A stretch of 64,000 nucleotides of DNA from Holophagae bacterium (lineage in GTDB: Bacteria > Acidobacteriota > Holophagae > Acanthopleuribacterales > Acanthopleuribacteraceae), in the NCBI GenBank assembly GCA_029263455.1, contig JAJCXM010000008.1, positions 62,001-126,000 on the forward strand. The letters run 5' to 3'. A model generated the notes under the pieces. The model ran no database searches, was not told the origin of the DNA, and worked only from the letters and a program-made list of their open reading frames with translations. The translations under genes and the position numbers were made by a program. Shown in pieces: positions 1 to 64,000 of the stretch (positions within the stretch are counted from its first letter, which is position 1; each line of letters opens with the position of its first letter).

Positions 1-284
1 GTAGCAGGCTGATTAAGTCCGCCTGCAGCTCGCTGCAAATCAACCATTTTTTGGATCTGATCCGCGTCTATGCGTACGGTTGTCGCCGGAATTTCGGATG
101 CTGGGCTGGGCGCGGGAGCCGGGGCCTTGGCGGCTTCCGTAACACGTTCCGAAATCATGCGTCCGTCTACAAATGCTCTAAATACGGTCTCACATTTTTT
201 GCAACGTACTTTTTTGCCTTGACTTGGGATCAACTCGTCGCGAACTTTGTATTTGGCCGAGCAATCAGGGCAGGTAATGATCAT
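1..284 (-). CDS. MJ0042-type zinc-ribbon protein, N-terminal part (cut by window edge)
   Basis: Reading the reverse strand from the ATG at 284 gives an open frame to base 1, so only the first 94 residues are visible. The N-terminus begins MIITCPDCSAKYKV and continues with a second CxxC (RCKKCE), making a four-cysteine zinc ribbon of the MJ0042/zinc_ribbon_5 family over residues 5-33. It is followed by an Ala/Pro-rich linker (about 52-65) and a charged stretch. A Shine-Dalgarno CGGAG lies 6 bases before the ATG. Proteins with this N-terminal finger in delta-proteobacteria and Acidobacteria are often regulators or membrane-linked proteins with variable C-termini; the function of this one cannot be told from the visible part. 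It is divergent from moeA. Confidence 0.8.
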   Translation of the reverse strand, partial: MIITCPDCSAKYKVRDELIPSQGKKVRCKKCETVFRAFVDGRMISERVTEAAKAPAPAPSPASEIPATTVRIDADQIQKMVDLQRAAGGLNQPA

Positions 285-370
285 TTGAACTCCGAAAAGC
301 CATTTTCACTTGTTATACCATAAAATATCCTCTGACTTTGTGCCTCTAGTTGGAAGCGAAAGGGTTAATA

Positions 371-1558
371 ATGATCAGTACTGATGATGCCTATCAAAGA
401 CTAAGTATTTTAGCGCAGCAACAGCGGGGTTATCCTTCACATTGGTGCGAGACGACGAAAGCTGCTGAGCAATACCTCGCAGAAGTTCAACTCGCCAAAT
501 TTGATCACCCTCAATTTGATCAATCAGCGATGGATGGCTTTGCCTTCAAATTCGACGAGCAGCTATCATCCTATCTCTGTGTGGGTACAGTGGCTGCCGG
601 CGACGTGCCCAATCAGGTTTCAGTTGGACCCGGCCAATGTGTGCGCATCATGACGGGCGCACCCGTACCGATCGGCTTGAACACTGTCGTTATGGTAGAG
701 CAGGCTGTATTGGATGGTGACCATGTGTCTATGCCAAGCAACACGCAAGTGGGACAACACGTTCGTTGTCAAGGGTCTAATATTCAAGCGGGTGCCGAAT
801 GTTTGGCGGCTCATACGCGGATAACAGCCGCCGCAATGGCTTCACTATTGGCCCAAGGCATTTCCATGGTTCCTGTGGCTGGTCGCTGCAGAGTTGGTGT
901 TGCTGCAACCGGCAGCGAAATATGCCCGCCACACTGGCCCTTGCCTGACGGCGCAATTTATAATTCAAACGGTCCGGTCGTGACGTCCCTGCTGCAACCT
1001 TGGTCTGATGTAGTTGACTTAGGCGTCGTGCGCGATGACCCTGTACAGTTAACGAAAGCATTGAAGCGAATGACGCAATTTGATGTGCTAGTTCTATCTG
1101 GCGGAGTCTCTGCCGGAGATTTTGATTATGTACCTGCTTGCGCCCAGGAGGCTGGTTTCAAAGAGGTCTTTCACAAAATTCGTATGAAACCAGGAAAACC
1201 AATGTGGCTCGGGGCTCATCAAGATGGGCGAGTGCTGTTTGGTTTGCCTGGAAATCCATTGTCCGCATGGGTGGGGACAACCCTGTTTATTGCGCCATTT
1301 GTGCGCCGTTGGCTGACCGGGTCCTTTCAGCGACCTCAATGGTTGCGGCTCCCAATCTCAAGTGCCCGGCAAAACCGAGGCGATCGTGTCTGTTTCTTGG
1401 GAGCCACCTTGACCGGTGATCCGTTGGTAGCCAATCCGGTGACGACGACAGGCTCTGGTGATTTGGTTGGTTTTTCTCAAACACAAACCTTGTTGCGGAT
1501 CGATGCGCACTGCGAACTTAAGGCGGGCGATGAAGTTGATGTAATGTGGCCATTTTGA
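371..1558 (+). CDS. moeA: Molybdopterin molybdenumtransferase MoeA
   Basis: Inserts molybdate into adenylylated molybdopterin in the last step of molybdenum cofactor synthesis, in the cytoplasm. Family landmarks are in order: FDQSAMDGFAF (about residues 49-59), MTGAPVP (about 96-102), the ATGSE motif, the NSNGP segment, SGGVSAGDFDYV (MoCF-binding domain, about 244-255) and GLPGNP near 290. Length 395 residues is normal for MoeA. The frame opens earlier with a TTG at 350, but the ATG at 371 is preferred because AAAGGG sits 6 bases upstream. No other molybdopterin gene is in the window, so it stands alone. The next gene (cNMP-binding protein) starts 78 bases downstream on the same strand. Confidence 0.93.
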   Translation: MISTDDAYQRLSILAQQQRGYPSHWCETTKAAEQYLAEVQLAKFDHPQFDQSAMDGFAFKFDEQLSSYLCVGTVAAGDVPNQVSVGPGQCVRIMTGAPVPIGLNTVVMVEQAVLDGDHVSMPSNTQVGQHVRCQGSNIQAGAECLAAHTRITAAAMASLLAQGISMVPVAGRCRVGVAATGSEICPPHWPLPDGAIYNSNGPVVTSLLQPWSDVVDLGVVRDDPVQLTKALKRMTQFDVLVLSGGVSAGDFDYVPACAQEAGFKEVFHKIRMKPGKPMWLGAHQDGRVLFGLPGNPLSAWVGTTLFIAPFVRRWLTGSFQRPQWLRLPISSARQNRGDRVCFLGATLTGDPLVANPVTTTGSGDLVGFSQTQTLLRIDAHCELKAGDEVDVMWPF

Positions 1559-1636
1559 GGGTCGTTAATCACAGGTTAAAACGTGGTACTCTATATGGCA
1601 CCAGAGGCCGCGACTACCGTAAGTACTGAGGTCAGT

Positions 1637-2098
1637 ATGAATCAAGACTTCTTAAAGCAAACACTCTTATTCCAAGATTTGACGGAAGAAGAACTGGTCG
1701 AGATTATCCTGATTGGCCAGGTATTTGGCTTTAAGAAGGACCAGGTCATTTTTCGTGAAGGTGAGCCAGGTGATACGCTTTATCTGATCATCGATGGTTC
1801 TGTCCGCATATCAAAAATGAGCAACAACAGCGAGGAGGCCCTTACGATTCTAGAGGGGCGATCTTTCTTTGGTGAAATGACACTATTTGATAAAGAACCA
1901 CGTTCGGCATGGGCCATTGCCCATGAAGAATGCCATGTGTTTGCGATTCAGGCCGATGCGTTATTCACGGTTTTCGAGAAGAACCGCAGCATTGGGTACA
2001 AGTTCATGTGGGCATTTTGTCTTACCCTGGCCAAACGCTTACGAATGACCAACGAGAAATTCAACATAATGATGAGCTTGGCCAATGTAGGTTTTTGA
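1637..2098 (+). CDS. Cyclic nucleotide-binding domain protein (stand-alone)
   Basis: A 153-residue protein that is essentially one cNMP-binding (CAP_ED) domain. The beta-roll signature is visible: GEPGDTLYLIIDGSVRIS, then the phosphate-binding cassette FFGEMTLFDKEPRSAWA with the Glu and Arg that contact cyclic nucleotide in the family. There is no DNA-binding helix-turn-helix after it, so it is not a CRP-like transcription factor; a regulatory or partner-binding role is inferred. ATG 1637 is chosen because GAGG lies 5 bases upstream; the frame also contains ATG 1595 and GTG 1583. A very similar domain forms the C-terminus of the ABC transporter at 29018-31180. Ligand unknown. Confidence 0.85.
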   Translation: MNQDFLKQTLLFQDLTEEELVEIILIGQVFGFKKDQVIFREGEPGDTLYLIIDGSVRISKMSNNSEEALTILEGRSFFGEMTLFDKEPRSAWAIAHEECHVFAIQADALFTVFEKNRSIGYKFMWAFCLTLAKRLRMTNEKFNIMMSLANVGF

Positions 2099-2105
2099 AA
2101 ACCTA
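2088..2105. terminator. Palindrome at convergent gene ends, possible terminator
   Basis: TAGGTTTT TG AAAACCTA is a perfect inverted repeat overlapping the stop codon of the cNMP-binding gene and lying between it and the convergent FadL-like gene (stop at 2109). The A/T-rich arms would give U-rich tails in both directions. The loop is very short, so a functional terminator is only plausible. Confidence 0.3.
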
Positions 2106-2108
2106 AGC

Positions 2109-3428
2109 TTACTGGAACCTATAGATACCACTTAGTGTGACGATTTCGCCAACGTCGCTGCTCTCAATGGCTGCATCTATTTGGTAGTGATTTCCGATTG
2201 TTAGGCCAAAACCCAGGGAAAAATGTTGCACATCGTCTGCAAATTGGTGCAGAAAAAAGATATCTCGGATACCAGGATCGACGGAGCTGCCTCGTAATAT
2301 TTGGCTGTCTTCAATGTCGTTGGTCGCCGCATGATACGGGTCTAACCAATAACCTATGCGTAAGAACCAGGGGTAGGTTGAATTTAAGAATGCTCTCTCA
2401 ATGCCGACATGGATTTCCGTAACATCGGGCATCGATTGGCGGACTTCAGGGATATTGGCGAAATCGACAAGCTGATCGGTGATCTGAGAGTAGTACACGC
2501 GATTGATGTCGGCATTGATTGTCGTTTGATCTGAAGGCCGCACGCTCATGCCGAGGCCCCAGGAATCGGGCACTTTAAACACGCCTTCTCGACTAAAGTT
2601 GGGGTTGTCTTCGTTGAATCTTGTTGCCGTTAGCTCTGCCTGATAAGTGAATTCCGGCTGTCTTTTGAACGTCGTCCCAAAAGAAAAAATCTCATTAATT
2701 GGTAGTAGCAAGCCAATAATGAATCCCAGGTCTTGGTCATCGCCACTAGCCGTTTGGAAAACAGGCAATGGTGTACCAATCTGATCACTAAGATGAATGG
2801 TGGAATCGGCTTGGTATTGGAAAAGGCTATAAAACGTTGATAGACCCCACATCAAGTGCGGTCCGATTTGAGAGCCAACGGAAAATCCCACATTAACGAT
2901 GTCCAACTCCAAGGTATCGGTAGACGGCGCGTACGAGTCGATGGACGAGGTTGGCGATAACAAATCGACCTGAATGCGATCCGTCGTATAGTTTCGCTTC
3001 AAATCTGCTTGTTGGTGCATGAAGACAGCCCAGCGCCATGAGCCGTGTGGCGAAACGATGGCCGCGAATGGGACTCTGAATTGACTGTGACTGGATTCCT
3101 GCTTCTGGAATGCAAAGTCAAATTCAAAAAGGTTCGTTTGCGTAATCTGGCCTCCGCCGAAAGGGATGTCATCGGTGCGAGATTCGAACTGTGTCTCAAG
3201 TGAAATGGACAAATGATAGGTCCTTGACATGCCAGCTGGATTGGCAATTGGGGCTGTGGCGTCGTCTGCAAGCCCAAGAAAGGCACCACCAAAGGCGAGT
3301 GATCTTGCACCCGGATTCCCGAATCGAAACTGTAAGTCCCTGGCAGAACGGTTGTTATGCTGAGCACAAATAGAGGGGCTGACTGCTAAAATCCATAAAA
3401 GAGACGCGCGCATATTAACCTCGCTCAA
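2109..3428 (-). CDS. FadL/OmpP1-like outer-membrane protein (paralogue 2)
   Basis: Predicted outer-membrane beta-barrel of 439 residues with an N-terminal signal sequence ending near ICAQHN. The mature start carries the typical FadL/OmpP1 block: NPGARSLAFGGAFLGLADDATAPIANPAGMS, where GARS...GGAF...DDAT...NPAG is the family hatch/first-strand motif. Alternating hydrophobic strands run through the protein and the C-terminus ends in an aromatic strand (GIYRFQ). FadL-family proteins move hydrophobic molecules across the outer membrane; the substrate is unknown here. Its start overlaps the stop of the upstream paralogue by 4 bases (ATGA), so the two are translationally coupled. The pair shares the same start and end motifs, consistent with tandem duplication. 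Confidence 0.82.
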   Translation of the reverse strand: MSEVNMRASLLWILAVSPSICAQHNNRSARDLQFRFGNPGARSLAFGGAFLGLADDATAPIANPAGMSRTYHLSISLETQFESRTDDIPFGGGQITQTNLFEFDFAFQKQESSHSQFRVPFAAIVSPHGSWRWAVFMHQQADLKRNYTTDRIQVDLLSPTSSIDSYAPSTDTLELDIVNVGFSVGSQIGPHLMWGLSTFYSLFQYQADSTIHLSDQIGTPLPVFQTASGDDQDLGFIIGLLLPINEIFSFGTTFKRQPEFTYQAELTATRFNEDNPNFSREGVFKVPDSWGLGMSVRPSDQTTINADINRVYYSQITDQLVDFANIPEVRQSMPDVTEIHVGIERAFLNSTYPWFLRIGYWLDPYHAATNDIEDSQILRGSSVDPGIRDIFFLHQFADDVQHFSLGFGLTIGNHYQIDAAIESSDVGEIVTLSGIYRFQ

Positions 3429-4783
3429 AACCTGTAAACACCCGATAGACTAGAAATCTGACCAATGTGTGACCAATCAAAGGCCGCATCAAATGCGATA
3501 TGATTAGTGAGCGACCAACCTAAGCCAAAACTGATGTGGTCGGTGTCCTGTTCGAATTGGCGCAGGAATACGGCATTTCGAATTTGTTGAAAGCCGTTTT
3601 CATCCGCGTACAGGATTTGATTGTCTAAATAAGTGTTTTGTAGCGCGTGATAAGGCTCGAACCAATAACCGCATCGCACGGCAAAAGGCCTCGCATAACG
3701 TGTAATGAACAGTTCCGTACCTATTCGGTATTCGGTTGCGTTATCAATGGTTTGGGTTTCGCCGCCGGAGTCAAAAAATGAGTGGTAAGTGTCACTTAGT
3801 TCCGCATACTGCACGCGATTAACTTCTAAACTCACAACTAGGGTTTCGCTAGGTTTGATGGCAAAGCCAGCGCCGAAGCTATCTGGGCTCTCAAATGAGG
3901 CCTGACCTTGGTCGTCGATTTCATAGACATTATTGGCAAAATCGAGGATTTCCACGACAAAATCATATCGGTAGGCAGGCTGGCTCCGATAGGCTGCGCC
4001 GAAACTAAAGATTTCGTTGGGGTGGAATAGGATCCCAACGGCGCCACCAATAGCTTGGTCGTCGCCATCGACTGCAATCGTCGCAAAATTTTGACCCACA
4101 AAATCTTGCAGTGGATGGCCGCTAGGGAATATATCGGGCAGAATCAGGTCCGTTTGTCCTTTATAAGCAAAGTCGGCATACATCAAGGTCAGCCCTACTG
4201 ACCATTTTTCGCCCATCGAAATACCGCCACTCAAGCCGACAGTTCGGATTTGTAGATCGATCTGGTTGTCGCTAGGGAAGAAGTAGAAGTCGGTGAAATC
4301 ATTGACGGGGCGATCGTCGTCCGCTTCGTGAGGCAAATAGATTTCTTGGGTCTGAAACTGGCGCTCGAAGCGGGCCTGCTCGGCATAAAAAACACCCCAT
4401 TTTAGGCGACTAGAAGTGTTTAGGTAGGCAGCAAATGGTACGGAAAATGTTTGTTCAGGAAAAGATTTTGTCTGCAGATCGTATTCAAAATCTTGCAGAC
4501 CTACTTGCCGAATGGTGCCCCCATAAAAAGGGATGTCATTGTCGCGGTCAACCGATTGCAATTCGAAAACCAGCATGTCACTGCTTAGGCTGGCCATGCC
4601 CGCGGGGTTGGACAAGACCGCGGTAGCGTCGTCGGCCAGGCCTACAAACGCGCCAGCCATCGCCAAAGATCGTGCTCCTGGATTCGAAAGTTGAAATTGC
4701 AGGTCAATATTGGCGATCATATCGTTTTGAGACCATGCTAAACAGTGAATGAACAGCACGCAGGCGCAATGTGCTGGTCGCAT
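3425..4783 (-). CDS. FadL/OmpP1-like outer-membrane protein (paralogue 1)
   Basis: First gene of a two-gene operon with the preceding entry. It is 452 residues with a short signal peptide (cleavage probably after CLAWSQ). The motif block NPGARSLAMAGAFVGLADDATAVLSNPAGMA near residues 34-64 places it in the OmpP1/FadL/TodX family, and it ends in the barrel-closing strand GVYRF. Strand-rich segments such as NEIFSFGAAYRSQPAYRYDF are matched almost exactly by the paralogue (NEIFSFGTTFKRQPEFTYQA), supporting duplication. AGAGG lies 6 bases before the ATG. It is divergent from proS with a promoter between. Transport of hydrophobic compounds is inferred from the family only. Confidence 0.82.
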   Translation of the reverse strand: MRPAHCACVLFIHCLAWSQNDMIANIDLQFQLSNPGARSLAMAGAFVGLADDATAVLSNPAGMASLSSDMLVFELQSVDRDNDIPFYGGTIRQVGLQDFEYDLQTKSFPEQTFSVPFAAYLNTSSRLKWGVFYAEQARFERQFQTQEIYLPHEADDDRPVNDFTDFYFFPSDNQIDLQIRTVGLSGGISMGEKWSVGLTLMYADFAYKGQTDLILPDIFPSGHPLQDFVGQNFATIAVDGDDQAIGGAVGILFHPNEIFSFGAAYRSQPAYRYDFVVEILDFANNVYEIDDQGQASFESPDSFGAGFAIKPSETLVVSLEVNRVQYAELSDTYHSFFDSGGETQTIDNATEYRIGTELFITRYARPFAVRCGYWFEPYHALQNTYLDNQILYADENGFQQIRNAVFLRQFEQDTDHISFGLGWSLTNHIAFDAAFDWSHIGQISSLSGVYRF

Positions 4784-4812
4784 AGTGAACCTCTGTTTTG
4801 AGAATTGCTACC

Positions 4813-4842
4813 ATCATAGCGGGTCGCGGCCTGCTGGGGCAA
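4813..4842 (-). promoter_or_regulatory. Sigma70-type promoter of the FadL-like pair
   Basis: On the reverse strand TTGCCC (4837-4842) and TATGAT (4813-4818) are separated by 18 bases, about 30 bases upstream of the start codon at 4783. Predicted by eye from consensus. Confidence 0.45.
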
Positions 4843-4890
4843 TTCAAGCCTTATGGCGCCATCATCGAACACGAAATAACTTTGCCACTG

Positions 4891-4899
4891 TGATACAAT
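4891..4899 (+). promoter_or_regulatory. Extended -10 promoter of the proS operon
   Basis: TGATACAAT is an extended -10 (TGn plus TACAAT), about 80 bases before the proS start. No good -35 is seen at the expected distance, as is common for extended -10 promoters. Confidence 0.4.
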
Positions 4900-4976
4900 G
4901 CGCCCCATTTGACAGGGCGTCAGTGCGAGCGATGGCAGGAATTCATTGGGAGCACTTTTTGCGCGGAGGACCAGCC

Positions 4977-6698
4977 ATGCGGCGATCCAAATATCTATTG
5001 AATACCCTGAAAGAAACACCAAAAGAAGCCGTGGTGATTTCTCATCAACTCATGCTGCGAACATGCATGATTAAGCAACTCGCTTCAGGGATATATACCT
5101 ATATGCCTTTCGCGGTTCGTTCAATTAGAAAAATTGAACGCATCATCCGACAAGAGTTGGATCGCGTCGGTTGCATAGAACTACTGATGCCATCGGTTCA
5201 ACCAGCAGATTTATGGAATGAGAGTGGGCGCTGGAAAAATTACGGCAAAGAACTGTTACGTATGAAAGATCGCAAAGAGAATGAGTTCTGTTATGGACCG
5301 ACCCACGAAGAGGTCGTAACAGACGTCGTTCGACGTGAACTCAGGTCTTATAAAGAGCTTCCGCTTAATCTGTACCAGATCCAAACCAAGTTTCGCGATG
5401 AAGTGCGACCTCGGTTCGGGCTAATGCGTGGCCGTGAGTTCATCATGAAGGACGCCTATAGCTTTGATGTAGACGAGGAAACCTGCGATGCGTCTTATTG
5501 GTTAATGTACGAAGCTTATAAGCGTATTTTCAGTCGCTGCGGTCTGAATTTTCGACCAGTTGAGGCCGACTCAGGCCTTATTGGTGGGGACTACACCCAT
5601 GAATTCCATGTTTTGGCCAATAGCGGCGAAGACGAAATTTTGAGCTGTAACCAATGTGACTACGCGGCTAATGTTGAGCGTTGTGAAGTTCGCCAGCCAG
5701 CCGCCTTTTCTGGGCCTGAACTTGACAAACCACGACGGGTGGCTACGCCAGACGCGAAAACGATCGAAGAGGTTTCAAACCTTTTGGGTGTACAGCCGTC
5801 TCAGTGCGTGAAGGCGCTCTTGTATAAAACCGAAAACGAACCAGTCCTGGCCTTTATCCGTGGTGATCGCACGCTTAACGAAACGGCTTTACGCAATGCA
5901 CTTGGCGTTCCCGAACTCGAGTTACTAAACGAGGGTGACGCCCGCGAAGTAGGCTTGGTACCGGGGTTTGTAGGTCCCATCAATGCGCCTGACGGCTTAA
6001 GTCTTTGGGTTGACCCAGAAGTTTTGGCAATTGAAGCCTCTGTGGTAGGCGCAAATGCCCCTGATGCACATTTCACCCATGTCCATCCTAGCCACTTTGC
6101 TAACTATCAAGTGACGTCCTTGCGACAAGCCTTTGCCGGTGATCCATGCCCACGTTGTGATGAAGGTGTCCTAGCTTCATGGCGCGGGATCGAAGTTGGT
6201 CAAGTATTTAAGCTCAAAACAAAGTATTCTGAATCAATGAATGCGTCTTACCTTGATGAACAAGGTCACAGTAAGCCGATGGTGATGGGATGTTATGGCA
6301 TTGGTGTGACCCGAACCATGGCAGCCGCGATCGAGCAAAACCATGACGATGCTGGAATTATTTGGCCGGTTCAAATAGCGCCATTCCACGTGACCTTACT
6401 GAGTCTGGATGTCGGTAGCGACGAAGTAGATGGCGCGGCAGAGACCGTTTACCAAGCATTAACGGATCGTGGTGTGGAAGTTCTTTACGATGATACAAAG
6501 GGGCGCCCTGGCTTCAAATTCAAAGATGCAGATCTTTTAGGCATACCAATTCAATTGGTCTTTGGTAAGCGCTCATTGAATCAAGGTCTCGTTGACCTTA
6601 AAATGAGGGGAACGGGTGAGAAACGATCCGTCGCGTTGGCTGAGTGCGTCGATGAAACCATTGCGGCACTTCGTCAGCAAGGCTGGGAACATCACTAG
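4977..6698 (+). CDS. proS: Prolyl-tRNA synthetase (bacterial type, with YbaK editing insert)
   Basis: Charges tRNA-Pro with proline. At 573 residues it has the bacterial ProRS architecture: the class II catalytic core with the GPTHEE loop (about 107-112), motif 2 FRDEVRPRFGLMRGREF (about 139-155), an inserted YbaK-like cis-editing domain (about 225-385) between motifs 2 and 3, motif 3 MGCYGIGVTRTMAAA, and a C-terminal anticodon-binding domain. The open frame extends upstream to 4749, but ATG 4977 has a strong GGAGGA 6 bases before it and starts at the conserved MRRSKYLLNTLKE block. It is the first gene of a run of five tightly spaced genes ending at 9987. Confidence 0.96.
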   Translation: MRRSKYLLNTLKETPKEAVVISHQLMLRTCMIKQLASGIYTYMPFAVRSIRKIERIIRQELDRVGCIELLMPSVQPADLWNESGRWKNYGKELLRMKDRKENEFCYGPTHEEVVTDVVRRELRSYKELPLNLYQIQTKFRDEVRPRFGLMRGREFIMKDAYSFDVDEETCDASYWLMYEAYKRIFSRCGLNFRPVEADSGLIGGDYTHEFHVLANSGEDEILSCNQCDYAANVERCEVRQPAAFSGPELDKPRRVATPDAKTIEEVSNLLGVQPSQCVKALLYKTENEPVLAFIRGDRTLNETALRNALGVPELELLNEGDAREVGLVPGFVGPINAPDGLSLWVDPEVLAIEASVVGANAPDAHFTHVHPSHFANYQVTSLRQAFAGDPCPRCDEGVLASWRGIEVGQVFKLKTKYSESMNASYLDEQGHSKPMVMGCYGIGVTRTMAAAIEQNHDDAGIIWPVQIAPFHVTLLSLDVGSDEVDGAAETVYQALTDRGVEVLYDDTKGRPGFKFKDADLLGIPIQLVFGKRSLNQGLVDLKMRGTGEKRSVALAECVDETIAALRQQGWEHH

Positions 6699-6710
6699 GA
6701 AGGGTTAACT

Positions 6711-7163
6711 TTGACGAAACAGCGGCGCCACCGCGTGAGCGTCTATATTTTGGACCCGGACCGTCGGCGCGTTCTCCTCCATAAAGCAGTAGAAGGGCCG
6801 TTTAAGGATAAGTACGCCGCATTGTCCACCGACTTCGTGACGCAAGAATTGCCCCACGAAACGATTAAACGTCTGGTTCAAAATGAAACGGGCCTAGCCG
6901 TTGATTTGGTTTCTTATGGTTCCTCAAGTCCTGTGGTACTGGATTCACGGACCGTAAAACTTAACGCGCCTCTACTCGTTCAAGTTACCCATGTGGACGA
7001 TAAGTGGGATTATGTTGAGCATGTGTTTCTGGCTCGCGCACGTCAGTTTTCAAAAAACACGCCTGGCTTATCTTGGTTTAATACCGAAGAGCTCATTGGC
7101 AGTACGGCACCCAAGCACGTGAAAATACTGGTTCGAGAAATTTTGACGCTCGTTAACGCATAA
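6711..7163 (+). CDS. Nudix-like protein lacking the catalytic Nudix box
   Basis: A 150-residue protein with a TTG start at 6711, preceded by GGAAGGG 6 bases upstream and overlapping the proS stop. The pattern [18 protein letters not shown] ... [13 protein letters not shown] ... HVFLARA ... SWFNTEEL resembles the Nudix fold: first strands, Nudix helix, then the W(F)xxxEL end. The helix, however, lacks most of the GX5EX7REUXEEXGU metal-binding residues; the RExxEE core reads RLVQNE here. It is therefore probably a Nudix-fold protein without canonical hydrolase chemistry. The spacing (12 bases from proS, 19 to hslV) suggests co-expression with the synthetase and the protease. Its real function is unknown. 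Confidence 0.65.
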
Positions 7164-7182
7164 ATCGAATTTGGGAGTGAAT

Positions 7183-7728
7183 ATGGATGCAATCAAAGCG
7201 ACCACCATTCTGGCGGTTCGCCGGGACGGAATGACTGCCTTAGCTGGTGACGGACAGGTTACCTTGGGCAATGTCGTCATGAAGCGAACGGCTTCGAAGG
7301 TTAGGACCTTGTATAACGGCACCATCCTAGCTGGGTTCGCAGGCTCGGCAGCGGATGCATTTACCTTGTTCAGTCGCTTTGAATCTAAGCTGGAAGCCCA
7401 CAAAGGCAAGCTACTGCGATCTGTCGTTGAGTTGGCCAAGGATTGGAGAACGGACAAAGTGTTACGTCAACTGGAAGCCATGTTGGTTGTTGCGGACACG
7501 GAGCAGATGTTCGTCGTCAGTGGCAATGGTGACCTCATCGAACCTGATGAAGGTGTTGTGGCCATTGGATCCGGCGGTAGTTTTGCCTACGCCGCAGCGC
7601 GTGCGCTTTTACAGCACACAAAACTTAGCGCGGAAGAATTAGCGCTCGAAGCCATGAAAACTGCAGCCGATATTTGTATTTACACCAATCAGCACATATC
7701 TGTGGAGGTGTTACGCCGTGACGTCTGA
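7183..7728 (+). CDS. hslV: HslV, ATP-dependent protease peptidase subunit
   Basis: Proteolytic subunit of the HslUV (ClpQY) complex, a cytoplasmic proteasome-like protease. It is 181 residues, the usual length. The N-terminal TTIL segment (Thr7/Thr8) holds the threonine nucleophile, exposed after removal of a short propeptide. Other family marks are the [12 protein letters not shown] block and [18 protein letters not shown]. The ATG at 7183 has GGGAG 5 bases upstream; the frame also opens at TTG 7171 without support. The stop overlaps the hslU start by 11 bases, so the two subunits are translationally coupled. Confidence 0.96.
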
Positions 7729-9106
7729 AATCGTTGATCTTACCCGTTCATTGCCCAACCTAACGCCAAAAGAGATCGTCGCCCAGTTAGATCGATACAT
7801 CATCGGTCAGAAGCGTGCAAAACGAGCGGTAGCAATTGCCTTACGCAATCGACGTCGTAGACAGCAAGTGGAAGGTGATCTTAAAGACGAGATCCTGCCA
7901 AAGAACATCCTGATGGTAGGGCCAACGGGCGTCGGTAAAACGGAAATCGCCCGACGGTTAGCAAAGCTGGCCCATGCACCTTTCGTGAAAGTGGAGGCCA
8001 GTAAATTCACTGAGGTCGGTTACGTTGGCCGTGATGTGGAGTCCATGATCCGTGATTTGGCAGAAATCGCCATTTCCATGGTGAAAGATGAACAAGCAGC
8101 CATTGTCCACGATCTGGCTCGTAACAACGCTATTGAGCGTGTCCTTGATCTCTACCACCCACCGTTGAAAAAGGCCGCTAACCTGAGCGAAACTGATCAA
8201 GCAGAAATTGATGCTCGCCACGAGCGACAACGGGATAAGTTGAGGTCAGAATTTGCCGAAGGTAAGCTCGATGACATGCCTGTGGAAATGGACATCAACG
8301 ATACGCAAATGCCGACGGTCTCCATGTTCAATGCAACCGGCGTCGAGGAAATAGGTTTCCAGATTAAGGACATGATGCCCAACCTATTTGGAGGCGGTCA
8401 AAAGAAACGCAAGCAAATGCCCGTAAATGAGGCATTTGATCGTTTATTAAATGAAGAACAACAGAAGATGATTGATATGGACTCCGTCACGAAGGTGGCC
8501 ATCGATCGAGTGGAGAATTCAGGCATCGTTTTCTTGGATGAGCTAGACAAGGTCGCGTCGTCTGGCGGCCGCTCTGGAGGGCCAGATGTCAGCCGCGAAG
8601 GGGTACAGCGGGATTTGCTACCCATCGTTGAAGGCAGTACCGTTAATACGAAATACGGTATGGTTCGCACGGATCACATCTTGTTTATTGCGGCAGGTGC
8701 GTTTCACGTCGCCAAACCCTCGGATCTTATCCCTGAACTTCAAGGCCGATTCCCTATTCAAGTTGAACTGGATTCGCTGACGGAGAACGATTTTTACCGC
8801 ATATTGGTCGAACCAAAGAACTCATTAATCAAGCAGTATCAGGCGTTAATGACCACTGAAAAGCTGGTGTTGGAGTTCGATGACGGCGGTGTTCGTGCGT
8901 TGGCGCGAATTGCATACGCGGCCAACGAACAGACTGAAAATATTGGCGCTCGCCGTTTGCATACGGTCATGGAATCGGTGATGGACGACATATCATTTCA
9001 TGCCGACGAGATGGCGGGTCAAACGATCAATATAGATGAATCCTATGTCGTTAATGCGACCAGCGACGCGCTACGCCGTGATGATTTCAGGAAGTACGTC
9101 TTATGA
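7718..9106 (+). CDS. hslU: HslU, ATPase subunit of the HslUV protease
   Basis: AAA+ unfoldase that feeds substrates into HslV. It is 462 residues. It starts with the typical [17 protein letters not shown] segment, has Walker A GPTGVGKT (68-75) followed by the conserved [22 protein letters not shown], an intermediate (I) domain of about residues 110-240, Walker B VFLDELDK, the GRFP sensor segment, and the C-terminal FRKYVL tail that docks into HslV. GTG at 7718 is the start, with GGAGG 9 bases before it inside hslV. Its stop overlaps the next gene by 4 bases (ATGA). Confidence 0.96.
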
Positions 9107-9987
9107 CTCAAACAAATAAAATCCTTTTTTCTTCCTTGATGGGCAACAGCCAGAAATTAGATGGTGGTGCCATGTATGGGAACGCACCAAAGGCTTTATG
9201 GTCCCGTTGGTCGCAAGCCGACGAATCCAATCGCATTGATTTGGCTTGTCGGGCACTTTTGATTGAAACCGAAGGGCACAAGGTCTTGCTTGAGACTGGC
9301 ATTGGCTGTTATATGAACCCCAAACTAAGGGAGCGCTATGGCGTCGTTGAGACCGAGCATGTATTGCTTTCGTCGTTGTCTGCACTAGGATTGACGCCTG
9401 ATGACATTGATATGATTGTCCTATCGCACCTGCATTTTGATCACGCAGGTGGCCTACTTAGTCCGTGGTCTGAGCAACAAGCCCCTGAGCTCTTGTTCAA
9501 GAATGCGCATATTTACGTGGGGCGTGAAGCTTATCAGCGTGCCTGTAATCCTCATCCACGCGACCGAGCATCGTTTATTCCCGAATTGATGGCGCTCTTA
9601 AAAGACAATCATCGTTTGCACTTATTTGAAGCTGACGAAGTGATTTATTTAGACGGGCTGCAAATACAATTTGTGCGCAGTGATGGCCATACGCCCGCCA
9701 TGATGTGTGCCGATCTGCGTTGGCAAAACGGTCGTATGGTATTTGCGGCAGACTTAATTCCCGGTCGCAATTGGGTTCATGTCCCAATCACCATGGGGTA
9801 TGATCGGTTTCCAGAGCATCTGATTGACGAAAAACGCGCCTTGCTAACCCAGCTTTCTGGGGATAAAGGGTTCTTGTTCTACACACACGACCCAAGTGTA
9901 GCCGTCTCGAAAGTGATGCACTTGCCGGAAAAAGATCGTTTTGTGGTTTGTCAGGAGGTCGATCACCTCGTGCGGCAGTCGCTCTAA
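9103..9987 (+). CDS. Metallo-beta-lactamase-fold hydrolase
   Basis: A 294-residue protein with the zinc-binding motif SHLHFDHAGG (about residues 107-116), the later histidine in DGHTP, the bridging Asp in FAADLIP, and a further His in the YTHDP region. This set is typical of glyoxalase II/AHL-lactonase/YtnP-like hydrolases that bind two metals. No signal peptide is visible, so it is cytoplasmic. Substrate cannot be assigned; lactonase or thioester activity are only family possibilities. It is coupled to hslU by an ATGA overlap and is the last gene of the proS-hslUV operon. Its stop overlaps by 4 bases the stop of the convergent outer-membrane gene. Confidence 0.85.
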   Translation: MTQTNKILFSSLMGNSQKLDGGAMYGNAPKALWSRWSQADESNRIDLACRALLIETEGHKVLLETGIGCYMNPKLRERYGVVETEHVLLSSLSALGLTPDDIDMIVLSHLHFDHAGGLLSPWSEQQAPELLFKNAHIYVGREAYQRACNPHPRDRASFIPELMALLKDNHRLHLFEADEVIYLDGLQIQFVRSDGHTPAMMCADLRWQNGRMVFAADLIPGRNWVHVPITMGYDRFPEHLIDEKRALLTQLSGDKGFLFYTHDPSVAVSKVMHLPEKDRFVVCQEVDHLVRQSL

Positions 9988-11636
9988 AAGAGCATACGCA
10001 CGTGACCCTCATAATAAGTAGAGGCCGCACTTGGATCCCAAGGCGTCTCATTTAGCAACCACCACATGGGAACTCTCGGCTGGCGAGCGGCGCTTAATTC
10101 GAAGGCAAAGTGAACTTGATTTCGTCCAAAGGGTAAAAGATTCTGACGGTAGCTCAGGGTTTGCTGTCTGAACGACATGTCGCTGCCTTCCAAATCAGAA
10201 AACTCTAACTTGAGTTCGCGATCTAAGTGAGGCTCCGCGATCGAACACTGCCAAGTTTGTGATTTGATACTAGCGGCTTGGTCATATTCCAGCACATCGC
10301 CGGAGATCAGCATACTTTGCTCATCGCGATGGCTCCATGACACCTGTGATCGCCAACTGCTTACCAACGGTAATTCGAGGCCTGCTGTCGTTTCTTTAAC
10401 TGAGCGATCAATTAGACTCTCTACCTGGAAGGGCGTAAGGTTGTTCTCTAAATAATCGCCATAAATGTCTTGCTCTGTGACCGCCGTTAAATGTTGCTGA
10501 TCTGCGAAGCCGCCAAAAAATGAAATCGATCCGAGCCGAGCGGCTGCTTGGTAGTCATGTTGAAAATCCGCCCGATCAGTTACGCCCAATTGGGCGGAAA
10601 GGGTCCAGCGGTCGCCCAAAGCGGATTGATGTCGTACATGCAATTGCGAGCGTGAAACCTGTTGATTCACGGAGTCTGCATATTCAACGCCTGCCTTCAT
10701 CGATAGCGAAGGTTCCCGTTGGGACTTCCAATCAGCGCCATACTGCAACATCCACAAATCATCATGGGCTTGGTCCCAACTGCGGGCCTCAAACTGATGG
10801 TTCATTTCCGAGTCGCTGATTCGATGACGGACAGACTGACTCAGTGCATAAGCTTGTTCTTTCTGCTCCGCGGTTCGGCTCTCTTGAAAACTGTATTCGG
10901 TGGTTAGGTCAACCAATCCTGTGTGTTGGGTGACGACACGTAGCGATTGGGTGCCTGCATCCAAAGACTTATTGGCCGATTCGATGTTGCCTGCGCCGAC
11001 CATGAGCGACCAATTCCTTACCGGCACGGTTACATCGGTGTTCACTTCTAATGATTCCTGAAGTTGGCGACCACTTTGCCGCGTAACGGCGGTATTGATG
11101 CGCACGCCTTTGACCTCAGTCGTCATGGCAAACTCCGAGACGTAACCGGCAGAGCCAGAAAAGCCCGGAAGTGTTCTCGTCGCTAACGAACCTTGTAGAC
11201 TTGTGTCTTGCGGCGTCAGCGAGGCTAATAATTCCCTTGCAGGGATCGGTGACATGAGATCTTTGTGAGGTTCGCGATTTGAATTGCGCAAGATGTGTTT
11301 GATCTCGGTTAGATCGCGATTGTTTCCTAGCGTCATTTCGCTTTCTAAAACGTGTTTTAAATCGATGACTGAGCGTTCTGCAGCCAGAATCACACTTTCA
11401 ATAGCTGGCAAATAACCCTTCTTGAGTACGATCACTCGATAGGGTCCCGGAGGTAATGAAGTCTGGTAAATACCGTTGCGGTCACTGGTGACACGCTGTA
11501 CCAATACCATGGACAGCTCATGGGTGACCACTATCTTGGCACCGCTCAATGAACGTTCGCTTTCGCCCTCGACGTGTCCGCGGAGGGTGGCGCCGTATGT
11601 GAACCCACTCGCTAAAGCGAGAAGCAACCACTTCAC
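9984..11636 (-). CDS. Outer-membrane barrel protein with carboxypeptidase-regulatory-like N-terminal domain
   Basis: A 550-residue secreted protein. After a signal peptide (cleavage near TYGA) comes a carboxypeptidase-regulatory-like/CarbopepD_reg Ig-fold of about residues 18-90, with the landmarks GAKIVVTHE, SDRNGIYQTSLPPGPYRV and VLKKGYLP. The rest (about 140-550) is a long run of alternating amphipathic strands ending in a C-terminal aromatic residue (EGHVRMLF), as expected for an outer-membrane beta-barrel. This layout matches the TonB-dependent-receptor-like oar/carboxypeptidase-regulatory family abundant in Acidobacteriota and Bacteroidota, though no clear plug domain is seen and it is shorter than Oar proteins. 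Start is GTG with GGGAGGA 5 bases upstream. Ligand unknown. Confidence 0.7.
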   Translation of the reverse strand: MKWLLLALASGFTYGATLRGHVEGESERSLSGAKIVVTHELSMVLVQRVTSDRNGIYQTSLPPGPYRVIVLKKGYLPAIESVILAAERSVIDLKHVLESEMTLGNNRDLTEIKHILRNSNREPHKDLMSPIPARELLASLTPQDTSLQGSLATRTLPGFSGSAGYVSEFAMTTEVKGVRINTAVTRQSGRQLQESLEVNTDVTVPVRNWSLMVGAGNIESANKSLDAGTQSLRVVTQHTGLVDLTTEYSFQESRTAEQKEQAYALSQSVRHRISDSEMNHQFEARSWDQAHDDLWMLQYGADWKSQREPSLSMKAGVEYADSVNQQVSRSQLHVRHQSALGDRWTLSAQLGVTDRADFQHDYQAAARLGSISFFGGFADQQHLTAVTEQDIYGDYLENNLTPFQVESLIDRSVKETTAGLELPLVSSWRSQVSWSHRDEQSMLISGDVLEYDQAASIKSQTWQCSIAEPHLDRELKLEFSDLEGSDMSFRQQTLSYRQNLLPFGRNQVHFAFELSAARQPRVPMWWLLNETPWDPSAASTYYEGHVRMLF

Positions 11637-11661
11637 GATCTTCCTCCCTTGTCGTACTCTA

Positions 11662-11690
11662 AATATAGATGAAGACAGGGCTCAGCGCAA
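11662..11690 (-). promoter_or_regulatory. Sigma70-type promoter of the outer-membrane barrel gene
   Basis: On the reverse strand TTGCGC (11685-11690) and TATATT (11662-11667) are 17 bases apart and lie about 30-50 bases upstream of the GTG start at 11636. Confidence 0.5.
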
Positions 11691-11746
11691 ATATCCTTCA
11701 TAGTCCCCCGAAAAGATTTACGTATTTAACATCTCATGTGTTGCAT

Positions 11747-13921
11747 TTACTCGATCTTCTTTAAGGGTACGCGATCCAGATAAAATAGTTTGGTGCCCTT
11801 GCCGGCAAAATGGATGCTAACTTTGGTGCCAGTTCCTCGGCCCAAAAAGCCTACAATACGGCCGGCGCCAAAGGTCGCGTGTTCCACGGAATCGCCCGGT
11901 CGGTACCGGGGTTGCTTGAGTGCCGGTCTGAATTCAACGGACACATCTTTGCTCGCTAGTTGCTGCTCAATGAGACTGAGTTGCAGGCCCAAATCGCCAA
12001 TTCGTGATTTTTTTGGGCTGTCAGTCGACGGCCCTGGAGCGATGGCTTGACGTTTGGCTTCGCGAACGAATCTTGACGGGAACGTTCGCGCACGGGTACC
12101 AAAGGTTTGTCGATATTGTGCATGACTCAAAACTAAACGCCGTTTCGCGCGGGTCGCCGCTACATAGAACAGCCTGCGTTCCTCTTCTAAAGCGTTGGGG
12201 CTATCTTCCATAGCTCTTTGATTCGGAAAAACGCCTTCCTCAAGACCCACGACAAAGACATGATCGAATTCAAGGCCTTTGGCAGCATGGACGGTCATTA
12301 AACTTATCTTGTCACAATCATCGTCAAGTTCGTCTTGGTCGGAAACTAAGGCCGTGTAATCCATAAAATGGGCCATGGTCTCGACACCCTGTTGTTCCAG
12401 CTCAGACATGGCAGACATTAGCTCGTCAATATTTTGAACTCTGAACTCGGCTGAACCTTCGTCTTCCCGTTCCAAATAGGCGCGGTAGTCTAATGCGTCA
12501 ATCAAGCCTTGCAACCAAACTGACGGTCGCTCGCTTGTGGCCTTCTCGCTGAACTTTTCTAGTAGCGGCACGAAGGTTTTGATGGCATTCAACTGTTTGG
12601 GGCGCAAAGCCTTGTCGGCGAGCGCCTTTTTTAGCGCAAGTAACGATTGGCCTTCGGTCTTGAAATACGGCGTTAGCAGTTCCAATGATCGCGCACCGAT
12701 AGAACGTGACGGCACACCCAGCGCCCTACAGCAACTTGTCCAATCACGCGGATTGACCACGGCGCGTGCGTAAGCCAGAAGGTCTTTGATCTCTTTACGA
12801 TCGTAGAACTTGAGACCGCCAACTAATTGGTAGGGAATACCTAGGCGTCGAAAGGCGTCCTCAAAGCTGCGGCTCAAATAATTGGCGCGGAATAAAATGG
12901 CACATTCTCGATATTGCGGCGGCGTTAGTTGACGTGAAATGACGTTTCCAATTAACGAGGCCTCGTCGCGCTCGTTTTGCGCTGGTAGAATCTGAACCGA
13001 TTCACCCTCTTTGACTTCAGTCCACAGTTTCTTTTCATGGCGATTGAGGTTCTTAGCAATGACCGCGTTAGCAAAATCAAGGATTGGCTGCGTGGATCGA
13101 TAGTTCCTCTCCAGTTTGAAGGTCTTGACCCCAGAATAAGAGTGCCGGAAATCGAGGATGTTGTTAATGTCCGCTCCGCGCCAGCCATAGATACTTTGAT
13201 CCTCGTCGCCCACCACACATAAATCACCATCGGCTACCGTCAGCAACTGGATCAACTTGAATTGAGCCTTATTTGTGTCCTGAAACTCATCCACCAACAT
13301 ATGACGAAAGCGGTTTTGGTAACGGTTCCGACAGTCTTCAAATTCTGTCAGGATGTGACAGGTCAGCATGATCAGATCATCAAAATCCAGTGCGTTTTGA
13401 CGTTTGAGGTTGTCGTTATAGGCTCTGTAGAGGCTGGCGTGGAACTCGTTTCCTGGCTCTGCCGTCACATCGCCTGAATTTTTGGTATTGGAGAAAATGG
13501 TGCGCAGTCGGTTTGGCGGTTCCCGCTTTTCAACGATGCCTTTCTCTTTTAGCAACCGCTTGATGACGCCCATTTGGTCTTGCGAATCGAAAATGGCGAA
13601 GTTGGTTTCACGATCTAAATACGCCATCTCACGTCTAAGGAAACGAGCACAAAATGAGTGAAAGGTAGTTATTGATAGATCTAGCCGGTCGCCCCCAAAA
13701 TACTGCTCGATGCGGCTCTTCATTTCGCGGGCGGCCTTGTTGGTGAATGTCATGGCAAGAATTTCATAGGGTGAGGCGATGTCGCTCTCAATTTGATGAA
13801 CGATGCGCGTGGTGATGACGCGGGTTTTACCAGATCCGGCACCTGCCAAGATCAATAGTGGTCCACCCTGGTACAAAACGGCAGCTTCCTGCTCTTCGTT
13901 AAGGCCCTCTAAATAATTCAT
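11747..13921 (-). CDS. pcrA: UvrD/PcrA-type superfamily 1 DNA helicase
   Basis: A 724-residue 3'-5' DNA helicase for repair and replication-fork maintenance. Motifs are in order: LNEEQEAAV (Q motif), Walker A AGAGSGKT (about 25-32), TFTNKAAREM (Ia), VDEFQDTN (II), GDEDQSIYGWRGA (III), ERNYRST (IV), MTVHAAKGLEFDHVF (V) and VAATRAKRRL (VI). The C-terminus carries the PcrA/UvrD Tudor-like element, DSVEHATFGAGRIVGF, that binds RNA polymerase in relatives. The frame opens at 14026, but the real start is the ATG at 13921, which overlaps the stop of the upstream PLP-protein gene by 4 bases (ATGA). Coupling of a helicase to a dehydratase-like gene is unusual. Confidence 0.94.
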   Translation of the reverse strand: MNYLEGLNEEQEAAVLYQGGPLLILAGAGSGKTRVITTRIVHQIESDIASPYEILAMTFTNKAAREMKSRIEQYFGGDRLDLSITTFHSFCARFLRREMAYLDRETNFAIFDSQDQMGVIKRLLKEKGIVEKREPPNRLRTIFSNTKNSGDVTAEPGNEFHASLYRAYNDNLKRQNALDFDDLIMLTCHILTEFEDCRNRYQNRFRHMLVDEFQDTNKAQFKLIQLLTVADGDLCVVGDEDQSIYGWRGADINNILDFRHSYSGVKTFKLERNYRSTQPILDFANAVIAKNLNRHEKKLWTEVKEGESVQILPAQNERDEASLIGNVISRQLTPPQYRECAILFRANYLSRSFEDAFRRLGIPYQLVGGLKFYDRKEIKDLLAYARAVVNPRDWTSCCRALGVPSRSIGARSLELLTPYFKTEGQSLLALKKALADKALRPKQLNAIKTFVPLLEKFSEKATSERPSVWLQGLIDALDYRAYLEREDEGSAEFRVQNIDELMSAMSELEQQGVETMAHFMDYTALVSDQDELDDDCDKISLMTVHAAKGLEFDHVFVVGLEEGVFPNQRAMEDSPNALEEERRLFYVAATRAKRRLVLSHAQYRQTFGTRARTFPSRFVREAKRQAIAPGPSTDSPKKSRIGDLGLQLSLIEQQLASKDVSVEFRPALKQPRYRPGDSVEHATFGAGRIVGFLGRGTGTKVSIHFAGKGTKLFYLDRVPLKKIE

Positions 13922-14868
13922 TTGTTCACAAATACCGTTGCATAATCGGCTGGCGATATATTGCCGCCTGTCAGAATTATGACAACACGCCTGCCTTCGA
14001 ATTTTTTGCGGTTGGCCAACAAACAACCGAAGGCTAACGCACCACGTGGCTCAACAACCAACTTGAGGTAACGATGAATAAGAGACATTGCCCTAGCAAG
14101 CTCGTCTTCAGTACAGGTGAGTCCTTCGTCCACCCGATCATGAATGACTGGCCAGGTGATCTCACCTAACTGGCGATGCTGCACGCTATCTTCGTTGTTG
14201 TCTTTCTGCTCAAGGCGCTTCCGCTTTCCTTGAACCAGACTCAGTTGCGCGACGTTGCTCTTTTCAGGTTCGGCCGTGAACACACGCGTATATGGGCGTA
14301 GTGTCTTCACAACCGTAGCAATACCTGCGACTAAGCTACCACCGCCGGTGGGCACCACGACATCGTCCATCAAGGGCACGTCTTCTAGGACTTCAAGCAT
14401 GACTGTACCTTGACCGCAGATGACGGTTACCTCATCAAAGGGCGGAACAAAAAGCGCCTTTTCCCGTTCGGCAAACTGCAAACAGGCTTCTTTTTGTTGC
14501 TCCGTCGACTTGCCCACCAGCACAACCTCACCGCCATATCCGCGTATGGCGTCTAAGCTATCGATGGGCGTTTGTTCTGGCGCGAAAATGACCGCCCGAA
14601 GATGTTGCGTGGAGGCAGCAAAAGCCAACGCTTGACCTTGGTTACCCGTTGAGTATGTACATACACAGGTCACGGCAGCTGTCTGGCTTTTTAGAAAATT
14701 AAACACACCTCGAAGCCTGAAAGAGCCCGTCTTTTGTAGTGGCTCGCATTTGAAATATATGTCACAGCCCAATTCGTGATTGAGCTGCGTTGATCGCCAA
14801 ATAGGCGTTTTGTGGACAAGCTGGGATATCCTAGCCTTGGCCGCAAGAATGTCGATCAGGTGCACCAT
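13918..14868 (-). CDS. Threonine-dehydratase-like PLP fold II protein with Lys-to-Arg at the cofactor site
   Basis: A 316-residue protein of the serine/threonine dehydratase-racemase family (fold type II). Conserved blocks are present: FKCEPLQKTGSF, STGNQGQALAFAA, DEVTVICGQGTVMLEVLE, the PLP phosphate-binding loop PTGGGSLVAG, and C-terminal LTGGNIS. In family enzymes the PLP Schiff-base lysine follows GSF (GSFKxRG). Here residue 51 is Arg, encoded by AGG (bases 14716-14718), one transition away from AAG. Without that lysine the normal elimination or racemase chemistry should fail, so the protein may be inactive, repurposed, or affected by a base-call error. Start ATG 14868 is chosen for GGAGAG just upstream; ATG 14883 is the alternative. 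It is coupled to the helicase gene. Confidence 0.8.
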   Translation of the reverse strand: MVHLIDILAAKARISQLVHKTPIWRSTQLNHELGCDIYFKCEPLQKTGSFRLRGVFNFLKSQTAAVTCVCTYSTGNQGQALAFAASTQHLRAVIFAPEQTPIDSLDAIRGYGGEVVLVGKSTEQQKEACLQFAEREKALFVPPFDEVTVICGQGTVMLEVLEDVPLMDDVVVPTGGGSLVAGIATVVKTLRPYTRVFTAEPEKSNVAQLSLVQGKRKRLEQKDNNEDSVQHRQLGEITWPVIHDRVDEGLTCTEDELARAMSLIHRYLKLVVEPRGALAFGCLLANRKKFEGRRVVIILTGGNISPADYATVFVNK

Positions 14869-14972
14869 ATAGGGTCTCTCCATACCGGATGACGACCCAA
14901 CACCATATCACAATGAGATGCGCCTGTTGGCCCCTGGCAAGTAGCCAATGATGACTTGTTGGGGCCGAGTCT

Positions 14973-15377
14973 CTAAACCGCGTCCTCTTGGCGGTCTTCC
15001 GCAATGAGCTCGGCTCTTTCAGGAACGCTTCCGATTGCCTGCCACACCCGCGCCGCTGATAGGGGCTTTCGCAAAACAGCAACCACTCCGGGCCATGATT
15101 CAAATTCAAATTGACTGGTTTTGGTGATTCGTGTCGTCAGGATGATGGGGATATCGCGCGTTTGAGGACGGCGATGCAGGTATTCGCAAATACGGTAACC
15201 CTTGCCACCTGCGATTTCTGCCTGCAGGAAAATGACATCAGGTGAAAGTGACTGCGCTTGATGGACAAAGTCACGAGGATGCTTCGTGTAGAAAACACGA
15301 TAGCCTTCTTTTCCCAATATTCTTTCCAGGATGAATTGAATAATTGACGCTGAATCAGCGACTAAAACGGTTCGCAT
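14973..15377 (-). CDS. Degenerate response-regulator receiver-domain protein
   Basis: A 134-residue protein consisting of one CheY-like receiver domain. It starts VLVADSASIIQFILE, aligns at PDVIFLQAEI with the phospho-acceptor strand (normally LLD), has the IILTTR segment with the conserved Thr, and ends with the KP pair in VLRKPL. The phosphorylated Asp is replaced by Gln52 (CAG, bases 15222-15224) and only one of the acidic pair near the N-terminus remains (AD rather than DD). It cannot be phosphorylated in the usual way, so a constitutive or protein-interaction role is inferred. A good promoter lies upstream. Its stop is about 100 bases from the dehydratase-like gene, possibly one transcription unit. 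Confidence 0.8.
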   Translation of the reverse strand: MRTVLVADSASIIQFILERILGKEGYRVFYTKHPRDFVHQAQSLSPDVIFLQAEIAGGKGYRICEYLHRRPQTRDIPIILTTRITKTSQFEFESWPGVVAVLRKPLSAARVWQAIGSVPERAELIAEDRQEDAV

Positions 15378-15685
15378 AGGATCCCCTATCGATAGATCAC
15401 AAAAACCTACATATTGTGTTACAAGTTGCCACGACTACTATATATGAGATAGAAGCAAATTTCAATTCGTGTTTTCGCAAATATGCATTTTCCGATAGTT
15501 GTTTGTTCTAGTTAGGCAATTTCAAGCATTGACGTCTGTGGGGTGAAATTCCATTTTCACGTCAGCTTTGGCGCGCTTTTTACATCTCGATGTCGACCAT
15601 AGCGCTATGGTTGAATGAATAACTTAAAGTGGTAAAGCGTTCGTACCTAAATTGAACGTTCATCATGTTGCGACAGGAGTGACCC
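15378..15685. other. Intergenic region between divergent genes
   Basis: A/T-rich 308-base spacer between the pseudo-receiver gene and the S41 peptidase gene. Besides the promoter at 15437-15465 it holds a nested inverted repeat at 15530-15564: TGACG ... TGAAA ... TTTCA CGTCA. This could be an operator or hairpin. No open frame of note. Confidence 0.5.
15437..15465 (-). promoter_or_regulatory. Sigma70-type promoter of the pseudo-receiver gene
   Basis: On the reverse strand TTGAAA (15460-15465) and TATAGT (15437-15442) are 17 bases apart, giving a leader of about 55 bases before the ATG at 15377. This is one of the clearest promoters in the window. Confidence 0.55.
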
Positions 15686-17827
15686 GTGAAGTTTCTAATA
15701 TTTGTTTTTTGTCTGGAACCAGTGCTTGCTCAAGAGGGTTGGCCAAAACTATGGCAGCTTCAGAATATGCCAAAAAGCCATCGTGCTAATCCGGTAGGTC
15801 ATCTAATGGAACGTGGCGATTATTTGCAGGCCGTGGATGAAGCCTGGGGTGAAGGCGGCGATGCGACCGAAGACCTGCGCATTTTTGATTTGTTCTGGCA
15901 AACAATAGATGCTGAATTCGCTTGTTTTCAAGATCTAGACATTGATTGGGACAGCTTCAGAGACCAATACCGCGACGAAGTAGCTCAGGGCGTCAGCCGT
16001 GGCCGCTTGGCTTTCATCCTCTCGAGGATGGCGATTGAGCTTCGAGAGAATCATACGGTTGTGCTCGATTTCACTGTTTTCTTGACCCAGGTTGTTAAAG
16101 ATACGCCCGTTTTTCGTGTGCTCATTTCGGGGACAACGCCTTTTGGGGCCGCTGTCACGTCTCAACCTGATGGCTCCGGATTAGTCTACCGAGCAGATGA
16201 GCAGCACCCGTTGGGTTTAGAGGCTGGCGACCTGTTGTTGGGCTACGATGGCACACCCTGGTCTCAGCTTTGGCCAGATCTCCTAGATGCAGGTTTACCA
16301 ATCTTTGCTGTTTGGGGTTCTGCTCCGCAAGCGTTTGAACATGGTATGGCTGCCTCGATAGGCGTGAATTGGCATTTATTTGATGAGTTAGATGTGCTGA
16401 AGCGTGATGGCTCAATTGAGCACGTTTCGACGTCGTTGATGACCAATTACGAGGCACCGTTACAGTTTCATAATGATCAGTTAGCCGTTGCCAACATGAC
16501 ACCGTTGACTTGGGAAGAATCCATGAACGGTGCCGACAACGTTCGTTGGGGTATTTTGGACGGAACAAGTATTGGTTATGTCTATGTATATGCTTGGCTG
16601 GGTAATGTGGATGTTCTGTTTGATCAAGCCATCACCGAATTGACTCAGGAAAACGAACTTTCAGGTTTGATCATAGATTTCAGAACCAATTTTGGCGGTA
16701 ATCTTTTTCTGTCTAACCCAGGTCTCAATAAGCTCTTCAGTGATCGTGTCGAAACAGTGGGCTTCGCGAAACGTGACTTAACTCAACCTAATAATCGCTT
16801 GGCAATGGTTGCCTCTGATGCACCGTCAGCTTACGTGATCGAAGGCGGCGGCCCAGGTTTCGATCGGCCCATTGCTGTCTTGGTGGGTCCAGGTGCCGCC
16901 AGCTCGGGTGATCAGGTAGCCTATCGAATGAGTCTCCATCCTTCTGCAAAATTATTTGGCATGACAACCAATGGTGCGTTCAATGCTCCCTCGGATCTGG
17001 TTCTGGGCGACAGCTGGTATGCAAGATATGCGAGCGCAGACGCCTATGCGGTCGCCGACCCAAATCACTATTTGACCCACGATCCCCTAAATGTGGACGT
17101 GCCGGTTTGGCTCAAGCCTGACGATGTTGGTGTGGGCACTGACACGGTGGTCAAAGCAGCTTTGGCTTGGATAAATGCTAAGAATGCGGCGTGTGAGACG
17201 CCGTCGTCGTGGCTGACCCATGTCACCCAGTCTGGCGGCTTCTTTGAAAGCGAAATCGGCATTACCAACGGTTCCGATCAAGACGCTGAGGTTGTGTTGA
17301 TGCCTTATGATGTCGCGGGCAATGCCTTACCTCCAACGGCGATAACGGTTGCGTCAAAAAGTACCTTTACAGAAAACGTGGAGACGTTTTTTAACTTGAC
17401 CAACGTCAGTCATGTAGCCGTCTGTAAAGACGACAAGGTGAGCGTTTCGGTAGGTTACCGAGCAGCCAGTGGCATCGGCGCGACAGCTTGGGTCTCGACG
17501 GAGTCAGAAGCGGCCGTGGAGCATGCGACCTATCCTGTTGAATGGGAATTCGCTTCTGACGGATTGGCTGTGCTAAACACCAGTGACGTTGCTACGCCAA
17601 TCACGGTCTCTGTCTTAGACGAGACGGGTGAGGTGATTGCGAGCCATCTGTTGTCGGCATCTCTGGCACCAAATGCCAAGGTTTTGCTCGTGATCAATTC
17701 GGTTTTCGAAAGGCCAGGAAGCTTAATTCGTGTAACGGCGGAACAGCCGGTACAGAGCTTGTTCCTCAAAATCACGCATGTGGAATTAGGCCCTACATAT
17801 CTTTATCAGGGCCAAAGCGTGCGCTAG
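15686..17827 (+). CDS. Secreted S41-family peptidase with C-terminal Ig-like domains
   Basis: A 713-residue protein with a signal peptide (cleavage near VLAQ). Residues about 60-490 match the S41 (C-terminal processing/tricorn-core type) family: a helical cap with FWQTIDAEFACF, a PDZ-like GLEAGDLLLGYDGTPW, the LIIDFRTNFGGN strand, and the nucleophile segment GPGAASSGDQVAYRM. Residues about 515-713 are strand-rich and resemble two Ig-like or adhesion-type modules (SEIGITNGSDQDAEV ...). It probably acts in the periplasm or outside the cell. GTG start at 15686 with AGGAG 6 bases upstream. A second, distantly related S41 protein lies at 19282-20538, but the two differ in architecture. Substrate unknown. 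Confidence 0.78.
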   Translation: MKFLIFVFCLEPVLAQEGWPKLWQLQNMPKSHRANPVGHLMERGDYLQAVDEAWGEGGDATEDLRIFDLFWQTIDAEFACFQDLDIDWDSFRDQYRDEVAQGVSRGRLAFILSRMAIELRENHTVVLDFTVFLTQVVKDTPVFRVLISGTTPFGAAVTSQPDGSGLVYRADEQHPLGLEAGDLLLGYDGTPWSQLWPDLLDAGLPIFAVWGSAPQAFEHGMAASIGVNWHLFDELDVLKRDGSIEHVSTSLMTNYEAPLQFHNDQLAVANMTPLTWEESMNGADNVRWGILDGTSIGYVYVYAWLGNVDVLFDQAITELTQENELSGLIIDFRTNFGGNLFLSNPGLNKLFSDRVETVGFAKRDLTQPNNRLAMVASDAPSAYVIEGGGPGFDRPIAVLVGPGAASSGDQVAYRMSLHPSAKLFGMTTNGAFNAPSDLVLGDSWYARYASADAYAVADPNHYLTHDPLNVDVPVWLKPDDVGVGTDTVVKAALAWINAKNAACETPSSWLTHVTQSGGFFESEIGITNGSDQDAEVVLMPYDVAGNALPPTAITVASKSTFTENVETFFNLTNVSHVAVCKDDKVSVSVGYRAASGIGATAWVSTESEAAVEHATYPVEWEFASDGLAVLNTSDVATPITVSVLDETGEVIASHLLSASLAPNAKVLLVINSVFERPGSLIRVTAEQPVQSLFLKITHVELGPTYLYQGQSVR

Positions 17828-17881
17828 TTAAACGAGGCATTTTGTCATTGTCGAGAGTCTTAGTGATTGGTATAGGTGAGT

Positions 17882-18298
17882 TCAGTGTTCTGGATTGAGA
17901 TTCTCAATAATGAACTCAAAAATACGGCGGTGTAAATCCCGCCATTGCGATTCGTACTCATTGTATCTTTCCAATTTGCTTGCACCGACATAGGAAATGC
18001 GAAGTGTTTGGCCTTGGAACTGAACTTCAAGGTAGACCGTCGCTTGGTGGAATTGCGTGGCGTTGTCGATTGTGCCTGAGTCGCTGATTTGTCTTAGGGC
18101 ATCAAAGAAGATCTTGATTTGTTTGTTCTTATGATGGGAGGCGACCTGAGCTTCCATTTTAGTGTAGGGCTCACCTTTGAACACGGCGCCACGTGCGGGG
18201 ATGTAGCCAATTTTCACATAGTCGTTTTCAGTCTTGCTTGTTGATTGGTTTGAGCTCAGTGCATCGCTACACAGACACAAGCATAAGAGTAGCCACAT
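17882..18298 (-). CDS. Small secreted protein of unknown function
   Basis: A 138-residue protein starting MWLLLCLCLCSDALSS, a short signal peptide; the remainder is soluble and mixed alpha/beta with a helical C-terminus (QWRDLHRRIFEFIIENL). I do not recognise the family. The start is the ATG at 18298, because GGAGGA lies directly upstream; an in-frame TTG at 18310 overlaps that ribosome site and is rejected. Convergent with the S41 peptidase gene. Probably periplasmic. Confidence 0.6.
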   Translation of the reverse strand: MWLLLCLCLCSDALSSNQSTSKTENDYVKIGYIPARGAVFKGEPYTKMEAQVASHHKNKQIKIFFDALRQISDSGTIDNATQFHQATVYLEVQFQGQTLRISYVGASKLERYNEYESQWRDLHRRIFEFIIENLNPEH

Positions 18299-18391
18299 TT
18301 TCTCCTCCAATATTTGATGAAACGGGAGACACGCAAGCGGGCGAAAAGTTTCAATTCATGCATCCGACAAAACGCTTCTTTCGCGGTTTGT

Positions 18392-19138
18392 TTAGCTACA
18401 GCAGAAGTAAATAGCGTAACCGATGGCGATTGCAACAGAACCTGTGAGCAAGACATATAGGAACAATGCAAGAACGGTCTGCACGGTTCCTAGCAAAGGC
18501 TTCTTTTGATAAAAGACGACCGATCCACAGATCAAGAACCCAAAGCGCAGCAAGAAGCCGAGAATAATTAGTCCCTCTGATGCGAAGCGCGCAAAGGGCG
18601 TAATCAAAACTTGGAGAATGTAACCGACGCCAGTGACGTACAGCAAAAACACGAAAGTCTCAGCGAAATTGTATTTTGACTTACGAAAGACCAAACGAAA
18701 GACAATCGCCATGAGAGGTAAGGTGACGACCACAACATAGTCGAGTTGCGAAGTCAGGAATTGGGACATCTCGTTGGCAGCCTGCGCTAGTCGAGATGAC
18801 GGAGCAAGCGAGATGTCAATTCGGTATTTGACCTGAAGTAGGCGCGTTATTAGAAAGAAGAGCGCGCTGACGGTAACATAAAACTTAAAAGGGCTCAGGT
18901 AGCTTTGACGTTTGCCTTGCACATATTCAAGGGAAATTCGGCCGGGATTACGCATCAGTCCTGATACTGTTCTGAACACCTTGGAGTCGAAGGTAAGGAA
19001 ATGTCCAGCAACATCTTTGAGCACGTCTTTGGTATGCAGCCTTTGGTGCGTATTGTCTTGTCCGCATTGGCTACAAAATGGACCCGCTAAATCGGAGCCG
19101 CACTGAGGGCAAGTTCGTAAATTGTCTAGGTTCTTCAT
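18392..19138 (-). CDS. DUF3667 family membrane protein
   Basis: A 248-residue protein with an N-terminal double-CxxC zinc ribbon (CPQCGSDLAGPFCSQCGQ, about residues 9-26), then the family segment TKDVLKDVAGHFLTFDSKVFRTVSGLMRNPG, the YVQGKRQSYLSPFKFYVTVSALFFLI block, and four to five predicted transmembrane helices up to the C-terminus. This is the DUF3667 layout, found widely in Bacteroidota and Acidobacteriota; no function is established. The frame opens at 19243, but ATG 19138 begins just before the zinc ribbon and is preferred although its ribosome site is weak. The last residues (YFCCS) include a Cys pair. Confidence 0.75.
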   Translation of the reverse strand: MKNLDNLRTCPQCGSDLAGPFCSQCGQDNTHQRLHTKDVLKDVAGHFLTFDSKVFRTVSGLMRNPGRISLEYVQGKRQSYLSPFKFYVTVSALFFLITRLLQVKYRIDISLAPSSRLAQAANEMSQFLTSQLDYVVVVTLPLMAIVFRLVFRKSKYNFAETFVFLLYVTGVGYILQVLITPFARFASEGLIILGFLLRFGFLICGSVVFYQKKPLLGTVQTVLALFLYVLLTGSVAIAIGYAIYFCCS

Positions 19139-19281
19139 TGAACTGACATGGTTTAGCCGTAGTGATGTTGCCTGCAATCTTAACAGAGATGAAGTTAAGG
19201 GCCGCCATTTCACGATTGGAATTGAACATTGTTCGTGGCGCATGAGTCGTTAACTTGCGTGGGCGGTGACCGATGCTATCC

Positions 19282-20538
19282 TCAAAGTGCAGATTTCTTT
19301 GCTACTTCCTCAAGTACGCGCTCCAGCACTAGGTCACGACCAGCCGAGACACTCTCAAAGGTGTTGACCACGGCGATATCTACCGGAACCGTTGGTGAAT
19401 CACCCAATTCCGGCATGTGGTCCTTGAGTCGATTTGTATAATCGACGCGCAGATTTGAGTGGGGCAAGAAAAACCATTCATAGTTTTCAGCACCATTGGG
19501 GCGACTGCGCGAAGGTTCTCCAACTAGCAAAGCATTGGACTTGACCTTAAGGTGGATGGCGGTAACTGTGGCTGCAGAAAATGTCTCGCGTCCGGTAATG
19601 ACGATCAGTTTGCCGTCTAAGTTTGCGCGCTTCCTGATCTCCTTTTCGAGTTGTTTGCTGCGGTTGTAATTGCCACCACGGTTATTGCGTAAATCTACAA
19701 TCAACCATTGCGCATCTTGTTTGTCGAAGAATTTGAACAAATCTTTCGTGAATCGTTTGACTGATTTCTCGCCATCTTGGTTGGCACAGCGGTTGTACTT
19801 AAAATAGACTGCTTGATAGTCGCTTAGGTATTCGTACCAGTAATATTTACTGCGCTTTTGCCGATAAAACGGCGCGTCAGTGTGGTCACCTGCAATCTTC
19901 CAATTGGTTTCGTTGAGCGTTTCCCAGTCGAGCGGCACGATTTCAATCGTTTTTTCGCCGTCGGGTCCAACAAGCGTCCATTGCATCTTTGTCCCCTCAG
20001 GAACGATATTGAGCGCTTCAAGCACCTCTGGGATAACGATATATTCCTGCAGCGATAAACAAAGTTCCATCATGTTATCGCCCGCGATTAGGGGTGCGAC
20101 TAGACGAGTAACCTCAGAGATAGGCATTTGATTGATGGCTAATAAGCGTGTTCCTAGCCATGATTCAAGGTCCGGAGGCGTGGCGTATACGAAATAATCG
20201 TCCTCGAACTGATCAATCTGAAGCGGCGAATAGTGGAATCCGATACCTTCCCGAGGTAGCCACAACTCGGTGTGGCCGTCCTTGAGCATGGCCACCAAGC
20301 GACCGAACTCAACTTGAATAGCAGCGTCACTAAGCTCAGGAATGCGGCTTCTTAACTTCTGAACGGCCGCTTCAAATTCAACTTGGGAGACGTATTTGAA
20401 GGGTTCTATATGACGCTTCAGTAATTGGCTGCTTAGTGTGTCCAAATCAGCTGTCCATTTTTGGCTGGTCATCGACTCGCTAGCCTCGTTGCTGCAAGCG
20501 GCTAATATCAAAAAGAACGGCCAAATAATCTGATTCAT
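19282..20538 (-). CDS. S41-type peptidase, predicted lipoprotein
   Basis: A 418-residue protein with a lipoprotein signal (LILAAC, Cys15). An N-terminal helical region (DLDTLSSQLLKRHIEPFKYVSQVEFEAAV) is followed by MLKDGHTELWLP, typical of S41 peptidases of the tricorn-core/RBP3 kind, then WLIVDLRNNRGGN and the nucleophile strand VITGRETFSAATVTAIHLK with Ser in FSAAT. A downstream Gly-Glu (LLVGEPSRSRPNG) also fits the family. It is likely anchored in the periplasm. GGAGG is 7 bases before the ATG. Substrate unknown. Confidence 0.8.
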   Translation of the reverse strand: MNQIIWPFFLILAACSNEASESMTSQKWTADLDTLSSQLLKRHIEPFKYVSQVEFEAAVQKLRSRIPELSDAAIQVEFGRLVAMLKDGHTELWLPREGIGFHYSPLQIDQFEDDYFVYATPPDLESWLGTRLLAINQMPISEVTRLVAPLIAGDNMMELCLSLQEYIVIPEVLEALNIVPEGTKMQWTLVGPDGEKTIEIVPLDWETLNETNWKIAGDHTDAPFYRQKRSKYYWYEYLSDYQAVYFKYNRCANQDGEKSVKRFTKDLFKFFDKQDAQWLIVDLRNNRGGNYNRSKQLEKEIRKRANLDGKLIVITGRETFSAATVTAIHLKVKSNALLVGEPSRSRPNGAENYEWFFLPHSNLRVDYTNRLKDHMPELGDSPTVPVDIAVVNTFESVSAGRDLVLERVLEEVAKKSAL

Positions 20539-20848
20539 TGTCTACCTCCATCAAGTGCTTCAATCGATGGTACGGGAGCAATCTCTCCAAGGCTCGGCAT
20601 AATGCACCAACGACCCCAGAGCCTTATCCAACGTCGCAAAGTACTCGAAAGGGTTGTGTCTGGACTGGCGCGACAACGCTACAGAATTAAGCGTGACACC
20701 TGTAGGCGGTTTACCGCTTTTCTTATTAGGCGAATTTGTGTCGTCATCGTTCGTTTACATCGATGGCTCTCGCTGCTGCGGCCACAGCCGACAACAAACG
20801 GGCAATTAAGTGTACAAACGCGGAATTCCATACCAAGAACCTAGCGTG
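20539..20848. other. Intergenic region, nothing recognised
   Basis: A 310-base stretch between the two reverse-strand genes for the S41 lipoprotein and the NTF2-like lipoprotein. An 80-codon open frame on the plus strand (20602-20844) is Arg-rich with no ribosome site or recognisable family and is not called. No convincing promoter or hairpin seen. Confidence 0.4.
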
Positions 20849-21382
20849 CTATTCACTACCTCCAGGCGGTGGACTTTCTGGCTGAGCCTTTTCTGTTGAG
20901 GTCACACAATCGATTTTCCACTCGCTGCCAACCTTTTTGTAAATTGCCGTCCAGGCGAAATGAGTTTCGCCTTCGACGTTTTGGCCGTATTCGTCTTGAT
21001 GAGAAATCCTGACTAATTTGTCAACGACGGTGTAAGCCATGGACCCGTCGTCAGAAAAGCGTACGATAGGTTCGCTGACGTCATCCCACATCAAGAATTC
21101 CACCGAAGAAAAATAGTTGCGATACCTTGATACCGTTTCCTCGAGTTGCGGTTGATGGATCAGGCCTCGGTTTACGGAAATAAAGTCAGAAGACAGTTGA
21201 TTGGCAAAGGCCGCCGCATCCTTGCCGAAATGGTAGTCACGTTGCGCGTTGTGCAGTTCTAATATTTTGGCTTTGTCGCTTTGAATGTTGATTTGGCGTC
21301 TATCGAGTCCTTGATTGCAAGCTACAAATAACAGAATTAGGAACATTGAGAAACAGAGATTTCGCCATAATTTAGATCGCAT
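20849..21382 (-). CDS. NTF2/SnoaL-like lipoprotein
   Basis: A 177-residue predicted lipoprotein: signal with lipobox LFVAC (Cys22). Residues about 35-165 look like an NTF2-like (DUF4440/SnoaL-type) cone fold: ILELHNAQRDYHFGKDAAAFANQLSSDFISV ... MAYTVVDKLVRI ... ETHFAWTAIYKKVGSEWKIDCV, where the final WKID strand is typical. Such domains bind small ligands or act as simple enzymes; function here is unknown. The tail is Pro/Gly-rich. It is downstream of the PLP decarboxylase on the same strand but 95 bases away, so possibly separate. Confidence 0.7.
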   Translation of the reverse strand: MRSKLWRNLCFSMFLILLFVACNQGLDRRQINIQSDKAKILELHNAQRDYHFGKDAAAFANQLSSDFISVNRGLIHQPQLEETVSRYRNYFSSVEFLMWDDVSEPIVRFSDDGSMAYTVVDKLVRISHQDEYGQNVEGETHFAWTAIYKKVGSEWKIDCVTSTEKAQPESPPPGGSE

Positions 21383-21477
21383 TGCATAGGCCTCACAAAT
21401 AATGCCAGAGCGGGCAAATAAGTTACTAGCTTCCGAAAAAGTTCATTAATTATATGCGATGGTATGTGTGGTTACGT

Positions 21478-22917
21478 CTACAGAGGCCAGCCGCTCTCAA
21501 TCGCATCTAAGAGGCGATTTACCGTCGTCTGGTCCGTGTCTGGATTCATGACCGCCAATCTCAAGTACCTAACACCCGCTACGATCGCAGAGCTAATGTG
21601 AAACTTACCTTCTTGCATGAGTGATTCGCGTATTTGGATCTGCAAGTCGTCGTCATCGCCGTAGCGAAAGCACAGGATGTTTGATTCCGGTTTGAAAGGG
21701 CAACTGAAGTTGGGTCGACTCCTGATTTGATGGTAGAAATCACTCGTCGCGTCGTAACGGCTTTCGATGTATTGGGCCAACCCAGATTCGCCTCGCCAAG
21801 CGAGGTTGAAAAATAGCTTGCTGGCCATGGGTGCTTTGGTGCATTCAATGGTGCGATGGATTAGGTCCACGCCAGCTGACTTGCTGCCGTAAAAAATGTA
21901 GCTGGCCTGTTGTTGCATCGCGTTTTGTAGCTGATGGGCTTGCCTAAAAAGGACGGCTGTACTCAAGCCCGAGACGCGTAACATCTTGTGGGCATCCCAA
22001 ACCAATGAATCGGCCCTTTCGACACCTTTCATCAGTGTCGCAAGCCGAGGACTGAGCAGGGCCGAAGCACCGTGCGCGCCGTCAACATGTAACCAAATGC
22101 GCCTTTCACGGCAAACGTCGGCGATCTCGTTCAGCGGATCATAGAGTCCACTTCCCGTGGCACACGCATTGGCAACAAGAGCCATGACGCGTTTCCCTTC
22201 CGCGTTGAGTTGCTTCACTTGCGCGTAGATTTGATCTGGAGCAATCACTTCCCGATGGTCAATCGCAAGTTCGACCATGGCGCATTTACCTAAACCCATA
22301 ATTGACGCTGCTCGCGCAATCGAATAGTGCGAGCTTGGTGGAACCAATATCACTAGATCGCTTGGATTTCCGCGTTCCCAGGCGTCGGGCGCGATGGCTG
22401 CTCGCGCACCAAGCATGGCTGTTAAGTTAGCCAATGAGCCGCCGTGTGTAAAAACACCCGACGCATGATCCTTGCCTTGTCCTTGCAATGGCTCCGGCAC
22501 CCAACCAATTTTGGCAATCATCCAGTTCAAGACTGCAAATTCAACGGCCGCTGCGCTGGGTCCCATTTCATAGATGGCGAGTGGATTGTTGATGGCACCG
22601 TGAACTAACTCAGCAACGGCTGACGGAAAATCTGGAACGGCCACCTGATGGGCCATATAAGCAGGATTATGCATGCGCGTACTTGCAGCCAAATAGGTTT
22701 TTAGGAATTGCTGAAGGCTGTTGTGGTCCATGCCGCCCTCTGCTATCCAACGCGCCACGTCCAGGCTTTCCAACAGTTCGTCAAGTGGCTGAATGTTTGA
22801 TGCCACGTCGTCATGGCGGCTCTGTTTTCGATAGTCGCTCAACTGTTTCGCCACAACTTCAACTGCTTCAAGAAAGCCTTGATCTGAAGTAACTGCTTGA
22901 GAATGTTGTCTATCCAT
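21478..22917 (-). CDS. Group II pyridoxal-dependent decarboxylase
   Basis: A 479-residue PLP enzyme of the aromatic-L-amino-acid/glutamate/2,4-diaminobutyrate decarboxylase family (fold type I). Visible marks: YMAHQVAVPDFPSAVAELVHGAINNP near the N-terminus, GVFTHGGSLANLTAMLGAR (cofactor phosphate binding), LHVDGAHGASALLSPR with the PLP-ring Asp, and the Schiff-base lysine in WDAHKMLRVSG. Substrate choice among Glu, Asp, Dab and aromatic amino acids cannot be made by eye. ATG 22917 is chosen for the GGGG stretch upstream; the frame opens at 22968. Divergent from an Lrp/AsnC regulator with a palindromic site between, so regulation by an amino acid is likely. Confidence 0.85.
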   Translation of the reverse strand: MDRQHSQAVTSDQGFLEAVEVVAKQLSDYRKQSRHDDVASNIQPLDELLESLDVARWIAEGGMDHNSLQQFLKTYLAASTRMHNPAYMAHQVAVPDFPSAVAELVHGAINNPLAIYEMGPSAAAVEFAVLNWMIAKIGWVPEPLQGQGKDHASGVFTHGGSLANLTAMLGARAAIAPDAWERGNPSDLVILVPPSSHYSIARAASIMGLGKCAMVELAIDHREVIAPDQIYAQVKQLNAEGKRVMALVANACATGSGLYDPLNEIADVCRERRIWLHVDGAHGASALLSPRLATLMKGVERADSLVWDAHKMLRVSGLSTAVLFRQAHQLQNAMQQQASYIFYGSKSAGVDLIHRTIECTKAPMASKLFFNLAWRGESGLAQYIESRYDATSDFYHQIRSRPNFSCPFKPESNILCFRYGDDDDLQIQIRESLMQEGKFHISSAIVAGVRYLRLAVMNPDTDQTTVNRLLDAIESGWPL

Positions 22918-22947
22918 TTTGCCCCGCCGTTGATGTCTAAGTGCAAT

Positions 22948-23013
22948 ATAATGCCTAAATACGCGCAAGGTGTTGCTAAATAGAGCTCAAACAGGGGTAT
23001 TTATTGGCATAAT
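22948..23013. promoter_or_regulatory. Long imperfect inverted repeat, candidate Lrp/AsnC operator
   Basis: ATAATGCCTAAATAC (22948-22962) is mirrored by GTATTTATTGGCATAAT (22997-23013). The arms match except for a 2-base insertion and one missing base. The site fills the gap between the divergent decarboxylase and Lrp-type regulator genes, the expected place for autoregulation and control of the partner gene. Confidence 0.5.
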
Positions 23014-23035
23014 CTACCAAGATCTTGGAGGATGC

Positions 23036-23515
23036 ATGCATGGCTTGGACGGAACAGACAAAAAAATCCTAAATGAACTGCAAAATGCGGGTAGGTTGAG
23101 TAATCAGGATTTGGCTGATCGAATTCATTTAACCGCCTCTCCCTGCTTGAGACGGGTCAAACATCTTGAAGACGAAGGCTTTATTGAAGGATATCGCGCT
23201 GTTTTGAGTCGGCGCAAAATCGGATTGGGCCTCACCGTTTTTCTGGAAATCAAAGTAGACGCCCATGGTATGGAAGGAATCAGCAATGAGTTGCAAGAAG
23301 CACTGCACGCCATGCCGGAGATCGTTTCGTTACATATCGTTTCCGGTAAAGCGGATTTCCTAGCCGAGGTCGTGGTTCCCGACCTGCGTGCATATGAACA
23401 ATTCTTGATGGGCAAGTTGCTTAAACATAAATCGATTAAGGAAGTTCAGAGCAATGTCGCCATACGTAGTGTCAAAGGTCATTCACCGCTGCCATTAGAT
23501 CATTTGAACCAATAA
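23036..23515 (+). CDS. Lrp/AsnC-family transcriptional regulator
   Basis: A 159-residue regulator. The N-terminal helix-turn-helix reads LDGTDKKILNELQNAGRLSNQDLADRI with the recognition part HLTASPCLRRVKHLEDEGFI (residues 4-50). The C-terminal RAM/AsnC ligand-binding domain covers about 65-145 (VFLEIKVDA ... VSLHIVSGKADFLAEVVVPD). The frame opens at TTG 22970, but ATG 23036 has GGAGG 4 bases upstream and begins the canonical sequence. Divergent from the PLP decarboxylase, which is its likely target; effectors of this family are usually amino acids. Its stop directly abuts the convergent GTPase-fusion gene. Confidence 0.92.
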   Translation: MHGLDGTDKKILNELQNAGRLSNQDLADRIHLTASPCLRRVKHLEDEGFIEGYRAVLSRRKIGLGLTVFLEIKVDAHGMEGISNELQEALHAMPEIVSLHIVSGKADFLAEVVVPDLRAYEQFLMGKLLKHKSIKEVQSNVAIRSVKGHSPLPLDHLNQ

Positions 23516-25420
23516 TCAGGGGGAGCCCTTGAACTTGATGGTGACTTTAGTCCCTTTACCGGGCGCCGTGTCGATGCGAATGGCGCCACCCTGATCTTGA
23601 ATCGTTTTCCGTGAGGCGCTGATTCTTAAACCGATCTTGTCCTCTTCGTCGTCTAATGTAGAGAAAGTTCGTTGCAGATCCTTTTGGTTAGTGCCAGAAC
23701 CGTTATCAATGATTTGAAGTAAAATATCGGCGCCGGTTTGATGAGTACCTACGGTTATTTTCGGTTTTTCTTGGTCGGCAATGCTTTCAAGTGCATTCAA
23801 GAATAGGTTAAGTAAGGCGTGAGTAATGGCACTGCGACTGACATGGACGCGATTAATCTCTGGTTTCAATTGCGCGATCCACTCGAATTCCCGTGGTTGG
23901 CAAAAATTCTGAATGACAGCATGAATCGACTCTACTACTTCGTTTAGATCGACCTCGCCAGCTTCGTCTTCTTGGTTCAAATAGGTCAAAGCGTGAATCG
24001 CTTGTGCAAACGACGGCTGATCGTCTTCATTGGCCGTAACCCGTTCGAGTAGTTCGGGAAGAATAGCCCCCATCGGTTCGTATTTTTGCAGTCGCACTAG
24101 TTTATTCTGGATCGTATTCATGAACGAGAGATCCCGAATAATGGCCGTAAAGGCGATGATGGTATCGTTTTGGTTTTTTATGGGCGAGAAGGTGATATTA
24201 ACCGGTATTTGGCGATTCTCTTTGGTTAACAGCTGACTCTCGAATCCTTTGACCACCTTACCGCTCACCACAAAGGCTAAGACCTTATTCAAATCGGCCA
24301 TCTGATCTTGTGGGAAGAGGACATTGATGTTCTGGCTGATGATTTCGTCGCGTTTGTATTGGAACATTTCTTCGGCAGCTTGATTCCAGTTCTGGACTAC
24401 CCAAAGATCGTTAAAGGTGACAATCGCTTCACCGGCAAAATTGACTAGGCTTTCTAAGAAACGACGGATCTTAAGGTTATCCGAGTTGGATTTTTCGAGT
24501 TGCTTATAAAGAATCGCCAGCTCTTCGTTTTTCTTTAATAATGCCGATTGGCTGTTTTTTAGGTCCGTGTACAGCCTGGCCGTTTCCATGTTGGATGTGA
24601 GAGCTTTTTGAAGTAACTGGTCTTGCGATGAACGGTCATCGTCTTGAACGGAATGAGTATATTTAAGGACCGTACGACCACCGCGAGCTACTTTGGGACT
24701 GAAGGTTTCATCAACCGCGCCGTCGATGTCAGCACTGGGAGCCGCCGCTTCTTTTGCTCGCTGTGACGTTGCCATGATGGATTCTTCGAGTTTCTCAATC
24801 ACGCCGTCCACGTTCTTAACGTTCTTAGAAAGCTGGTACTTGTTGAAGATGTAACGGACTGTCTGTTTGATAGCTTCGATGAAGGTCTCAAGGACACCAT
24901 CGCCATTGATGGCGACTGCTTCAAAAAAGGGTACGTGACGAAAATTTAGTTTTTGGTTCAGCACGTCTAAAGGTAGCGCGGTTGATAGGTCGCGCTTGTT
25001 GTACTGCATTACCAATGGCACTTCTTTGATGTTCAAGCGATTAGCCTGTAAGTTGTGGTACAGGTTATTGATACTCTGTACATTCTCGTGCAGTTTGTTT
25101 TTTTCCGAGTCAGCGACAAAAATGACGCCATCGGCTCCGCTCAATACGATGCGACGGGTGGAGTCGTAATGGACTTGTCCTGGCACGGTGTAAATCTGAA
25201 GTTTGATCGAGTTTCCATACACGTAACCCAGATCAACGGGCAACAGATCGAAGAACAGGGTTCGGTCCTCCATGGTGTTGACGCTAAATAGATCCGTTTT
25301 TTGCGACGGATCGGTCATTTCATGGAGTTTCTGTAAGTTAGTTGTCTTTCCGGAAAGGCCTGGCCCATAAAAGACGAGCTTAACTAATATTTCATTATCT
25401 TTTGTATTGAATTGGACCAT
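23516..25420 (-). CDS. MglA-type GTPase fused to PAS and GHKL (histidine-kinase-type) ATPase
   Basis: A 634-residue cytoplasmic fusion. Residues 1-200 are a small Ras-like GTPase of the MglA group: G1 GPGLSGKTT (19-27), G3 TVPGQ (78-82, the MglA-specific form), G4 NKRD (141-144). A linker and coiled coil (about 210-320) lead to a PAS domain (about 325-435, EAIVTFNDLWVVQNWNQAAEEMF). The last third (about 520-632) is a GHKL ATPase: N-box NLFLNALESI, G1 DNGSGTN, G2 GKGTKVTIKF. Between PAS and ATPase, where an H-box should be, I see no His followed by E/D-xx-N/P. So it may bind ATP without autophosphorylating. MglA controls cell polarity and motility in Myxococcus; coupling to a sensor module here is inferred. 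Confidence 0.88.
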   Translation of the reverse strand: MVQFNTKDNEILVKLVFYGPGLSGKTTNLQKLHEMTDPSQKTDLFSVNTMEDRTLFFDLLPVDLGYVYGNSIKLQIYTVPGQVHYDSTRRIVLSGADGVIFVADSEKNKLHENVQSINNLYHNLQANRLNIKEVPLVMQYNKRDLSTALPLDVLNQKLNFRHVPFFEAVAINGDGVLETFIEAIKQTVRYIFNKYQLSKNVKNVDGVIEKLEESIMATSQRAKEAAAPSADIDGAVDETFSPKVARGGRTVLKYTHSVQDDDRSSQDQLLQKALTSNMETARLYTDLKNSQSALLKKNEELAILYKQLEKSNSDNLKIRRFLESLVNFAGEAIVTFNDLWVVQNWNQAAEEMFQYKRDEIISQNINVLFPQDQMADLNKVLAFVVSGKVVKGFESQLLTKENRQIPVNITFSPIKNQNDTIIAFTAIIRDLSFMNTIQNKLVRLQKYEPMGAILPELLERVTANEDDQPSFAQAIHALTYLNQEDEAGEVDLNEVVESIHAVIQNFCQPREFEWIAQLKPEINRVHVSRSAITHALLNLFLNALESIADQEKPKITVGTHQTGADILLQIIDNGSGTNQKDLQRTFSTLDDEEDKIGLRISASRKTIQDQGGAIRIDTAPGKGTKVTIKFKGSP

Positions 25421-25480
25421 GCACGCTTCCTGGCTCGAAATCAGGTTCTTCGTCGGATGTCATATAAACGATGTAGAGCC

Positions 25481-25510
25481 ATTGTAGAGCAGTGATTTAG
25501 GCTTTGTCGA
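25481..25510 (-). promoter_or_regulatory. Sigma70-type promoter of the GTPase-fusion gene
   Basis: On the reverse strand TCGACA (25505-25510) and TACAAT (25481-25486) are 18 bases apart, each 5 of 6 to consensus, giving a leader of about 55 bases. Confidence 0.5.
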
Positions 25511-25539
25511 GACTCGCGCGGTATTTGCGTTCCGTACAA

Positions 25540-26529
25540 CTAATAAGATCGGGCTTGATTCGCCGTTATTGCACTTACAAGCACAATATCTTCACTGCTG
25601 CAGCCGCGCGACAAATCATTCATTGGTTTGCATAGTCCTTGCAAGATCGGCCCCAAAGCGGTGGCGTTGGCTAAGCGTTCGGTGAGTTTGTAGGCGATGT
25701 TACCGGCGTGAAGGTTAGGGAAAATCAGGATATCGGCCTTGCCGGCCACTGACGAAAGTGGCGCTTTGCGCTGCGCAATTTCCGGCACGAGTGCCGCGTC
25801 GGCTTGTAACTCACCGTCAATATGGAGATCGGGATGCTGCGATTTAACACGTTGTGTTGCCGCTCGTATGCGACTTAAGCTTTCGTGTTCTGCACTGCCA
25901 TGTGTCGAGAACGCCAGGAAGGCAACGCGTGGATCGCGTCCGGTCAATTGGCGCCAACTCCCAATCGATGCGTTGGCAATGGCGACCAACTGGTCTTCTG
26001 TAGGCTCGACAATCACACCGCAGTCGGCATAGATCAGAGGTCGTTCTTGCTCGGCTTGCCTGTGCAGCATGACAAAAAAGCTCGAGAGCCATGGCATATC
26101 ATCAGCCATCCCTACTAATTGAATGGCAGTGCGCACGGTTTCGGCGGTTGTGCGAACGGCTCCAGCGACCACGCCATCCACCTGGCCCGTGCGCAGCATG
26201 ACGGCAGCCTGGACCAAGGGATCTAAAGCCAGCGCCTGCGCTTGTTGTTCGCTTAACCCTTTGTGCTGACGGATCTGAAAGACCTCGCTCGCAATCTGGG
26301 CTTGCATCTTAGCCGAGTCAATAACAGTGAATGCGGGTTCAGGAAAGCCGAGGCTAATCCGAATCGATTCAAAGGCTTGCTTGTCGGCGATTAATAGCGG
26401 CTTGGCAATCTTTTGCTTGGCGAGTTGGTAAGCGGCCTCAATAACTCTTGGATCGTCGCCTTCAGGCAGTGCGATCGTGCATGCCTTTTTTTTGGCATAC
26501 TCGATCAGTCGCTTACTGAATTGGCTCAT
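25540..26529 (-). CDS. pta: Phosphate acetyltransferase
   Basis: Interconverts acetyl-CoA and acetyl phosphate. It is 329 residues, the short Pta form without the N-terminal DRTGG/BioD domain. Family blocks: IALPEGDDPRVIEAAYQL at the start, VQAAVMLRTGQVDGVVAGAVRTTAETVRTAIQ, VAFLAFSTHGSAEH, DGELQADAALVPEIAQRKAP, and FPNLHAGNIAYKLTERLANATALGPILQGL. Its ATG overlaps the stop of the DAHP synthase gene by 4 bases, so the two are coupled, an unusual pairing. No acetate kinase gene is in the window. Confidence 0.92.
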   Translation of the reverse strand: MSQFSKRLIEYAKKKACTIALPEGDDPRVIEAAYQLAKQKIAKPLLIADKQAFESIRISLGFPEPAFTVIDSAKMQAQIASEVFQIRQHKGLSEQQAQALALDPLVQAAVMLRTGQVDGVVAGAVRTTAETVRTAIQLVGMADDMPWLSSFFVMLHRQAEQERPLIYADCGVIVEPTEDQLVAIANASIGSWRQLTGRDPRVAFLAFSTHGSAEHESLSRIRAATQRVKSQHPDLHIDGELQADAALVPEIAQRKAPLSSVAGKADILIFPNLHAGNIAYKLTERLANATALGPILQGLCKPMNDLSRGCSSEDIVLVSAITANQARSY

Positions 26530-27884
26530 GCCCCGTTCCGGTGGTCTCTTAACACTTCGCTGACTTGGAACGCGATCTCCAGGCTCTGTTTCGCATTGAG
26601 TCGAGGGTCACAAGCCGTGCTGTAACGATAGGGAAGTTCTTCGTCTTTGATTTCTTCGGTTCCACCCATGCACTCAGTGACGTGATCACCAGTCAACTCT
26701 AAATGGATGCCTCCAGCCACTGTACCTTCCGAGCGGTGGACGGCGAAAAATTGCCGAATCTCTTGGATGATCTGATCGAAGTGACGTGTTTTGTAACCGC
26801 TGGATGAGAGGAAGGTGTTGCCGTGCATGGGATCGCAACTCCAAACCACTTCCGAACCCATATCCTTAACCCGCTGAACAAGCGCGGGTAAGTGATCGTT
26901 GATCTTACCTGCGCCAAATCGTGTGATTAGGACTAAACGCCCCGGCTCGTTTTGAGGGTTCAGAATCTCGATGAGTCGAGTCAGTTCGTCCGCATCACAA
27001 GTGGGACCCACTTTGAGTCCGATTGGGTTGCGAACACCACGGAAATATTCGAGATGAGCGCCGTCGATCTGACGCGTGCGGTCACCGATCCATAACATGT
27101 GCGCCGAACAGTTGTACCAGTCTTGGGTCAATGAATCGACGCGCGTCAGCGCTGATTCGTAGTCGAGCAATAATCCTTCGTGGGATGTGTAGAGGTCCAC
27201 CTGATGCAGTTGCGGAAACTTACTTGAATCCAGACCACAAGCGCGCATGAACTCTAGCGTTTGATAAATAGCTTCGGCAACGGCTTCGTATTTGTGAACC
27301 AAGGGACCGTTTTTGACAAAATCCAAATTCCAGGAGTGGACGCGTGAAAGGTCAGCGAATCCACCGTGTGTGAAGGCGCGTAATAAATTTAGGGTTGAGG
27401 CGGACTGATGATAGGCCCTTAACAATCGATTCGAGTCAGGTAACCGTCCTTGAACAGTTGGTTCCAAGCTGTTAACGCAATCACCGCGGAAAGTCATTAG
27501 TTCCTGGCCGTCGATGATCTCCGTTGATTTGGAGCGTGGTTTTGCGTATTGGCCCGCGATACGGCCAACTTTAACCACAGGTTTTAGGCCACCATAGGTG
27601 AGTACAATCGCCATTTGCAGGATGATCTTGAGCTTTTCTTTGATGATCTTGGCGTGTGATTGGCGGAACTCTTCGGCGCAATCTCCGGCCTGCAATAAGA
27701 ACGCGTTACCGCGAGCGACTTGGGCTAAATGGTCCTTAAGTTGGCGCACCTCGCCAGCAAAAACGAGTGGCGGCTGTTGCTTAAGCTCGTCAATGACGGT
27801 CGCGTGCTGTTCCAGATCGTGCCAAGCAGGCTGCTGCGCCGCTTGACGTTCTCTCCAGGAATATAGATGCCAGCTTGTATTCAT
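26526..27884 (-). CDS. Class II 3-deoxy-7-phosphoheptulonate (DAHP) synthase
   Basis: First enzyme of the shikimate pathway, joining phosphoenolpyruvate and erythrose 4-phosphate. It is 452 residues, plant/Mycobacterium type II. Recognised blocks: PPLVFAGEVRQLKDHLAQVARGNAFLLQAGDCAE, VKVGRIAGQYAKPRS, ERTR-like region HMLWIGDRTRQIDGAHLEYFRG, KVGPTCDADELTRLIEILNP, VVWSCDPMHGNT and GGIHLELTGDHVTECMGG. ATG 27884 has GAGGG 4 bases upstream and starts NTSWHLYSWRE, typical of the family; the frame opens at 27938 but that part reads through the promoter. Coupled to pta. Confidence 0.94.
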   Translation of the reverse strand: MNTSWHLYSWRERQAAQQPAWHDLEQHATVIDELKQQPPLVFAGEVRQLKDHLAQVARGNAFLLQAGDCAEEFRQSHAKIIKEKLKIILQMAIVLTYGGLKPVVKVGRIAGQYAKPRSKSTEIIDGQELMTFRGDCVNSLEPTVQGRLPDSNRLLRAYHQSASTLNLLRAFTHGGFADLSRVHSWNLDFVKNGPLVHKYEAVAEAIYQTLEFMRACGLDSSKFPQLHQVDLYTSHEGLLLDYESALTRVDSLTQDWYNCSAHMLWIGDRTRQIDGAHLEYFRGVRNPIGLKVGPTCDADELTRLIEILNPQNEPGRLVLITRFGAGKINDHLPALVQRVKDMGSEVVWSCDPMHGNTFLSSSGYKTRHFDQIIQEIRQFFAVHRSEGTVAGGIHLELTGDHVTECMGGTEEIKDEELPYRYSTACDPRLNAKQSLEIAFQVSEVLRDHRNGA

Positions 27885-28256
27885 TACGCCCTCAAGGTCA
27901 CTAACTAAAATTCGCCCATTATAGCGATAAGGTTTCACAAACCAATGACCTAATCTCGTTATCCGTTGCTTTTGTGACGAATACTATGGCTCATATTTGG
28001 ATCTGTAGTAAAGATCAGTCGTAGCTTAACACCTCCGAACCGCTAATTTGCGGTTAATCAGCCGAAAGACGAATACAAGAGCAGATCCAGCTTTCATATC
28101 TTGGGTGTAACCGACATTTTTGTCGTCATCAAAGGATTAACGCACGCTGATTTCCTCCAATTAATCTCACCTAATCCAAACTTTTACATGGTTCTGGCGG
28201 CTCATCACGTATGTATTTATTAACGACATGCTCGCGATTATCCACGGAGGCAATAT
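27885..28256. other. Intergenic region between divergent genes
   Basis: A 372-base region holding the DAHP synthase promoter on its left side and a small hairpin AACCGC-TAATTT-GCGGTT at 28038-28055 in the middle. The right part leads to the hydrolase gene; no clear promoter seen there. Confidence 0.4.
27918..27945 (-). promoter_or_regulatory. Promoter of the DAHP synthase-pta operon
   Basis: On the reverse strand TTGGTT (27940-27945) and a perfect TATAAT (27918-27923) are 16 bases apart, ending about 33 bases before the start codon. Confidence 0.55.
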
Positions 28257-28955
28257 ATGTCCGAATTCGTTCTCGTCCATGGTTCTGGTCAAAACGCTGA
28301 AAGCTGGTCGCCAGTGGCCGAGCTGCTGCGACAAAGTGGTCATCAGGTCCACACCCCCGAGTTACCCAAGCACGCAATGGGCTTGAAGATCGAAGATTAT
28401 GCCGCTCAGATAGCAAAAACAGTGACTCAACCCGGCGCCGTTATTGTCGCTCATTCTCAGAATGGTATTTTGCTGCCCGTTGTTGCCGGTTTATGCGATT
28501 GCGCATTACTCGTTTTTGTCGCAGCCGTTATTCCAAAACCTGGCAGATGTGTCAGAGATCAGTTCACCGCCGACCCGTCGATGTTTTCAGAGGCTTGGAT
28601 TAAGGCCGGTTCGCGTTGGTCTGACCCAACCCAGGTCGATGATCTTGCCAGTGAGTTTCTGTTCCATGACTGCGATGAGCCGACACGTTTGTGGGCTTTG
28701 AAGACAATGGACGTAATGAGTTCTCGAGATCTGATTACAGAACTCTCTCCGCTCGACGTTTGGCCTGACATCCCGAGCCAATGTCTCGTGGCTAGCCAAG
28801 ATCGGACACTCTCACCCGATTGGATCCGTCGAGCCAGTTTGGAGAGACTTGGTAGGGAGGCGGTTGAAATTGAAGCTGGCCATTGCCCACACATGTCTAG
28901 ACCCGCTGAGGTGGCCGCTCACCTTGAGTCAATGGTTGCCAACGAAAGGAACTGA
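28257..28955 (+). CDS. Alpha/beta hydrolase
   Basis: A 232-residue alpha/beta hydrolase of the hydroxynitrile-lyase/MenH-like group. The N-terminal FVLVHGSGQNAESW oxyanion-hole segment, nucleophile Ser67 in IVAHSQNG, acid region VASQDRTLSPDW and the catalytic His in EAGHCPHMSRP complete the triad in normal order. No signal peptide is seen. GGAGG is 7 bases before the ATG. It stands alone, convergent with the ABC transporter gene. Substrate unknown. Confidence 0.85.
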   Translation: MSEFVLVHGSGQNAESWSPVAELLRQSGHQVHTPELPKHAMGLKIEDYAAQIAKTVTQPGAVIVAHSQNGILLPVVAGLCDCALLVFVAAVIPKPGRCVRDQFTADPSMFSEAWIKAGSRWSDPTQVDDLASEFLFHDCDEPTRLWALKTMDVMSSRDLITELSPLDVWPDIPSQCLVASQDRTLSPDWIRRASLERLGREAVEIEAGHCPHMSRPAEVAAHLESMVANERN

Positions 28956-29017
28956 CCAAACTGGTGGGAGAACCCAAGAAAGCAGAGCCTGTGCAGGCAA
29001 TTGCTTCATCGGTCTGA

Positions 29018-31180
29018 CTAAGGCGTAAATTGTCGACGACGTCGGGCTTCGCTTTCAATGGTCGCCTTCAACTGCGGGAAAGCGTCTAAGAGCTTTTCGA
29101 AGTGACGTTTACTGAGAGTTAGCATTAAGGTGGGCATGCGCGTTTTGATGGATGCCGAACGAGAGACCCCATCCAATAGCGCCAATTCGCCAAAAAAGTC
29201 GCCACTATCCAAGGTGGTTAAAGGGCTGGGATGTGTTTCCTCTGGCATGTCTCGCACGTCCACTTGGCCGTTTACAATGATGTAGAACTTATCGCCGTAG
29301 TCGCCTTTCATGAACACAAAACGGTCGATAGGGTAGTACTCGGACACCAGCATCTCCGCGATTTGGTCGAGGTGCTCTTTTTCCAGATCTTTGAATAGAG
29401 GAATCATTTTGAGCCGATCGGACTCGCATTCCGCCCGAAAGCCGTCGACACTGACCGTGAATCCGGCCTGTTTGCGCCACAGATCCGCGTATAGACCCTC
29501 TTGATTGACCAATGTCTCGTGGCGACCTTGTTGAACCAACTGGCCGCGATTGAGCACCAAGATGCAATCAGCATCGATGACGGTATGCAGTCGGTGCGTG
29601 ACCGAGATCAAGGTCCGATCTTGAGCGATCTTGCGCAAGGTTTCATTCACGGCTGTTTCTGTCACTGGGTCTAGTGCGGAGGTGGCCTCATCCAGGATGA
29701 GCAACGACGGATTACGTAATAGGGCGCGTGCGATGGCTACTCGCTGCCGCTGACCGCCAGAGAGCTGGCTTCCGCGTTCGCCTACCAAGGTTTCAATGCC
29801 TGCAGGCATGGCCATGATCGAACGATGGATTTCGGCTTTTCTGGCTGCAGCGTCAATGTCGTCGTCGCTGGCTTCCAAGCGACCCATACGAATATTGTCA
29901 CGCAGACTGGAGCTGAACAGAACGGAATCCTGTGGGACCACACTCACTTGGTCGCGAAGTGACTCCTTAGAGTATTCCCGCAAATCGGTGCCATCCCATT
30001 GAATGGACCCGGAGTCTGGGTCGAAATACCTCAAAATCAATTTCAATAATGAGCTCTTGCCTGATCCGCTGGGTCCTACGATGGCAAGCCATTGACCCGC
30101 TTCGATGTGGAAGGAGAGTTGGTTAATGACCGCCTTGCCGTTTTGATATTGAAAGTCCACTTTATCGAATGCCAGCGATTGGGTAAGTTTAGGAAGCACT
30201 TTTTGCGATTCGTTTTCTTGGCTTATTCCGTCCATAGCTAAGAACTCTCGAACACGCTGCATGGCGCCGACCCCTTGAAACATGTCCGGAAGAACAGACG
30301 CCAGGTGGCTGGTACCGCCGACCATGTTTTGCAGTAAGGCGAGAAAAGCTACCAGCGTGCCGATGGTCAGGTCGCCTTCAATGACCAAATAGCCGCCAAG
30401 CGCGATAATCGCCACTTGCAGAACATAAGCACCTTGACTTCCCAAACGTTGAACGACCGCCGACAGGGTGTTGGCTCGGTGGGCTTTGGCATCCAAAACA
30501 TCGATCTTCTTTGCGAATTTCTTTTGCTGAAGACGCCACAAGTTAAAGGCGTGGATGACGTCTAGTGTGCCCAGGGTCTCCTGAATGAACGCGCTGATTT
30601 TTCCGTCTTGACCTTTGCGTTCGTAACTTGCCTTTTCGGCTCGCTTTGAGAACCTTTTTGGCGCAAAGGCAGTGAGCATCATGCCGCACAAGGTGAAAAG
30701 GGCTAAGCGCCACTCGATGTAGAAGAGCAGAAACAGGCTCGCCAGAACGTTGAATAGGCTGAAGGCAAACACATAGAAGGAGTGGATAACGACTTTCTCA
30801 ACCGCTACTAAGTCCACCGAGAACCGCGACATCAGGTCACCGGACCGGTTCTGAGCTCCATGATCGGTGGGCAGGAAATGGATGCTGCGAAACATATTCA
30901 TGCGCAACCGATTAACGGCCTTCATACCCACTTTCGATGCTTGGATGTCTTGGGCCAAGGAAAAGAAGGCTTGAACCAACCACCACAGCGCCAACACGGA
31001 CATCAGCGTCAAAAAATATCTAATATCATGCTGTGGAATCGCGCGATCGAAGATGAGCTGGAACGAAAAGGGCAACGCCAGGCGGAAACTCATTTGAACC
31101 GCGATCGCAAAAAAGACAAACAAGGCCGAGGGCCAGTAGGGGCGAAGCAAGAAGAGGATGTTCTGAATCAGCAGTTTCAC
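29018..31180 (-). CDS. ABC exporter (fused permease-ATPase) with C-terminal cNMP-binding domain
   Basis: A 720-residue half-transporter. Residues about 1-320 hold six transmembrane helices of the exporter type. The nucleotide-binding domain (about 340-575) has Walker A GPSGSGKSS, Q-loop VSVVPQDSVLFS, signature LSGGQRQRVAIARALL, Walker B LLILDEATSALD and the H-loop SVTHR. A CAP_ED domain follows (about 590-710) with GDYGDKFYIIVNGQVDV and FFGELALLDGVSRSASI. There is no C39 peptidase domain. The architecture suggests an exporter gated by, or tuned to, a cyclic nucleotide; substrate unknown. Start is GTG at 31180 with a weak ribosome site. The cupin gene lies 146 bases upstream on the same strand. 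Confidence 0.9.
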   Translation of the reverse strand: MKLLIQNILFLLRPYWPSALFVFFAIAVQMSFRLALPFSFQLIFDRAIPQHDIRYFLTLMSVLALWWLVQAFFSLAQDIQASKVGMKAVNRLRMNMFRSIHFLPTDHGAQNRSGDLMSRFSVDLVAVEKVVIHSFYVFAFSLFNVLASLFLLFYIEWRLALFTLCGMMLTAFAPKRFSKRAEKASYERKGQDGKISAFIQETLGTLDVIHAFNLWRLQQKKFAKKIDVLDAKAHRANTLSAVVQRLGSQGAYVLQVAIIALGGYLVIEGDLTIGTLVAFLALLQNMVGGTSHLASVLPDMFQGVGAMQRVREFLAMDGISQENESQKVLPKLTQSLAFDKVDFQYQNGKAVINQLSFHIEAGQWLAIVGPSGSGKSSLLKLILRYFDPDSGSIQWDGTDLREYSKESLRDQVSVVPQDSVLFSSSLRDNIRMGRLEASDDDIDAAARKAEIHRSIMAMPAGIETLVGERGSQLSGGQRQRVAIARALLRNPSLLILDEATSALDPVTETAVNETLRKIAQDRTLISVTHRLHTVIDADCILVLNRGQLVQQGRHETLVNQEGLYADLWRKQAGFTVSVDGFRAECESDRLKMIPLFKDLEKEHLDQIAEMLVSEYYPIDRFVFMKGDYGDKFYIIVNGQVDVRDMPEETHPSPLTTLDSGDFFGELALLDGVSRSASIKTRMPTLMLTLSKRHFEKLLDAFPQLKATIESEARRRRQFTP

Positions 31181-31326
31181 GATTGCGTCTCAGTCAGGTG
31201 CTTTAATCTGAAGGAGAATGTATTCATAGCTGATCTTGTCCTGAGGATGAAGATTTCCCCGCTGACCAACGAAATTCGGGCCTACGCCGTCATTCGTGCA
31301 CTGAAGCAGTTTATCGGAGCAATTGC

Positions 31327-31665
31327 CTAGACGAGCGGGATGTAATCGTATTCGCCGACACCTTGCAAAACAAGGAATGTGGCAGAGACATCTCCACTAT
31401 TGATCACGAGATGTGGTCGGCCCGCTTCGACAACAAAGGTTTCGGAAGGACGTAACACGTGAGATTGTTTAGGGTCCCGCAGATGAACGGTGATTTGACC
31501 CTCAAGCACATAAAACGTATCGCGGATATGCGAATGGTAATGCCAGGGAACTTGCTGGCTTGTAGATATGGTCAGTTCATTGATTCTAAAACCTTCGCGC
31601 TCCGCGTGTCTGACTCGTCGTTCTACCTCGTACAGATGACTCGCATCCTTATATACATCAGCCAT
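31327..31665 (-). CDS. Small cupin-domain protein
   Basis: A 112-residue single-domain cupin. Motif 1 is PWHYHSHIRDTFYVLEGQITVHL and motif 2 is ETFVVEAGRPHLVINSG, keeping the His ligands for a metal. Such small cupins may be isomerases, dioxygenases or ligand sensors; none can be chosen here. ATG 31665 follows GGAGAGG closely and is preferred over the in-frame ATG at 31677. It may be cotranscribed with the ABC exporter. Confidence 0.8.
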   Translation of the reverse strand: MADVYKDASHLYEVERRVRHAEREGFRINELTISTSQQVPWHYHSHIRDTFYVLEGQITVHLRDPKQSHVLRPSETFVVEAGRPHLVINSGDVSATFLVLQGVGEYDYIPLV

Positions 31666-31907
31666 GTGCCTCTCCATACCGTTGAGATTTTTTGTTAAGC
31701 ATCAAACTCGTGCAACCCACAATTCCAATTGTAACGATTGGTTGGTTGTGCCTATACATAGTCTAGACCAATTATTAATCGAAGAGCCGTCGACTAGGCT
31801 TAATATTCCGCCTCGTAGAGGCAAGAACATCCCATTCGCAATTATGTGCCACTCAAAGAAACACAAAGTTCTGGTTTCCCCCGGTCGCTCAAACATCCCT
31901 AGCGCCA

Positions 31908-31975
31908 TAGCGCGACAGGATATAGCCCCGACCGCGAGGCCGGGGTCAGGTTGCAAGAAATCCTGAGCCCCATCG
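31908..31975. repeat. Repeat C, copy 1
   Basis: Begins GCGCGACAGGATA, followed by a GC-rich part (GGCCGGGGTCAGGTTGCA). Similar in order and sequence to 32439-32505. Diverged, so limits are approximate. Confidence 0.45.
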
Positions 31976-32030
31976 GGCGGCACATCAAGCTTCAAGAATG
32001 TGAGTCCGAGCATCCGTTCCGTAGGTTATA

Positions 32031-32435
32031 AATCGTTTATGTTCAGATAGATAATGTGAGGCGCACCAAACGCGGCAACCTGAAAATGTTACCCAGCTTC
32101 CTGCCGCCCAATAAGGCTCTTTTCGGATTTTGGACGTTAACCCAGGCATTCCGACCGGGGCTATATTCTGCCGCCTCTTTGAGGCTGAAAACCGGGGCCT
32201 CACTGGCCTCGTTCCAGCGCAAGCCAGTGTGGCACAGACGTCCAGAGGCTGTCGCAAAAGTAGACTCAAGCGTCTTTAATGTGAGTCCGAGCTTCCTCGG
32301 CGCGGCGTAACTCGTGAAGCCGGCCAGCCGGAGGTTCGGCTGTTAGCCCTCTGGCAAGTGTGGCATAGACGTCCCGCCTGTGTTGTCAAAACGCTCCGTT
32401 CAACCAATTCCTTGTCGCACTCGCGCTTGTCCAAC
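32031..32435. repeat. Repeat A, copy 1 (left flank of the SBBP gene)
   Basis: About 400 bases matching 36792-37168 over almost the whole length, with a short extra segment near 32296-32325. Landmark strings shared by both are TTCAGATAGATA, TGTTACCCAGCTTCCTGCCG, GCCGCCTCTTTGAGGCTGAA, CACTGGCCTCGTTCCAGCGC, AAGTAGACTCAAGCGTCTTT and GGTTCGGCTGTTAGCCCTCT. It contains the hairpin GCCTC-TTT-GAGGC. Non-coding. Confidence 0.85.
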
Positions 32436-32438
32436 GGC

Positions 32439-32505
32439 AGCGCGACAGGATACTGCGCAGGCCGGGAGGTCGGGGTCCGGTTGCATTAATATCCCGTGTC
32501 CGAGC
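32439..32505. repeat. Repeat C, copy 2
   Basis: GCGCGACAGGATACTGCG and then GGTCGGGGTCCGGTTGCA, related to 31908-31975. It follows directly after repeat A1. Confidence 0.45.
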
Positions 32506-32761
32506 GAGAGACTCTTTTCAAGCTCCGAGCTCAAATGATCGGTGCGCACCAAATTTACAACTCGCATTGAAATGGCCTTACTTGGAAAGTGCTGAAAAGG
32601 CCTGTTTGAAGGAATTAACAGCAAGGCGTTTATTGTCTATTTATGTTAAATAAGTGGCGCGCTGCGCCCGATTCGGTTAAGTATGGGAAGAGTCTTTTGA
32701 TTTGTCCTTCATGGGTTGCAGCGTTTGTGGATCACGATGACGTAGAAATAGAGGGGTCTTT

Positions 32762-35700
32762 ATGAGCAGGAAATGTTTGGCTAGCGTCGCCTTGATACTT
32801 ATGGTGGCGGGAGCTTTTGGCCAGGAGCAGAGCGCACAAGAAAAGACGGCGCTGAAATCGTTTAAGGTCGCACCGAGCTATTTCATTCCCAACCAGGTCA
32901 ATCACAAGACCGGGAAACGCGTGGTAGACCAAGACGAGGTGGTTGCCTTCGTACAGACCCCCAAAGGCCGCGTCATGTTTACGCCCAGCGGCGCCTACAT
33001 CGGCATGCCTGTTCTCACGGACCCACGTAGGCCGGTCGCCATGGAAACTTTTGCACACAAAGGAATGGTTACCGAGCACGACGATGGACTGAAGACGCGC
33101 ATGGTTGTGCTCAAAGCCGGGTTTTCCAAAGGACACGCGACAAAGCGAAACTTAGTTCCGCGTCTAGAAGAGCCATCTGGTGCCACCGTTAACTTTTTTA
33201 CGGGCCCAGAAGAAAACTGGCAGACTGGGATCCCCAGCTACCAAAAACTGGTGTACGACGATGTCTGGGATGGCGTGACCCTGGAATACGTTGGTTTCAT
33301 CGATCGCTTGGAGTTTCGACTATTGCTTGAACCGGGCAGTGATCCCACCCAGATTGCGCTTGAGATGGGAACGGAACACTTAAGCATCCTGGATGGCGGT
33401 TCGTTGTCCGTGCAATTAGAAGGTGCCGAAATGCGTGTTAGTGCGCCGTACGCGTATCAGATTCAGGATAGGCTTTCGGTCCCTGTGACCGTGCAGTATC
33501 GGCTCTTAGGCAAAGGCCGCGTCGGATTTGATCTCGGCACGTACGTCGCGGAACTTCCGCTGATCATTGACCCGGAACTCACCTGGAGCACGTATCTTGG
33601 CGGGGGTGGGGGCGATGGGTTAGAAGAGGGTAAGGCAATCGCCGTTGACAGCGATGGCAATGCCTATGTTGTGGGTCGCACTCCTGCAGGGGACTATCCC
33701 ACCACCACCGGCGCGATTGATGAAAGCTGGAATGGTGACCATGATGTGTTCGTAAGCAAGCTGAACGCAAGCGGCACAGGCCTTGTCTATTCCACTTTTC
33801 TAGGTGGTGCGGCTGGTGACATTGGCAATGGGGTTGCGGTGGATAGCAGCAGTAATGTCTACGTTATCGGATACACCCTTTCTCTGACGTTTCCGACAAC
33901 CGACGGAGCGTTTTCCGAATCACACAGCGGTGGCGATGGCTATGATGTTTTCGTAAGCAAGCTGGATAGTAGTGGCGCTAACCTGAGCTATTCCACTTTT
34001 CTTGGCAGTACGTCATATGGCTATGGCAACGGGATTGCGGTGGACAGCAGCGGTAGTGCTTATGTCATCGGATCGACTAGATCGTCAGAATTTCCGACGA
34101 CGAGCGGTGCTTACGATGAGTCGCAAAACGGTAATTCTGATGTTTTTGTAAGTAAATTGAATGAGAACGGAACGAGCCTGATCTATTCTACGTTTCTCGG
34201 TGGTGGGACTGAAGACTACGGAAATGGGATCGCTGTGGACAGCGACGGAAATGCATATGTCACAGGTAGATCCTCGTCATTTCCTACGACAAGTGGTGCC
34301 TACAACGAGACTTCCAACGGCGAACTTGATTTGTTCGTGACCAAGTTGAATCAGGACGCCACGAGCTTGATCTATTCCACTTTTATTGGCGGCACAAATA
34401 ATGACATTGGTTTCGCGATTGCGGTGGACAGCGACGGCAACGCTTATGTCACGGGCTACACAGGCTCCGCGACTTATCCGACGACAAGCGGTGCCTACGA
34501 CGAGTCCTACAATAGTGGACATAGCGACGTGTTCGTGAGCAAGCTAAACGCAGGCGGATCCAACCTAATTTATTCGACCTTCCTTGGCGGATCGAGCGAC
34601 GAGGTAGGTTTCGCGATTGCGGTGGACAGCGACGGCAACGCTTATGTCACGGGCTACACAGGCTCCGCGACTTATCCGACGATAAGCGGTGCCTACGACG
34701 AGTCCTACAATAGTGGATATAGCGACGTGTTCGTGAGCAAGCTAAACGCAGATGGAACGAACCTAATTTATTCCACTTTCCTAGGCGGCACAGATGACGA
34801 CCAAGGGAACGGGATCGCTGTGGATAGCAATGGCAATGCCTTCGTTTGCGGCACGACCAAATCGCCGACTTATCCAACGACGAGTGGTGCCTACGACGAG
34901 TCCTACAATAGTGGTCTTAGCGACGTGTTCGTAAGTAAGTTAAACGAGGCCGGAACAAACTTAGTCTATTCTACTTTCCTTGCAGGCTCGGGTTCGGATT
35001 TCGGAGGTGGGATCGCAGTGGATGGCAGCAACAGCACATATATTGTCGGCGGAACCCAATCCTCGAATTTCCCGACAACGAGTGGCGCCTACGACGAGCC
35101 CTACAACGGGGATTCTGACGTATACGTGAGTAAGATGAACCTTGATGGGACAAACCTGGTTTATTCCAGTTTCCTTGGAGGTTCGGATTACGATGCGGGA
35201 CTGGATATCGCGGTCGACAGCTTCGGTAATGCCTATATTACGGGCTTGACGGTGTCGTTAACGTATCCGACGACAAACGGTGCCTATGATGAATCTCATA
35301 ACGGCTATGGTGACGTGTTCGTGAGCAAGCTAAATGCTAGTGGAACGAACTTGATATATTCAACTTTGCTTGGTGGATCAAGTACCGACTCTGGATATGG
35401 GATCGCGGTTGACAGTAGCGGAAGCGCCTACCTAACCGGCCGAACCTACTCCACGACATATCCAACTACGATTGGTGCATACGATGAGTCATACAACGGG
35501 AACATTGATGTGTTCGTGAGTAAACTTAACGGAAGCGGAACGAGCTTGGTCTATTCGACTTTCCTTGGCGGTTCGAGTTGGGACTACGGACAGGCGATTG
35601 CAGTGGACGGTAGTAATAACGCTTACGTGACCGGTTATACTGACTATGGTTACGTCACGAATTTTCCCTCGACAAGCGGTGCCTTCGACGAATCTCACAA

Positions 35701-36754
35701 CGGTGGCCGCGACGTGTTTGTGTGCAAGCTGAATTCAAGTGGAGGTTTGAGCTATTCTTCCTATTTAGGTGGAACGGATGATGATCACGCTTATGGGATT
35801 GCGGTGAATGACAGCGGAAATGCTTACGTTACCGGCTATACAGAGTCTTCATACCAAACGAATTTTCCCTCGACAAGTGGTGCATTCGACGTGATACTCG
35901 AAGGAAGAAACGTGTTCGTGAGCAAGCTGAATGGAAACGGAACGGGCCTGATCTATTCGACCTTTCTCAACGGATACGTTGGATATGGGATCGCATTGGA
36001 CAGCGGCGGAAATGCATACATGACGGGCTTTGCCTACTCCGAAACTTTCCCCACGACTAGTTGTGCATATGATCAATCTCACAATGGCACTGCTGATGTG
36101 TTTGTGAGTAAACTAAATGCAAATGGAACAACCCTGCTCTATTCCAGCTTCCTTGGCAGTACGTCATATGAATATGGCAACGGGATTGCTGTGGACAACG
36201 TCGGCAACGCGTACGTCACCGGACGTACCGTCTCCTTGGGGTTTCCTACGACAAACGGTGCCTACGACGAGTCACTAGGTGGTCGCGGCGATGCATTTGT
36301 TTTAAAACTCGATTTAAGCGTAGGCCATGTGATGGCACACATCGCGCCCGGATCCCAGGCGTTGGGATTAGATCCGCCGGTATACGATCTCGGCATGGTT
36401 TGCGATCTGCCCCTTGTGCAGGTAGATTGGATGGCAATGCCACCCACTGCGCTTGTTATCACTGGGACCCAAGTGACATTAGATCCGCCACCAAATGTGA
36501 CCACTGTTATTGAGGTCATGGTAGAGGTCGCGCAGACTAAAACTATGGTCACAGATCAAGCCATCTTGTTGGTGGCGGTTAACACGGGCTATGAAGACCT
36601 CAATGGCGATGGCTGTAACAATCTGCTTGACCTTTGGGATCTTGCCCAGTTCTGGGGTCAACCATTTGCTGGCGATCCCGACGACGACGGTTTCATTACC
36701 GTCATGGATTTGCTCTACATTAACCTTAATGATCCCATTCCCTGTCCATTGTAG
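32762..36754 (+). CDS. Secreted SBBP-repeat protein with dockerin-like C-terminus
   Basis: A 1330-residue secreted protein: signal peptide (cleavage near GAFGQ), an N-terminal strand-rich domain (about 35-275), then 14 tandem repeats of about 60-68 residues (about 276-1185). Each repeat follows the SBBP pattern: LxYSTFLGG ... GxxIAVDSxGNAYVTGxT ... FPTTSGAYDESxNG ... DVFVSKLNxxGT, consistent with a beta-propeller-like array. A short Ig-like segment follows. The C-terminus has two EF-hand-like calcium loops (DLNGDGCNNLLDLWDL and DPDDDGFITVMDLL), the dockerin-type arrangement. GAGGGG lies 5 bases before the ATG. Both flanks carry long repeats of family A. Surface display, adhesion or binding is inferred; none is shown. 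Confidence 0.85.
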   Translation: MSRKCLASVALILMVAGAFGQEQSAQEKTALKSFKVAPSYFIPNQVNHKTGKRVVDQDEVVAFVQTPKGRVMFTPSGAYIGMPVLTDPRRPVAMETFAHKGMVTEHDDGLKTRMVVLKAGFSKGHATKRNLVPRLEEPSGATVNFFTGPEENWQTGIPSYQKLVYDDVWDGVTLEYVGFIDRLEFRLLLEPGSDPTQIALEMGTEHLSILDGGSLSVQLEGAEMRVSAPYAYQIQDRLSVPVTVQYRLLGKGRVGFDLGTYVAELPLIIDPELTWSTYLGGGGGDGLEEGKAIAVDSDGNAYVVGRTPAGDYPTTTGAIDESWNGDHDVFVSKLNASGTGLVYSTFLGGAAGDIGNGVAVDSSSNVYVIGYTLSLTFPTTDGAFSESHSGGDGYDVFVSKLDSSGANLSYSTFLGSTSYGYGNGIAVDSSGSAYVIGSTRSSEFPTTSGAYDESQNGNSDVFVSKLNENGTSLIYSTFLGGGTEDYGNGIAVDSDGNAYVTGRSSSFPTTSGAYNETSNGELDLFVTKLNQDATSLIYSTFIGGTNNDIGFAIAVDSDGNAYVTGYTGSATYPTTSGAYDESYNSGHSDVFVSKLNAGGSNLIYSTFLGGSSDEVGFAIAVDSDGNAYVTGYTGSATYPTISGAYDESYNSGYSDVFVSKLNADGTNLIYSTFLGGTDDDQGNGIAVDSNGNAFVCGTTKSPTYPTTSGAYDESYNSGLSDVFVSKLNEAGTNLVYSTFLAGSGSDFGGGIAVDGSNSTYIVGGTQSSNFPTTSGAYDEPYNGDSDVYVSKMNLDGTNLVYSSFLGGSDYDAGLDIAVDSFGNAYITGLTVSLTYPTTNGAYDESHNGYGDVFVSKLNASGTNLIYSTLLGGSSTDSGYGIAVDSSGSAYLTGRTYSTTYPTTIGAYDESYNGNIDVFVSKLNGSGTSLVYSTFLGGSSWDYGQAIAVDGSNNAYVTGYTDYGYVTNFPSTSGAFDESHNGGRDVFVCKLNSSGGLSYSSYLGGTDDDHAYGIAVNDSGNAYVTGYTESSYQTNFPSTSGAFDVILEGRNVFVSKLNGNGTGLIYSTFLNGYVGYGIALDSGGNAYMTGFAYSETFPTTSCAYDQSHNGTADVFVSKLNANGTTLLYSSFLGSTSYEYGNGIAVDNVGNAYVTGRTVSLGFPTTNGAYDESLGGRGDAFVLKLDLSVGHVMAHIAPGSQALGLDPPVYDLGMVCDLPLVQVDWMAMPPTALVITGTQVTLDPPPNVTTVIEVMVEVAQTKTMVTDQAILLVAVNTGYEDLNGDGCNNLLDLWDLAQFWGQPFAGDPDDDGFITVMDLLYINLNDPIPCPL
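34418..34752 (+). repeat. Nearly identical tandem units inside the SBBP gene (repeats 5 and 6)
   Basis: Bases from about 34418 and from about 34607 are almost identical for about 140 bases (protein block FAIAVDSDGNAYVTGYTGSATYPT, then SGAYDESYNSG), much closer than other repeat pairs in the gene. This indicates recent unit duplication or gene conversion. Confidence 0.8.
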
Positions 36755-36791
36755 TCGCAGCTTTGATAGCTGCATGCATGTCGGACGTATT

Positions 36792-37168
36792 AAGTCGTTT
36801 TTTTTCAGATAGATAAATGGAAGTACGCCAATCGTCTGAACCCGAAGATGTTACCCAGCTTCCTGCCGCCCAATGGGGCTCATTGCGGATTATGGACGTT
36901 TACCCCAGCCTTACGACCGGGGCCATAATCTGCCGCCTCTTTGAGGCTGAAAACCGGGGCCTCACTGGCCTCGTTCCAGCGCAAACAAGTGTGGCACGGA
37001 CATCTCAAGGCTGTCGCAAAAGTAGACTCAAGCGTCTTTAATGTGAGTCCGAGCTTCCAGCCGGAGGTTCGGCTGTTAGCCCTCTGGCAAGTGTGGCATA
37101 GACGTCCCGTCTGTGTTGTCAAAACGATCCGTTCAACAAAATCCTCGTTTCACTCACGCCTCCAACGG
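36792..37168. repeat. Repeat A, copy 2 (right flank of the SBBP gene)
   Basis: Same unit and same orientation as 32031-32435. It begins 38 bases after the SBBP stop codon. With A1 it frames the gene in direct orientation. Confidence 0.85.
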
Positions 37169-37189
37169 TAAAGCGCGAAAGGGTGTTGA

Positions 37190-37409
37190 GTTTGGATTCT
37201 CTTGAGACTGCGTCGAGTTGGGCGTCGATCTACTTGTAACTTCAGACATTTCAATTGCGAACCTCGCGCGCTCGATTCGCAGACCCGGTCACTTCTGTTT
37301 TGCAGGCTCTTCGTCCAAAGCGGTGCCTCAATCGCCGCGCTCATGTCGACACCGACACTCCGACTGAGATGCGCCATGCGGAAGATGCAAGACGAAGTGA
37401 ATGTTGGAT
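37190..37409. repeat. Repeat B, copy 1
   Basis: About 220 bases shared with 37688-37907. Common strings include GTCGATCTACTTGTAACTTC, CTCGATTCGCAGACCCGGTC, CTCTTCGTCCAAAGCGGTGC, GTCGACACCGACACTCCGAC and AGTGAATGTTGGA. Non-coding. Confidence 0.8.
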
Positions 37410-37482
37410 TGGTTGGGGAGGCGATTTCATGACTCGCTCCAAGACTCAAGAATGTGAGTCAGGCTTCCGGCTATTGGTTCGA

Positions 37483-37660
37483 AATCGTTTTTTTCAGATA
37501 GATAGTGAGGTACGCCAATTATCCCAACCCGAAGATGTTACCCAGCTTCCTGCCGCCCAATGGGGCTCTTTGCGGATTATGGACGTTTACCCCGGCCTTA
37601 CGACCGGGGCTATAATCTGCCGCCTCTTTGAGGCTGAAAACCACGGCCTCACTGGCCTCC
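37483..37660. repeat. Repeat A, copy 3 (short form)
   Basis: Matches the first half of A1/A2, from the ATCGTTT/TTCAGATAGATA start to the GGCCTCACTGGCCTC block, then stops. Here the two hairpins are perfect: CCCCGG-8 nt-CCGGGG at 37590-37609 and GCCTC-TTT-GAGGC at 37622-37634. Confidence 0.8.
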
Positions 37661-37687
37661 GCGCCTTTGTGCGGGGAGATGGCTAGC

Positions 37688-37907
37688 TCGGATTCTCATG
37701 AGAATGTGAGTGATTTGGTCGTCGATCTACTTGTAACTTCAGACATGGCGCTTGCGAACCTCGCTTGCTCGATTCGCAGACCCGGTCACTTCAGTTTCGC
37801 CAGCTCTTCGTCCAAAGCGGTGCCTCAATCGCTGCGCTCGTGTCGACACCGACACTCCGACTGAGAGGCTTCATGCGGAAGATGTTAAAGCCTAGTGAAT
37901 GTTGGAA
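37688..37907. repeat. Repeat B, copy 2
   Basis: Second copy of 37190-37409 in the same orientation. A2-B1 and A3-B2 thus form a tandem composite. Confidence 0.8.
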
Positions 37908-38024
37908 GAGGCGGTCTCATAAGTGCCACGTAGTTCAGCCGAAACATCTGGCAACCAATTTTTGCAGTAGTAGCTGGAAAAAAAGGACGTAGAACCCTGG
38001 TCTGGTCGGCCTCGCCTGTTCCAA

Positions 38025-38069
38025 TGCTTGCTGCTTGCTGCTTGCTGCTTGTTGCTTGTTGCTTGCTGC
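38025..38069. repeat. Heptamer tandem repeat TGCTTGC/TGCTTGT
   Basis: Six consecutive 7-base units (three TGCTTGC, two TGCTTGT, one TGCTTGC) plus a partial unit. A simple-sequence tract that could vary in length. Confidence 0.85.
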
Positions 38070-38136
38070 GTCAGCCTCTGGAAACCTGTTTCACTGATAA
38101 TGGCCATGCAACGATAGCTGTCCCCAAGAAGAAAAG

Positions 38137-38160
38137 AGGCCCGAACCGAAGTTCGGGCCT
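38137..38160 (-). terminator. Intrinsic terminator of nrdJ
   Basis: A perfect 10-bp stem AGGCCCGAAC/GTTCGGGCCT with a 4-base loop. Read on the reverse strand the stem is followed by CTTTTCTTCTT. It lies 32 bases after the nrdJ stop codon. Confidence 0.85.
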
Positions 38161-38191
38161 TTCGACAGACAAGGAGCGAAAGAAAGTTTTT

Positions 38192-41100
38192 TCAGCTACA
38201 GCCCGTGGTGGCGCCGCAGGTGTCGCATTTGAGGCAGGTGCCGTTACGCACGAGCGTCAAATTACCGCAGTCAGGGCAGGGGTCACCTTCGTAACCCTTG
38301 AGACGTGCAATTTTTTGGTGTGACAAGGTCTGTGACGATCCCCTGGTTGTCTTGCTCTTGGTTTGTACTTCCACTTTGGTAAGCTTCATGACTTCCGAAA
38401 ACTCCAGATCGGTATCGTCAAAACCAGGTTCATCGACGACAGGTGGTGTGACCGGGATATGGGCGTATTCATTGCGAGACAAGTACTGTAAACCCAGTTC
38501 CCTGAATACGAAATCAATGACTGAGTCGCTAAACTTGATGTTGTCATGTCCAACCACAGGTCCGCTGGGCTCGAATTTAGTAAATACGAAGGCGTCCAAA
38601 TACTCTTCTAAAGGCACGCCATATTGCAGACCCAGTGAAACGGCGATGGCAAAACAGTTCATCAGACTGCGAAAGGCGGCGCCTTCACGATGCATGTCTA
38701 AGAAGATCTCGCCCAAACGACCATCCGGATATTCGCCCGTTCGTAGGTAGAGTTTGTGGCCGCCGATGACGACTTTTTGCGTGTAACCATCGCGGCGGTT
38801 AGGCAGCGATTCACGTCTTGCTTTCACCATCTGCGTGAGTGATTTAGCGGTCGCAACCACACGGTCATGACTGCTTGTTTCTTCATCGAATTCACCGATA
38901 AGGTCGTCCGAGAAGGACGAAAGCGGTTGGCTCAACTTGGAACCATCTCGATAAAGTGCGATCGCCTTAACGCCTAGTTCCCAAGCACGGTGATAGACCT
39001 TACCGATCTGATCGACCGTTGCTTCGTTAGGCATGTTGATGGTCTTGGAGATGGCGCCTGATAAGAACGGCTGCGCCGCTGCCATGATGTTGAGGTGACC
39101 TTCATAAGCGATGAATCGTTTGCCTTTAGCGCCACACTTGTTGGCACAATCAAAGACAGGATAATGCTCTTCTTTTAGGAAGGGCGCCCCTTCAATGGTC
39201 ATGGTGCCGCAGCAATAGTCGTTGGCGGCTTGAATCTCTTCGCGGCCAAAACCCATTTCGCTGAGCAAATCGAAATTGAAATCATCGATGCGATCACGGG
39301 CAATACCTAATGATTGGATGAGGAAGTCTTCCCCTAGGGTGTATTTATTGAAGGCGAACTTGATGTCAAAGACGGAGCTTAATGATGACTCCAACTTTTC
39401 GAGTACCGAGCTGGTAAACCCTTTACTGCGTAATGACTCGTGATTGACTGATGGCGCACCTTTAAGGGTACCCGTGCCGCGACAATACTCGGTGATGCGT
39501 TGAATTTGATCAGCCGTGTAGCCTAAGTTCCGCAACGCCGAAGGCACGGAACTGTTGATGATCTTGAAATAGCCGCCGCCTGCAAGTTTCTTGAACTTGA
39601 CCAAGGCGAAATCGGGTTCGATACCGGTGGTATCACAATCCATCACTAAGCCGATGGTGCCTGTGGGTGCTAACACACTGACCTGAGCGTTGCGATAGCC
39701 GTCATGCTCACCCATTTCGAGCGCTTCGTCCCACGCCTGTTTAGCGGCGTCCAACAAATAGCCCGGACAATGACTGGAATCAATGCCCATGGGTTTGACT
39801 TCCAGTTGCTCGTATTCGCGTTCATCGGTGTTGTAGGCAGCGCGGCGATGGTTTCGAATGACGCGTAACATGTGGTCTTTGTTGCGTTTATAGCCCGGGA
39901 AGGGTCCCAGTTCTGCAGCCATTTCCGCAGATGTGCGGTAACAGATGCCGGTCATCAGTGATGTGATGGCGCCTGTTATCGCGTTGGCGCGATGTGAATG
40001 GTAGGGAATGCCACAAACCATGAGCATGGCGCCCAGATTGGCGTATCCCAATCCTAATGTGCGGAACTCATAAGATCGTTCGGCGATCTCTTTGCTTGGG
40101 AATTGCGCCATCAATACTGAGATCTCTAATACGACGGTCCACATGCGGGTGACATAGGTGAATTTCTCGACGTCAAAATGATTGTCCTCGGTGTCGAAAA
40201 AGCGTAGCAGGTTCATGGAGGCCAGGTTACATGCGGTGTCATCAAGGAACATGTATTCACTGCATGGGTTGGATGCATTGATGCGACCATCGTTGGGGCA
40301 GGTATGCCATTCGTTGATGGTGGTATCAAACTGAAGGCCAGGATCGGCACTACTCCACGCGGCGAATCCGATCTTTTGCCATAACTGTTCTGACGGCACT
40401 TCGCGTAGCGTTTCGCCATTTCTTCTAGAGGTCAGGTTCCAATTATCACCGTTATGTAGGGCGTGCAGAAAGTCATTTGTGATTCGCACGCTGTTGTTTG
40501 AGTTTTGACCACTCACGGTGCTGTAGGCTTCAGACTCCCAGTTCACGTCATATTCTGGAACGGCGAAATCTTTGTAGCCTTGTTGCGCCAGTTGCAGAAC
40601 ACGGTGGATATAGGACTGAGGAATGTGATTGTCGACCGCTTTGCGAATGGCCGTCATAAGCTTGCTGTTCTCTTTTGGGTCGTTCTTGAGTTCGCCCTCT
40701 TCGCTCCAGCAAGCACTGAGGATATCGCGTAGCGCCAGTTTGGTGGCTCGGCTACCTGCCACTAGGGCGGCAACTTTTTGCTCTTCAACCATCTTCCAAT
40801 CGATGTATTCTTCGATATCGGGATGGTCGATATCCAGGGTTACCATCTTGGCTGCGCGTCGTGTCGTGCCGCCGGATTTGATGGCACCTGCAGCGCGGTC
40901 GCCTATCTTAAGGAAGCTCATTAGTCCAGATGAACGGCCACCGCCCGAAAGTGATTCGCCGGCGGCGCGGATCCGGCTGAAATTAGAGCCGGTGCCGGAA
41001 CCGTATTTAAAGAGACGCGCTTCACGGGTCCAGAGATCCATGATGCCGCCCTCATTCACCAGGTCATCGGAAACACTTTGAATGAAACAGGCATGGGGTT

Positions 41101-41683
41101 GAGGATGAGTGTATGAGTCTTTTGAACGACATAGTTTGGTTGTCGATGGATCTACGTAAAAGTGACCTTGAGCAGGTCCATTAACACCATACGCCCACTC
41201 TAAACCTGTGTTAAACCATTGTGGAGAGTTGGGCGCCACCATTTGTCGGGCTAACATGAAGCTAAGCTCGTCGTAGAAAATGCGGGCATCTTCTTCGCTG
41301 GAAAAATAGTCGTGTTTCCAACCCCAATAAGTCCAGCAGCCAGCTAGCCGGCCAAAAACTTGGCGGGCATCGGTTTCCATCCCATAACGGGTGTCTTCGG
41401 GTATTTGTTCTAAGGATTTTTCGTCTGCCTGGCTGCGTTGCAACCAGCTAGGGACGTTTTTTTCGTTTATTTTGCGTACACAAGCCGGTACGCCAGCTTT
41501 TCTAAAGTATTTCTGGGCCAATACGTCAACGGCCACTTGTGACCAATCTGCCGGAACCGTGATGTTCTCCGCCGAAAAAACTAAGGTCCCATCAGGATTA
41601 CGTATTTCAGATGATTTTTTAACAAACTTGATGGAATCAAATGGAGTCTGACCGGCAACGGTAAAACAGCGCGTAAATTTCAT
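38192..41683 (-). CDS. nrdJ: Adenosylcobalamin-dependent (class II) ribonucleotide reductase
   Basis: Makes deoxyribonucleotides from ribonucleotides using B12 to start the thiyl radical. It is 1163 residues, the long NrdJ form. Blocks seen: [82 protein letters not shown] with catalytic cysteines, [20 protein letters not shown], and a TSCPD-like C-terminal part with [18 protein letters not shown]. It ends in a four-to-six-cysteine zinc ribbon ([18 protein letters not shown] ...). The upstream region has a sigma70-type promoter with paired NrdR boxes; a strong terminator follows. No cobalamin riboswitch was recognised. Confidence 0.95.
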
Positions 41684-41813
41684 GCCTACTCCCCCGCATT
41701 AACTACGATGCTATGTATATATAAAAACCAGCCGTCGACAAACCGTGCTGTGAAGGCAGCATAATGCAGCCTCCTACAGTTTCAACCGGAATACTGATGT
41801 CTGGTTTTCTCGC

Positions 41814-41842
41814 ATCTTATGCCCATATTTTGTGGGTGTCAA
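41814..41842 (-). promoter_or_regulatory. nrdJ promoter
   Basis: On the reverse strand a perfect -35 TTGACA (41837-41842) and TAAGAT (41814-41819) are exactly 17 bases apart. The transcript would have a leader of about 125 bases before the ATG at 41683. Confidence 0.7.
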
Positions 41843-41867
41843 TAGGTAAATACACCATATGTAGTGT
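41820..41867 (-). promoter_or_regulatory. Paired NrdR boxes at the nrdJ promoter
   Basis: ACACTACATATGGTGT (reverse strand, 41852-41867) fits the NrdR consensus acaCwAtATaTwGtgt at about 14 of 16 positions. A weaker second box CCACAAAATATGGGCA (41820-41835) lies 32 bases away, centre to centre about three helical turns, as known for NrdR sites. Box 2 fills the -10/-35 spacer, so binding should repress. Confidence 0.7.
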
Positions 41868-41914
41868 GTATGGCTAAATCAACCCGTGTTCCGCAAAACC
41901 GTGATTTTGTGCGC

Positions 41915-41940
41915 CCAGGTGCGTGACCTGGCTCTATAAT
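41915..41940 (+). promoter_or_regulatory. Palindrome next to a -10 element upstream of comEC
   Basis: CCAGGT-gcgtg-ACCTGG (41915-41931) is a perfect inverted repeat and ends 3 bases before a perfect TATAAT (41935-41940). The palindrome occupies the -35 side of the element, as an operator would. The predicted start site is only about 8 bases before the ATG at 41955. Confidence 0.4.
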
Positions 41941-41954
41941 GAGCTTCAAAATCC

Positions 41955-44198
41955 ATGTTCATAAAACACTTGTTTAGCCCTTTTGACGCAGCCAAAGCCC
42001 TGAGTTTTGTGTGTGTTGCATGTTGTTTGCTTGGCTTGTTATGGGGTGTAGTTGAAGACTCATATCTGACGTTGACGCAGGCTTTTGCCGTTTGGACCCT
42101 CTGTATTACCCTTTGTGGGCTTTTGCTGCGTAAAAAATTGATGATCGCGTTATGGTTCTGCCCGTTACTGTCCCTGTTTAGCGGTCTGCTTATGGCGTGG
42201 ACCTGGTCCGAGATTCATAAGGACGACTGGTCAGATTTAGTCATCGAGGATCCAATCCACGTGACCGGTCGCATTTTTGACCATAAAGCGACGAAACATG
42301 GATCTGCCGTCACTCTTTCGACTATTCATCTAGACCGTTTAGAGAAAGGGTTCCCGGCCGATCAGATCCGTGTCTATCTGCCAGAGAGTGACGGCAAGAT
42401 TCCCAATGGCAGTTCATTTAGTGGATGGCTCAAACTCAAATACCAAGCCCCGGTGGCCACGATTCGATTGCCTAGCCAAGATTTACGAACTCGGCTCAAA
42501 CCCTATGTTTACGGCTCTGTTAAGGATTGGCGCTTGGTTGATGAGGTGACTCAGGTTGTTGAGGAAGGGAATGGTCTGAACCCCTTAAGCAATGAACTAT
42601 TAGGTGTGTTTTTACGGGGTGAACCGGCCTACGAGTGGCGGGAGTTACTGGCACCGTTGGGTGTAGGTCACTTGCTAGCGATTTCGGGCCTGCACTGTAT
42701 GTTGGTCTTTTTTGCCATCAGGTTGTGCGTTTTTTGGATCCGTAGACCCACTTTGCGCTTACTTTTGGTAACTGCAGGCTTGCTCGCTTTTGCCACCTGG
42801 ATGAGATGGACACCTTCAGTCACACGAGCTACCCTGATGCTGATCTTATGGCAGCTGATTCCTCTCATTAATGCGCCACGATCCTGGCTGCGTGGCTGGG
42901 CGGCGGTTGTCGTTTGTTTATTGGTATTGGATCCTTCACTATGGGCGTCTCGAGGGTTTTGGTATACCTTCGCGGCGAGCTTGGGACTGGTTCTCGGCAT
43001 TAGGCCTAAGTTACGCAGCCCGCTGATCCACCCGTTAGAGAAATATGTGCGTTGGGGTTTACCTATTGTTTCCGCACAGTTATTTGTTTTGCCCATCAAC
43101 CTCATGTTCATGGGAGCGACTGACCTCATATCTTTGATATGGAATATCTGCGGCCTCGTCTTTTTGCTCGCGCTACTAGCTACGGCGGCGTTAGGTTGTG
43201 TTGCCATTTGGATACCTGTTCTTGTGCCCATCGCCAATGGAACATCAAACTTGCTTGCGTCCGCCTGTCAATGGCTCGCTAACCAGCAGTGGCAATGGGA
43301 AGTCGTACGCCAGCCAGGCTATCCGTTGTTCATATTGCTGTTCTTGTCACTGATGGCAGCCATTTTATTGTTTGGTCGCCGTGAAATGCGCTGGTACCTG
43401 GTGCTCTCGGTGACACTTTGCTTTTTGCTGTTGGGCAAGCCGACCACTCGGGCGGGTGTCGTCATGTTGGATGTGGGACAAGGTCAATGTTGTCTGTTGT
43501 TGGATGATCAAGGGCGCGGTTTGTTATTTGATGTTGGCGGTCGACTTCCAATTGGTGTGACATTAACAACGGCGTTGCGCTTGCATGGCTTGAAAAAGTT
43601 GGAAGCGATCGTGATATCGCATCACAATACCGATCATTTCGAGCTCATCGAGCAACTAGCAGACGCCATTGCGGTCACCATCCCCGAGTGTCAAATCCAA
43701 AGCTTTCAAGCCAATCCACTTTTCAAAGATAGGCGGCTAATTGCGTTGGGTCGCGATGATTTCATTGAAGGACCTCGTGACATGCAACTTGAGCTTTTAT
43801 GGCCAGACTGCTCAGCCAATGCGCCTAATAACAACGAATCGGGTATCGTACTTGGCGCGCAAATCGATGGCGTTGACTTTTGTTTTATGGGCGACGCTGG
43901 TCATTTTGTGGAACGGTCCTTGGCTCAGACGGCCGACGTTTTACAAGTTGGTCATCATGGAAGTCGTAGTGCGACCTCAAGTTCGTTCCTGGCTCAGCTA
44001 CGTCCCAAGTTGGCATTGATATCATGCGGGGCAAATAACCGTTTTGGCCATCCACATGCTGACGTGTTGGGACGATTGGACGTCATTGAAGCCGAGACCA
44101 TGGCTACGCAACGTTTCGGAAGCATTTCTGTGTTTGTCGACAGGGGCTCATTTCAAATACAGACAATACGACCTCGTTTGCCGGGAAGCTCGGATTAA
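41955..44198 (+). CDS. comEC: ComEC/Rec2 DNA-uptake channel protein
   Basis: A 747-residue inner-membrane protein for transport of single-stranded DNA during natural transformation. It has N-terminal membrane helices with a DUF4131-type soluble insert (about 1-200), the Competence domain with GVGHLLAISGLHCMLVFFA (about 235-255) and many helices to about residue 490. The C-terminal metallo-beta-lactamase-like domain has VMLDVGQGQCCLLL, ISHHNTDHFEL, MGDAG and VGHHGSRSATSSSFL. It appears complete. The ATG at 41955 lacks a clear ribosome site. Its last codons lie inside a 39-bp sequence repeated at 45592-45630. Confidence 0.92.
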   Translation: MFIKHLFSPFDAAKALSFVCVACCLLGLLWGVVEDSYLTLTQAFAVWTLCITLCGLLLRKKLMIALWFCPLLSLFSGLLMAWTWSEIHKDDWSDLVIEDPIHVTGRIFDHKATKHGSAVTLSTIHLDRLEKGFPADQIRVYLPESDGKIPNGSSFSGWLKLKYQAPVATIRLPSQDLRTRLKPYVYGSVKDWRLVDEVTQVVEEGNGLNPLSNELLGVFLRGEPAYEWRELLAPLGVGHLLAISGLHCMLVFFAIRLCVFWIRRPTLRLLLVTAGLLAFATWMRWTPSVTRATLMLILWQLIPLINAPRSWLRGWAAVVVCLLVLDPSLWASRGFWYTFAASLGLVLGIRPKLRSPLIHPLEKYVRWGLPIVSAQLFVLPINLMFMGATDLISLIWNICGLVFLLALLATAALGCVAIWIPVLVPIANGTSNLLASACQWLANQQWQWEVVRQPGYPLFILLFLSLMAAILLFGRREMRWYLVLSVTLCFLLLGKPTTRAGVVMLDVGQGQCCLLLDDQGRGLLFDVGGRLPIGVTLTTALRLHGLKKLEAIVISHHNTDHFELIEQLADAIAVTIPECQIQSFQANPLFKDRRLIALGRDDFIEGPRDMQLELLWPDCSANAPNNNESGIVLGAQIDGVDFCFMGDAGHFVERSLAQTADVLQVGHHGSRSATSSSFLAQLRPKLALISCGANNRFGHPHADVLGRLDVIEAETMATQRFGSISVFVDRGSFQIQTIRPRLPGSSD

Positions 44199-44210
44199 CG
44201 GTAGAATGGC
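44172..44210 (+). repeat. 39-bp direct repeat, copy 1 (comEC end plus promoter)
   Basis: Identical to 45592-45630. It contains the last codons and stop of comEC and a promoter-like pair, TTGCCG (44178-44183) and TAGAAT (44202-44207) with an 18-base spacer, which would drive the methyltransferase gene. Confidence 0.9.
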
Positions 44211-44262
44211 GGCCAATTTGTCGTTGCGGACAGACTCGTCGTGTTAATTGTTAGGAGTACAG

Positions 44263-45420
44263 GTGCCTTCCATTTCACCCTACCCATTTTGTCTTGATGT
44301 GCCCGCAGGAAAAGTCATTCCACGTCGAAGTCGTTTTTCCGGTTGGTACTTGGCGCCTCAGGAGCACAAGCCACAACTGGTCCTTCATTTGAACGACGAA
44401 CCCTACGTGGCTTTAGACCACGGCTTGCCGCGTCCAGACGTTGCGGTCGTATACCCGGATCATGAGACTAGTGATACAAGTGGTTTTGTTGGCGATCTGT
44501 GGATCTATGATGGCTTAGTTTCAAGCGATACATTTGATGTGTCTATTTGGGATCATGGATTTAAGGACCCGAGACACCTAATCAAACGAACCATGACGGT
44601 TAATGAAAAAACCGGTGGCGCTTGGCGTCGACGGAATTACGATCTGGCCGACCTACTTCAATGTACAGGCTGTTCGGGTTCGTTAGCTGTGGTTAAGCGT
44701 CATTGGGAATGTAAGTATTGCGGCAATTCGGGATTGGTCAGAGGACCCGCTTTCTTTTTTCTCGATAAAGGTCTTTATCCAAGTCAGACTGTTTTTGAGA
44801 CGACAAAAACGGCTCAATATGGCGAAGGTGCGCTTGACTTGCTTGAGCGAGCAGGTAACGGGTTGGTACTTGATTTTGGCGCGGGCAATTCACCCGACTC
44901 GGCTTTACGTGCCAATATTTGCTACCTAGATATCCAACAATACGCGCATACCGACGTTATCTCGCCAGGAATCGAGATCCCATTTAAGGACAATTGTTTC
45001 GATGCCGTGGTTAGTCAAAGTGTTTTCGAGCACATTCCAGATCCGTTTATGACGGCGCGTGAACTCTATCGTGTCCTAAAGCCAGGCGGCGAAATTTTTG
45101 TTGATACCGCGTTTATGCAACCTTTTCATGCCGGTCCGAGCCACTACTTTAATATGTCAAAATATGGGTTAAGGCGTGTCTTTCATATGTTCGAAGAGAA
45201 AGAAGTTGGCATTGCGCCCTATCACTTGCCTTCATTTGGGTTAATGATGCAGCTCGACATGGTTTTGCCGGACATGGTTGCTGGTGAATGGAAAACACAT
45301 TTGCAGGAATTCCGCGAACATTTAGGTCGTGATAATCAGGGGCTCGATCGTGATCTAGGTCCTATCGGTCGTGAACGTTTAGCGGCAGGGTGGTTCTTTC
45401 GCGGCTTCAAACCTCGATGA
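44263..45420 (+). CDS. SAM-dependent methyltransferase with N-terminal zinc-ribbon region
   Basis: A 385-residue protein. The middle part has a four-cysteine cluster (LLQCTGCSGSL ... WECKYCGNSG, about residues 132-157), like the Trm112-type ribbon before some methyltransferases. The class I methyltransferase domain follows (about 190-320): motif I VLDFGAGNS, then IEIPFKDNCFDAVVSQSVFEHIPDP and a YRVLKPGGEIFVDTAF strand typical of Methyltransf_11. The first 125 residues are unassigned. GTG 44263 is chosen because AGGAG lies 5 bases upstream; the frame opens at TTG 44248. The gene is bracketed by a 39-bp direct repeat, suggesting insertion. Substrate unknown. Confidence 0.78.
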   Translation: MPSISPYPFCLDVPAGKVIPRRSRFSGWYLAPQEHKPQLVLHLNDEPYVALDHGLPRPDVAVVYPDHETSDTSGFVGDLWIYDGLVSSDTFDVSIWDHGFKDPRHLIKRTMTVNEKTGGAWRRRNYDLADLLQCTGCSGSLAVVKRHWECKYCGNSGLVRGPAFFFLDKGLYPSQTVFETTKTAQYGEGALDLLERAGNGLVLDFGAGNSPDSALRANICYLDIQQYAHTDVISPGIEIPFKDNCFDAVVSQSVFEHIPDPFMTARELYRVLKPGGEIFVDTAFMQPFHAGPSHYFNMSKYGLRRVFHMFEEKEVGIAPYHLPSFGLMMQLDMVLPDMVAGEWKTHLQEFREHLGRDNQGLDRDLGPIGRERLAAGWFFRGFKPR

Positions 45421-45591
45421 ACTCAAGGTACCTATTTTGGGAAAAGCCACTTAGATTTGTGCGAAAGTCTCATAGCTAAACAAGCCATTCGCTCGATAGT
45501 TGTCATGGCGTTGGATTACCTTAGCGCCTCAAATGGGGCCTACTTAGGCTATGCGCTGCAATCGTAGATTTATCGTTGATCAAAAGTACGG

Positions 45592-45630
45592 CCTCGTTTG
45601 CCGGGAAGCTCGGATTAACGGTAGAATGGC
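45592..45630 (+). repeat. 39-bp direct repeat, copy 2 (before the NrdD-like gene)
   Basis: Identical to 44172-44210. It carries a non-functional remnant of the comEC tail (codons RPRLPGSSD and stop) and the same promoter-like pair TTGCCG (45598-45603) and TAGAAT (45622-45627), here placed to drive the NrdD-like gene. Confidence 0.9.
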
Positions 45631-45652
45631 ACGCGAATTTGAGGGCATAGCC

Positions 45653-47788
45653 TTGGACCATCCAAACGACAAGCAAAGATCCAGAAAGCCACGTTCAGCT
45701 GAACACATTGATCGTCTCAATGAGTTTCACCGTCATGCCGCTTTGTTTGATGGCACAAAAGATCAGGAACCTAGTTTAGATTTTGACCGATTGGCGGCAT
45801 TGCTGGGTCAAGATTTCGATATCCCTTATCACGAAGTACATGATGTGTTGCGATACGTGCGTGGCCATGTCAGCGATTTGGGTTTTGCAAAGCCACCAGC
45901 TTCGTTGGTAGTCACGTGGGTTGCTGGACTGCTACGCCAACGCGGCTATGACATCGGTGACCTACCGGTGGATGCCGTTGAAATGCCCCTTGAACACGTC
46001 GAGCTGAATATTTTCCATCCTACTGGCGCATTTGCCGGCTCTGATCAAAACCCTGAAGCCACTTCTCGGCGCTTGGCTGAGCGCATAAAAACGCAGTTTG
46101 CCGTGCAGCGGGTGTATCAACCAGAAGTGGTTGAAGCCCATGAAAAAGGCATCATCGGACTGATGGACTTGGGTGCGGTAGATCGCCCTCACGATATGTT
46201 CCTGACCCCCGACTACATCAAGGCCAATGGTTTGCCTGCATCCAGTTGGTCACCAAATGCAGGTCCTGCCAAACGCCCGGAGGTCCTGCTCGCCCATCTG
46301 GTGAGATTCACAAGGGAACTGCAGAACCAATTTGCAGGCGAGGTTCATTGGGGCTTCGTCAATACCTTGCTGATGCCGTTCTTAGCGCCCTTGAATGACA
46401 AGGAACTTGAGCAGTTCTGTCAACAAATGGTGTTCGAGTTCGCTCAGCTCAATGCCGGCCGTGGCGGTTCGGGTCCCAGAGTCACACTTGATTTCGATTT
46501 CGATCTGCCGCGACCTTTGCGAGCCGTACATGCGGTTGCGCCCGGTGGTGGATTAGACGTTAGGCCGCTAGAGAGCTATGCCTCAGACTTGCAGCGCTTC
46601 AACCGCATTCTGCTAGATGTTTTGGCACGAGGAGATCAGCGTGCGGCACCCTTCTTGCGCCCGCAATTCGTATTCCACTTGAACAACCGCGATACGGCCT
46701 GGTCTGAACTTCACCAAAAACTATATCGTGTGGCTGTTAGTCAAGGAAACCCAGTCATCGCCATTAGTGACGGTCATCGTGGCTTTGGCGCCATGGGCCG
46801 ATGGCCACTCAATCATCCAGATTTATTGGCTAATATGGCGCATCCGGCTCGTTTACGTGGCTTTTCCATTAGTGCTGTGGCCATTAATGTCGCCCACCTT
46901 TGGATGAAGGATGAAGGCCAAGATTTCGAACGAGGCTTAAGAGAGGCATTAGAGTTAACCGTTTCCGCCCACCGCCAGAAACGGATGTTTGTTTCGCGAC
47001 TGATGGCTTATGGCGCTCGTGGACCGCTTCGCTTCTTAAGACATCGTTTTAATGGACAGCCGTTCTTGAAGTTGGACGATTCGACGCAAGCGATCCACCT
47101 CATTGGTCTGGCTGAAATGGCAAGGTTGGCGATAGGAACGCCGTTGGCAACCCCAGACGCGGTCACACGTAAGGCCAGTCAGCTATTGTCGGAAATTCAG
47201 GCGGTCATGAATGAACTCAACCAACTGCACAAATTAAAGATGATCCTGTCTGAACCTGCAGATGATGATGTCGCCTATCGCTTCGCCAAGTTAGATATGA
47301 AGGCTTTTGGGCAAAAATTCAGTCCCTACATGCTGCACCAGCCTCGTCAAGCGGAGCCGATTTATAGTACGGGCACCTCGCTATTCACCTGCGATCCGCT
47401 TTCTTGGAAGGCGCGTCTGCGGCTCGAAGGCCAGTTACACACAGCCGTTAACGGTAACTGCGACGTGACCCTGTTCTCACGAGACCGTGAGTCTAGTGAT
47501 GATCGGCTACAACAGTTGCATCATGTCCTGTTAGAGAGTGGCGCACACCGCTTACGCTTGGCGCCTGACTATCGCTTATGCCTAAATTGTTATTTTGTTT
47601 TTGTAGATGCCGACCGTACAGAACCTTGCCCACGTTGCCGTGGTGGCTTGGTTTCGGACTATGGTTTTGCGCAGAGCGGATATGCTCCGGTATCTACTCT
47701 GTGTCGCGGGAAACGTGCCGAGTGGGAGCTGCGCACCCGTTGGAACGATGGCGAAGAACAACCGCAACCCTCCTTACCGCTTGGCTAA
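45653..47788 (+). CDS. NrdD-like (class III) glycyl-radical protein without a visible catalytic cysteine
   Basis: About 711 residues, related to anaerobic ribonucleotide reductase of the Thermotoga/archaeal type. Supporting blocks: VHWGFVNTLLMPFLAPL, VTLDFDFDLPRPL, FVFHLNN, ISAVAINVAHLW (cf. VTINLPR). A C-terminal four-Cys zinc site (CLNC...CPRC) is followed by SGYAPV...GKRAEWELRTRW, where Gly676 (bases 47678-47680) is the expected radical glycine. The Cys of the MGCR/CCRL active-site motif is absent: the aligned stretch reads AMGRWP (46790-46807), and no Cys occurs over roughly 300 residues around it. No ATP-cone is seen and no activase NrdG is nearby. Start uncertain: TTG 45653 has GAGGG upstream; ATG 45626 overlaps the putative -10. 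Confidence 0.7.
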   Translation: MDHPNDKQRSRKPRSAEHIDRLNEFHRHAALFDGTKDQEPSLDFDRLAALLGQDFDIPYHEVHDVLRYVRGHVSDLGFAKPPASLVVTWVAGLLRQRGYDIGDLPVDAVEMPLEHVELNIFHPTGAFAGSDQNPEATSRRLAERIKTQFAVQRVYQPEVVEAHEKGIIGLMDLGAVDRPHDMFLTPDYIKANGLPASSWSPNAGPAKRPEVLLAHLVRFTRELQNQFAGEVHWGFVNTLLMPFLAPLNDKELEQFCQQMVFEFAQLNAGRGGSGPRVTLDFDFDLPRPLRAVHAVAPGGGLDVRPLESYASDLQRFNRILLDVLARGDQRAAPFLRPQFVFHLNNRDTAWSELHQKLYRVAVSQGNPVIAISDGHRGFGAMGRWPLNHPDLLANMAHPARLRGFSISAVAINVAHLWMKDEGQDFERGLREALELTVSAHRQKRMFVSRLMAYGARGPLRFLRHRFNGQPFLKLDDSTQAIHLIGLAEMARLAIGTPLATPDAVTRKASQLLSEIQAVMNELNQLHKLKMILSEPADDDVAYRFAKLDMKAFGQKFSPYMLHQPRQAEPIYSTGTSLFTCDPLSWKARLRLEGQLHTAVNGNCDVTLFSRDRESSDDRLQQLHHVLLESGAHRLRLAPDYRLCLNCYFVFVDADRTEPCPRCRGGLVSDYGFAQSGYAPVSTLCRGKRAEWELRTRWNDGEEQPQPSLPLG

Positions 47789-47791
47789 TTC

Positions 47792-48937
47792 TTAGTTTTG
47801 GCAGCTTTCATAGGATCTTTGTTCACGCTGAAGGGACACCGCCTTTTGATCCAATTCGTTGTGGTTGGCGTCTGGGCTGCTAAACGAACGCTTCATCAGT
47901 TGAGATAGCTGAATGGCTTCTCTAAGGAAGCTATCCAGCTCAGCAAAACAAGCGGTGAATTTCATGGCGGCCCTTTTCTGATCGGCGGTCAGTGTTTGCT
48001 TGTCGACTCGGCCTAGACTCTGTTCAACGCGATGTGAGTAGTTCTTGAAATCGTTCAAAGAGGCTGTTACCGAACTCAATGTCGAGGATACGCCATCGGG
48101 TCGTGCGCCCTTCATATAGGTTTGATAGAGCCGGTTCAACTGATCATAAGCCTGGCGGAATTGCTGCATACGGCCCGGTTGTTCTTCTACTAACCGATTT
48201 AGGGCTTCTATCTGCGATGCTTGAGAGGGCATTGGTGTTATGCCGTGAGGCGTCAGCGCCATCGTCTTGGCGACCGAATCAAGTTCCATTCGGTAACGGC
48301 CCAAAAAATCCTGGCCGAGTAGTCCAATCACGCCGAGTACTTTGGTCGCCTCAATAGCGTGAGCCGCGACCATAAACTCCTTTTGGATGGCGCCACCGAT
48401 TGAAATCTCATCGAGTTTGACCTGTTCACTTTGGATGCCTCCACCAACACCACTCAGGTTGAGTAGGCGACCGCCTCTTGTGCCAAGTCTCAAGGCTAAG
48501 TCTGGCTCGATAACCGTAATTGACGCGCCGGTATCGACAAGTATTTGGTAGGGACCTTGTCCATTGATGGTGATATCAACGATAACCGTGTTGCCGATGG
48601 ACGTGAAGGGGACGCGAATCGTTTCTAGCGTTGGTGAACTCGATTTGAAATTGTCATTGGTCAGAACGATTGGGGCGCGATCGGCCTTTGGTTTTGGGAC
48701 TGCTGGCTTTACTTTGGGTTTAGGTTTGGTCGGCTCAGCCTGTTTCTGTTGTTCTTGTTCCGTTTTTGGCCAGTCGATGGATTTATCCGGTAACCTAAAT
48801 ACCTGACCGTCTCGATAAATGGTGACTTGTCCATTGGCACGTTCGTACTTCGTGCAAACGATAAATTGGCCATTGCTTAATACCAGGACCTGCGAATCTT
48901 GTAGGCCAAGTAATAACAAACACATGAACAGGACCAT
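47792..48937 (-). CDS. Secreted retropepsin-like aspartic protease
   Basis: A 381-residue protein with a signal peptide, a short N-terminal domain, and a Lys/Pro-rich linker (about 60-90: EQQKQAEPTKPKPKVKPAVPKPKA). The protease domain (about 105-230) has the catalytic LVDTGASITVI and a second conserved strand GLLGQDFLGRY, as in single-domain bacterial retropepsins. A helical C-terminal region (about 245-381) probably forms a coiled coil. Single-domain retropepsins act as dimers. It lies 4 bases from the dsbD-like gene on the same strand, downstream of it, so the two are likely cotranscribed and both act in the periplasm. Convergent with the NrdD-like gene. Confidence 0.8.
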   Translation of the reverse strand: MVLFMCLLLLGLQDSQVLVLSNGQFIVCTKYERANGQVTIYRDGQVFRLPDKSIDWPKTEQEQQKQAEPTKPKPKVKPAVPKPKADRAPIVLTNDNFKSSSPTLETIRVPFTSIGNTVIVDITINGQGPYQILVDTGASITVIEPDLALRLGTRGGRLLNLSGVGGGIQSEQVKLDEISIGGAIQKEFMVAAHAIEATKVLGVIGLLGQDFLGRYRMELDSVAKTMALTPHGITPMPSQASQIEALNRLVEEQPGRMQQFRQAYDQLNRLYQTYMKGARPDGVSSTLSSVTASLNDFKNYSHRVEQSLGRVDKQTLTADQKRAAMKFTACFAELDSFLREAIQLSQLMKRSFSSPDANHNELDQKAVSLQREQRSYESCQN

Positions 48938-48941
48938 ATCG

Positions 48942-51002
48942 CTACAGTTGGCTCATTTGGTTTAGTCGTGCAGAGCCTTCCTTGACGGCTGCTAACACCA
49001 TGGATTGAGTGATGACTTCCGGCAAAACGATAGGTTCACCTGAGCCCGGATAGATGACATATAGAGGCACGCCGGCGCGTTCAAATTCGTTAAGCATGCG
49101 GGTGATTTCTTGATCGTAATGCGTGTAATCTACTTTTACGGTGGCGACCTCGTTTTGGGCGAACGCGTTTCTGACAGCTTGAGTGTCAATGACCAGTTTC
49201 TCATTGAATTTACAGGTTGTGCACCATTCGGCCGTGAAATCGAGAAAAACTAGGCGATCAGCGCCGCGTAATGAGGCTAATTGTTCGGCCGTATAGGGTG
49301 TCCACTCAATATTGGATGGCGCATTAATGCGTAACCCTAGCCAGCCTCCCAAAAAGGCCAACAGGAGCGCGAACGAAAGACCAAGTACCTTTTTCTTTCC
49401 ATACAGAGATTTGCCTACCAACCACAAACTAATGGCCAAAAATACAAGTAAGGTAAGCGTCGCGATAATGGCTTTGCTGCCTTCAAGTGTACCTAAGACC
49501 CATAACAACCAAACACAGGTTGCCAGTAGTGGGAAGCCCATGAAAACTTTAAAGTCATCCATCCATGGCCCGGGCTTGGGTAAGAACTTCAACAAATAGG
49601 GTGCGCTACAAAGCAGTAAGTAAGGTGCGGCTAATCCTATAGCGACCGCTTGAAAAACCACTAACAGCTGCCAGTATTCAGCGCTCATTGCCCAACCGTA
49701 GGCTGCGCCTAGCAAAGGGGCCGTGCATGGTGTGGAGAGTAAGGTCATGAGGATGCCGTTGAAGAAAGCACCCGAAAGGCCTTGCTTAGTGGTGAGTCCG
49801 GTCAAGCCGCTGACTTGTGGGGGATTGAGGGTGAAAACGCCAAAAAAACTAAGGCCCATCACAAATAACAGAACGATCATAAAGACAACAAAAGACGCAT
49901 TTTGAAACTGGAAGCCGATGCCCACCCGTTCACCGGTCATCTTGAGGGCAATGATGGCAGCGGAAAGCAGTAAGAAACTAACCATAATGCCGAGGGTATA
50001 AACCCAGCCGAATTGCATACGACGCGCCCGAGATTCGCCAGCTTCTTGAATAAAGGACAGGATCTTTAGGGAAAGGACGGGCAAAACGCAAGGCATCAGA
50101 TTCAATATGATGCCGCCGATAAAGGCCATAAACAGAATCAGCAACATACCTTTTCGATTTGAATTGGAAGCTTTAGCGACGGCGCTTATCTCGCCTTTAT
50201 TGGGGTAGACAGGAATCTTGTAGCTTTCGCCATCGTCAAAGATCAATACGCCGAACATCTCTAAGTCATCGGCAACGTTCTCTTCCCAGATATTGTAGTC
50301 CAGCTCGACGATCCAATGATCATCCTGGCGACGAGTTGCATGGTTCTTTAGTTCACCATTGGGGTTAGGCCCAGGAAAATATTCGATCTGGCTGGGTGAC
50401 CAGTCGGCCGTTTTTGCAGTCAGCTGGATCGTACCTGTCCATGTGTCACCCACCATTTCGGTTTTGGATGCATATGAGAACGGTGCTTCGTCGCCATAAA
50501 CAGTAGGAATCTTAGATCGAGCATCCTGAATTGACTTGGCTAAGGAGGTTGGCGATGGGTCGCCAACATTCAAAGTAAGACTGACATCTTGTTGGCCCGG
50601 GATACATATTTCTTTACATTCAAGCCACTCAACTACGCCTTTGATGGAGATTGATGGATCGGACCCTGTGTATTTAGCATCAACAATCAGATAAGTCGTT
50701 TTGTCATAACCGTAGGTGACGAAACCAGCCGCATCGACAAACCTTGTGGGGTTGGGAAATAGCAGCGCGGAGAGCTCTAAACCCTCTGGTAGCGTCCAAT
50801 TAACTGTCGTTGGCAGGCCGGATGAGCCAGGATTCTCCCAATAGGTGTGCCAGTGATCTTTCATGTCCATGCGGATGGCGAGACTAAATGATTGTTGGGC
50901 CGCAATCGTCTCGTGATCGGCAACGAGCTTGACGCTCACATGTTCGCTGGCGGCGATGGCCAAAGGCGATAGCCACATGACCGCATATATCAAATATCTC
51001 AA
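48942..51002 (-). CDS. DsbD-family thiol:disulfide interchange protein
   Basis: A 686-residue membrane protein that would carry electrons from cytoplasmic thioredoxin to the periplasm. It has a signal peptide, a periplasmic N-terminal domain (about 20-270, with ECKEICIPGQ holding a Cys pair), then eight or so transmembrane helices with the redox Cys motifs NLMPCVLPVLSLK and STPCTAPLLG. It ends in a thioredoxin domain with FLDFTAEWCTTCKFNEK. The N-terminal part resembles the ScsB/DsbD_2 variant (HWHTYWENPGSSGLPT) more than E. coli DsbD. Cotranscribed with the retropepsin-like gene. Confidence 0.9.
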   Translation of the reverse strand: MRYLIYAVMWLSPLAIAASEHVSVKLVADHETIAAQQSFSLAIRMDMKDHWHTYWENPGSSGLPTTVNWTLPEGLELSALLFPNPTRFVDAAGFVTYGYDKTTYLIVDAKYTGSDPSISIKGVVEWLECKEICIPGQQDVSLTLNVGDPSPTSLAKSIQDARSKIPTVYGDEAPFSYASKTEMVGDTWTGTIQLTAKTADWSPSQIEYFPGPNPNGELKNHATRRQDDHWIVELDYNIWEENVADDLEMFGVLIFDDGESYKIPVYPNKGEISAVAKASNSNRKGMLLILFMAFIGGIILNLMPCVLPVLSLKILSFIQEAGESRARRMQFGWVYTLGIMVSFLLLSAAIIALKMTGERVGIGFQFQNASFVVFMIVLLFVMGLSFFGVFTLNPPQVSGLTGLTTKQGLSGAFFNGILMTLLSTPCTAPLLGAAYGWAMSAEYWQLLVVFQAVAIGLAAPYLLLCSAPYLLKFLPKPGPWMDDFKVFMGFPLLATCVWLLWVLGTLEGSKAIIATLTLLVFLAISLWLVGKSLYGKKKVLGLSFALLLAFLGGWLGLRINAPSNIEWTPYTAEQLASLRGADRLVFLDFTAEWCTTCKFNEKLVIDTQAVRNAFAQNEVATVKVDYTHYDQEITRMLNEFERAGVPLYVIYPGSGEPIVLPEVITQSMVLAAVKEGSARLNQMSQL

Positions 51003-51071
51003 AGGGAGCTCCTTACGACGTCAAACGACAACCTAGAGTTGATACGTAATTGAGTGGCGACGTATTCCTGA

Positions 51072-52259
51072 TCAGCTGTTTTCGGTGGTTTTTTTGTCCA
51101 CATCAGCTAGTTTAGCCGATTCTTCGCTGGATTCGTCAGCGGCGTCATTGTCGAACATTTCCATAACGCCTTCGTGGTAGAGCTCAGAGGCCAAGTAAGA
51201 TCGATAGGTGCGCTTCAATAACACCATCAGCACCGCAGAGACGGGTAGGGCGAGAATCATGCCTGATATCCCAAAATAGGAGCCGCCGATCATCAGTGCA
51301 ACCATGACGACCACAGGATGTAATCCGACTGATTCGCCAACTACTTTAGGCGTAATGAGCATGCCTTCGAGCATTTGGCCGACGATGAAGGTCATTGCGG
51401 CGATGGATGTGTAGGCGATTGAGTGTGTTGACAAATAAGTCAAGGCAACAGCGGGCAGCATCCCTAAAGCGATGCCCAAATAGGGCACTAAGTTTGCAAA
51501 TCCTGCAATGACTGCGATCAACAGGAAGGCGGGACATTTCGCGAAGAAAAGACCAAATGAATAGATGATCGAGAGAATTACCGCCACGGTCAGTTGGCCT
51601 TTTAGGAAACTACCCAAAGCGCCGTCTATATCGCGAAAAAGGCTAACCACGTTCTCTCGTCGGCCTAATGGAATTAATTCAGCGGCTTTCGCTTTCATGA
51701 CGTCGAAGTCGCGTAACAAATAAAAAGCCAGTACAGGAACGACGATGAACCCTAAGATACCAGCCAAGAACGAGCCCATAGATACAAAAGATGCCGCGAG
51801 GCTAGAACTTATGCCCTTGAATAGGATCGTGCCGTTCTGTTTTGCTTGCTGCTCAAGCCAAGCCATAGCCTGTTCGAACTCGTCTGGATGTTGCGCTCGG
51901 AACTCCTTAAACTCAGGCATGAATTGGTCGCGAAAGCGATCGATATAAACGGGGAACAGGCTAGCTAATTCATTGAGTTGTCGGATTAGCTTTGGAATGA
52001 CATAAAGCGCGAAACCCGTGAAAATTAATAGCAATGCGCCGATAAGTATCACAATGCCCCATGTCCTGGGGATACGCCAAGCTTCCAAACGGTCGATGAC
52101 CGGATCGAATATGTAGGCGATGATCAATGCGATAAGGACTGGCGCTATCACGTCTCTTGCCCGCAACAATAAGAATAGCGCCCCGATCGTGATCAACGAA
52201 TAGATCAAACTACGAACCCAGGGTTTGGCAATCAATTTGGCAGCTGAGAAACCACTCAT
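51072..52259 (-). CDS. AI-2E/PerM-family membrane transporter
   Basis: A 395-residue integral membrane protein of the AI-2E exporter family (PerM/YhhT/TqsA). Characteristic segments: VLIALIIAYIFDPVIDRLE near the N-terminus, the amphipathic periplasmic stretch IDRFRDQFMPEFKEFR, FLKGQLTVAVILSIIYSFGLF, VPYLGIALGMLPAV, and GMLITPKVVGESVGLHPVVVMVALMIGGSYFG. The tail is acidic. The frame opens at 52412, but ATG 52259 starts the conserved protein; upstream residues read through the uppP start. Substrate not predictable (autoinducer, ions or others in relatives). Divergent from uppP. Confidence 0.85.
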   Translation of the reverse strand: MSGFSAAKLIAKPWVRSLIYSLITIGALFLLLRARDVIAPVLIALIIAYIFDPVIDRLEAWRIPRTWGIVILIGALLLIFTGFALYVIPKLIRQLNELASLFPVYIDRFRDQFMPEFKEFRAQHPDEFEQAMAWLEQQAKQNGTILFKGISSSLAASFVSMGSFLAGILGFIVVPVLAFYLLRDFDVMKAKAAELIPLGRRENVVSLFRDIDGALGSFLKGQLTVAVILSIIYSFGLFFAKCPAFLLIAVIAGFANLVPYLGIALGMLPAVALTYLSTHSIAYTSIAAMTFIVGQMLEGMLITPKVVGESVGLHPVVVMVALMIGGSYFGISGMILALPVSAVLMVLLKRTYRSYLASELYHEGVMEMFDNDAADESSEESAKLADVDKKTTENS

Positions 52260-52334
52260 TTCGCACGCATTGTAACCGAACACGACCCGCTGTTCTATGG
52301 TAAAACCCCTTTTTGGCGTAACTTGGGAGGAATC

Positions 52335-53141
52335 ATGAGTGTTTGGTTGGCGATAATTCTGGGGATCGTGCAGGGGTTGACCGAGTTCTTTCCTGTTTCT
52401 TCCTCTGGCCACCTTGCGCTTGCAGGCGTAATGGGCGGTCTACATGAAGCCGATCTTGTTTTTGATATCCTGCTGCATTTGGCCACGTTAGCGGCCATCC
52501 TTGTTTACTTTCGGCACGACTGGTTGCAGTTATTCCGCCTCGTCTTTAAAAACGAGCCCGGCGATTTGCCGCGTTGGATACCGGGCTATCTCGTGCTGGC
52601 CACGTTACCAGCTGTTGTTGTCGGCTTCAGCATGCAAGATATCATTGCTTCGTTACATAACAATGTGGCCGTTGTTGGGGCCATGTTGATTATTACTGGC
52701 GTCGTTTTATTGGCCGGCCTACTCATACGAAAGCAAGGCGTGGCCTATGCAGAGATGACATGGCTGATGGCGATCGCGATGGGTGTCGCCCAAGCCTTTG
52801 CCATTCTTCCAGGTATTTCGCGTTCCGGGTCTACGATTATGTTAGGTGTCTTTTTGGGTCTCAGCCGGCAAGCGTCCGCTCGTTTTTCGTTTTTAATGGC
52901 CGTGCCTGTCATCGCCGGAGCGGGCGTATTGGCGGTCAAGGACTTGATGGAGGTGCCGCTAGCGGATAGCGTCAATCTGGTGGTGCCTTATTCGGCAGGT
53001 TGTGTTGCGGCATTCTTGTCGGGTTTCTTAGCGCTAAAATTCCTCATGCGCTTGTTGAATGGCAGTCGCTTCTTTTATTTTGGTTTTTACTGTTTAGCGG
53101 TCGGTGTCAGTGCCTTCGTTTGGGGGTTGTTGCGCAGTTAG
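52335..53141 (+). CDS. uppP: Undecaprenyl-diphosphatase UppP/BacA
   Basis: Recycles the undecaprenyl carrier for peptidoglycan by removing a phosphate; inner-membrane protein of 268 residues. The two signature blocks are present: GIVQGLTEFFPVSSSGHLAL (about 10-29) and ILPGISRSGSTIMLGVFLGLSRQASARFSFLMAVPVI (about 155-190). Eight hydrophobic segments are visible. ATG 52335 follows GGGAGG by 4 bases; the frame opens at TTG 52323. Its stop overlaps by 4 bases the stop of the convergent enoyl-CoA hydratase gene. Confidence 0.96.
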   Translation: MSVWLAIILGIVQGLTEFFPVSSSGHLALAGVMGGLHEADLVFDILLHLATLAAILVYFRHDWLQLFRLVFKNEPGDLPRWIPGYLVLATLPAVVVGFSMQDIIASLHNNVAVVGAMLIITGVVLLAGLLIRKQGVAYAEMTWLMAIAMGVAQAFAILPGISRSGSTIMLGVFLGLSRQASARFSFLMAVPVIAGAGVLAVKDLMEVPLADSVNLVVPYSAGCVAAFLSGFLALKFLMRLLNGSRFFYFGFYCLAVGVSAFVWGLLRS

Positions 53142-53914
53142 TGACCTTCGTATTTGGGTGGTCTTTTCTCGCGGAAGGCCTGCAGCCCCTCTAATCGATC
53201 CTGTGTCGGAATGATTTCTGCGTAACACGACTGCTCAATCTTCAGGCCTTCTTCGAGGGTGCCCTGTATACCCATGTCGATGGCTTTTTTTGCCTGGGCC
53301 AAAGCAATAGGGCCGTTAGCAGCGATGGCGTTGACGCGTTGCATGGTGAATGATTCTAATTCAGCTAATGGCACCGATGCGTGTACAAGACCTGTTTGCG
53401 CAGCCTCGGTGCCGTTTACGACACGTGCGCTGTAGATCATTTCTTTGGCTTTCGCGACGCCAATAAGGCGTGGTAAGAGTTGGGTGCCGCCAGCGCCAGG
53501 AATGATCGCTAGGCGCGTCTCGGTCAGACCCAGTTTAGCTTGATTGGCCGCGTAACGGAGGTCGCAGGCAAGGGCTAGCTCCAAGCCGCCGCCTAGCGCC
53601 GCTCCCTGAATCATGGCCACGGTTATCTTATTGTGCTGATAAAGCGTGGCGAAAGTCGATCTCAGTTTAGACACAAATTGGGCCACTTGGGGCTCGGACA
53701 TTTGCGCCCGCTCTTTGAGGTCGGCCCCTGCGCAAAAGGCTCTGCCATTGGCCTTGATGATCAGAATACGCACTTCAGGATCTCTATTCAATTCAGCCAG
53801 ATGGCCAGCAAATTCAGCGATCAATTGCTGACCTAAGGCGTTCATACGGTCCGGTCGATTCAGCGTGAGCGCAACGATGCCACTGTCTAATCGTGTCGAT
53901 TCGATATCTGCCAT
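53138..53914 (-). CDS. Enoyl-CoA hydratase/isomerase family protein
   Basis: A 258-residue crotonase-fold enzyme. Oxyanion-hole segments are GRAFCAGADLKE and QGAALGGGLELALACD. Both catalytic glutamates of true hydratases appear, in GGLELALACD and LTETRLAIIPGAGG, followed by GGTQLLPRLIG. The C-terminus ends RPPKYEGH, as usual. Substrate range, such as fatty acid, leucine or methylglutaconyl-CoA derivatives, cannot be set by eye; the sequence resembles the methylglutaconyl-CoA hydratase branch (ETRLAIIPGAGGTQ). It lies downstream of the glutamine synthetase gene on the same strand. Confidence 0.88.
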   Translation of the reverse strand: MADIESTRLDSGIVALTLNRPDRMNALGQQLIAEFAGHLAELNRDPEVRILIIKANGRAFCAGADLKERAQMSEPQVAQFVSKLRSTFATLYQHNKITVAMIQGAALGGGLELALACDLRYAANQAKLGLTETRLAIIPGAGGTQLLPRLIGVAKAKEMIYSARVVNGTEAAQTGLVHASVPLAELESFTMQRVNAIAANGPIALAQAKKAIDMGIQGTLEEGLKIEQSCYAEIIPTQDRLEGLQAFREKRPPKYEGH

Positions 53915-53941
53915 AGCGCCTCACATCAGGTTCAGGAGTTG

Positions 53942-53963
53942 GCGGGCCGGTTTCCCGACCCGC
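53942..53963 (-). terminator. GNRA-loop stem after the type III glutamine synthetase gene
   Basis: Reverse strand GCGGGTCGG-GAAA-CCGGCCCGC: a 9-bp stem with one G-U pair and a GAAA tetraloop, 17 bases after the stop at 53980. It has no U-tract, so it may be an RNA end-stabilising hairpin rather than a terminator. Confidence 0.4.
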
Positions 53964-53979
53964 TGATGGTGCGTCTAAA

Positions 53980-56100
<2,121 letters not shown>

Positions 56101-56521
56101 GAGACCTTCCTTGTAGTTGTTTCCGGGATTGAGGTACTAGATAGACGAATAGCGACCAAAGCTCAGCATCCCGCGTTAGCGGCAAACAAAGACCTTGTAG
56201 GTTTCGTGCGACCTACCGATTTTGGGCTATCGAAGAGCACCCTTCTCTCGGCTAAATCGAGCACGTTCGCGATTCGTGATCGACCTGTTGTAATTCAGGC
56301 AAAAAGATCGAAGTATAGGGATTATGGGCGCGTTGGTCAAGAACTTTTGTGATAATCGGGCCGAAAAATATAAGTTAGTTGTGGCCGGGATTTGCACCAA
56401 TTTGCTGGAATTGCGTGTCTTGGACATGGGTTTGCTTGGAAACAATATCGAAATCGGTTAAGATGCGTCATCGCCTGCATGTTCGATCGTTCCGTGAATT
56501 TAGCCCCCTTGGAAGGCTGGG
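56101..56521. other. Intergenic region between the glnN and TPR operons
   Basis: A 421-base region between divergent genes. It holds a perfect inverted repeat GTAGGT-8 nt-ACCTAC at 56197-56216 in the glnN leader, and the TPR-operon promoter at 56436-56464. Short open frames here are not supported. No known riboswitch pattern was recognised. Confidence 0.5.
56436..56464 (+). promoter_or_regulatory. Sigma70-type promoter of the TPR operon
   Basis: TTGGAA (56436-56441) and TAAGAT (56459-56464) are 17 bases apart, about 57 bases before the ATG at 56522. The -10 is the same as at nrdJ. Confidence 0.55.
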
Positions 56522-59500
56522 ATGGAAAAGGCACTATCCAAACAATTAGAGCGGATACGCAAGGTGGCCGACAAAGGGGCTTACGAAAAAGCATTGTCTG
56601 CGGCTGAAGAAGCGCTCTTGCAGTTCCCGCAATCTGTCGAAGTTATGCGCGAGCAATTGCGGGCTACGCTACATGCGAGACCGTGGTCGGACGTATTGCA
56701 TTTGCTAAAACGTCTAATGGCTCGGCAAGAATTGTCAGAATTGCTGTTAACCGATTCGCGCACCATGCTGATGCATGTATTTGTTGATAATGCCCCCTTT
56801 CGAGGTGCACTGCTCGATTACCTTCTAAATATTCAGGCCTTTGGGCAGATCGCATATATTCTTAAAGAAATTGACGACGCCGATCGAGTACGTTTGATTG
56901 AAGGCTGGTCCGCGCTTTCAAGTGAGATCCAGGATGAGGTTGTGGCCATTTCTTGGATGGTCGCTACGGGTTTGGGCGCGTTTGTGATGAACGATTACGA
57001 GGTCGCTTGGGAGTCTTGGCAAAATGCCCTTAAACGGGATCCAAGATACCTCAAGAAGATCATGTCTATTTGTAACCGTGAGCCCGAATTTGACTTAACC
57101 AAACTGCACAATCGCCTGCGAGTCATCCGTTTGATCGTCGCTGCTGGAAAACGTGACGAATCGCTTAATTTGTTGCAGGTCTTAGGTTTGGAAAGCCGCG
57201 AAAATGCGTTAGGCGTGCTGATTGAGATTCCGGAAATACTGGCCGATTCCATCCAAGAGCGCGATGTTTGCCAATTGCGATTTAACCTCGCAAGCCAACT
57301 CGAAGATCAAGAAGTGATGGGCAATGTATTAGCCGACATGTTGCTCTTAACGGAGGACGAACTATTCTCGTTCCAAAAGCAAGCTCTGGTCAATCTCGAG
57401 AACCGCGAACTCAAACGATACGCGCTGACGCAGATCAGTGAACTGTATATTAAACGTGGCTTGTGGGAACCCGCGGCTATGTTGTTAGAGAGCTTACATC
57501 AAGAGGACGAACACCCTGAAGTCGTTGCCTTAATGGAGTATGTGCTCGACAGTTACCCCATTCTGCCTCACCTACATTTGACGGTCGCTAATTATCAAGT
57601 TCGCAATGGCTATAAGGAAAATGCTCTACGCCACCTGACGCTAATCAAGCAAGTCAGTGAGTTTTCAAGCCGTATCCGCACACTGTTGGAGACCACCCTA
57701 ATTGAGAAGTTTGACCCAGATTATGGGCAATTTTTATTTGATATTTTGCCGCAAGAATCAGCCTATGCCGCTGTCATCGCGTTACGTTTGTGTGTTGATT
57801 GTGACCAATTTGAGGAAGGCTTTTATGAGCGGTTGTTAGTCAAAGCACCACAATCGGAACGTGGTCCTCTTTGGTTGTTGGCGTTAGCTCAATGCAGCCG
57901 TATCTGTGGTCGACGGGAGCAGGCCATTGATTTACTCGCGGAACTAATCGACCGCTACCCAGAATTAGCACCAGAAGTGATACAGCTCGCAGAACAGCTC
58001 AGCGAATCGCCCGGCCACTTGCAGGCCTTGGCAAAGGCGATCACAGAGCATAAGGATGAGTTGGAACCGCGTGATCTTTGGGTGATTGTTAAGAAACAAT
58101 GCGAGCGCGCCTTCCCTGCAATTGAAACCCAACCTGTTGCCGAGAAACCAGATCGGGACACGACCGTTACTGACGCGAAAGCGGACAAGTCAGATAAATC
58201 GCCTTTTAGTAAAGGGCTTAATGACATCACGGCTTTTGTGGCAGACGGTGAGTTTCAAGCTGCCGCTCAGTTGGCCGAACGATTGGCCGAGAAATTCCCC
58301 GATCGCTTTCGTATCGTTTTGGCCTGTCTTGACAGGTTTAGGGAAAACGAAGGTCAGCAGCTACTTTGGGACAAGTGCCGCCTGAACATCCTTATTCGGG
58401 CTGAAGCCTATGATGAGGCCGCTGAGTTTGGCAAATCCATCTTGCACGGGCCAGTACCACAGAAACAATTGGCTGCGGTTCAGCAGCTCGTTGCCTTTGC
58501 TCACGAAGGTCGAGGCGAAGACGGCGAAGCTTTGAAGTTCTTTTGCTTGAGCTCAAAGAATCAACGATTTTATGCTGCCAATCGCAGCCATATCATCCGT
58601 CTTCTTTTTCCTAAACACCAAGAAATGATCCAAGAAGTCTTACATGTGATTATGCTGCACAAAGACTCGGAAGCTTGGCAGCAGGTTATGGCGGACTGGT
58701 CTCGCAACGAGTCGGGCGCGACGGATGAAATGATGCGATGGCAAATGAGGTTTGCGCAGCACACGCGTGATCCACATGCCTTAATCGATGTGGCGAAGTG
58801 GGCTTTTGAAGAAGGGCGCAAGAAAGAGGCACACCAGGCTCTAGGTCAGTTGAGCCTGAAGCAAGATGGCATCGAAAACGCCCTACTTTCCCTGGTGGAG
58901 GTTGCTAAAAATAAACACCCTAAAGATGCTCATTCGGGCTTTTTACTGGGTCGCCACTACCTTGTGCGCAATGAAGTGGCGAAGTCGGTTTCGGCTTTTC
59001 GTGACCTGGTGGCTCGGGTCCCTGAATCGGCACCCAAAATCTATGATTACCTGCATAAGTTCATCGAAGTGCATCCAGAACATGATGGCAACTTACGACT
59101 GTACGGGTTGCTGATTCGCGTGGGACTAGATGTCGGTTATTACAAAGCCTGCGTTGAGGCCTTGGCTACCTTTGGGGAAAAGGACAGAGTAGGCGCTTTA
59201 ACGTTGTCTGACGGCATTTCCCGCGTGTTATTAGATCAGTCGACCAATGCTGAATCATTGATTCTTCTGATGGAGGTATTTTCATCTTGGCGCGAACATA
59301 ATCGCGTAGTCGATCTAGCCATGCGCGGTGATTTTGCACGCGTTGGCCTAGACCAAAGAGTGTCTTTACTTCAAAAGGCGGCCGAGGCCTCCGACTTAGA
59401 AGATTCGGTACAGTTAGCCCTTGCTCGCTTGTTCTTCTCGGTGCAAGAGTTCGACCGTTGTCGCGCCTCACTGGGATTAATTCAAGACGACGATATACGC

Positions 59501-60232
59501 GGCCAAGCGCTGGACATATACGACAAGTTAGTCGAGAGATTTCCTCACGACCTGGCTTTGGTACGAGAGGCTGGCTGGGCTTCTTGGCTCAATGGCCGCT
59601 ATGACGAAGCAGTCCGTCACTTCTCTTTGCTGGTATCAGAAAATGATCCGACGGCTGCCATTGAAGCCTTTGCCATCTTAAGTGAACGCGATGTGCCTGT
59701 TAGTCTTTCTGAACTATTGGAAAACACCGGTCTCAAACGCAACGATGCCTTGATCCAAGTTAATTCAATTCATGGTCGCATTCAAGAAATGGATTTGCTT
59801 CGCTGGGAACGCTCGGGCGGTCCTATCCCTTATGATGCGATGGAGTGGCTATTAGCCAATGGCGATATTCAGCGTTTTGCCCACCTTTTTGACAAGATGA
59901 GGTCTTTCGTGGATCGTCAACGGGGCGAAAGATTACACGCGCTTTACCTGTGTGCACAAGGTCGACCCTACTTTGGGGCCATGCGTCTTGCCCAAGGCGC
60001 CAATGACACAGATCTTAAGCGCAGTATGTTGGCGTCTTGTGGGCTGCATGAAACGGCACTTCTAATTCGTGACGAAACACGAATAACGCCCCTGTGGCTG
60101 AAACGTTCATTTTTGGCTCAATACGGATCGCCTAAGAGAATCGTTTTGCGTGCGCAACATGCTCGGGCAGCTCGTGTTGACTATGCAGCGCGTCTTAAGG
60201 CAAGTGCTGAAGCAGATCGGGAGCAGTCATGA
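56522..60232 (+). CDS. Very large TPR-like alpha-solenoid protein of unknown function
   Basis: A 1236-residue cytoplasmic protein with no signal peptide or membrane helix. It is almost entirely helical repeats of TPR/HEAT-like character (for example AYEKALSAAEEALLQFPQS, REQAIDLLAELIDRYPELAPEV, GEFQAAAQLAERLAEKFPDRF, GRYDEAVRHFSLLVSENDP). A charged, low-complexity linker (about 545-570, EKPDRDTTVTDAKADKSDKS) divides it into two solenoid halves. The C-terminus is Ala/Arg-rich. No enzymatic motif seen. It is first in a three-gene operon; its stop overlaps the next start by 4 bases. A scaffold or protein-binding role is inferred from the fold alone. Confidence 0.75.
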   Translation: MEKALSKQLERIRKVADKGAYEKALSAAEEALLQFPQSVEVMREQLRATLHARPWSDVLHLLKRLMARQELSELLLTDSRTMLMHVFVDNAPFRGALLDYLLNIQAFGQIAYILKEIDDADRVRLIEGWSALSSEIQDEVVAISWMVATGLGAFVMNDYEVAWESWQNALKRDPRYLKKIMSICNREPEFDLTKLHNRLRVIRLIVAAGKRDESLNLLQVLGLESRENALGVLIEIPEILADSIQERDVCQLRFNLASQLEDQEVMGNVLADMLLLTEDELFSFQKQALVNLENRELKRYALTQISELYIKRGLWEPAAMLLESLHQEDEHPEVVALMEYVLDSYPILPHLHLTVANYQVRNGYKENALRHLTLIKQVSEFSSRIRTLLETTLIEKFDPDYGQFLFDILPQESAYAAVIALRLCVDCDQFEEGFYERLLVKAPQSERGPLWLLALAQCSRICGRREQAIDLLAELIDRYPELAPEVIQLAEQLSESPGHLQALAKAITEHKDELEPRDLWVIVKKQCERAFPAIETQPVAEKPDRDTTVTDAKADKSDKSPFSKGLNDITAFVADGEFQAAAQLAERLAEKFPDRFRIVLACLDRFRENEGQQLLWDKCRLNILIRAEAYDEAAEFGKSILHGPVPQKQLAAVQQLVAFAHEGRGEDGEALKFFCLSSKNQRFYAANRSHIIRLLFPKHQEMIQEVLHVIMLHKDSEAWQQVMADWSRNESGATDEMMRWQMRFAQHTRDPHALIDVAKWAFEEGRKKEAHQALGQLSLKQDGIENALLSLVEVAKNKHPKDAHSGFLLGRHYLVRNEVAKSVSAFRDLVARVPESAPKIYDYLHKFIEVHPEHDGNLRLYGLLIRVGLDVGYYKACVEALATFGEKDRVGALTLSDGISRVLLDQSTNAESLILLMEVFSSWREHNRVVDLAMRGDFARVGLDQRVSLLQKAAEASDLEDSVQLALARLFFSVQEFDRCRASLGLIQDDDIRGQALDIYDKLVERFPHDLALVREAGWASWLNGRYDEAVRHFSLLVSENDPTAAIEAFAILSERDVPVSLSELLENTGLKRNDALIQVNSIHGRIQEMDLLRWERSGGPIPYDAMEWLLANGDIQRFAHLFDKMRSFVDRQRGERLHALYLCAQGRPYFGAMRLAQGANDTDLKRSMLASCGLHETALLIRDETRITPLWLKRSFLAQYGSPKRIVLRAQHARAARVDYAARLKASAEADREQS

Positions 60233-60870
60233 ATGATGCGTATTTGAATCGAATGATTCAATTGGAACAGGCCGTGAAGGTTCTGAAAGAGGAGTTTGGT
60301 AAAGATTTGCCGCTTCAACATGTGATCCAATCAGTCAACCGCCTTGAGCAACGACTTGATAGCCTGGAAAACTTAACCCATGTGGAAGGGGCAACCCAGC
60401 CGCACGCCCAAGATCGTGAACTGAGACAGACGAACGATTATGCCGTCCAACTCTTCTATATGAACGAGCTAGAGCAGGCCGCACAAATGCTGAGCGAACT
60501 ATCGCAAAAGTATCCGTCAGAAGCGGTCGTGTGGAGTAACCTGGGCGCCGTTTACACGGCCATGGGAAAAGGTGATTTGGCTCAATCGGCTTTACGAAAG
60601 GCCCTTGAATGTGACTCAAAAGCGGTTTTCGCGATGAATAATCAAGGCGTTTTGACACTTCTTGATGAGCATCCTGAAAATGCTCTTGAAGTATTTGAAG
60701 AAGCCCAGCGATGCGACCAGCAGAATGTCGAGATCCTGCTCAATTTAGCGCAGTCATTCATGGCTCTTGAGCAAATCGATAGAGCGGTTGAGATTTGGCG
60801 CCGTGTTCTGACCATGGACGAGGGCCAAATAGAGGCGCAACAATTCCTTAAGCAGTACTGCCAACTATGA
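60229..60870 (+). CDS. Coiled-coil/TPR protein
   Basis: A 213-residue soluble protein. Residues about 3-48 form a coiled coil (LNRMIQLEQAVKVLKEEF ... SVNRLEQRLDSLENL). Residues about 65-205 hold four TPR units, with the typical NLGAVYTAMGKGDLAQSALRKALECD and NNQGVLTLLDEHPENALEVFEEAQRCD. It is coupled to the giant solenoid gene and to the small gene after it by ATGA overlaps at both ends, so the three proteins are probably made together and may form a complex. Function unknown. Confidence 0.78.
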   Translation: MNDAYLNRMIQLEQAVKVLKEEFGKDLPLQHVIQSVNRLEQRLDSLENLTHVEGATQPHAQDRELRQTNDYAVQLFYMNELEQAAQMLSELSQKYPSEAVVWSNLGAVYTAMGKGDLAQSALRKALECDSKAVFAMNNQGVLTLLDEHPENALEVFEEAQRCDQQNVEILLNLAQSFMALEQIDRAVEIWRRVLTMDEGQIEAQQFLKQYCQL

Positions 60871-61046
60871 ATATTCCTAAACTTTATGAACAGATCATTG
60901 AGCAGGTGGTCGACCAAGACCAAAGGGAATTAATGCCCGATCGCGCAACCCGCATTGAACGGCTTCGTGCCTATTTGATCCTGGCCCAAGGCACCGCAGA
61001 CAATAACGAAGACAAGCTCATTGTTGACGAGACAGTAGATGATTAA
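60867..61046 (+). CDS. Small 59-residue protein in the TPR operon
   Basis: An ATG at 60867 overlaps the stop of the TPR gene (ATGA), just as the TPR gene overlaps the gene before it. Translation gives 59 residues beginning MNIPKLYEQIIEQVVDQDQR and ending LIVDETVDD, an acidic helical protein. The conserved overlap style and absence of stops support a real gene, though it is short. Its last 29 bases overlap the end of the convergent queG gene. I do not recognise a family. Confidence 0.6.
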   Translation: MNIPKLYEQIIEQVVDQDQRELMPDRATRIERLRAYLILAQGTADNNEDKLIVDETVDD

Positions 61047-61947
61047 TGTTTCGGGTAATGCCAGCGTGTTTACTTCTCTTGATTGGGGATTTGCGAAACA
61101 AATTTCGAAATGTGTCGACGGTTAAGTCTTTCAACTCCCGTTGACTCAACTCACGGTAACTGGGGCGCGGCAAGAATTGATCAAATAGAACTGGCTGAGC
61201 GAATTTATGTGTCCATGGACAAACTTCTTGGCAAATGTCACAGCCAAAAACCCAGTCGTGTAGTTCACTTCCTCCTGGCAAGGGCCCGCGAACCTCAATC
61301 GACCAATAGCTGATGCATCGATTGGAATCAACGAGGCCAGGTTCTGGAAAGGCATCCGTAGGGCATGCATCCAGGCAAGCTCGACAACTTCCGCAGAACG
61401 GCGCATGTGGCACGCCATAGGGCACAACGATGTCGGTGATAATGGCTGACAAGAAGACTGTGCTGCCAAATGTTCTTGAAATTAAGTTTCCGTTCTTTCC
61501 GATCCATCCCAACCCGGCTTGTTCCGCCCAATACCGTTCTAGGACAGGGCCTGTGTCGACATAGGCGCGCGCGTTAGATCCTGGAACCAGCTGCGAAAGC
61601 CGATCACAGAGTTGACGCAGGGGGCGGATCAATACGTCGTGGTAGTCGTCACCTGCTGCATAACGCGCGAGCTTGAACGGACCTAAGCGAACCTCGTTCG
61701 CGGTGTAGGGCGTCAAGGTGACGATGACACTCTTTGCATTAGGTACTACCAGCCTGGGATCCAGTCGCTTTTCTAGGTTATTTGCGAACCACCGCATGTC
61801 GGCATGGTACCCGCTTTCAACCCACTGACGGATACGACGTTCGTTGACAATAGGCGCCACGGGAGCCGCCGCCATTTGCGGGAAACCAAGTTCGACTGCT
61901 TGCTCACGGAATCGCTGATAGGCCGGTTCGCTAAGCTGTAAATTCAT
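61018..61947 (-). CDS. queG: Epoxyqueuosine reductase QueG
   Basis: Last step of queuosine synthesis in tRNA: reduces epoxyqueuosine using cobalamin and two 4Fe-4S clusters. It is 309 residues. Blocks: YHADMRWFANNLEKRLDPR, VDTGPVLERYWAEQAGLGWIGKN (cobalamin-binding region), the ferredoxin-like pair CGSCRACLDACP and FGCDICQEVCPW, with RCISYWSIE between. The ribosome site is weak. B12 dependence also links it with nrdJ. Convergent with the TPR operon. Confidence 0.94.
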   Translation of the reverse strand: MNLQLSEPAYQRFREQAVELGFPQMAAAPVAPIVNERRIRQWVESGYHADMRWFANNLEKRLDPRLVVPNAKSVIVTLTPYTANEVRLGPFKLARYAAGDDYHDVLIRPLRQLCDRLSQLVPGSNARAYVDTGPVLERYWAEQAGLGWIGKNGNLISRTFGSTVFLSAIITDIVVPYGVPHAPFCGSCRACLDACPTDAFPEPGLVDSNRCISYWSIEVRGPLPGGSELHDWVFGCDICQEVCPWTHKFAQPVLFDQFLPRPSYRELSQRELKDLTVDTFRNLFRKSPIKRSKHAGITRNINHLLSRQQ

Positions 61948-62039
61948 ACTTGCTCAAACATTATGGTGAATTTTCTCGATAAGTTATGATGGGCATCTGA
62001 TTCATCTGAATATTCGCAAGACCTCAGGACGGTGATAGA

Positions 62040-63578
62040 TTGACTGGTAAACAAAGCATACATGATCGGCTCGATGAGATCCTGTCGGATCAAAGTTATT
62101 TGGACGCTTCCCATGATTTAGCTAGGCCTACGCCGGAATGCCGTATCTTTACCAATCGTAACCTTAAGTTATCACGGGTACGGGCCGTTGGTTTTGATCT
62201 TGATTACACGCTGGCCCAGTATCGCCAGGAGGCGTTAGATGCCCTGGTCTTTTCGATGACGGTCGAGCATTTGGTCAAGGCAAAGGGTTACTCAGAGTCA
62301 ATTCTCGACTTGAACTACGATCAACAATTTGGGGTTCGCGGTTTAGTGATTGATATTCAGTTCGGTCATATTCTGAAAATGGACAAGTTTCGTTACGTGA
62401 GTCTGGCATTTCATGGCCTCCAGAAGTTACCGAGTCAGGATCGACGAGATTTATACAATCAGCAGCGAGTCACCTTCAGCTCAGAGCGATTTCGCGTAGT
62501 TGACACGCTCTTCGAATTGGTAGAAACCTATCTGTTTGCAGCGCTCATTCAGCGCCTTGAGGACCAAGGTGAGACCCTCGATTACGGCACGCTGTTCACA
62601 GATATCCGTCAAACTGTCGATCTCAAACATCGGGATCACAGCATGAAGCGAAAGATCATGGAATCGCCTCAATCCTACATTGAGCGCGACCCCTTGTTGA
62701 TTCCGGCGCTATATCGCTTTTTCCGCAGTGGCAAACGCCTGTTTGTCGTCACCAATTCAGAGGCCGACTACTCGCAGTTCGTATTGGACCACTTGTTCCG
62801 CAACGCCGATGCCTATTTCTCAGGTTGGCGTGAATGTTTCGAGTTGGTGTGCGCCGAGTCCAGAAAGCCGTCCTTTTTTGGGCAGGGAAAACCGTGGGAA
62901 GTCCTAGAGGATTCGAGTTGTTTGGTTGTGCGTGGCGGTTCTTTGGCTCAACTTGAAGCGAAGTTGGGTATACCGGGCGACGAGATCCTCTACGTTGGCG
63001 ACCATATCTATGGCGACATTTTGCGTAGCAAACGCAGTTCTAGTTGGCGAACTTGTATGGTGGTTCCGGAATTGAAAAGCCAGATTCGCATTGAAGCTGA
63101 AATCAGACCATTGATTCGAGAATTGATGCGTTGTGAGGCGATCCGTAAAGAATTGGCCATGGATTTTCATTTACATGGCAATCAGGTCAAACTGCTTTAC
63201 CAATTTAAGGATGCCGAATCTGATGATCTCGCCAATGGTGACTTGGCGCGTATTGACGACAAAATTGCAGAGATCAATCGTAAGCTTGAGAAAAATAACC
63301 GTGAGTTATCGCGAGTCCTTTTTCAGTCGCACCAATTACGCAGCAAGATTAGTAGTGCCTTTAATCCCTATTGGGGACGACTGTTTCAGACAGGTGGACA
63401 ACTAAGCGCATTCGCAGAGCAAATCCGAGACTATGCCTGCATCTACACCTCTTCTGTCAGTAACTTTAACTTCTATTCAAGCCAAGCTTATCTACAAAGT
63501 AACGTCACACCGATGCCCCACGAGCTGGATACGCACTCGGCTGAACTAGATTTTGACGAGTCATTGGATGCTGACTGA
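62040..63578 (+). CDS. HAD-IG family 5'-nucleotidase (cN-II-like)
   Basis: A 512-residue HAD-superfamily hydrolase. Motif I is GFDLDYTLAQY (about residues 51-61), motif II lies in LFVVTNSEADY, and motif IV is LYVGDHIYGDILRSKR; the long cap between motifs I and II fits the HAD-IG/cytosolic purine 5'-nucleotidase family. The C-terminal third is helical with a coiled-coil stretch (KIAEINRKLEKNNRELSRVLF) and an acidic tail. Start is TTG at 62040. Dephosphorylation of IMP/GMP-like nucleotides is the family function; the bacterial members are poorly studied. Confidence 0.88.
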   Translation: MTGKQSIHDRLDEILSDQSYLDASHDLARPTPECRIFTNRNLKLSRVRAVGFDLDYTLAQYRQEALDALVFSMTVEHLVKAKGYSESILDLNYDQQFGVRGLVIDIQFGHILKMDKFRYVSLAFHGLQKLPSQDRRDLYNQQRVTFSSERFRVVDTLFELVETYLFAALIQRLEDQGETLDYGTLFTDIRQTVDLKHRDHSMKRKIMESPQSYIERDPLLIPALYRFFRSGKRLFVVTNSEADYSQFVLDHLFRNADAYFSGWRECFELVCAESRKPSFFGQGKPWEVLEDSSCLVVRGGSLAQLEAKLGIPGDEILYVGDHIYGDILRSKRSSSWRTCMVVPELKSQIRIEAEIRPLIRELMRCEAIRKELAMDFHLHGNQVKLLYQFKDAESDDLANGDLARIDDKIAEINRKLEKNNRELSRVLFQSHQLRSKISSAFNPYWGRLFQTGGQLSAFAEQIRDYACIYTSSVSNFNFYSSQAYLQSNVTPMPHELDTHSAELDFDESLDAD

Positions 63579-63610
63579 GTGTGGTCATTCTATCGGGACG
63601 CGGGTTGGGC

Positions 63611-63619
63611 TGATATAAT
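63611..63619 (+). promoter_or_regulatory. Extended -10 promoter of pruA
   Basis: TGATATAAT: TGn plus a perfect TATAAT. No strong -35 found at 17 bases. The transcript would start about 190 bases before the pruA ATG, leaving room for the structured leader. Confidence 0.5.
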
Positions 63620-63649
63620 CAACTTAGCTATCGGGTTCAACTCGATTTG

Positions 63650-63697
63650 CACGTGTAAGGCAAGGCCAACGGCCTAATAAATGCCTTCACACCCGTG
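63650..63697 (+). ncRNA. Structured 5' leader (candidate cis-regulatory RNA) before pruA
   Basis: Nested complementary arms: CACG/CGTG (63650-63653 and 63694-63697), TGT/ACA (63654-63656 and 63689-63691), AAGGCA/TGCCTT (63657-63662 and 63682-63687) and the inner AGGCC-AAC-GGCCT (63663-63675), with a bulged C at 63688, an internal CC and an AATAAA asymmetric loop. It matches no riboswitch class that I know. Confidence 0.45.
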
Positions 63698-63815
63698 TTC
63701 CCCCCCCAACCTGTTCCTTTGAAAATGAGTGTTTTGCGGATGGAGTCGCGTTAGCGATCACTCGCATGCGACGTTCATTTCGCAGGTCTATAGATCGAAC
63801 TAGGAGAACCCATAC

Positions 63816-64000
63816 ATGTCGAATGCTTTTTTTCGTGTTCCACACCCACATAACGAACCTGTGCGTAATTATGCGCCTGGCTCGCCTGAAACCATGTCGA
63901 TCCAGAGTCGATTAGACAAAATGGCGTCAGAAGTTGTGGATATTCCCATCATTATTGGGGGCAAAGAAATAAGAACGGGCAAAACAAAGCCCTGCGTCAT
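63816..64000 (+). CDS. pruA: L-glutamate gamma-semialdehyde (P5C) dehydrogenase, N-terminal part (cut by window edge)
   Basis: The frame opens at ATG 63816 with AGGAG 9 bases upstream and runs off the right end after 61 codons. The sequence starts MSNAFFRVPHPHNEPVRNYA, then PGSPETMSIQSRL and IPIIIGGKEIRTGKT. The NEPVxxYxPGSPE and IGGKExRTGKT patterns are characteristic of the N-terminus of 1-pyrroline-5-carboxylate dehydrogenase of the proline catabolic pathway. The catalytic part lies outside the window. Confidence 0.8.
   Translation, partial: MSNAFFRVPHPHNEPVRNYAPGSPETMSIQSRLDKMASEVVDIPIIIGGKEIRTGKTKPCV

Follow-up and report, generated by a model that had tools for sequence, protein, structure and literature searches.

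To our knowledge, inactive catalytic subunits of ribonucleotide reductase (RNR) have been described only in betaherpesviruses. The viral proteins HCMV UL45 and MCMV M45 are inactive homologues of the RNR large subunit (PMC5469499, PMC11772975). The bacterial protein studied here would resemble them as an RNR catalytic subunit that lost its activity and was reused, but UL45 and M45 are viral class I R1 proteins that act on host signalling, and they are unrelated to it in lineage and mechanism.

In fold, the comparison is with the class III reductase NrdD (T. maritima 4U3E/4COI, P. copri 8P23, T4 1H7B). Our protein shares with NrdD the ten-stranded barrel, the finger loop, a C-terminal zinc ribbon with a loop into the barrel, and the positions of the active-site Asn, the Gln of the specificity site (s-site) and the Arg of loop 2. 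In contrast to NrdD, it lacks the thiyl-radical Cys, the radical Gly, the first barrel Cys and the NxN, HxHD and TPAE motifs, and its genome encodes no activase over cut-off. The first-strand Cys (T. maritima Cys125) is conserved in all known RNRs, while an essential Cys pair of the T. maritima enzyme sits away from the finger-loop tip (PMC4493059). The NxN flap, HxHD and TPAE have been described for the P. copri and T. maritima enzymes (PMC11226230, PMC4493059). Aminoacyl radical enzymes (AAREs) have the glycyl-radical-enzyme fold with Ala, Ser or Thr at the radical site; unlike the pseudo-NrdD clade, which has neither and also carries D, N, Q, L or H at that site, they keep the catalytic Cys and an activase (PMC11528403). 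A literature search for NrdD as a pseudoenzyme gave no match. The only prior art found was the table of a 2026 species description, which lists for Chloracidobacterium an "NrdD-like paralog (Class III), no NrdG" (PMC12816986). Like ours, this is a paralogue without an activase; the table entry makes no mention of residue loss, a clade or nrdR linkage.

The window analysed here is a stretch of 64,000 nucleotides from contig JAJCXM010000008.1 of a Holophagae bacterium (GCA_029263455.1). Judging by its sequence, the NrdD-like protein encoded in it is almost certainly dead as a class III RNR.

45653 to 47788, plus strand: gene for the putative NrdD-fold pseudoenzyme (711 aa from the TTG at 45653, 745 aa from the ATG at 45551)

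The open reading frame of this pseudo-nrdD is intact, without a frame break. The DNA 5′ of 45653 is similar to that of the sister genome L050 but lies in another frame (read by eye), so the TTG start chosen in a preliminary description of the sequence is plausible. Residues are numbered here from the ATG at 45551; subtracting 34 gives the numbering from the TTG.

The protein matches PF13597 (NRDD; E 5e-47, 161 bits vs a cut-off of 26) as the sole NRDD match of its genome, and it misses the cut-off of the NrdD equivalog TIGR02487 (117 vs 326 bits). An AF2 model based on 33 aligned sequences (pLDDT 83.5, pTM 0.79) was compared with the solved NrdDs of T4, T. maritima, S. thermophilus and P. copri, giving VIA Z scores of 28–30 with an rmsd of about 3 Å over 470–540 residues. 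For other glycyl radical enzymes, Z was 17–20. As the scores against NrdDs exceed these, it is well supported that the predicted structure keeps the full NrdD fold, with the finger loop and the C-terminal zinc domain. The preliminary description had called the fold blocks preserved, which is borne out by the PF13597 match and a Z of about 30. The choice of query mattered in these searches. A single-protein phmmer search found no PDB relative and a profile search did; likewise, scanning contigs with a single-protein query gave zero matches, while an alignment query recovered homologues.

46193 to 46195, plus strand: site of the first barrel Cys (T. maritima Cys125, P. copri Cys171), here Asp215, placed by alignment
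46784 to 46807, plus strand: finger loop FGAMGRWP without the thiyl-radical Cys, from alignment, model and Cys positions

Cysteines occur at residues 3, 17, 290, 614, 637, 677, 680, 693, 696 and 718. The finger-loop tip reads FGAMG and residues 291–613 contain no Cys, so there is no finger-loop MGCR and no SCCR or MCCR. The thiyl-radical Cys is indeed missing, as had been reported. The broader claim that no cysteine occurs across the central barrel holds for residues 291–613 but is overstated, since Cys290, Cys614 and Cys637 are core residues; none of them is conserved across the family. A T. maritima-type Cys pair off the finger-loop tip was ruled out by the absence of Cys from the region. 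In the alignment, the thiyl Cys column is empty of Cys in all 47 pseudo members. In genus g5 (L052, and L053 from Acanthopleuribacter pedis), the finger loop reads RRDCG, with a Cys in a position that is F or L in other members. Elsewhere in the protein, Cys718 is found in 7/7 family members, and in 4/7 a Cys precedes the former radical-glycine site by two residues.

Losses that the preliminary description had overlooked extend to the first barrel Cys, the NxN flap, the HxHD triphosphate motif and the TPAE loop. Each is found in 0/7 proteins of the window's family and in 0–1 of the 22 proteins from other Acidobacteriota. All four are present, together with the radical Gly, in both L063 and L064, which are apparently intact.

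47675 to 47680, plus strand: Ser709 at the radical-glycine site, then Gly710 of SGY, placed by spacing and alignment

In L063 and L064 (VTGYF), the radical Gly lies 13 residues past the fourth zinc Cys, and the GK of the C-terminal tail follows 11 residues later. Counted from either side, the corresponding residue of the window protein is Ser709, the G of SGY being residue 710, and the site reads FAQSGY vs the RVxG[FWY] of NrdD. The seven family proteins have S,S,S,S,S,A,A at the site and G,G,G,G,S,A,N at the position of the SGY glycine. Most other Acidobacteriota carry D, N, Q, S, L or H here, and L067 carries G. A radical Gly was thus counted in 0/7 family members, in 0–1 of the 22 other Acidobacteriota proteins and in 2/2 of L063 and L064. 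Reading Gly710 as the radical Gly by means of a one-residue gap was rejected, because the spacing on both sides fits Ser709 and three of the seven family members have no Gly there. Since neither register keeps a Gly across the seven proteins, the earlier claim that the radical glycine (SGY) is preserved is refuted: a Ser occupies the site, and the Gly of SGY comes one residue later.

A search for a cognate activase had also been proposed. Among the 18 Acidobacteriota genomes that encode the long form of the protein (the window's own and 17 others), no NrdG (TIGR02491) or NrdG2 (TIGR02495) scored over cut-off. The best score in the window genome was 37 bits for NrdG2 (cut-off 131), and the highest NrdG score among relatives was 84 bits in G004 (cut-off 126). 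NrdG2 was over cut-off in the genomes of both L063 and L064 and also in genomes with a separate ordinary NrdD. As all 18 genomes are without an activase over cut-off, assembly gaps are an unlikely cause.

These results bear on whether the protein could still work by radical catalysis, either through an aminoacyl radical on Ser709, in the manner of AAREs, or through a glycyl radical on Gly710. Ser or Ala occupies the site in the family, enzymes with Ala, Ser or Thr radicals exist (PMC11528403), and the two Acanthopleuribacter-type proteins have a finger-loop Cys. However, this last Cys takes the position of F or L in other members, the radical site is occupied by D, N, Q, L or H in relatives, and AAREs keep both their catalytic Cys and their partner activases (PMC11528403), whereas here the Cys is missing and all activase scores stay below cut-off. 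For the latter reason we rejected the AAREs as a home for the protein, and a surviving radical enzyme of either kind seems highly improbable. There is strong support for the statement that the protein would be unable to reduce ribonucleotides: the thiyl Cys, the radical Gly, the first Cys and the substrate motifs are lost, and the genome has no activase over cut-off. Two options had been offered for what it does instead. Another radical chemistry is disfavoured, with no radical Gly, no thiyl Cys and no activase over cut-off in 18 genomes; a regulatory relative appears more likely.

38192 to 41683, minus strand: nrdJ, class II B12-dependent RNR (PRK07562, 1978 bits, cut-off 1737)

The B12-type nrdJ reported 4 kb away was recovered well over its cut-off and is the likely source of dNTPs in this organism. 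Having nrdJ within 4 kb is limited to the window genus, with an identical gene order in the sister genome L058; the general rule is a different class I or II RNR elsewhere in the genome. Because nrdJ, nrdA or RTPR genes are present, reductase activity of the NrdD-like protein would be dispensable. Between the divergent starts of nrdJ and comEC, at 41852–41867, lies an NrdR-box-like palindrome, ACACCATATGTAGTGT, and a weaker one occupies the equivalent place in the sister genome (L058:7638). No NrdR box was found at pseudo-nrdD; the NrdR-box-like site is upstream of nrdJ. An ORF for a SAM-dependent methyltransferase (44248–45420) separates comEC from pseudo-nrdD. It is missing there in L058, where comEC ends at 9952 and pseudo-nrdD starts at 10016, which indicates an insertion or a deletion. 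In L067, L074, L076 and L077, thiD adjoins the start of pseudo-nrdD or overlaps it, with carB downstream in some of them, a possible operon.

With a working RNR in the same genomes, pseudo-nrdD might be a relic in neutral decay whose function is covered by nrdJ. This is contradicted by its conservation. Orthologues with intact ORFs are present in 7/7 genomes of the window's family, the zinc site is invariant, and dN/dS (Nei-Gojobori) is 0.054 in the closest pair of family members and 0.118 in a second pair; these closer pairs were used because dS is saturated between the window protein and G001. The gene is under purifying selection and shows no decay. We therefore regard a relic as scarcely tenable, and orthologues and dN/dS also reject a sequencing error or pseudogene. 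The suggestion that nrdJ relieves selection on this gene does not hold if relaxed selection is meant.

Named relatives with pseudo-NrdD include Sulfidibacter corallicola and Acanthopleuribacter pedis, which places the window in the Acanthopleuribacteraceae, a family of marine Acidobacteriota. Beyond the family, homologues were found among other Acidobacteriota, KSB3 and Hydrogenedentota; of 68 Hydrogenedentota genomes, most have one. In a maximum-likelihood tree of 67 proteins, the pseudo-NrdD clade is split from 19 ordinary NrdDs with full support. L063 and L064 fall inside this clade, joined with KSB3 at a support of 96; deep branching within it is unsupported either way, and several branches are long. 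As L063 and L064 keep everything while the KSB3 proteins joined with them keep only the first Cys of the catalytic features, the catalytic residues were probably lost more than once. Short (about 590–610 aa), very divergent pseudo-NrdDs occur together with an ordinary NrdD in Holophagae family f3 (L056, L057, L106–L109), and the f3 genome G010 encodes a short pseudo-NrdD, an ordinary NrdD and NrdG2.

46421 to 46423, plus strand: Gln291, equivalent by alignment to T. maritima Gln210, which sits by the effector Mg2+ of the specificity site; retained
46460 to 46462, plus strand: Arg304, equivalent by alignment to T. maritima Arg221 of loop 2; retained in 7/7 family members
47228 to 47233, plus strand: His560-Lys561, nearly invariant in Acidobacteriota long-form pseudoenzymes
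47579 to 47638, plus strand: zinc ribbon with Cys677, Cys680, Cys693 and Cys696, retained in 7/7 family members and 22/22 other Acidobacteriota
45779 to 45952, plus strand: remnant of an N-terminal ATP-cone, helices kept and nucleotide-binding hairpin lost, from alignment with PF03477-scoring relatives

Selection has left several parts of the protein in place. The zinc site is preserved, as had been described, and its four Cys are kept in 29/29 Acidobacteriota long forms. The active-site Asn446 is retained in every member, the s-site Gln291 in 25/29 and the loop-2 Arg304 in 28/29 Acidobacteriota long forms; the loop-2 Gln is lost in the window family. Conservation of Gln291 and Arg304 might reflect folding or dimerisation alone. 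The ATP-cone is kept in most relatives, most strongly in Hydrogenedentota (4e-23 in L082). In the window family it is degenerate, with only helices left: a PF03477 search gave no match in the window protein, and the AF2 model shows three helices there. An ATP-cone domain is encoded elsewhere in the same genome (G000:C4:254159-254401), in a 425-aa ORF that is neither an RNR nor NrdR and that is also found in the sister genome.

Where the Acidobacteriota pseudoenzymes have His560-Lys561, nearly all active NrdDs have T-G, and the intact L063 and L064 have Y-N. The pair thus looks like a gained feature, and it raises the question of a new enzyme, in which the barrel would use His560, Lys561 and Asn446 for some other reaction without radicals, such as one on nucleotides. 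A gain beyond mere losses, the invariant Asn446 and a dN/dS of 0.05 would fit such an enzyme. On the other hand, the HxHD, NxN and TPAE motifs for the substrate triphosphate are gone, and His560-Lys561 is conserved neither in Hydrogenedentota nor in the short f3 form. We also know of no non-radical enzyme with the NrdD fold, and we hold a new enzyme to be quite unlikely.

NrdR is a zinc-ribbon and ATP-cone repressor of RNR genes. It shares both elements with the pseudo-NrdD group, and perhaps also a part in the control of RNR genes, and is its genomic neighbour in Hydrogenedentota and KSB3. It differs in being a small DNA-binding protein without a barrel, and the relation is one of association, not of barrel homology. 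In Hydrogenedentota, nrdR lies directly upstream of pseudo-nrdD at six named loci; a wider search found it there in 8/30 loci, partly overlapping the six, and in 3/8 of these the gap is 4–7 bp on the same strand. In KSB3 the gene order is pseudo-nrdD, nrdR, nrdJ. None of the sampled Acidobacteriota loci has nrdR as a neighbour. The linkage could also be an inheritance from an ancestral active nrdD locus.

Mainly on account of this linkage in Hydrogenedentota and KSB3, we favour a role in dNTP control and lean slightly towards the protein being a regulator or scaffold in deoxynucleotide metabolism. As the linkage is absent from the sampled Acidobacteriota loci, for the window protein itself we infer this role. 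Alternatively, it could be a non-catalytic scaffold, or a binder of nucleic acids or proteins, that works outside dNTP control through its zinc ribbon and His560-Lys561. The zinc Cys kept in all Acidobacteriota members, a His-Lys pair nearly invariant only in the Acidobacteriota pseudoenzymes, the absence of nrdR linkage from Acidobacteriota and the lack of an ATP-cone in the window family are all consistent with such a binder. It leaves unexplained, however, the nrdR and nrdJ linkage in two other phyla and the retained s-site Gln and loop-2 Arg, and we consider it unlikely.

The reading that we prefer, a role in dNTP control, would have the window protein as a catalytically dead NrdD paralogue, or pseudoenzyme, held by purifying selection. 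L063 and L064 would be surviving members of the active NrdD lineage from which it descends, and it would have retained a non-catalytic role. At the former specificity site it may bind (d)NTPs and, as a dimer scaffold, regulate or support a working RNR (here NrdJ) or the repressor NrdR. In relatives with an ATP-cone, its a-site would add ATP/dATP sensing; in the window family the cone is degenerate. That pseudo-NrdD serves as an ATP-cone in trans for the cone-less NrdJ is unsupported in the window family, its own cone being degenerate. Taken across phyla, the clade might sense (d)NTPs and, together with NrdR, co-regulate ribonucleotide reduction, a tentative proposal that we think possible but doubtful.

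Pseudo-NrdDs lead to false calls of an "anaerobic RNR" when metabolism in these phyla is inferred from family matches. The apparently intact sister lineage of L063 and L064, together with relatives in three phyla, would allow the path from an essential enzyme to a non-catalytic protein to be traced residue by residue. The linkage to nrdR suggests an extra layer of dNTP control. If the co-regulator proposal is true, a dead reductase would have become a control device for its own replacement.
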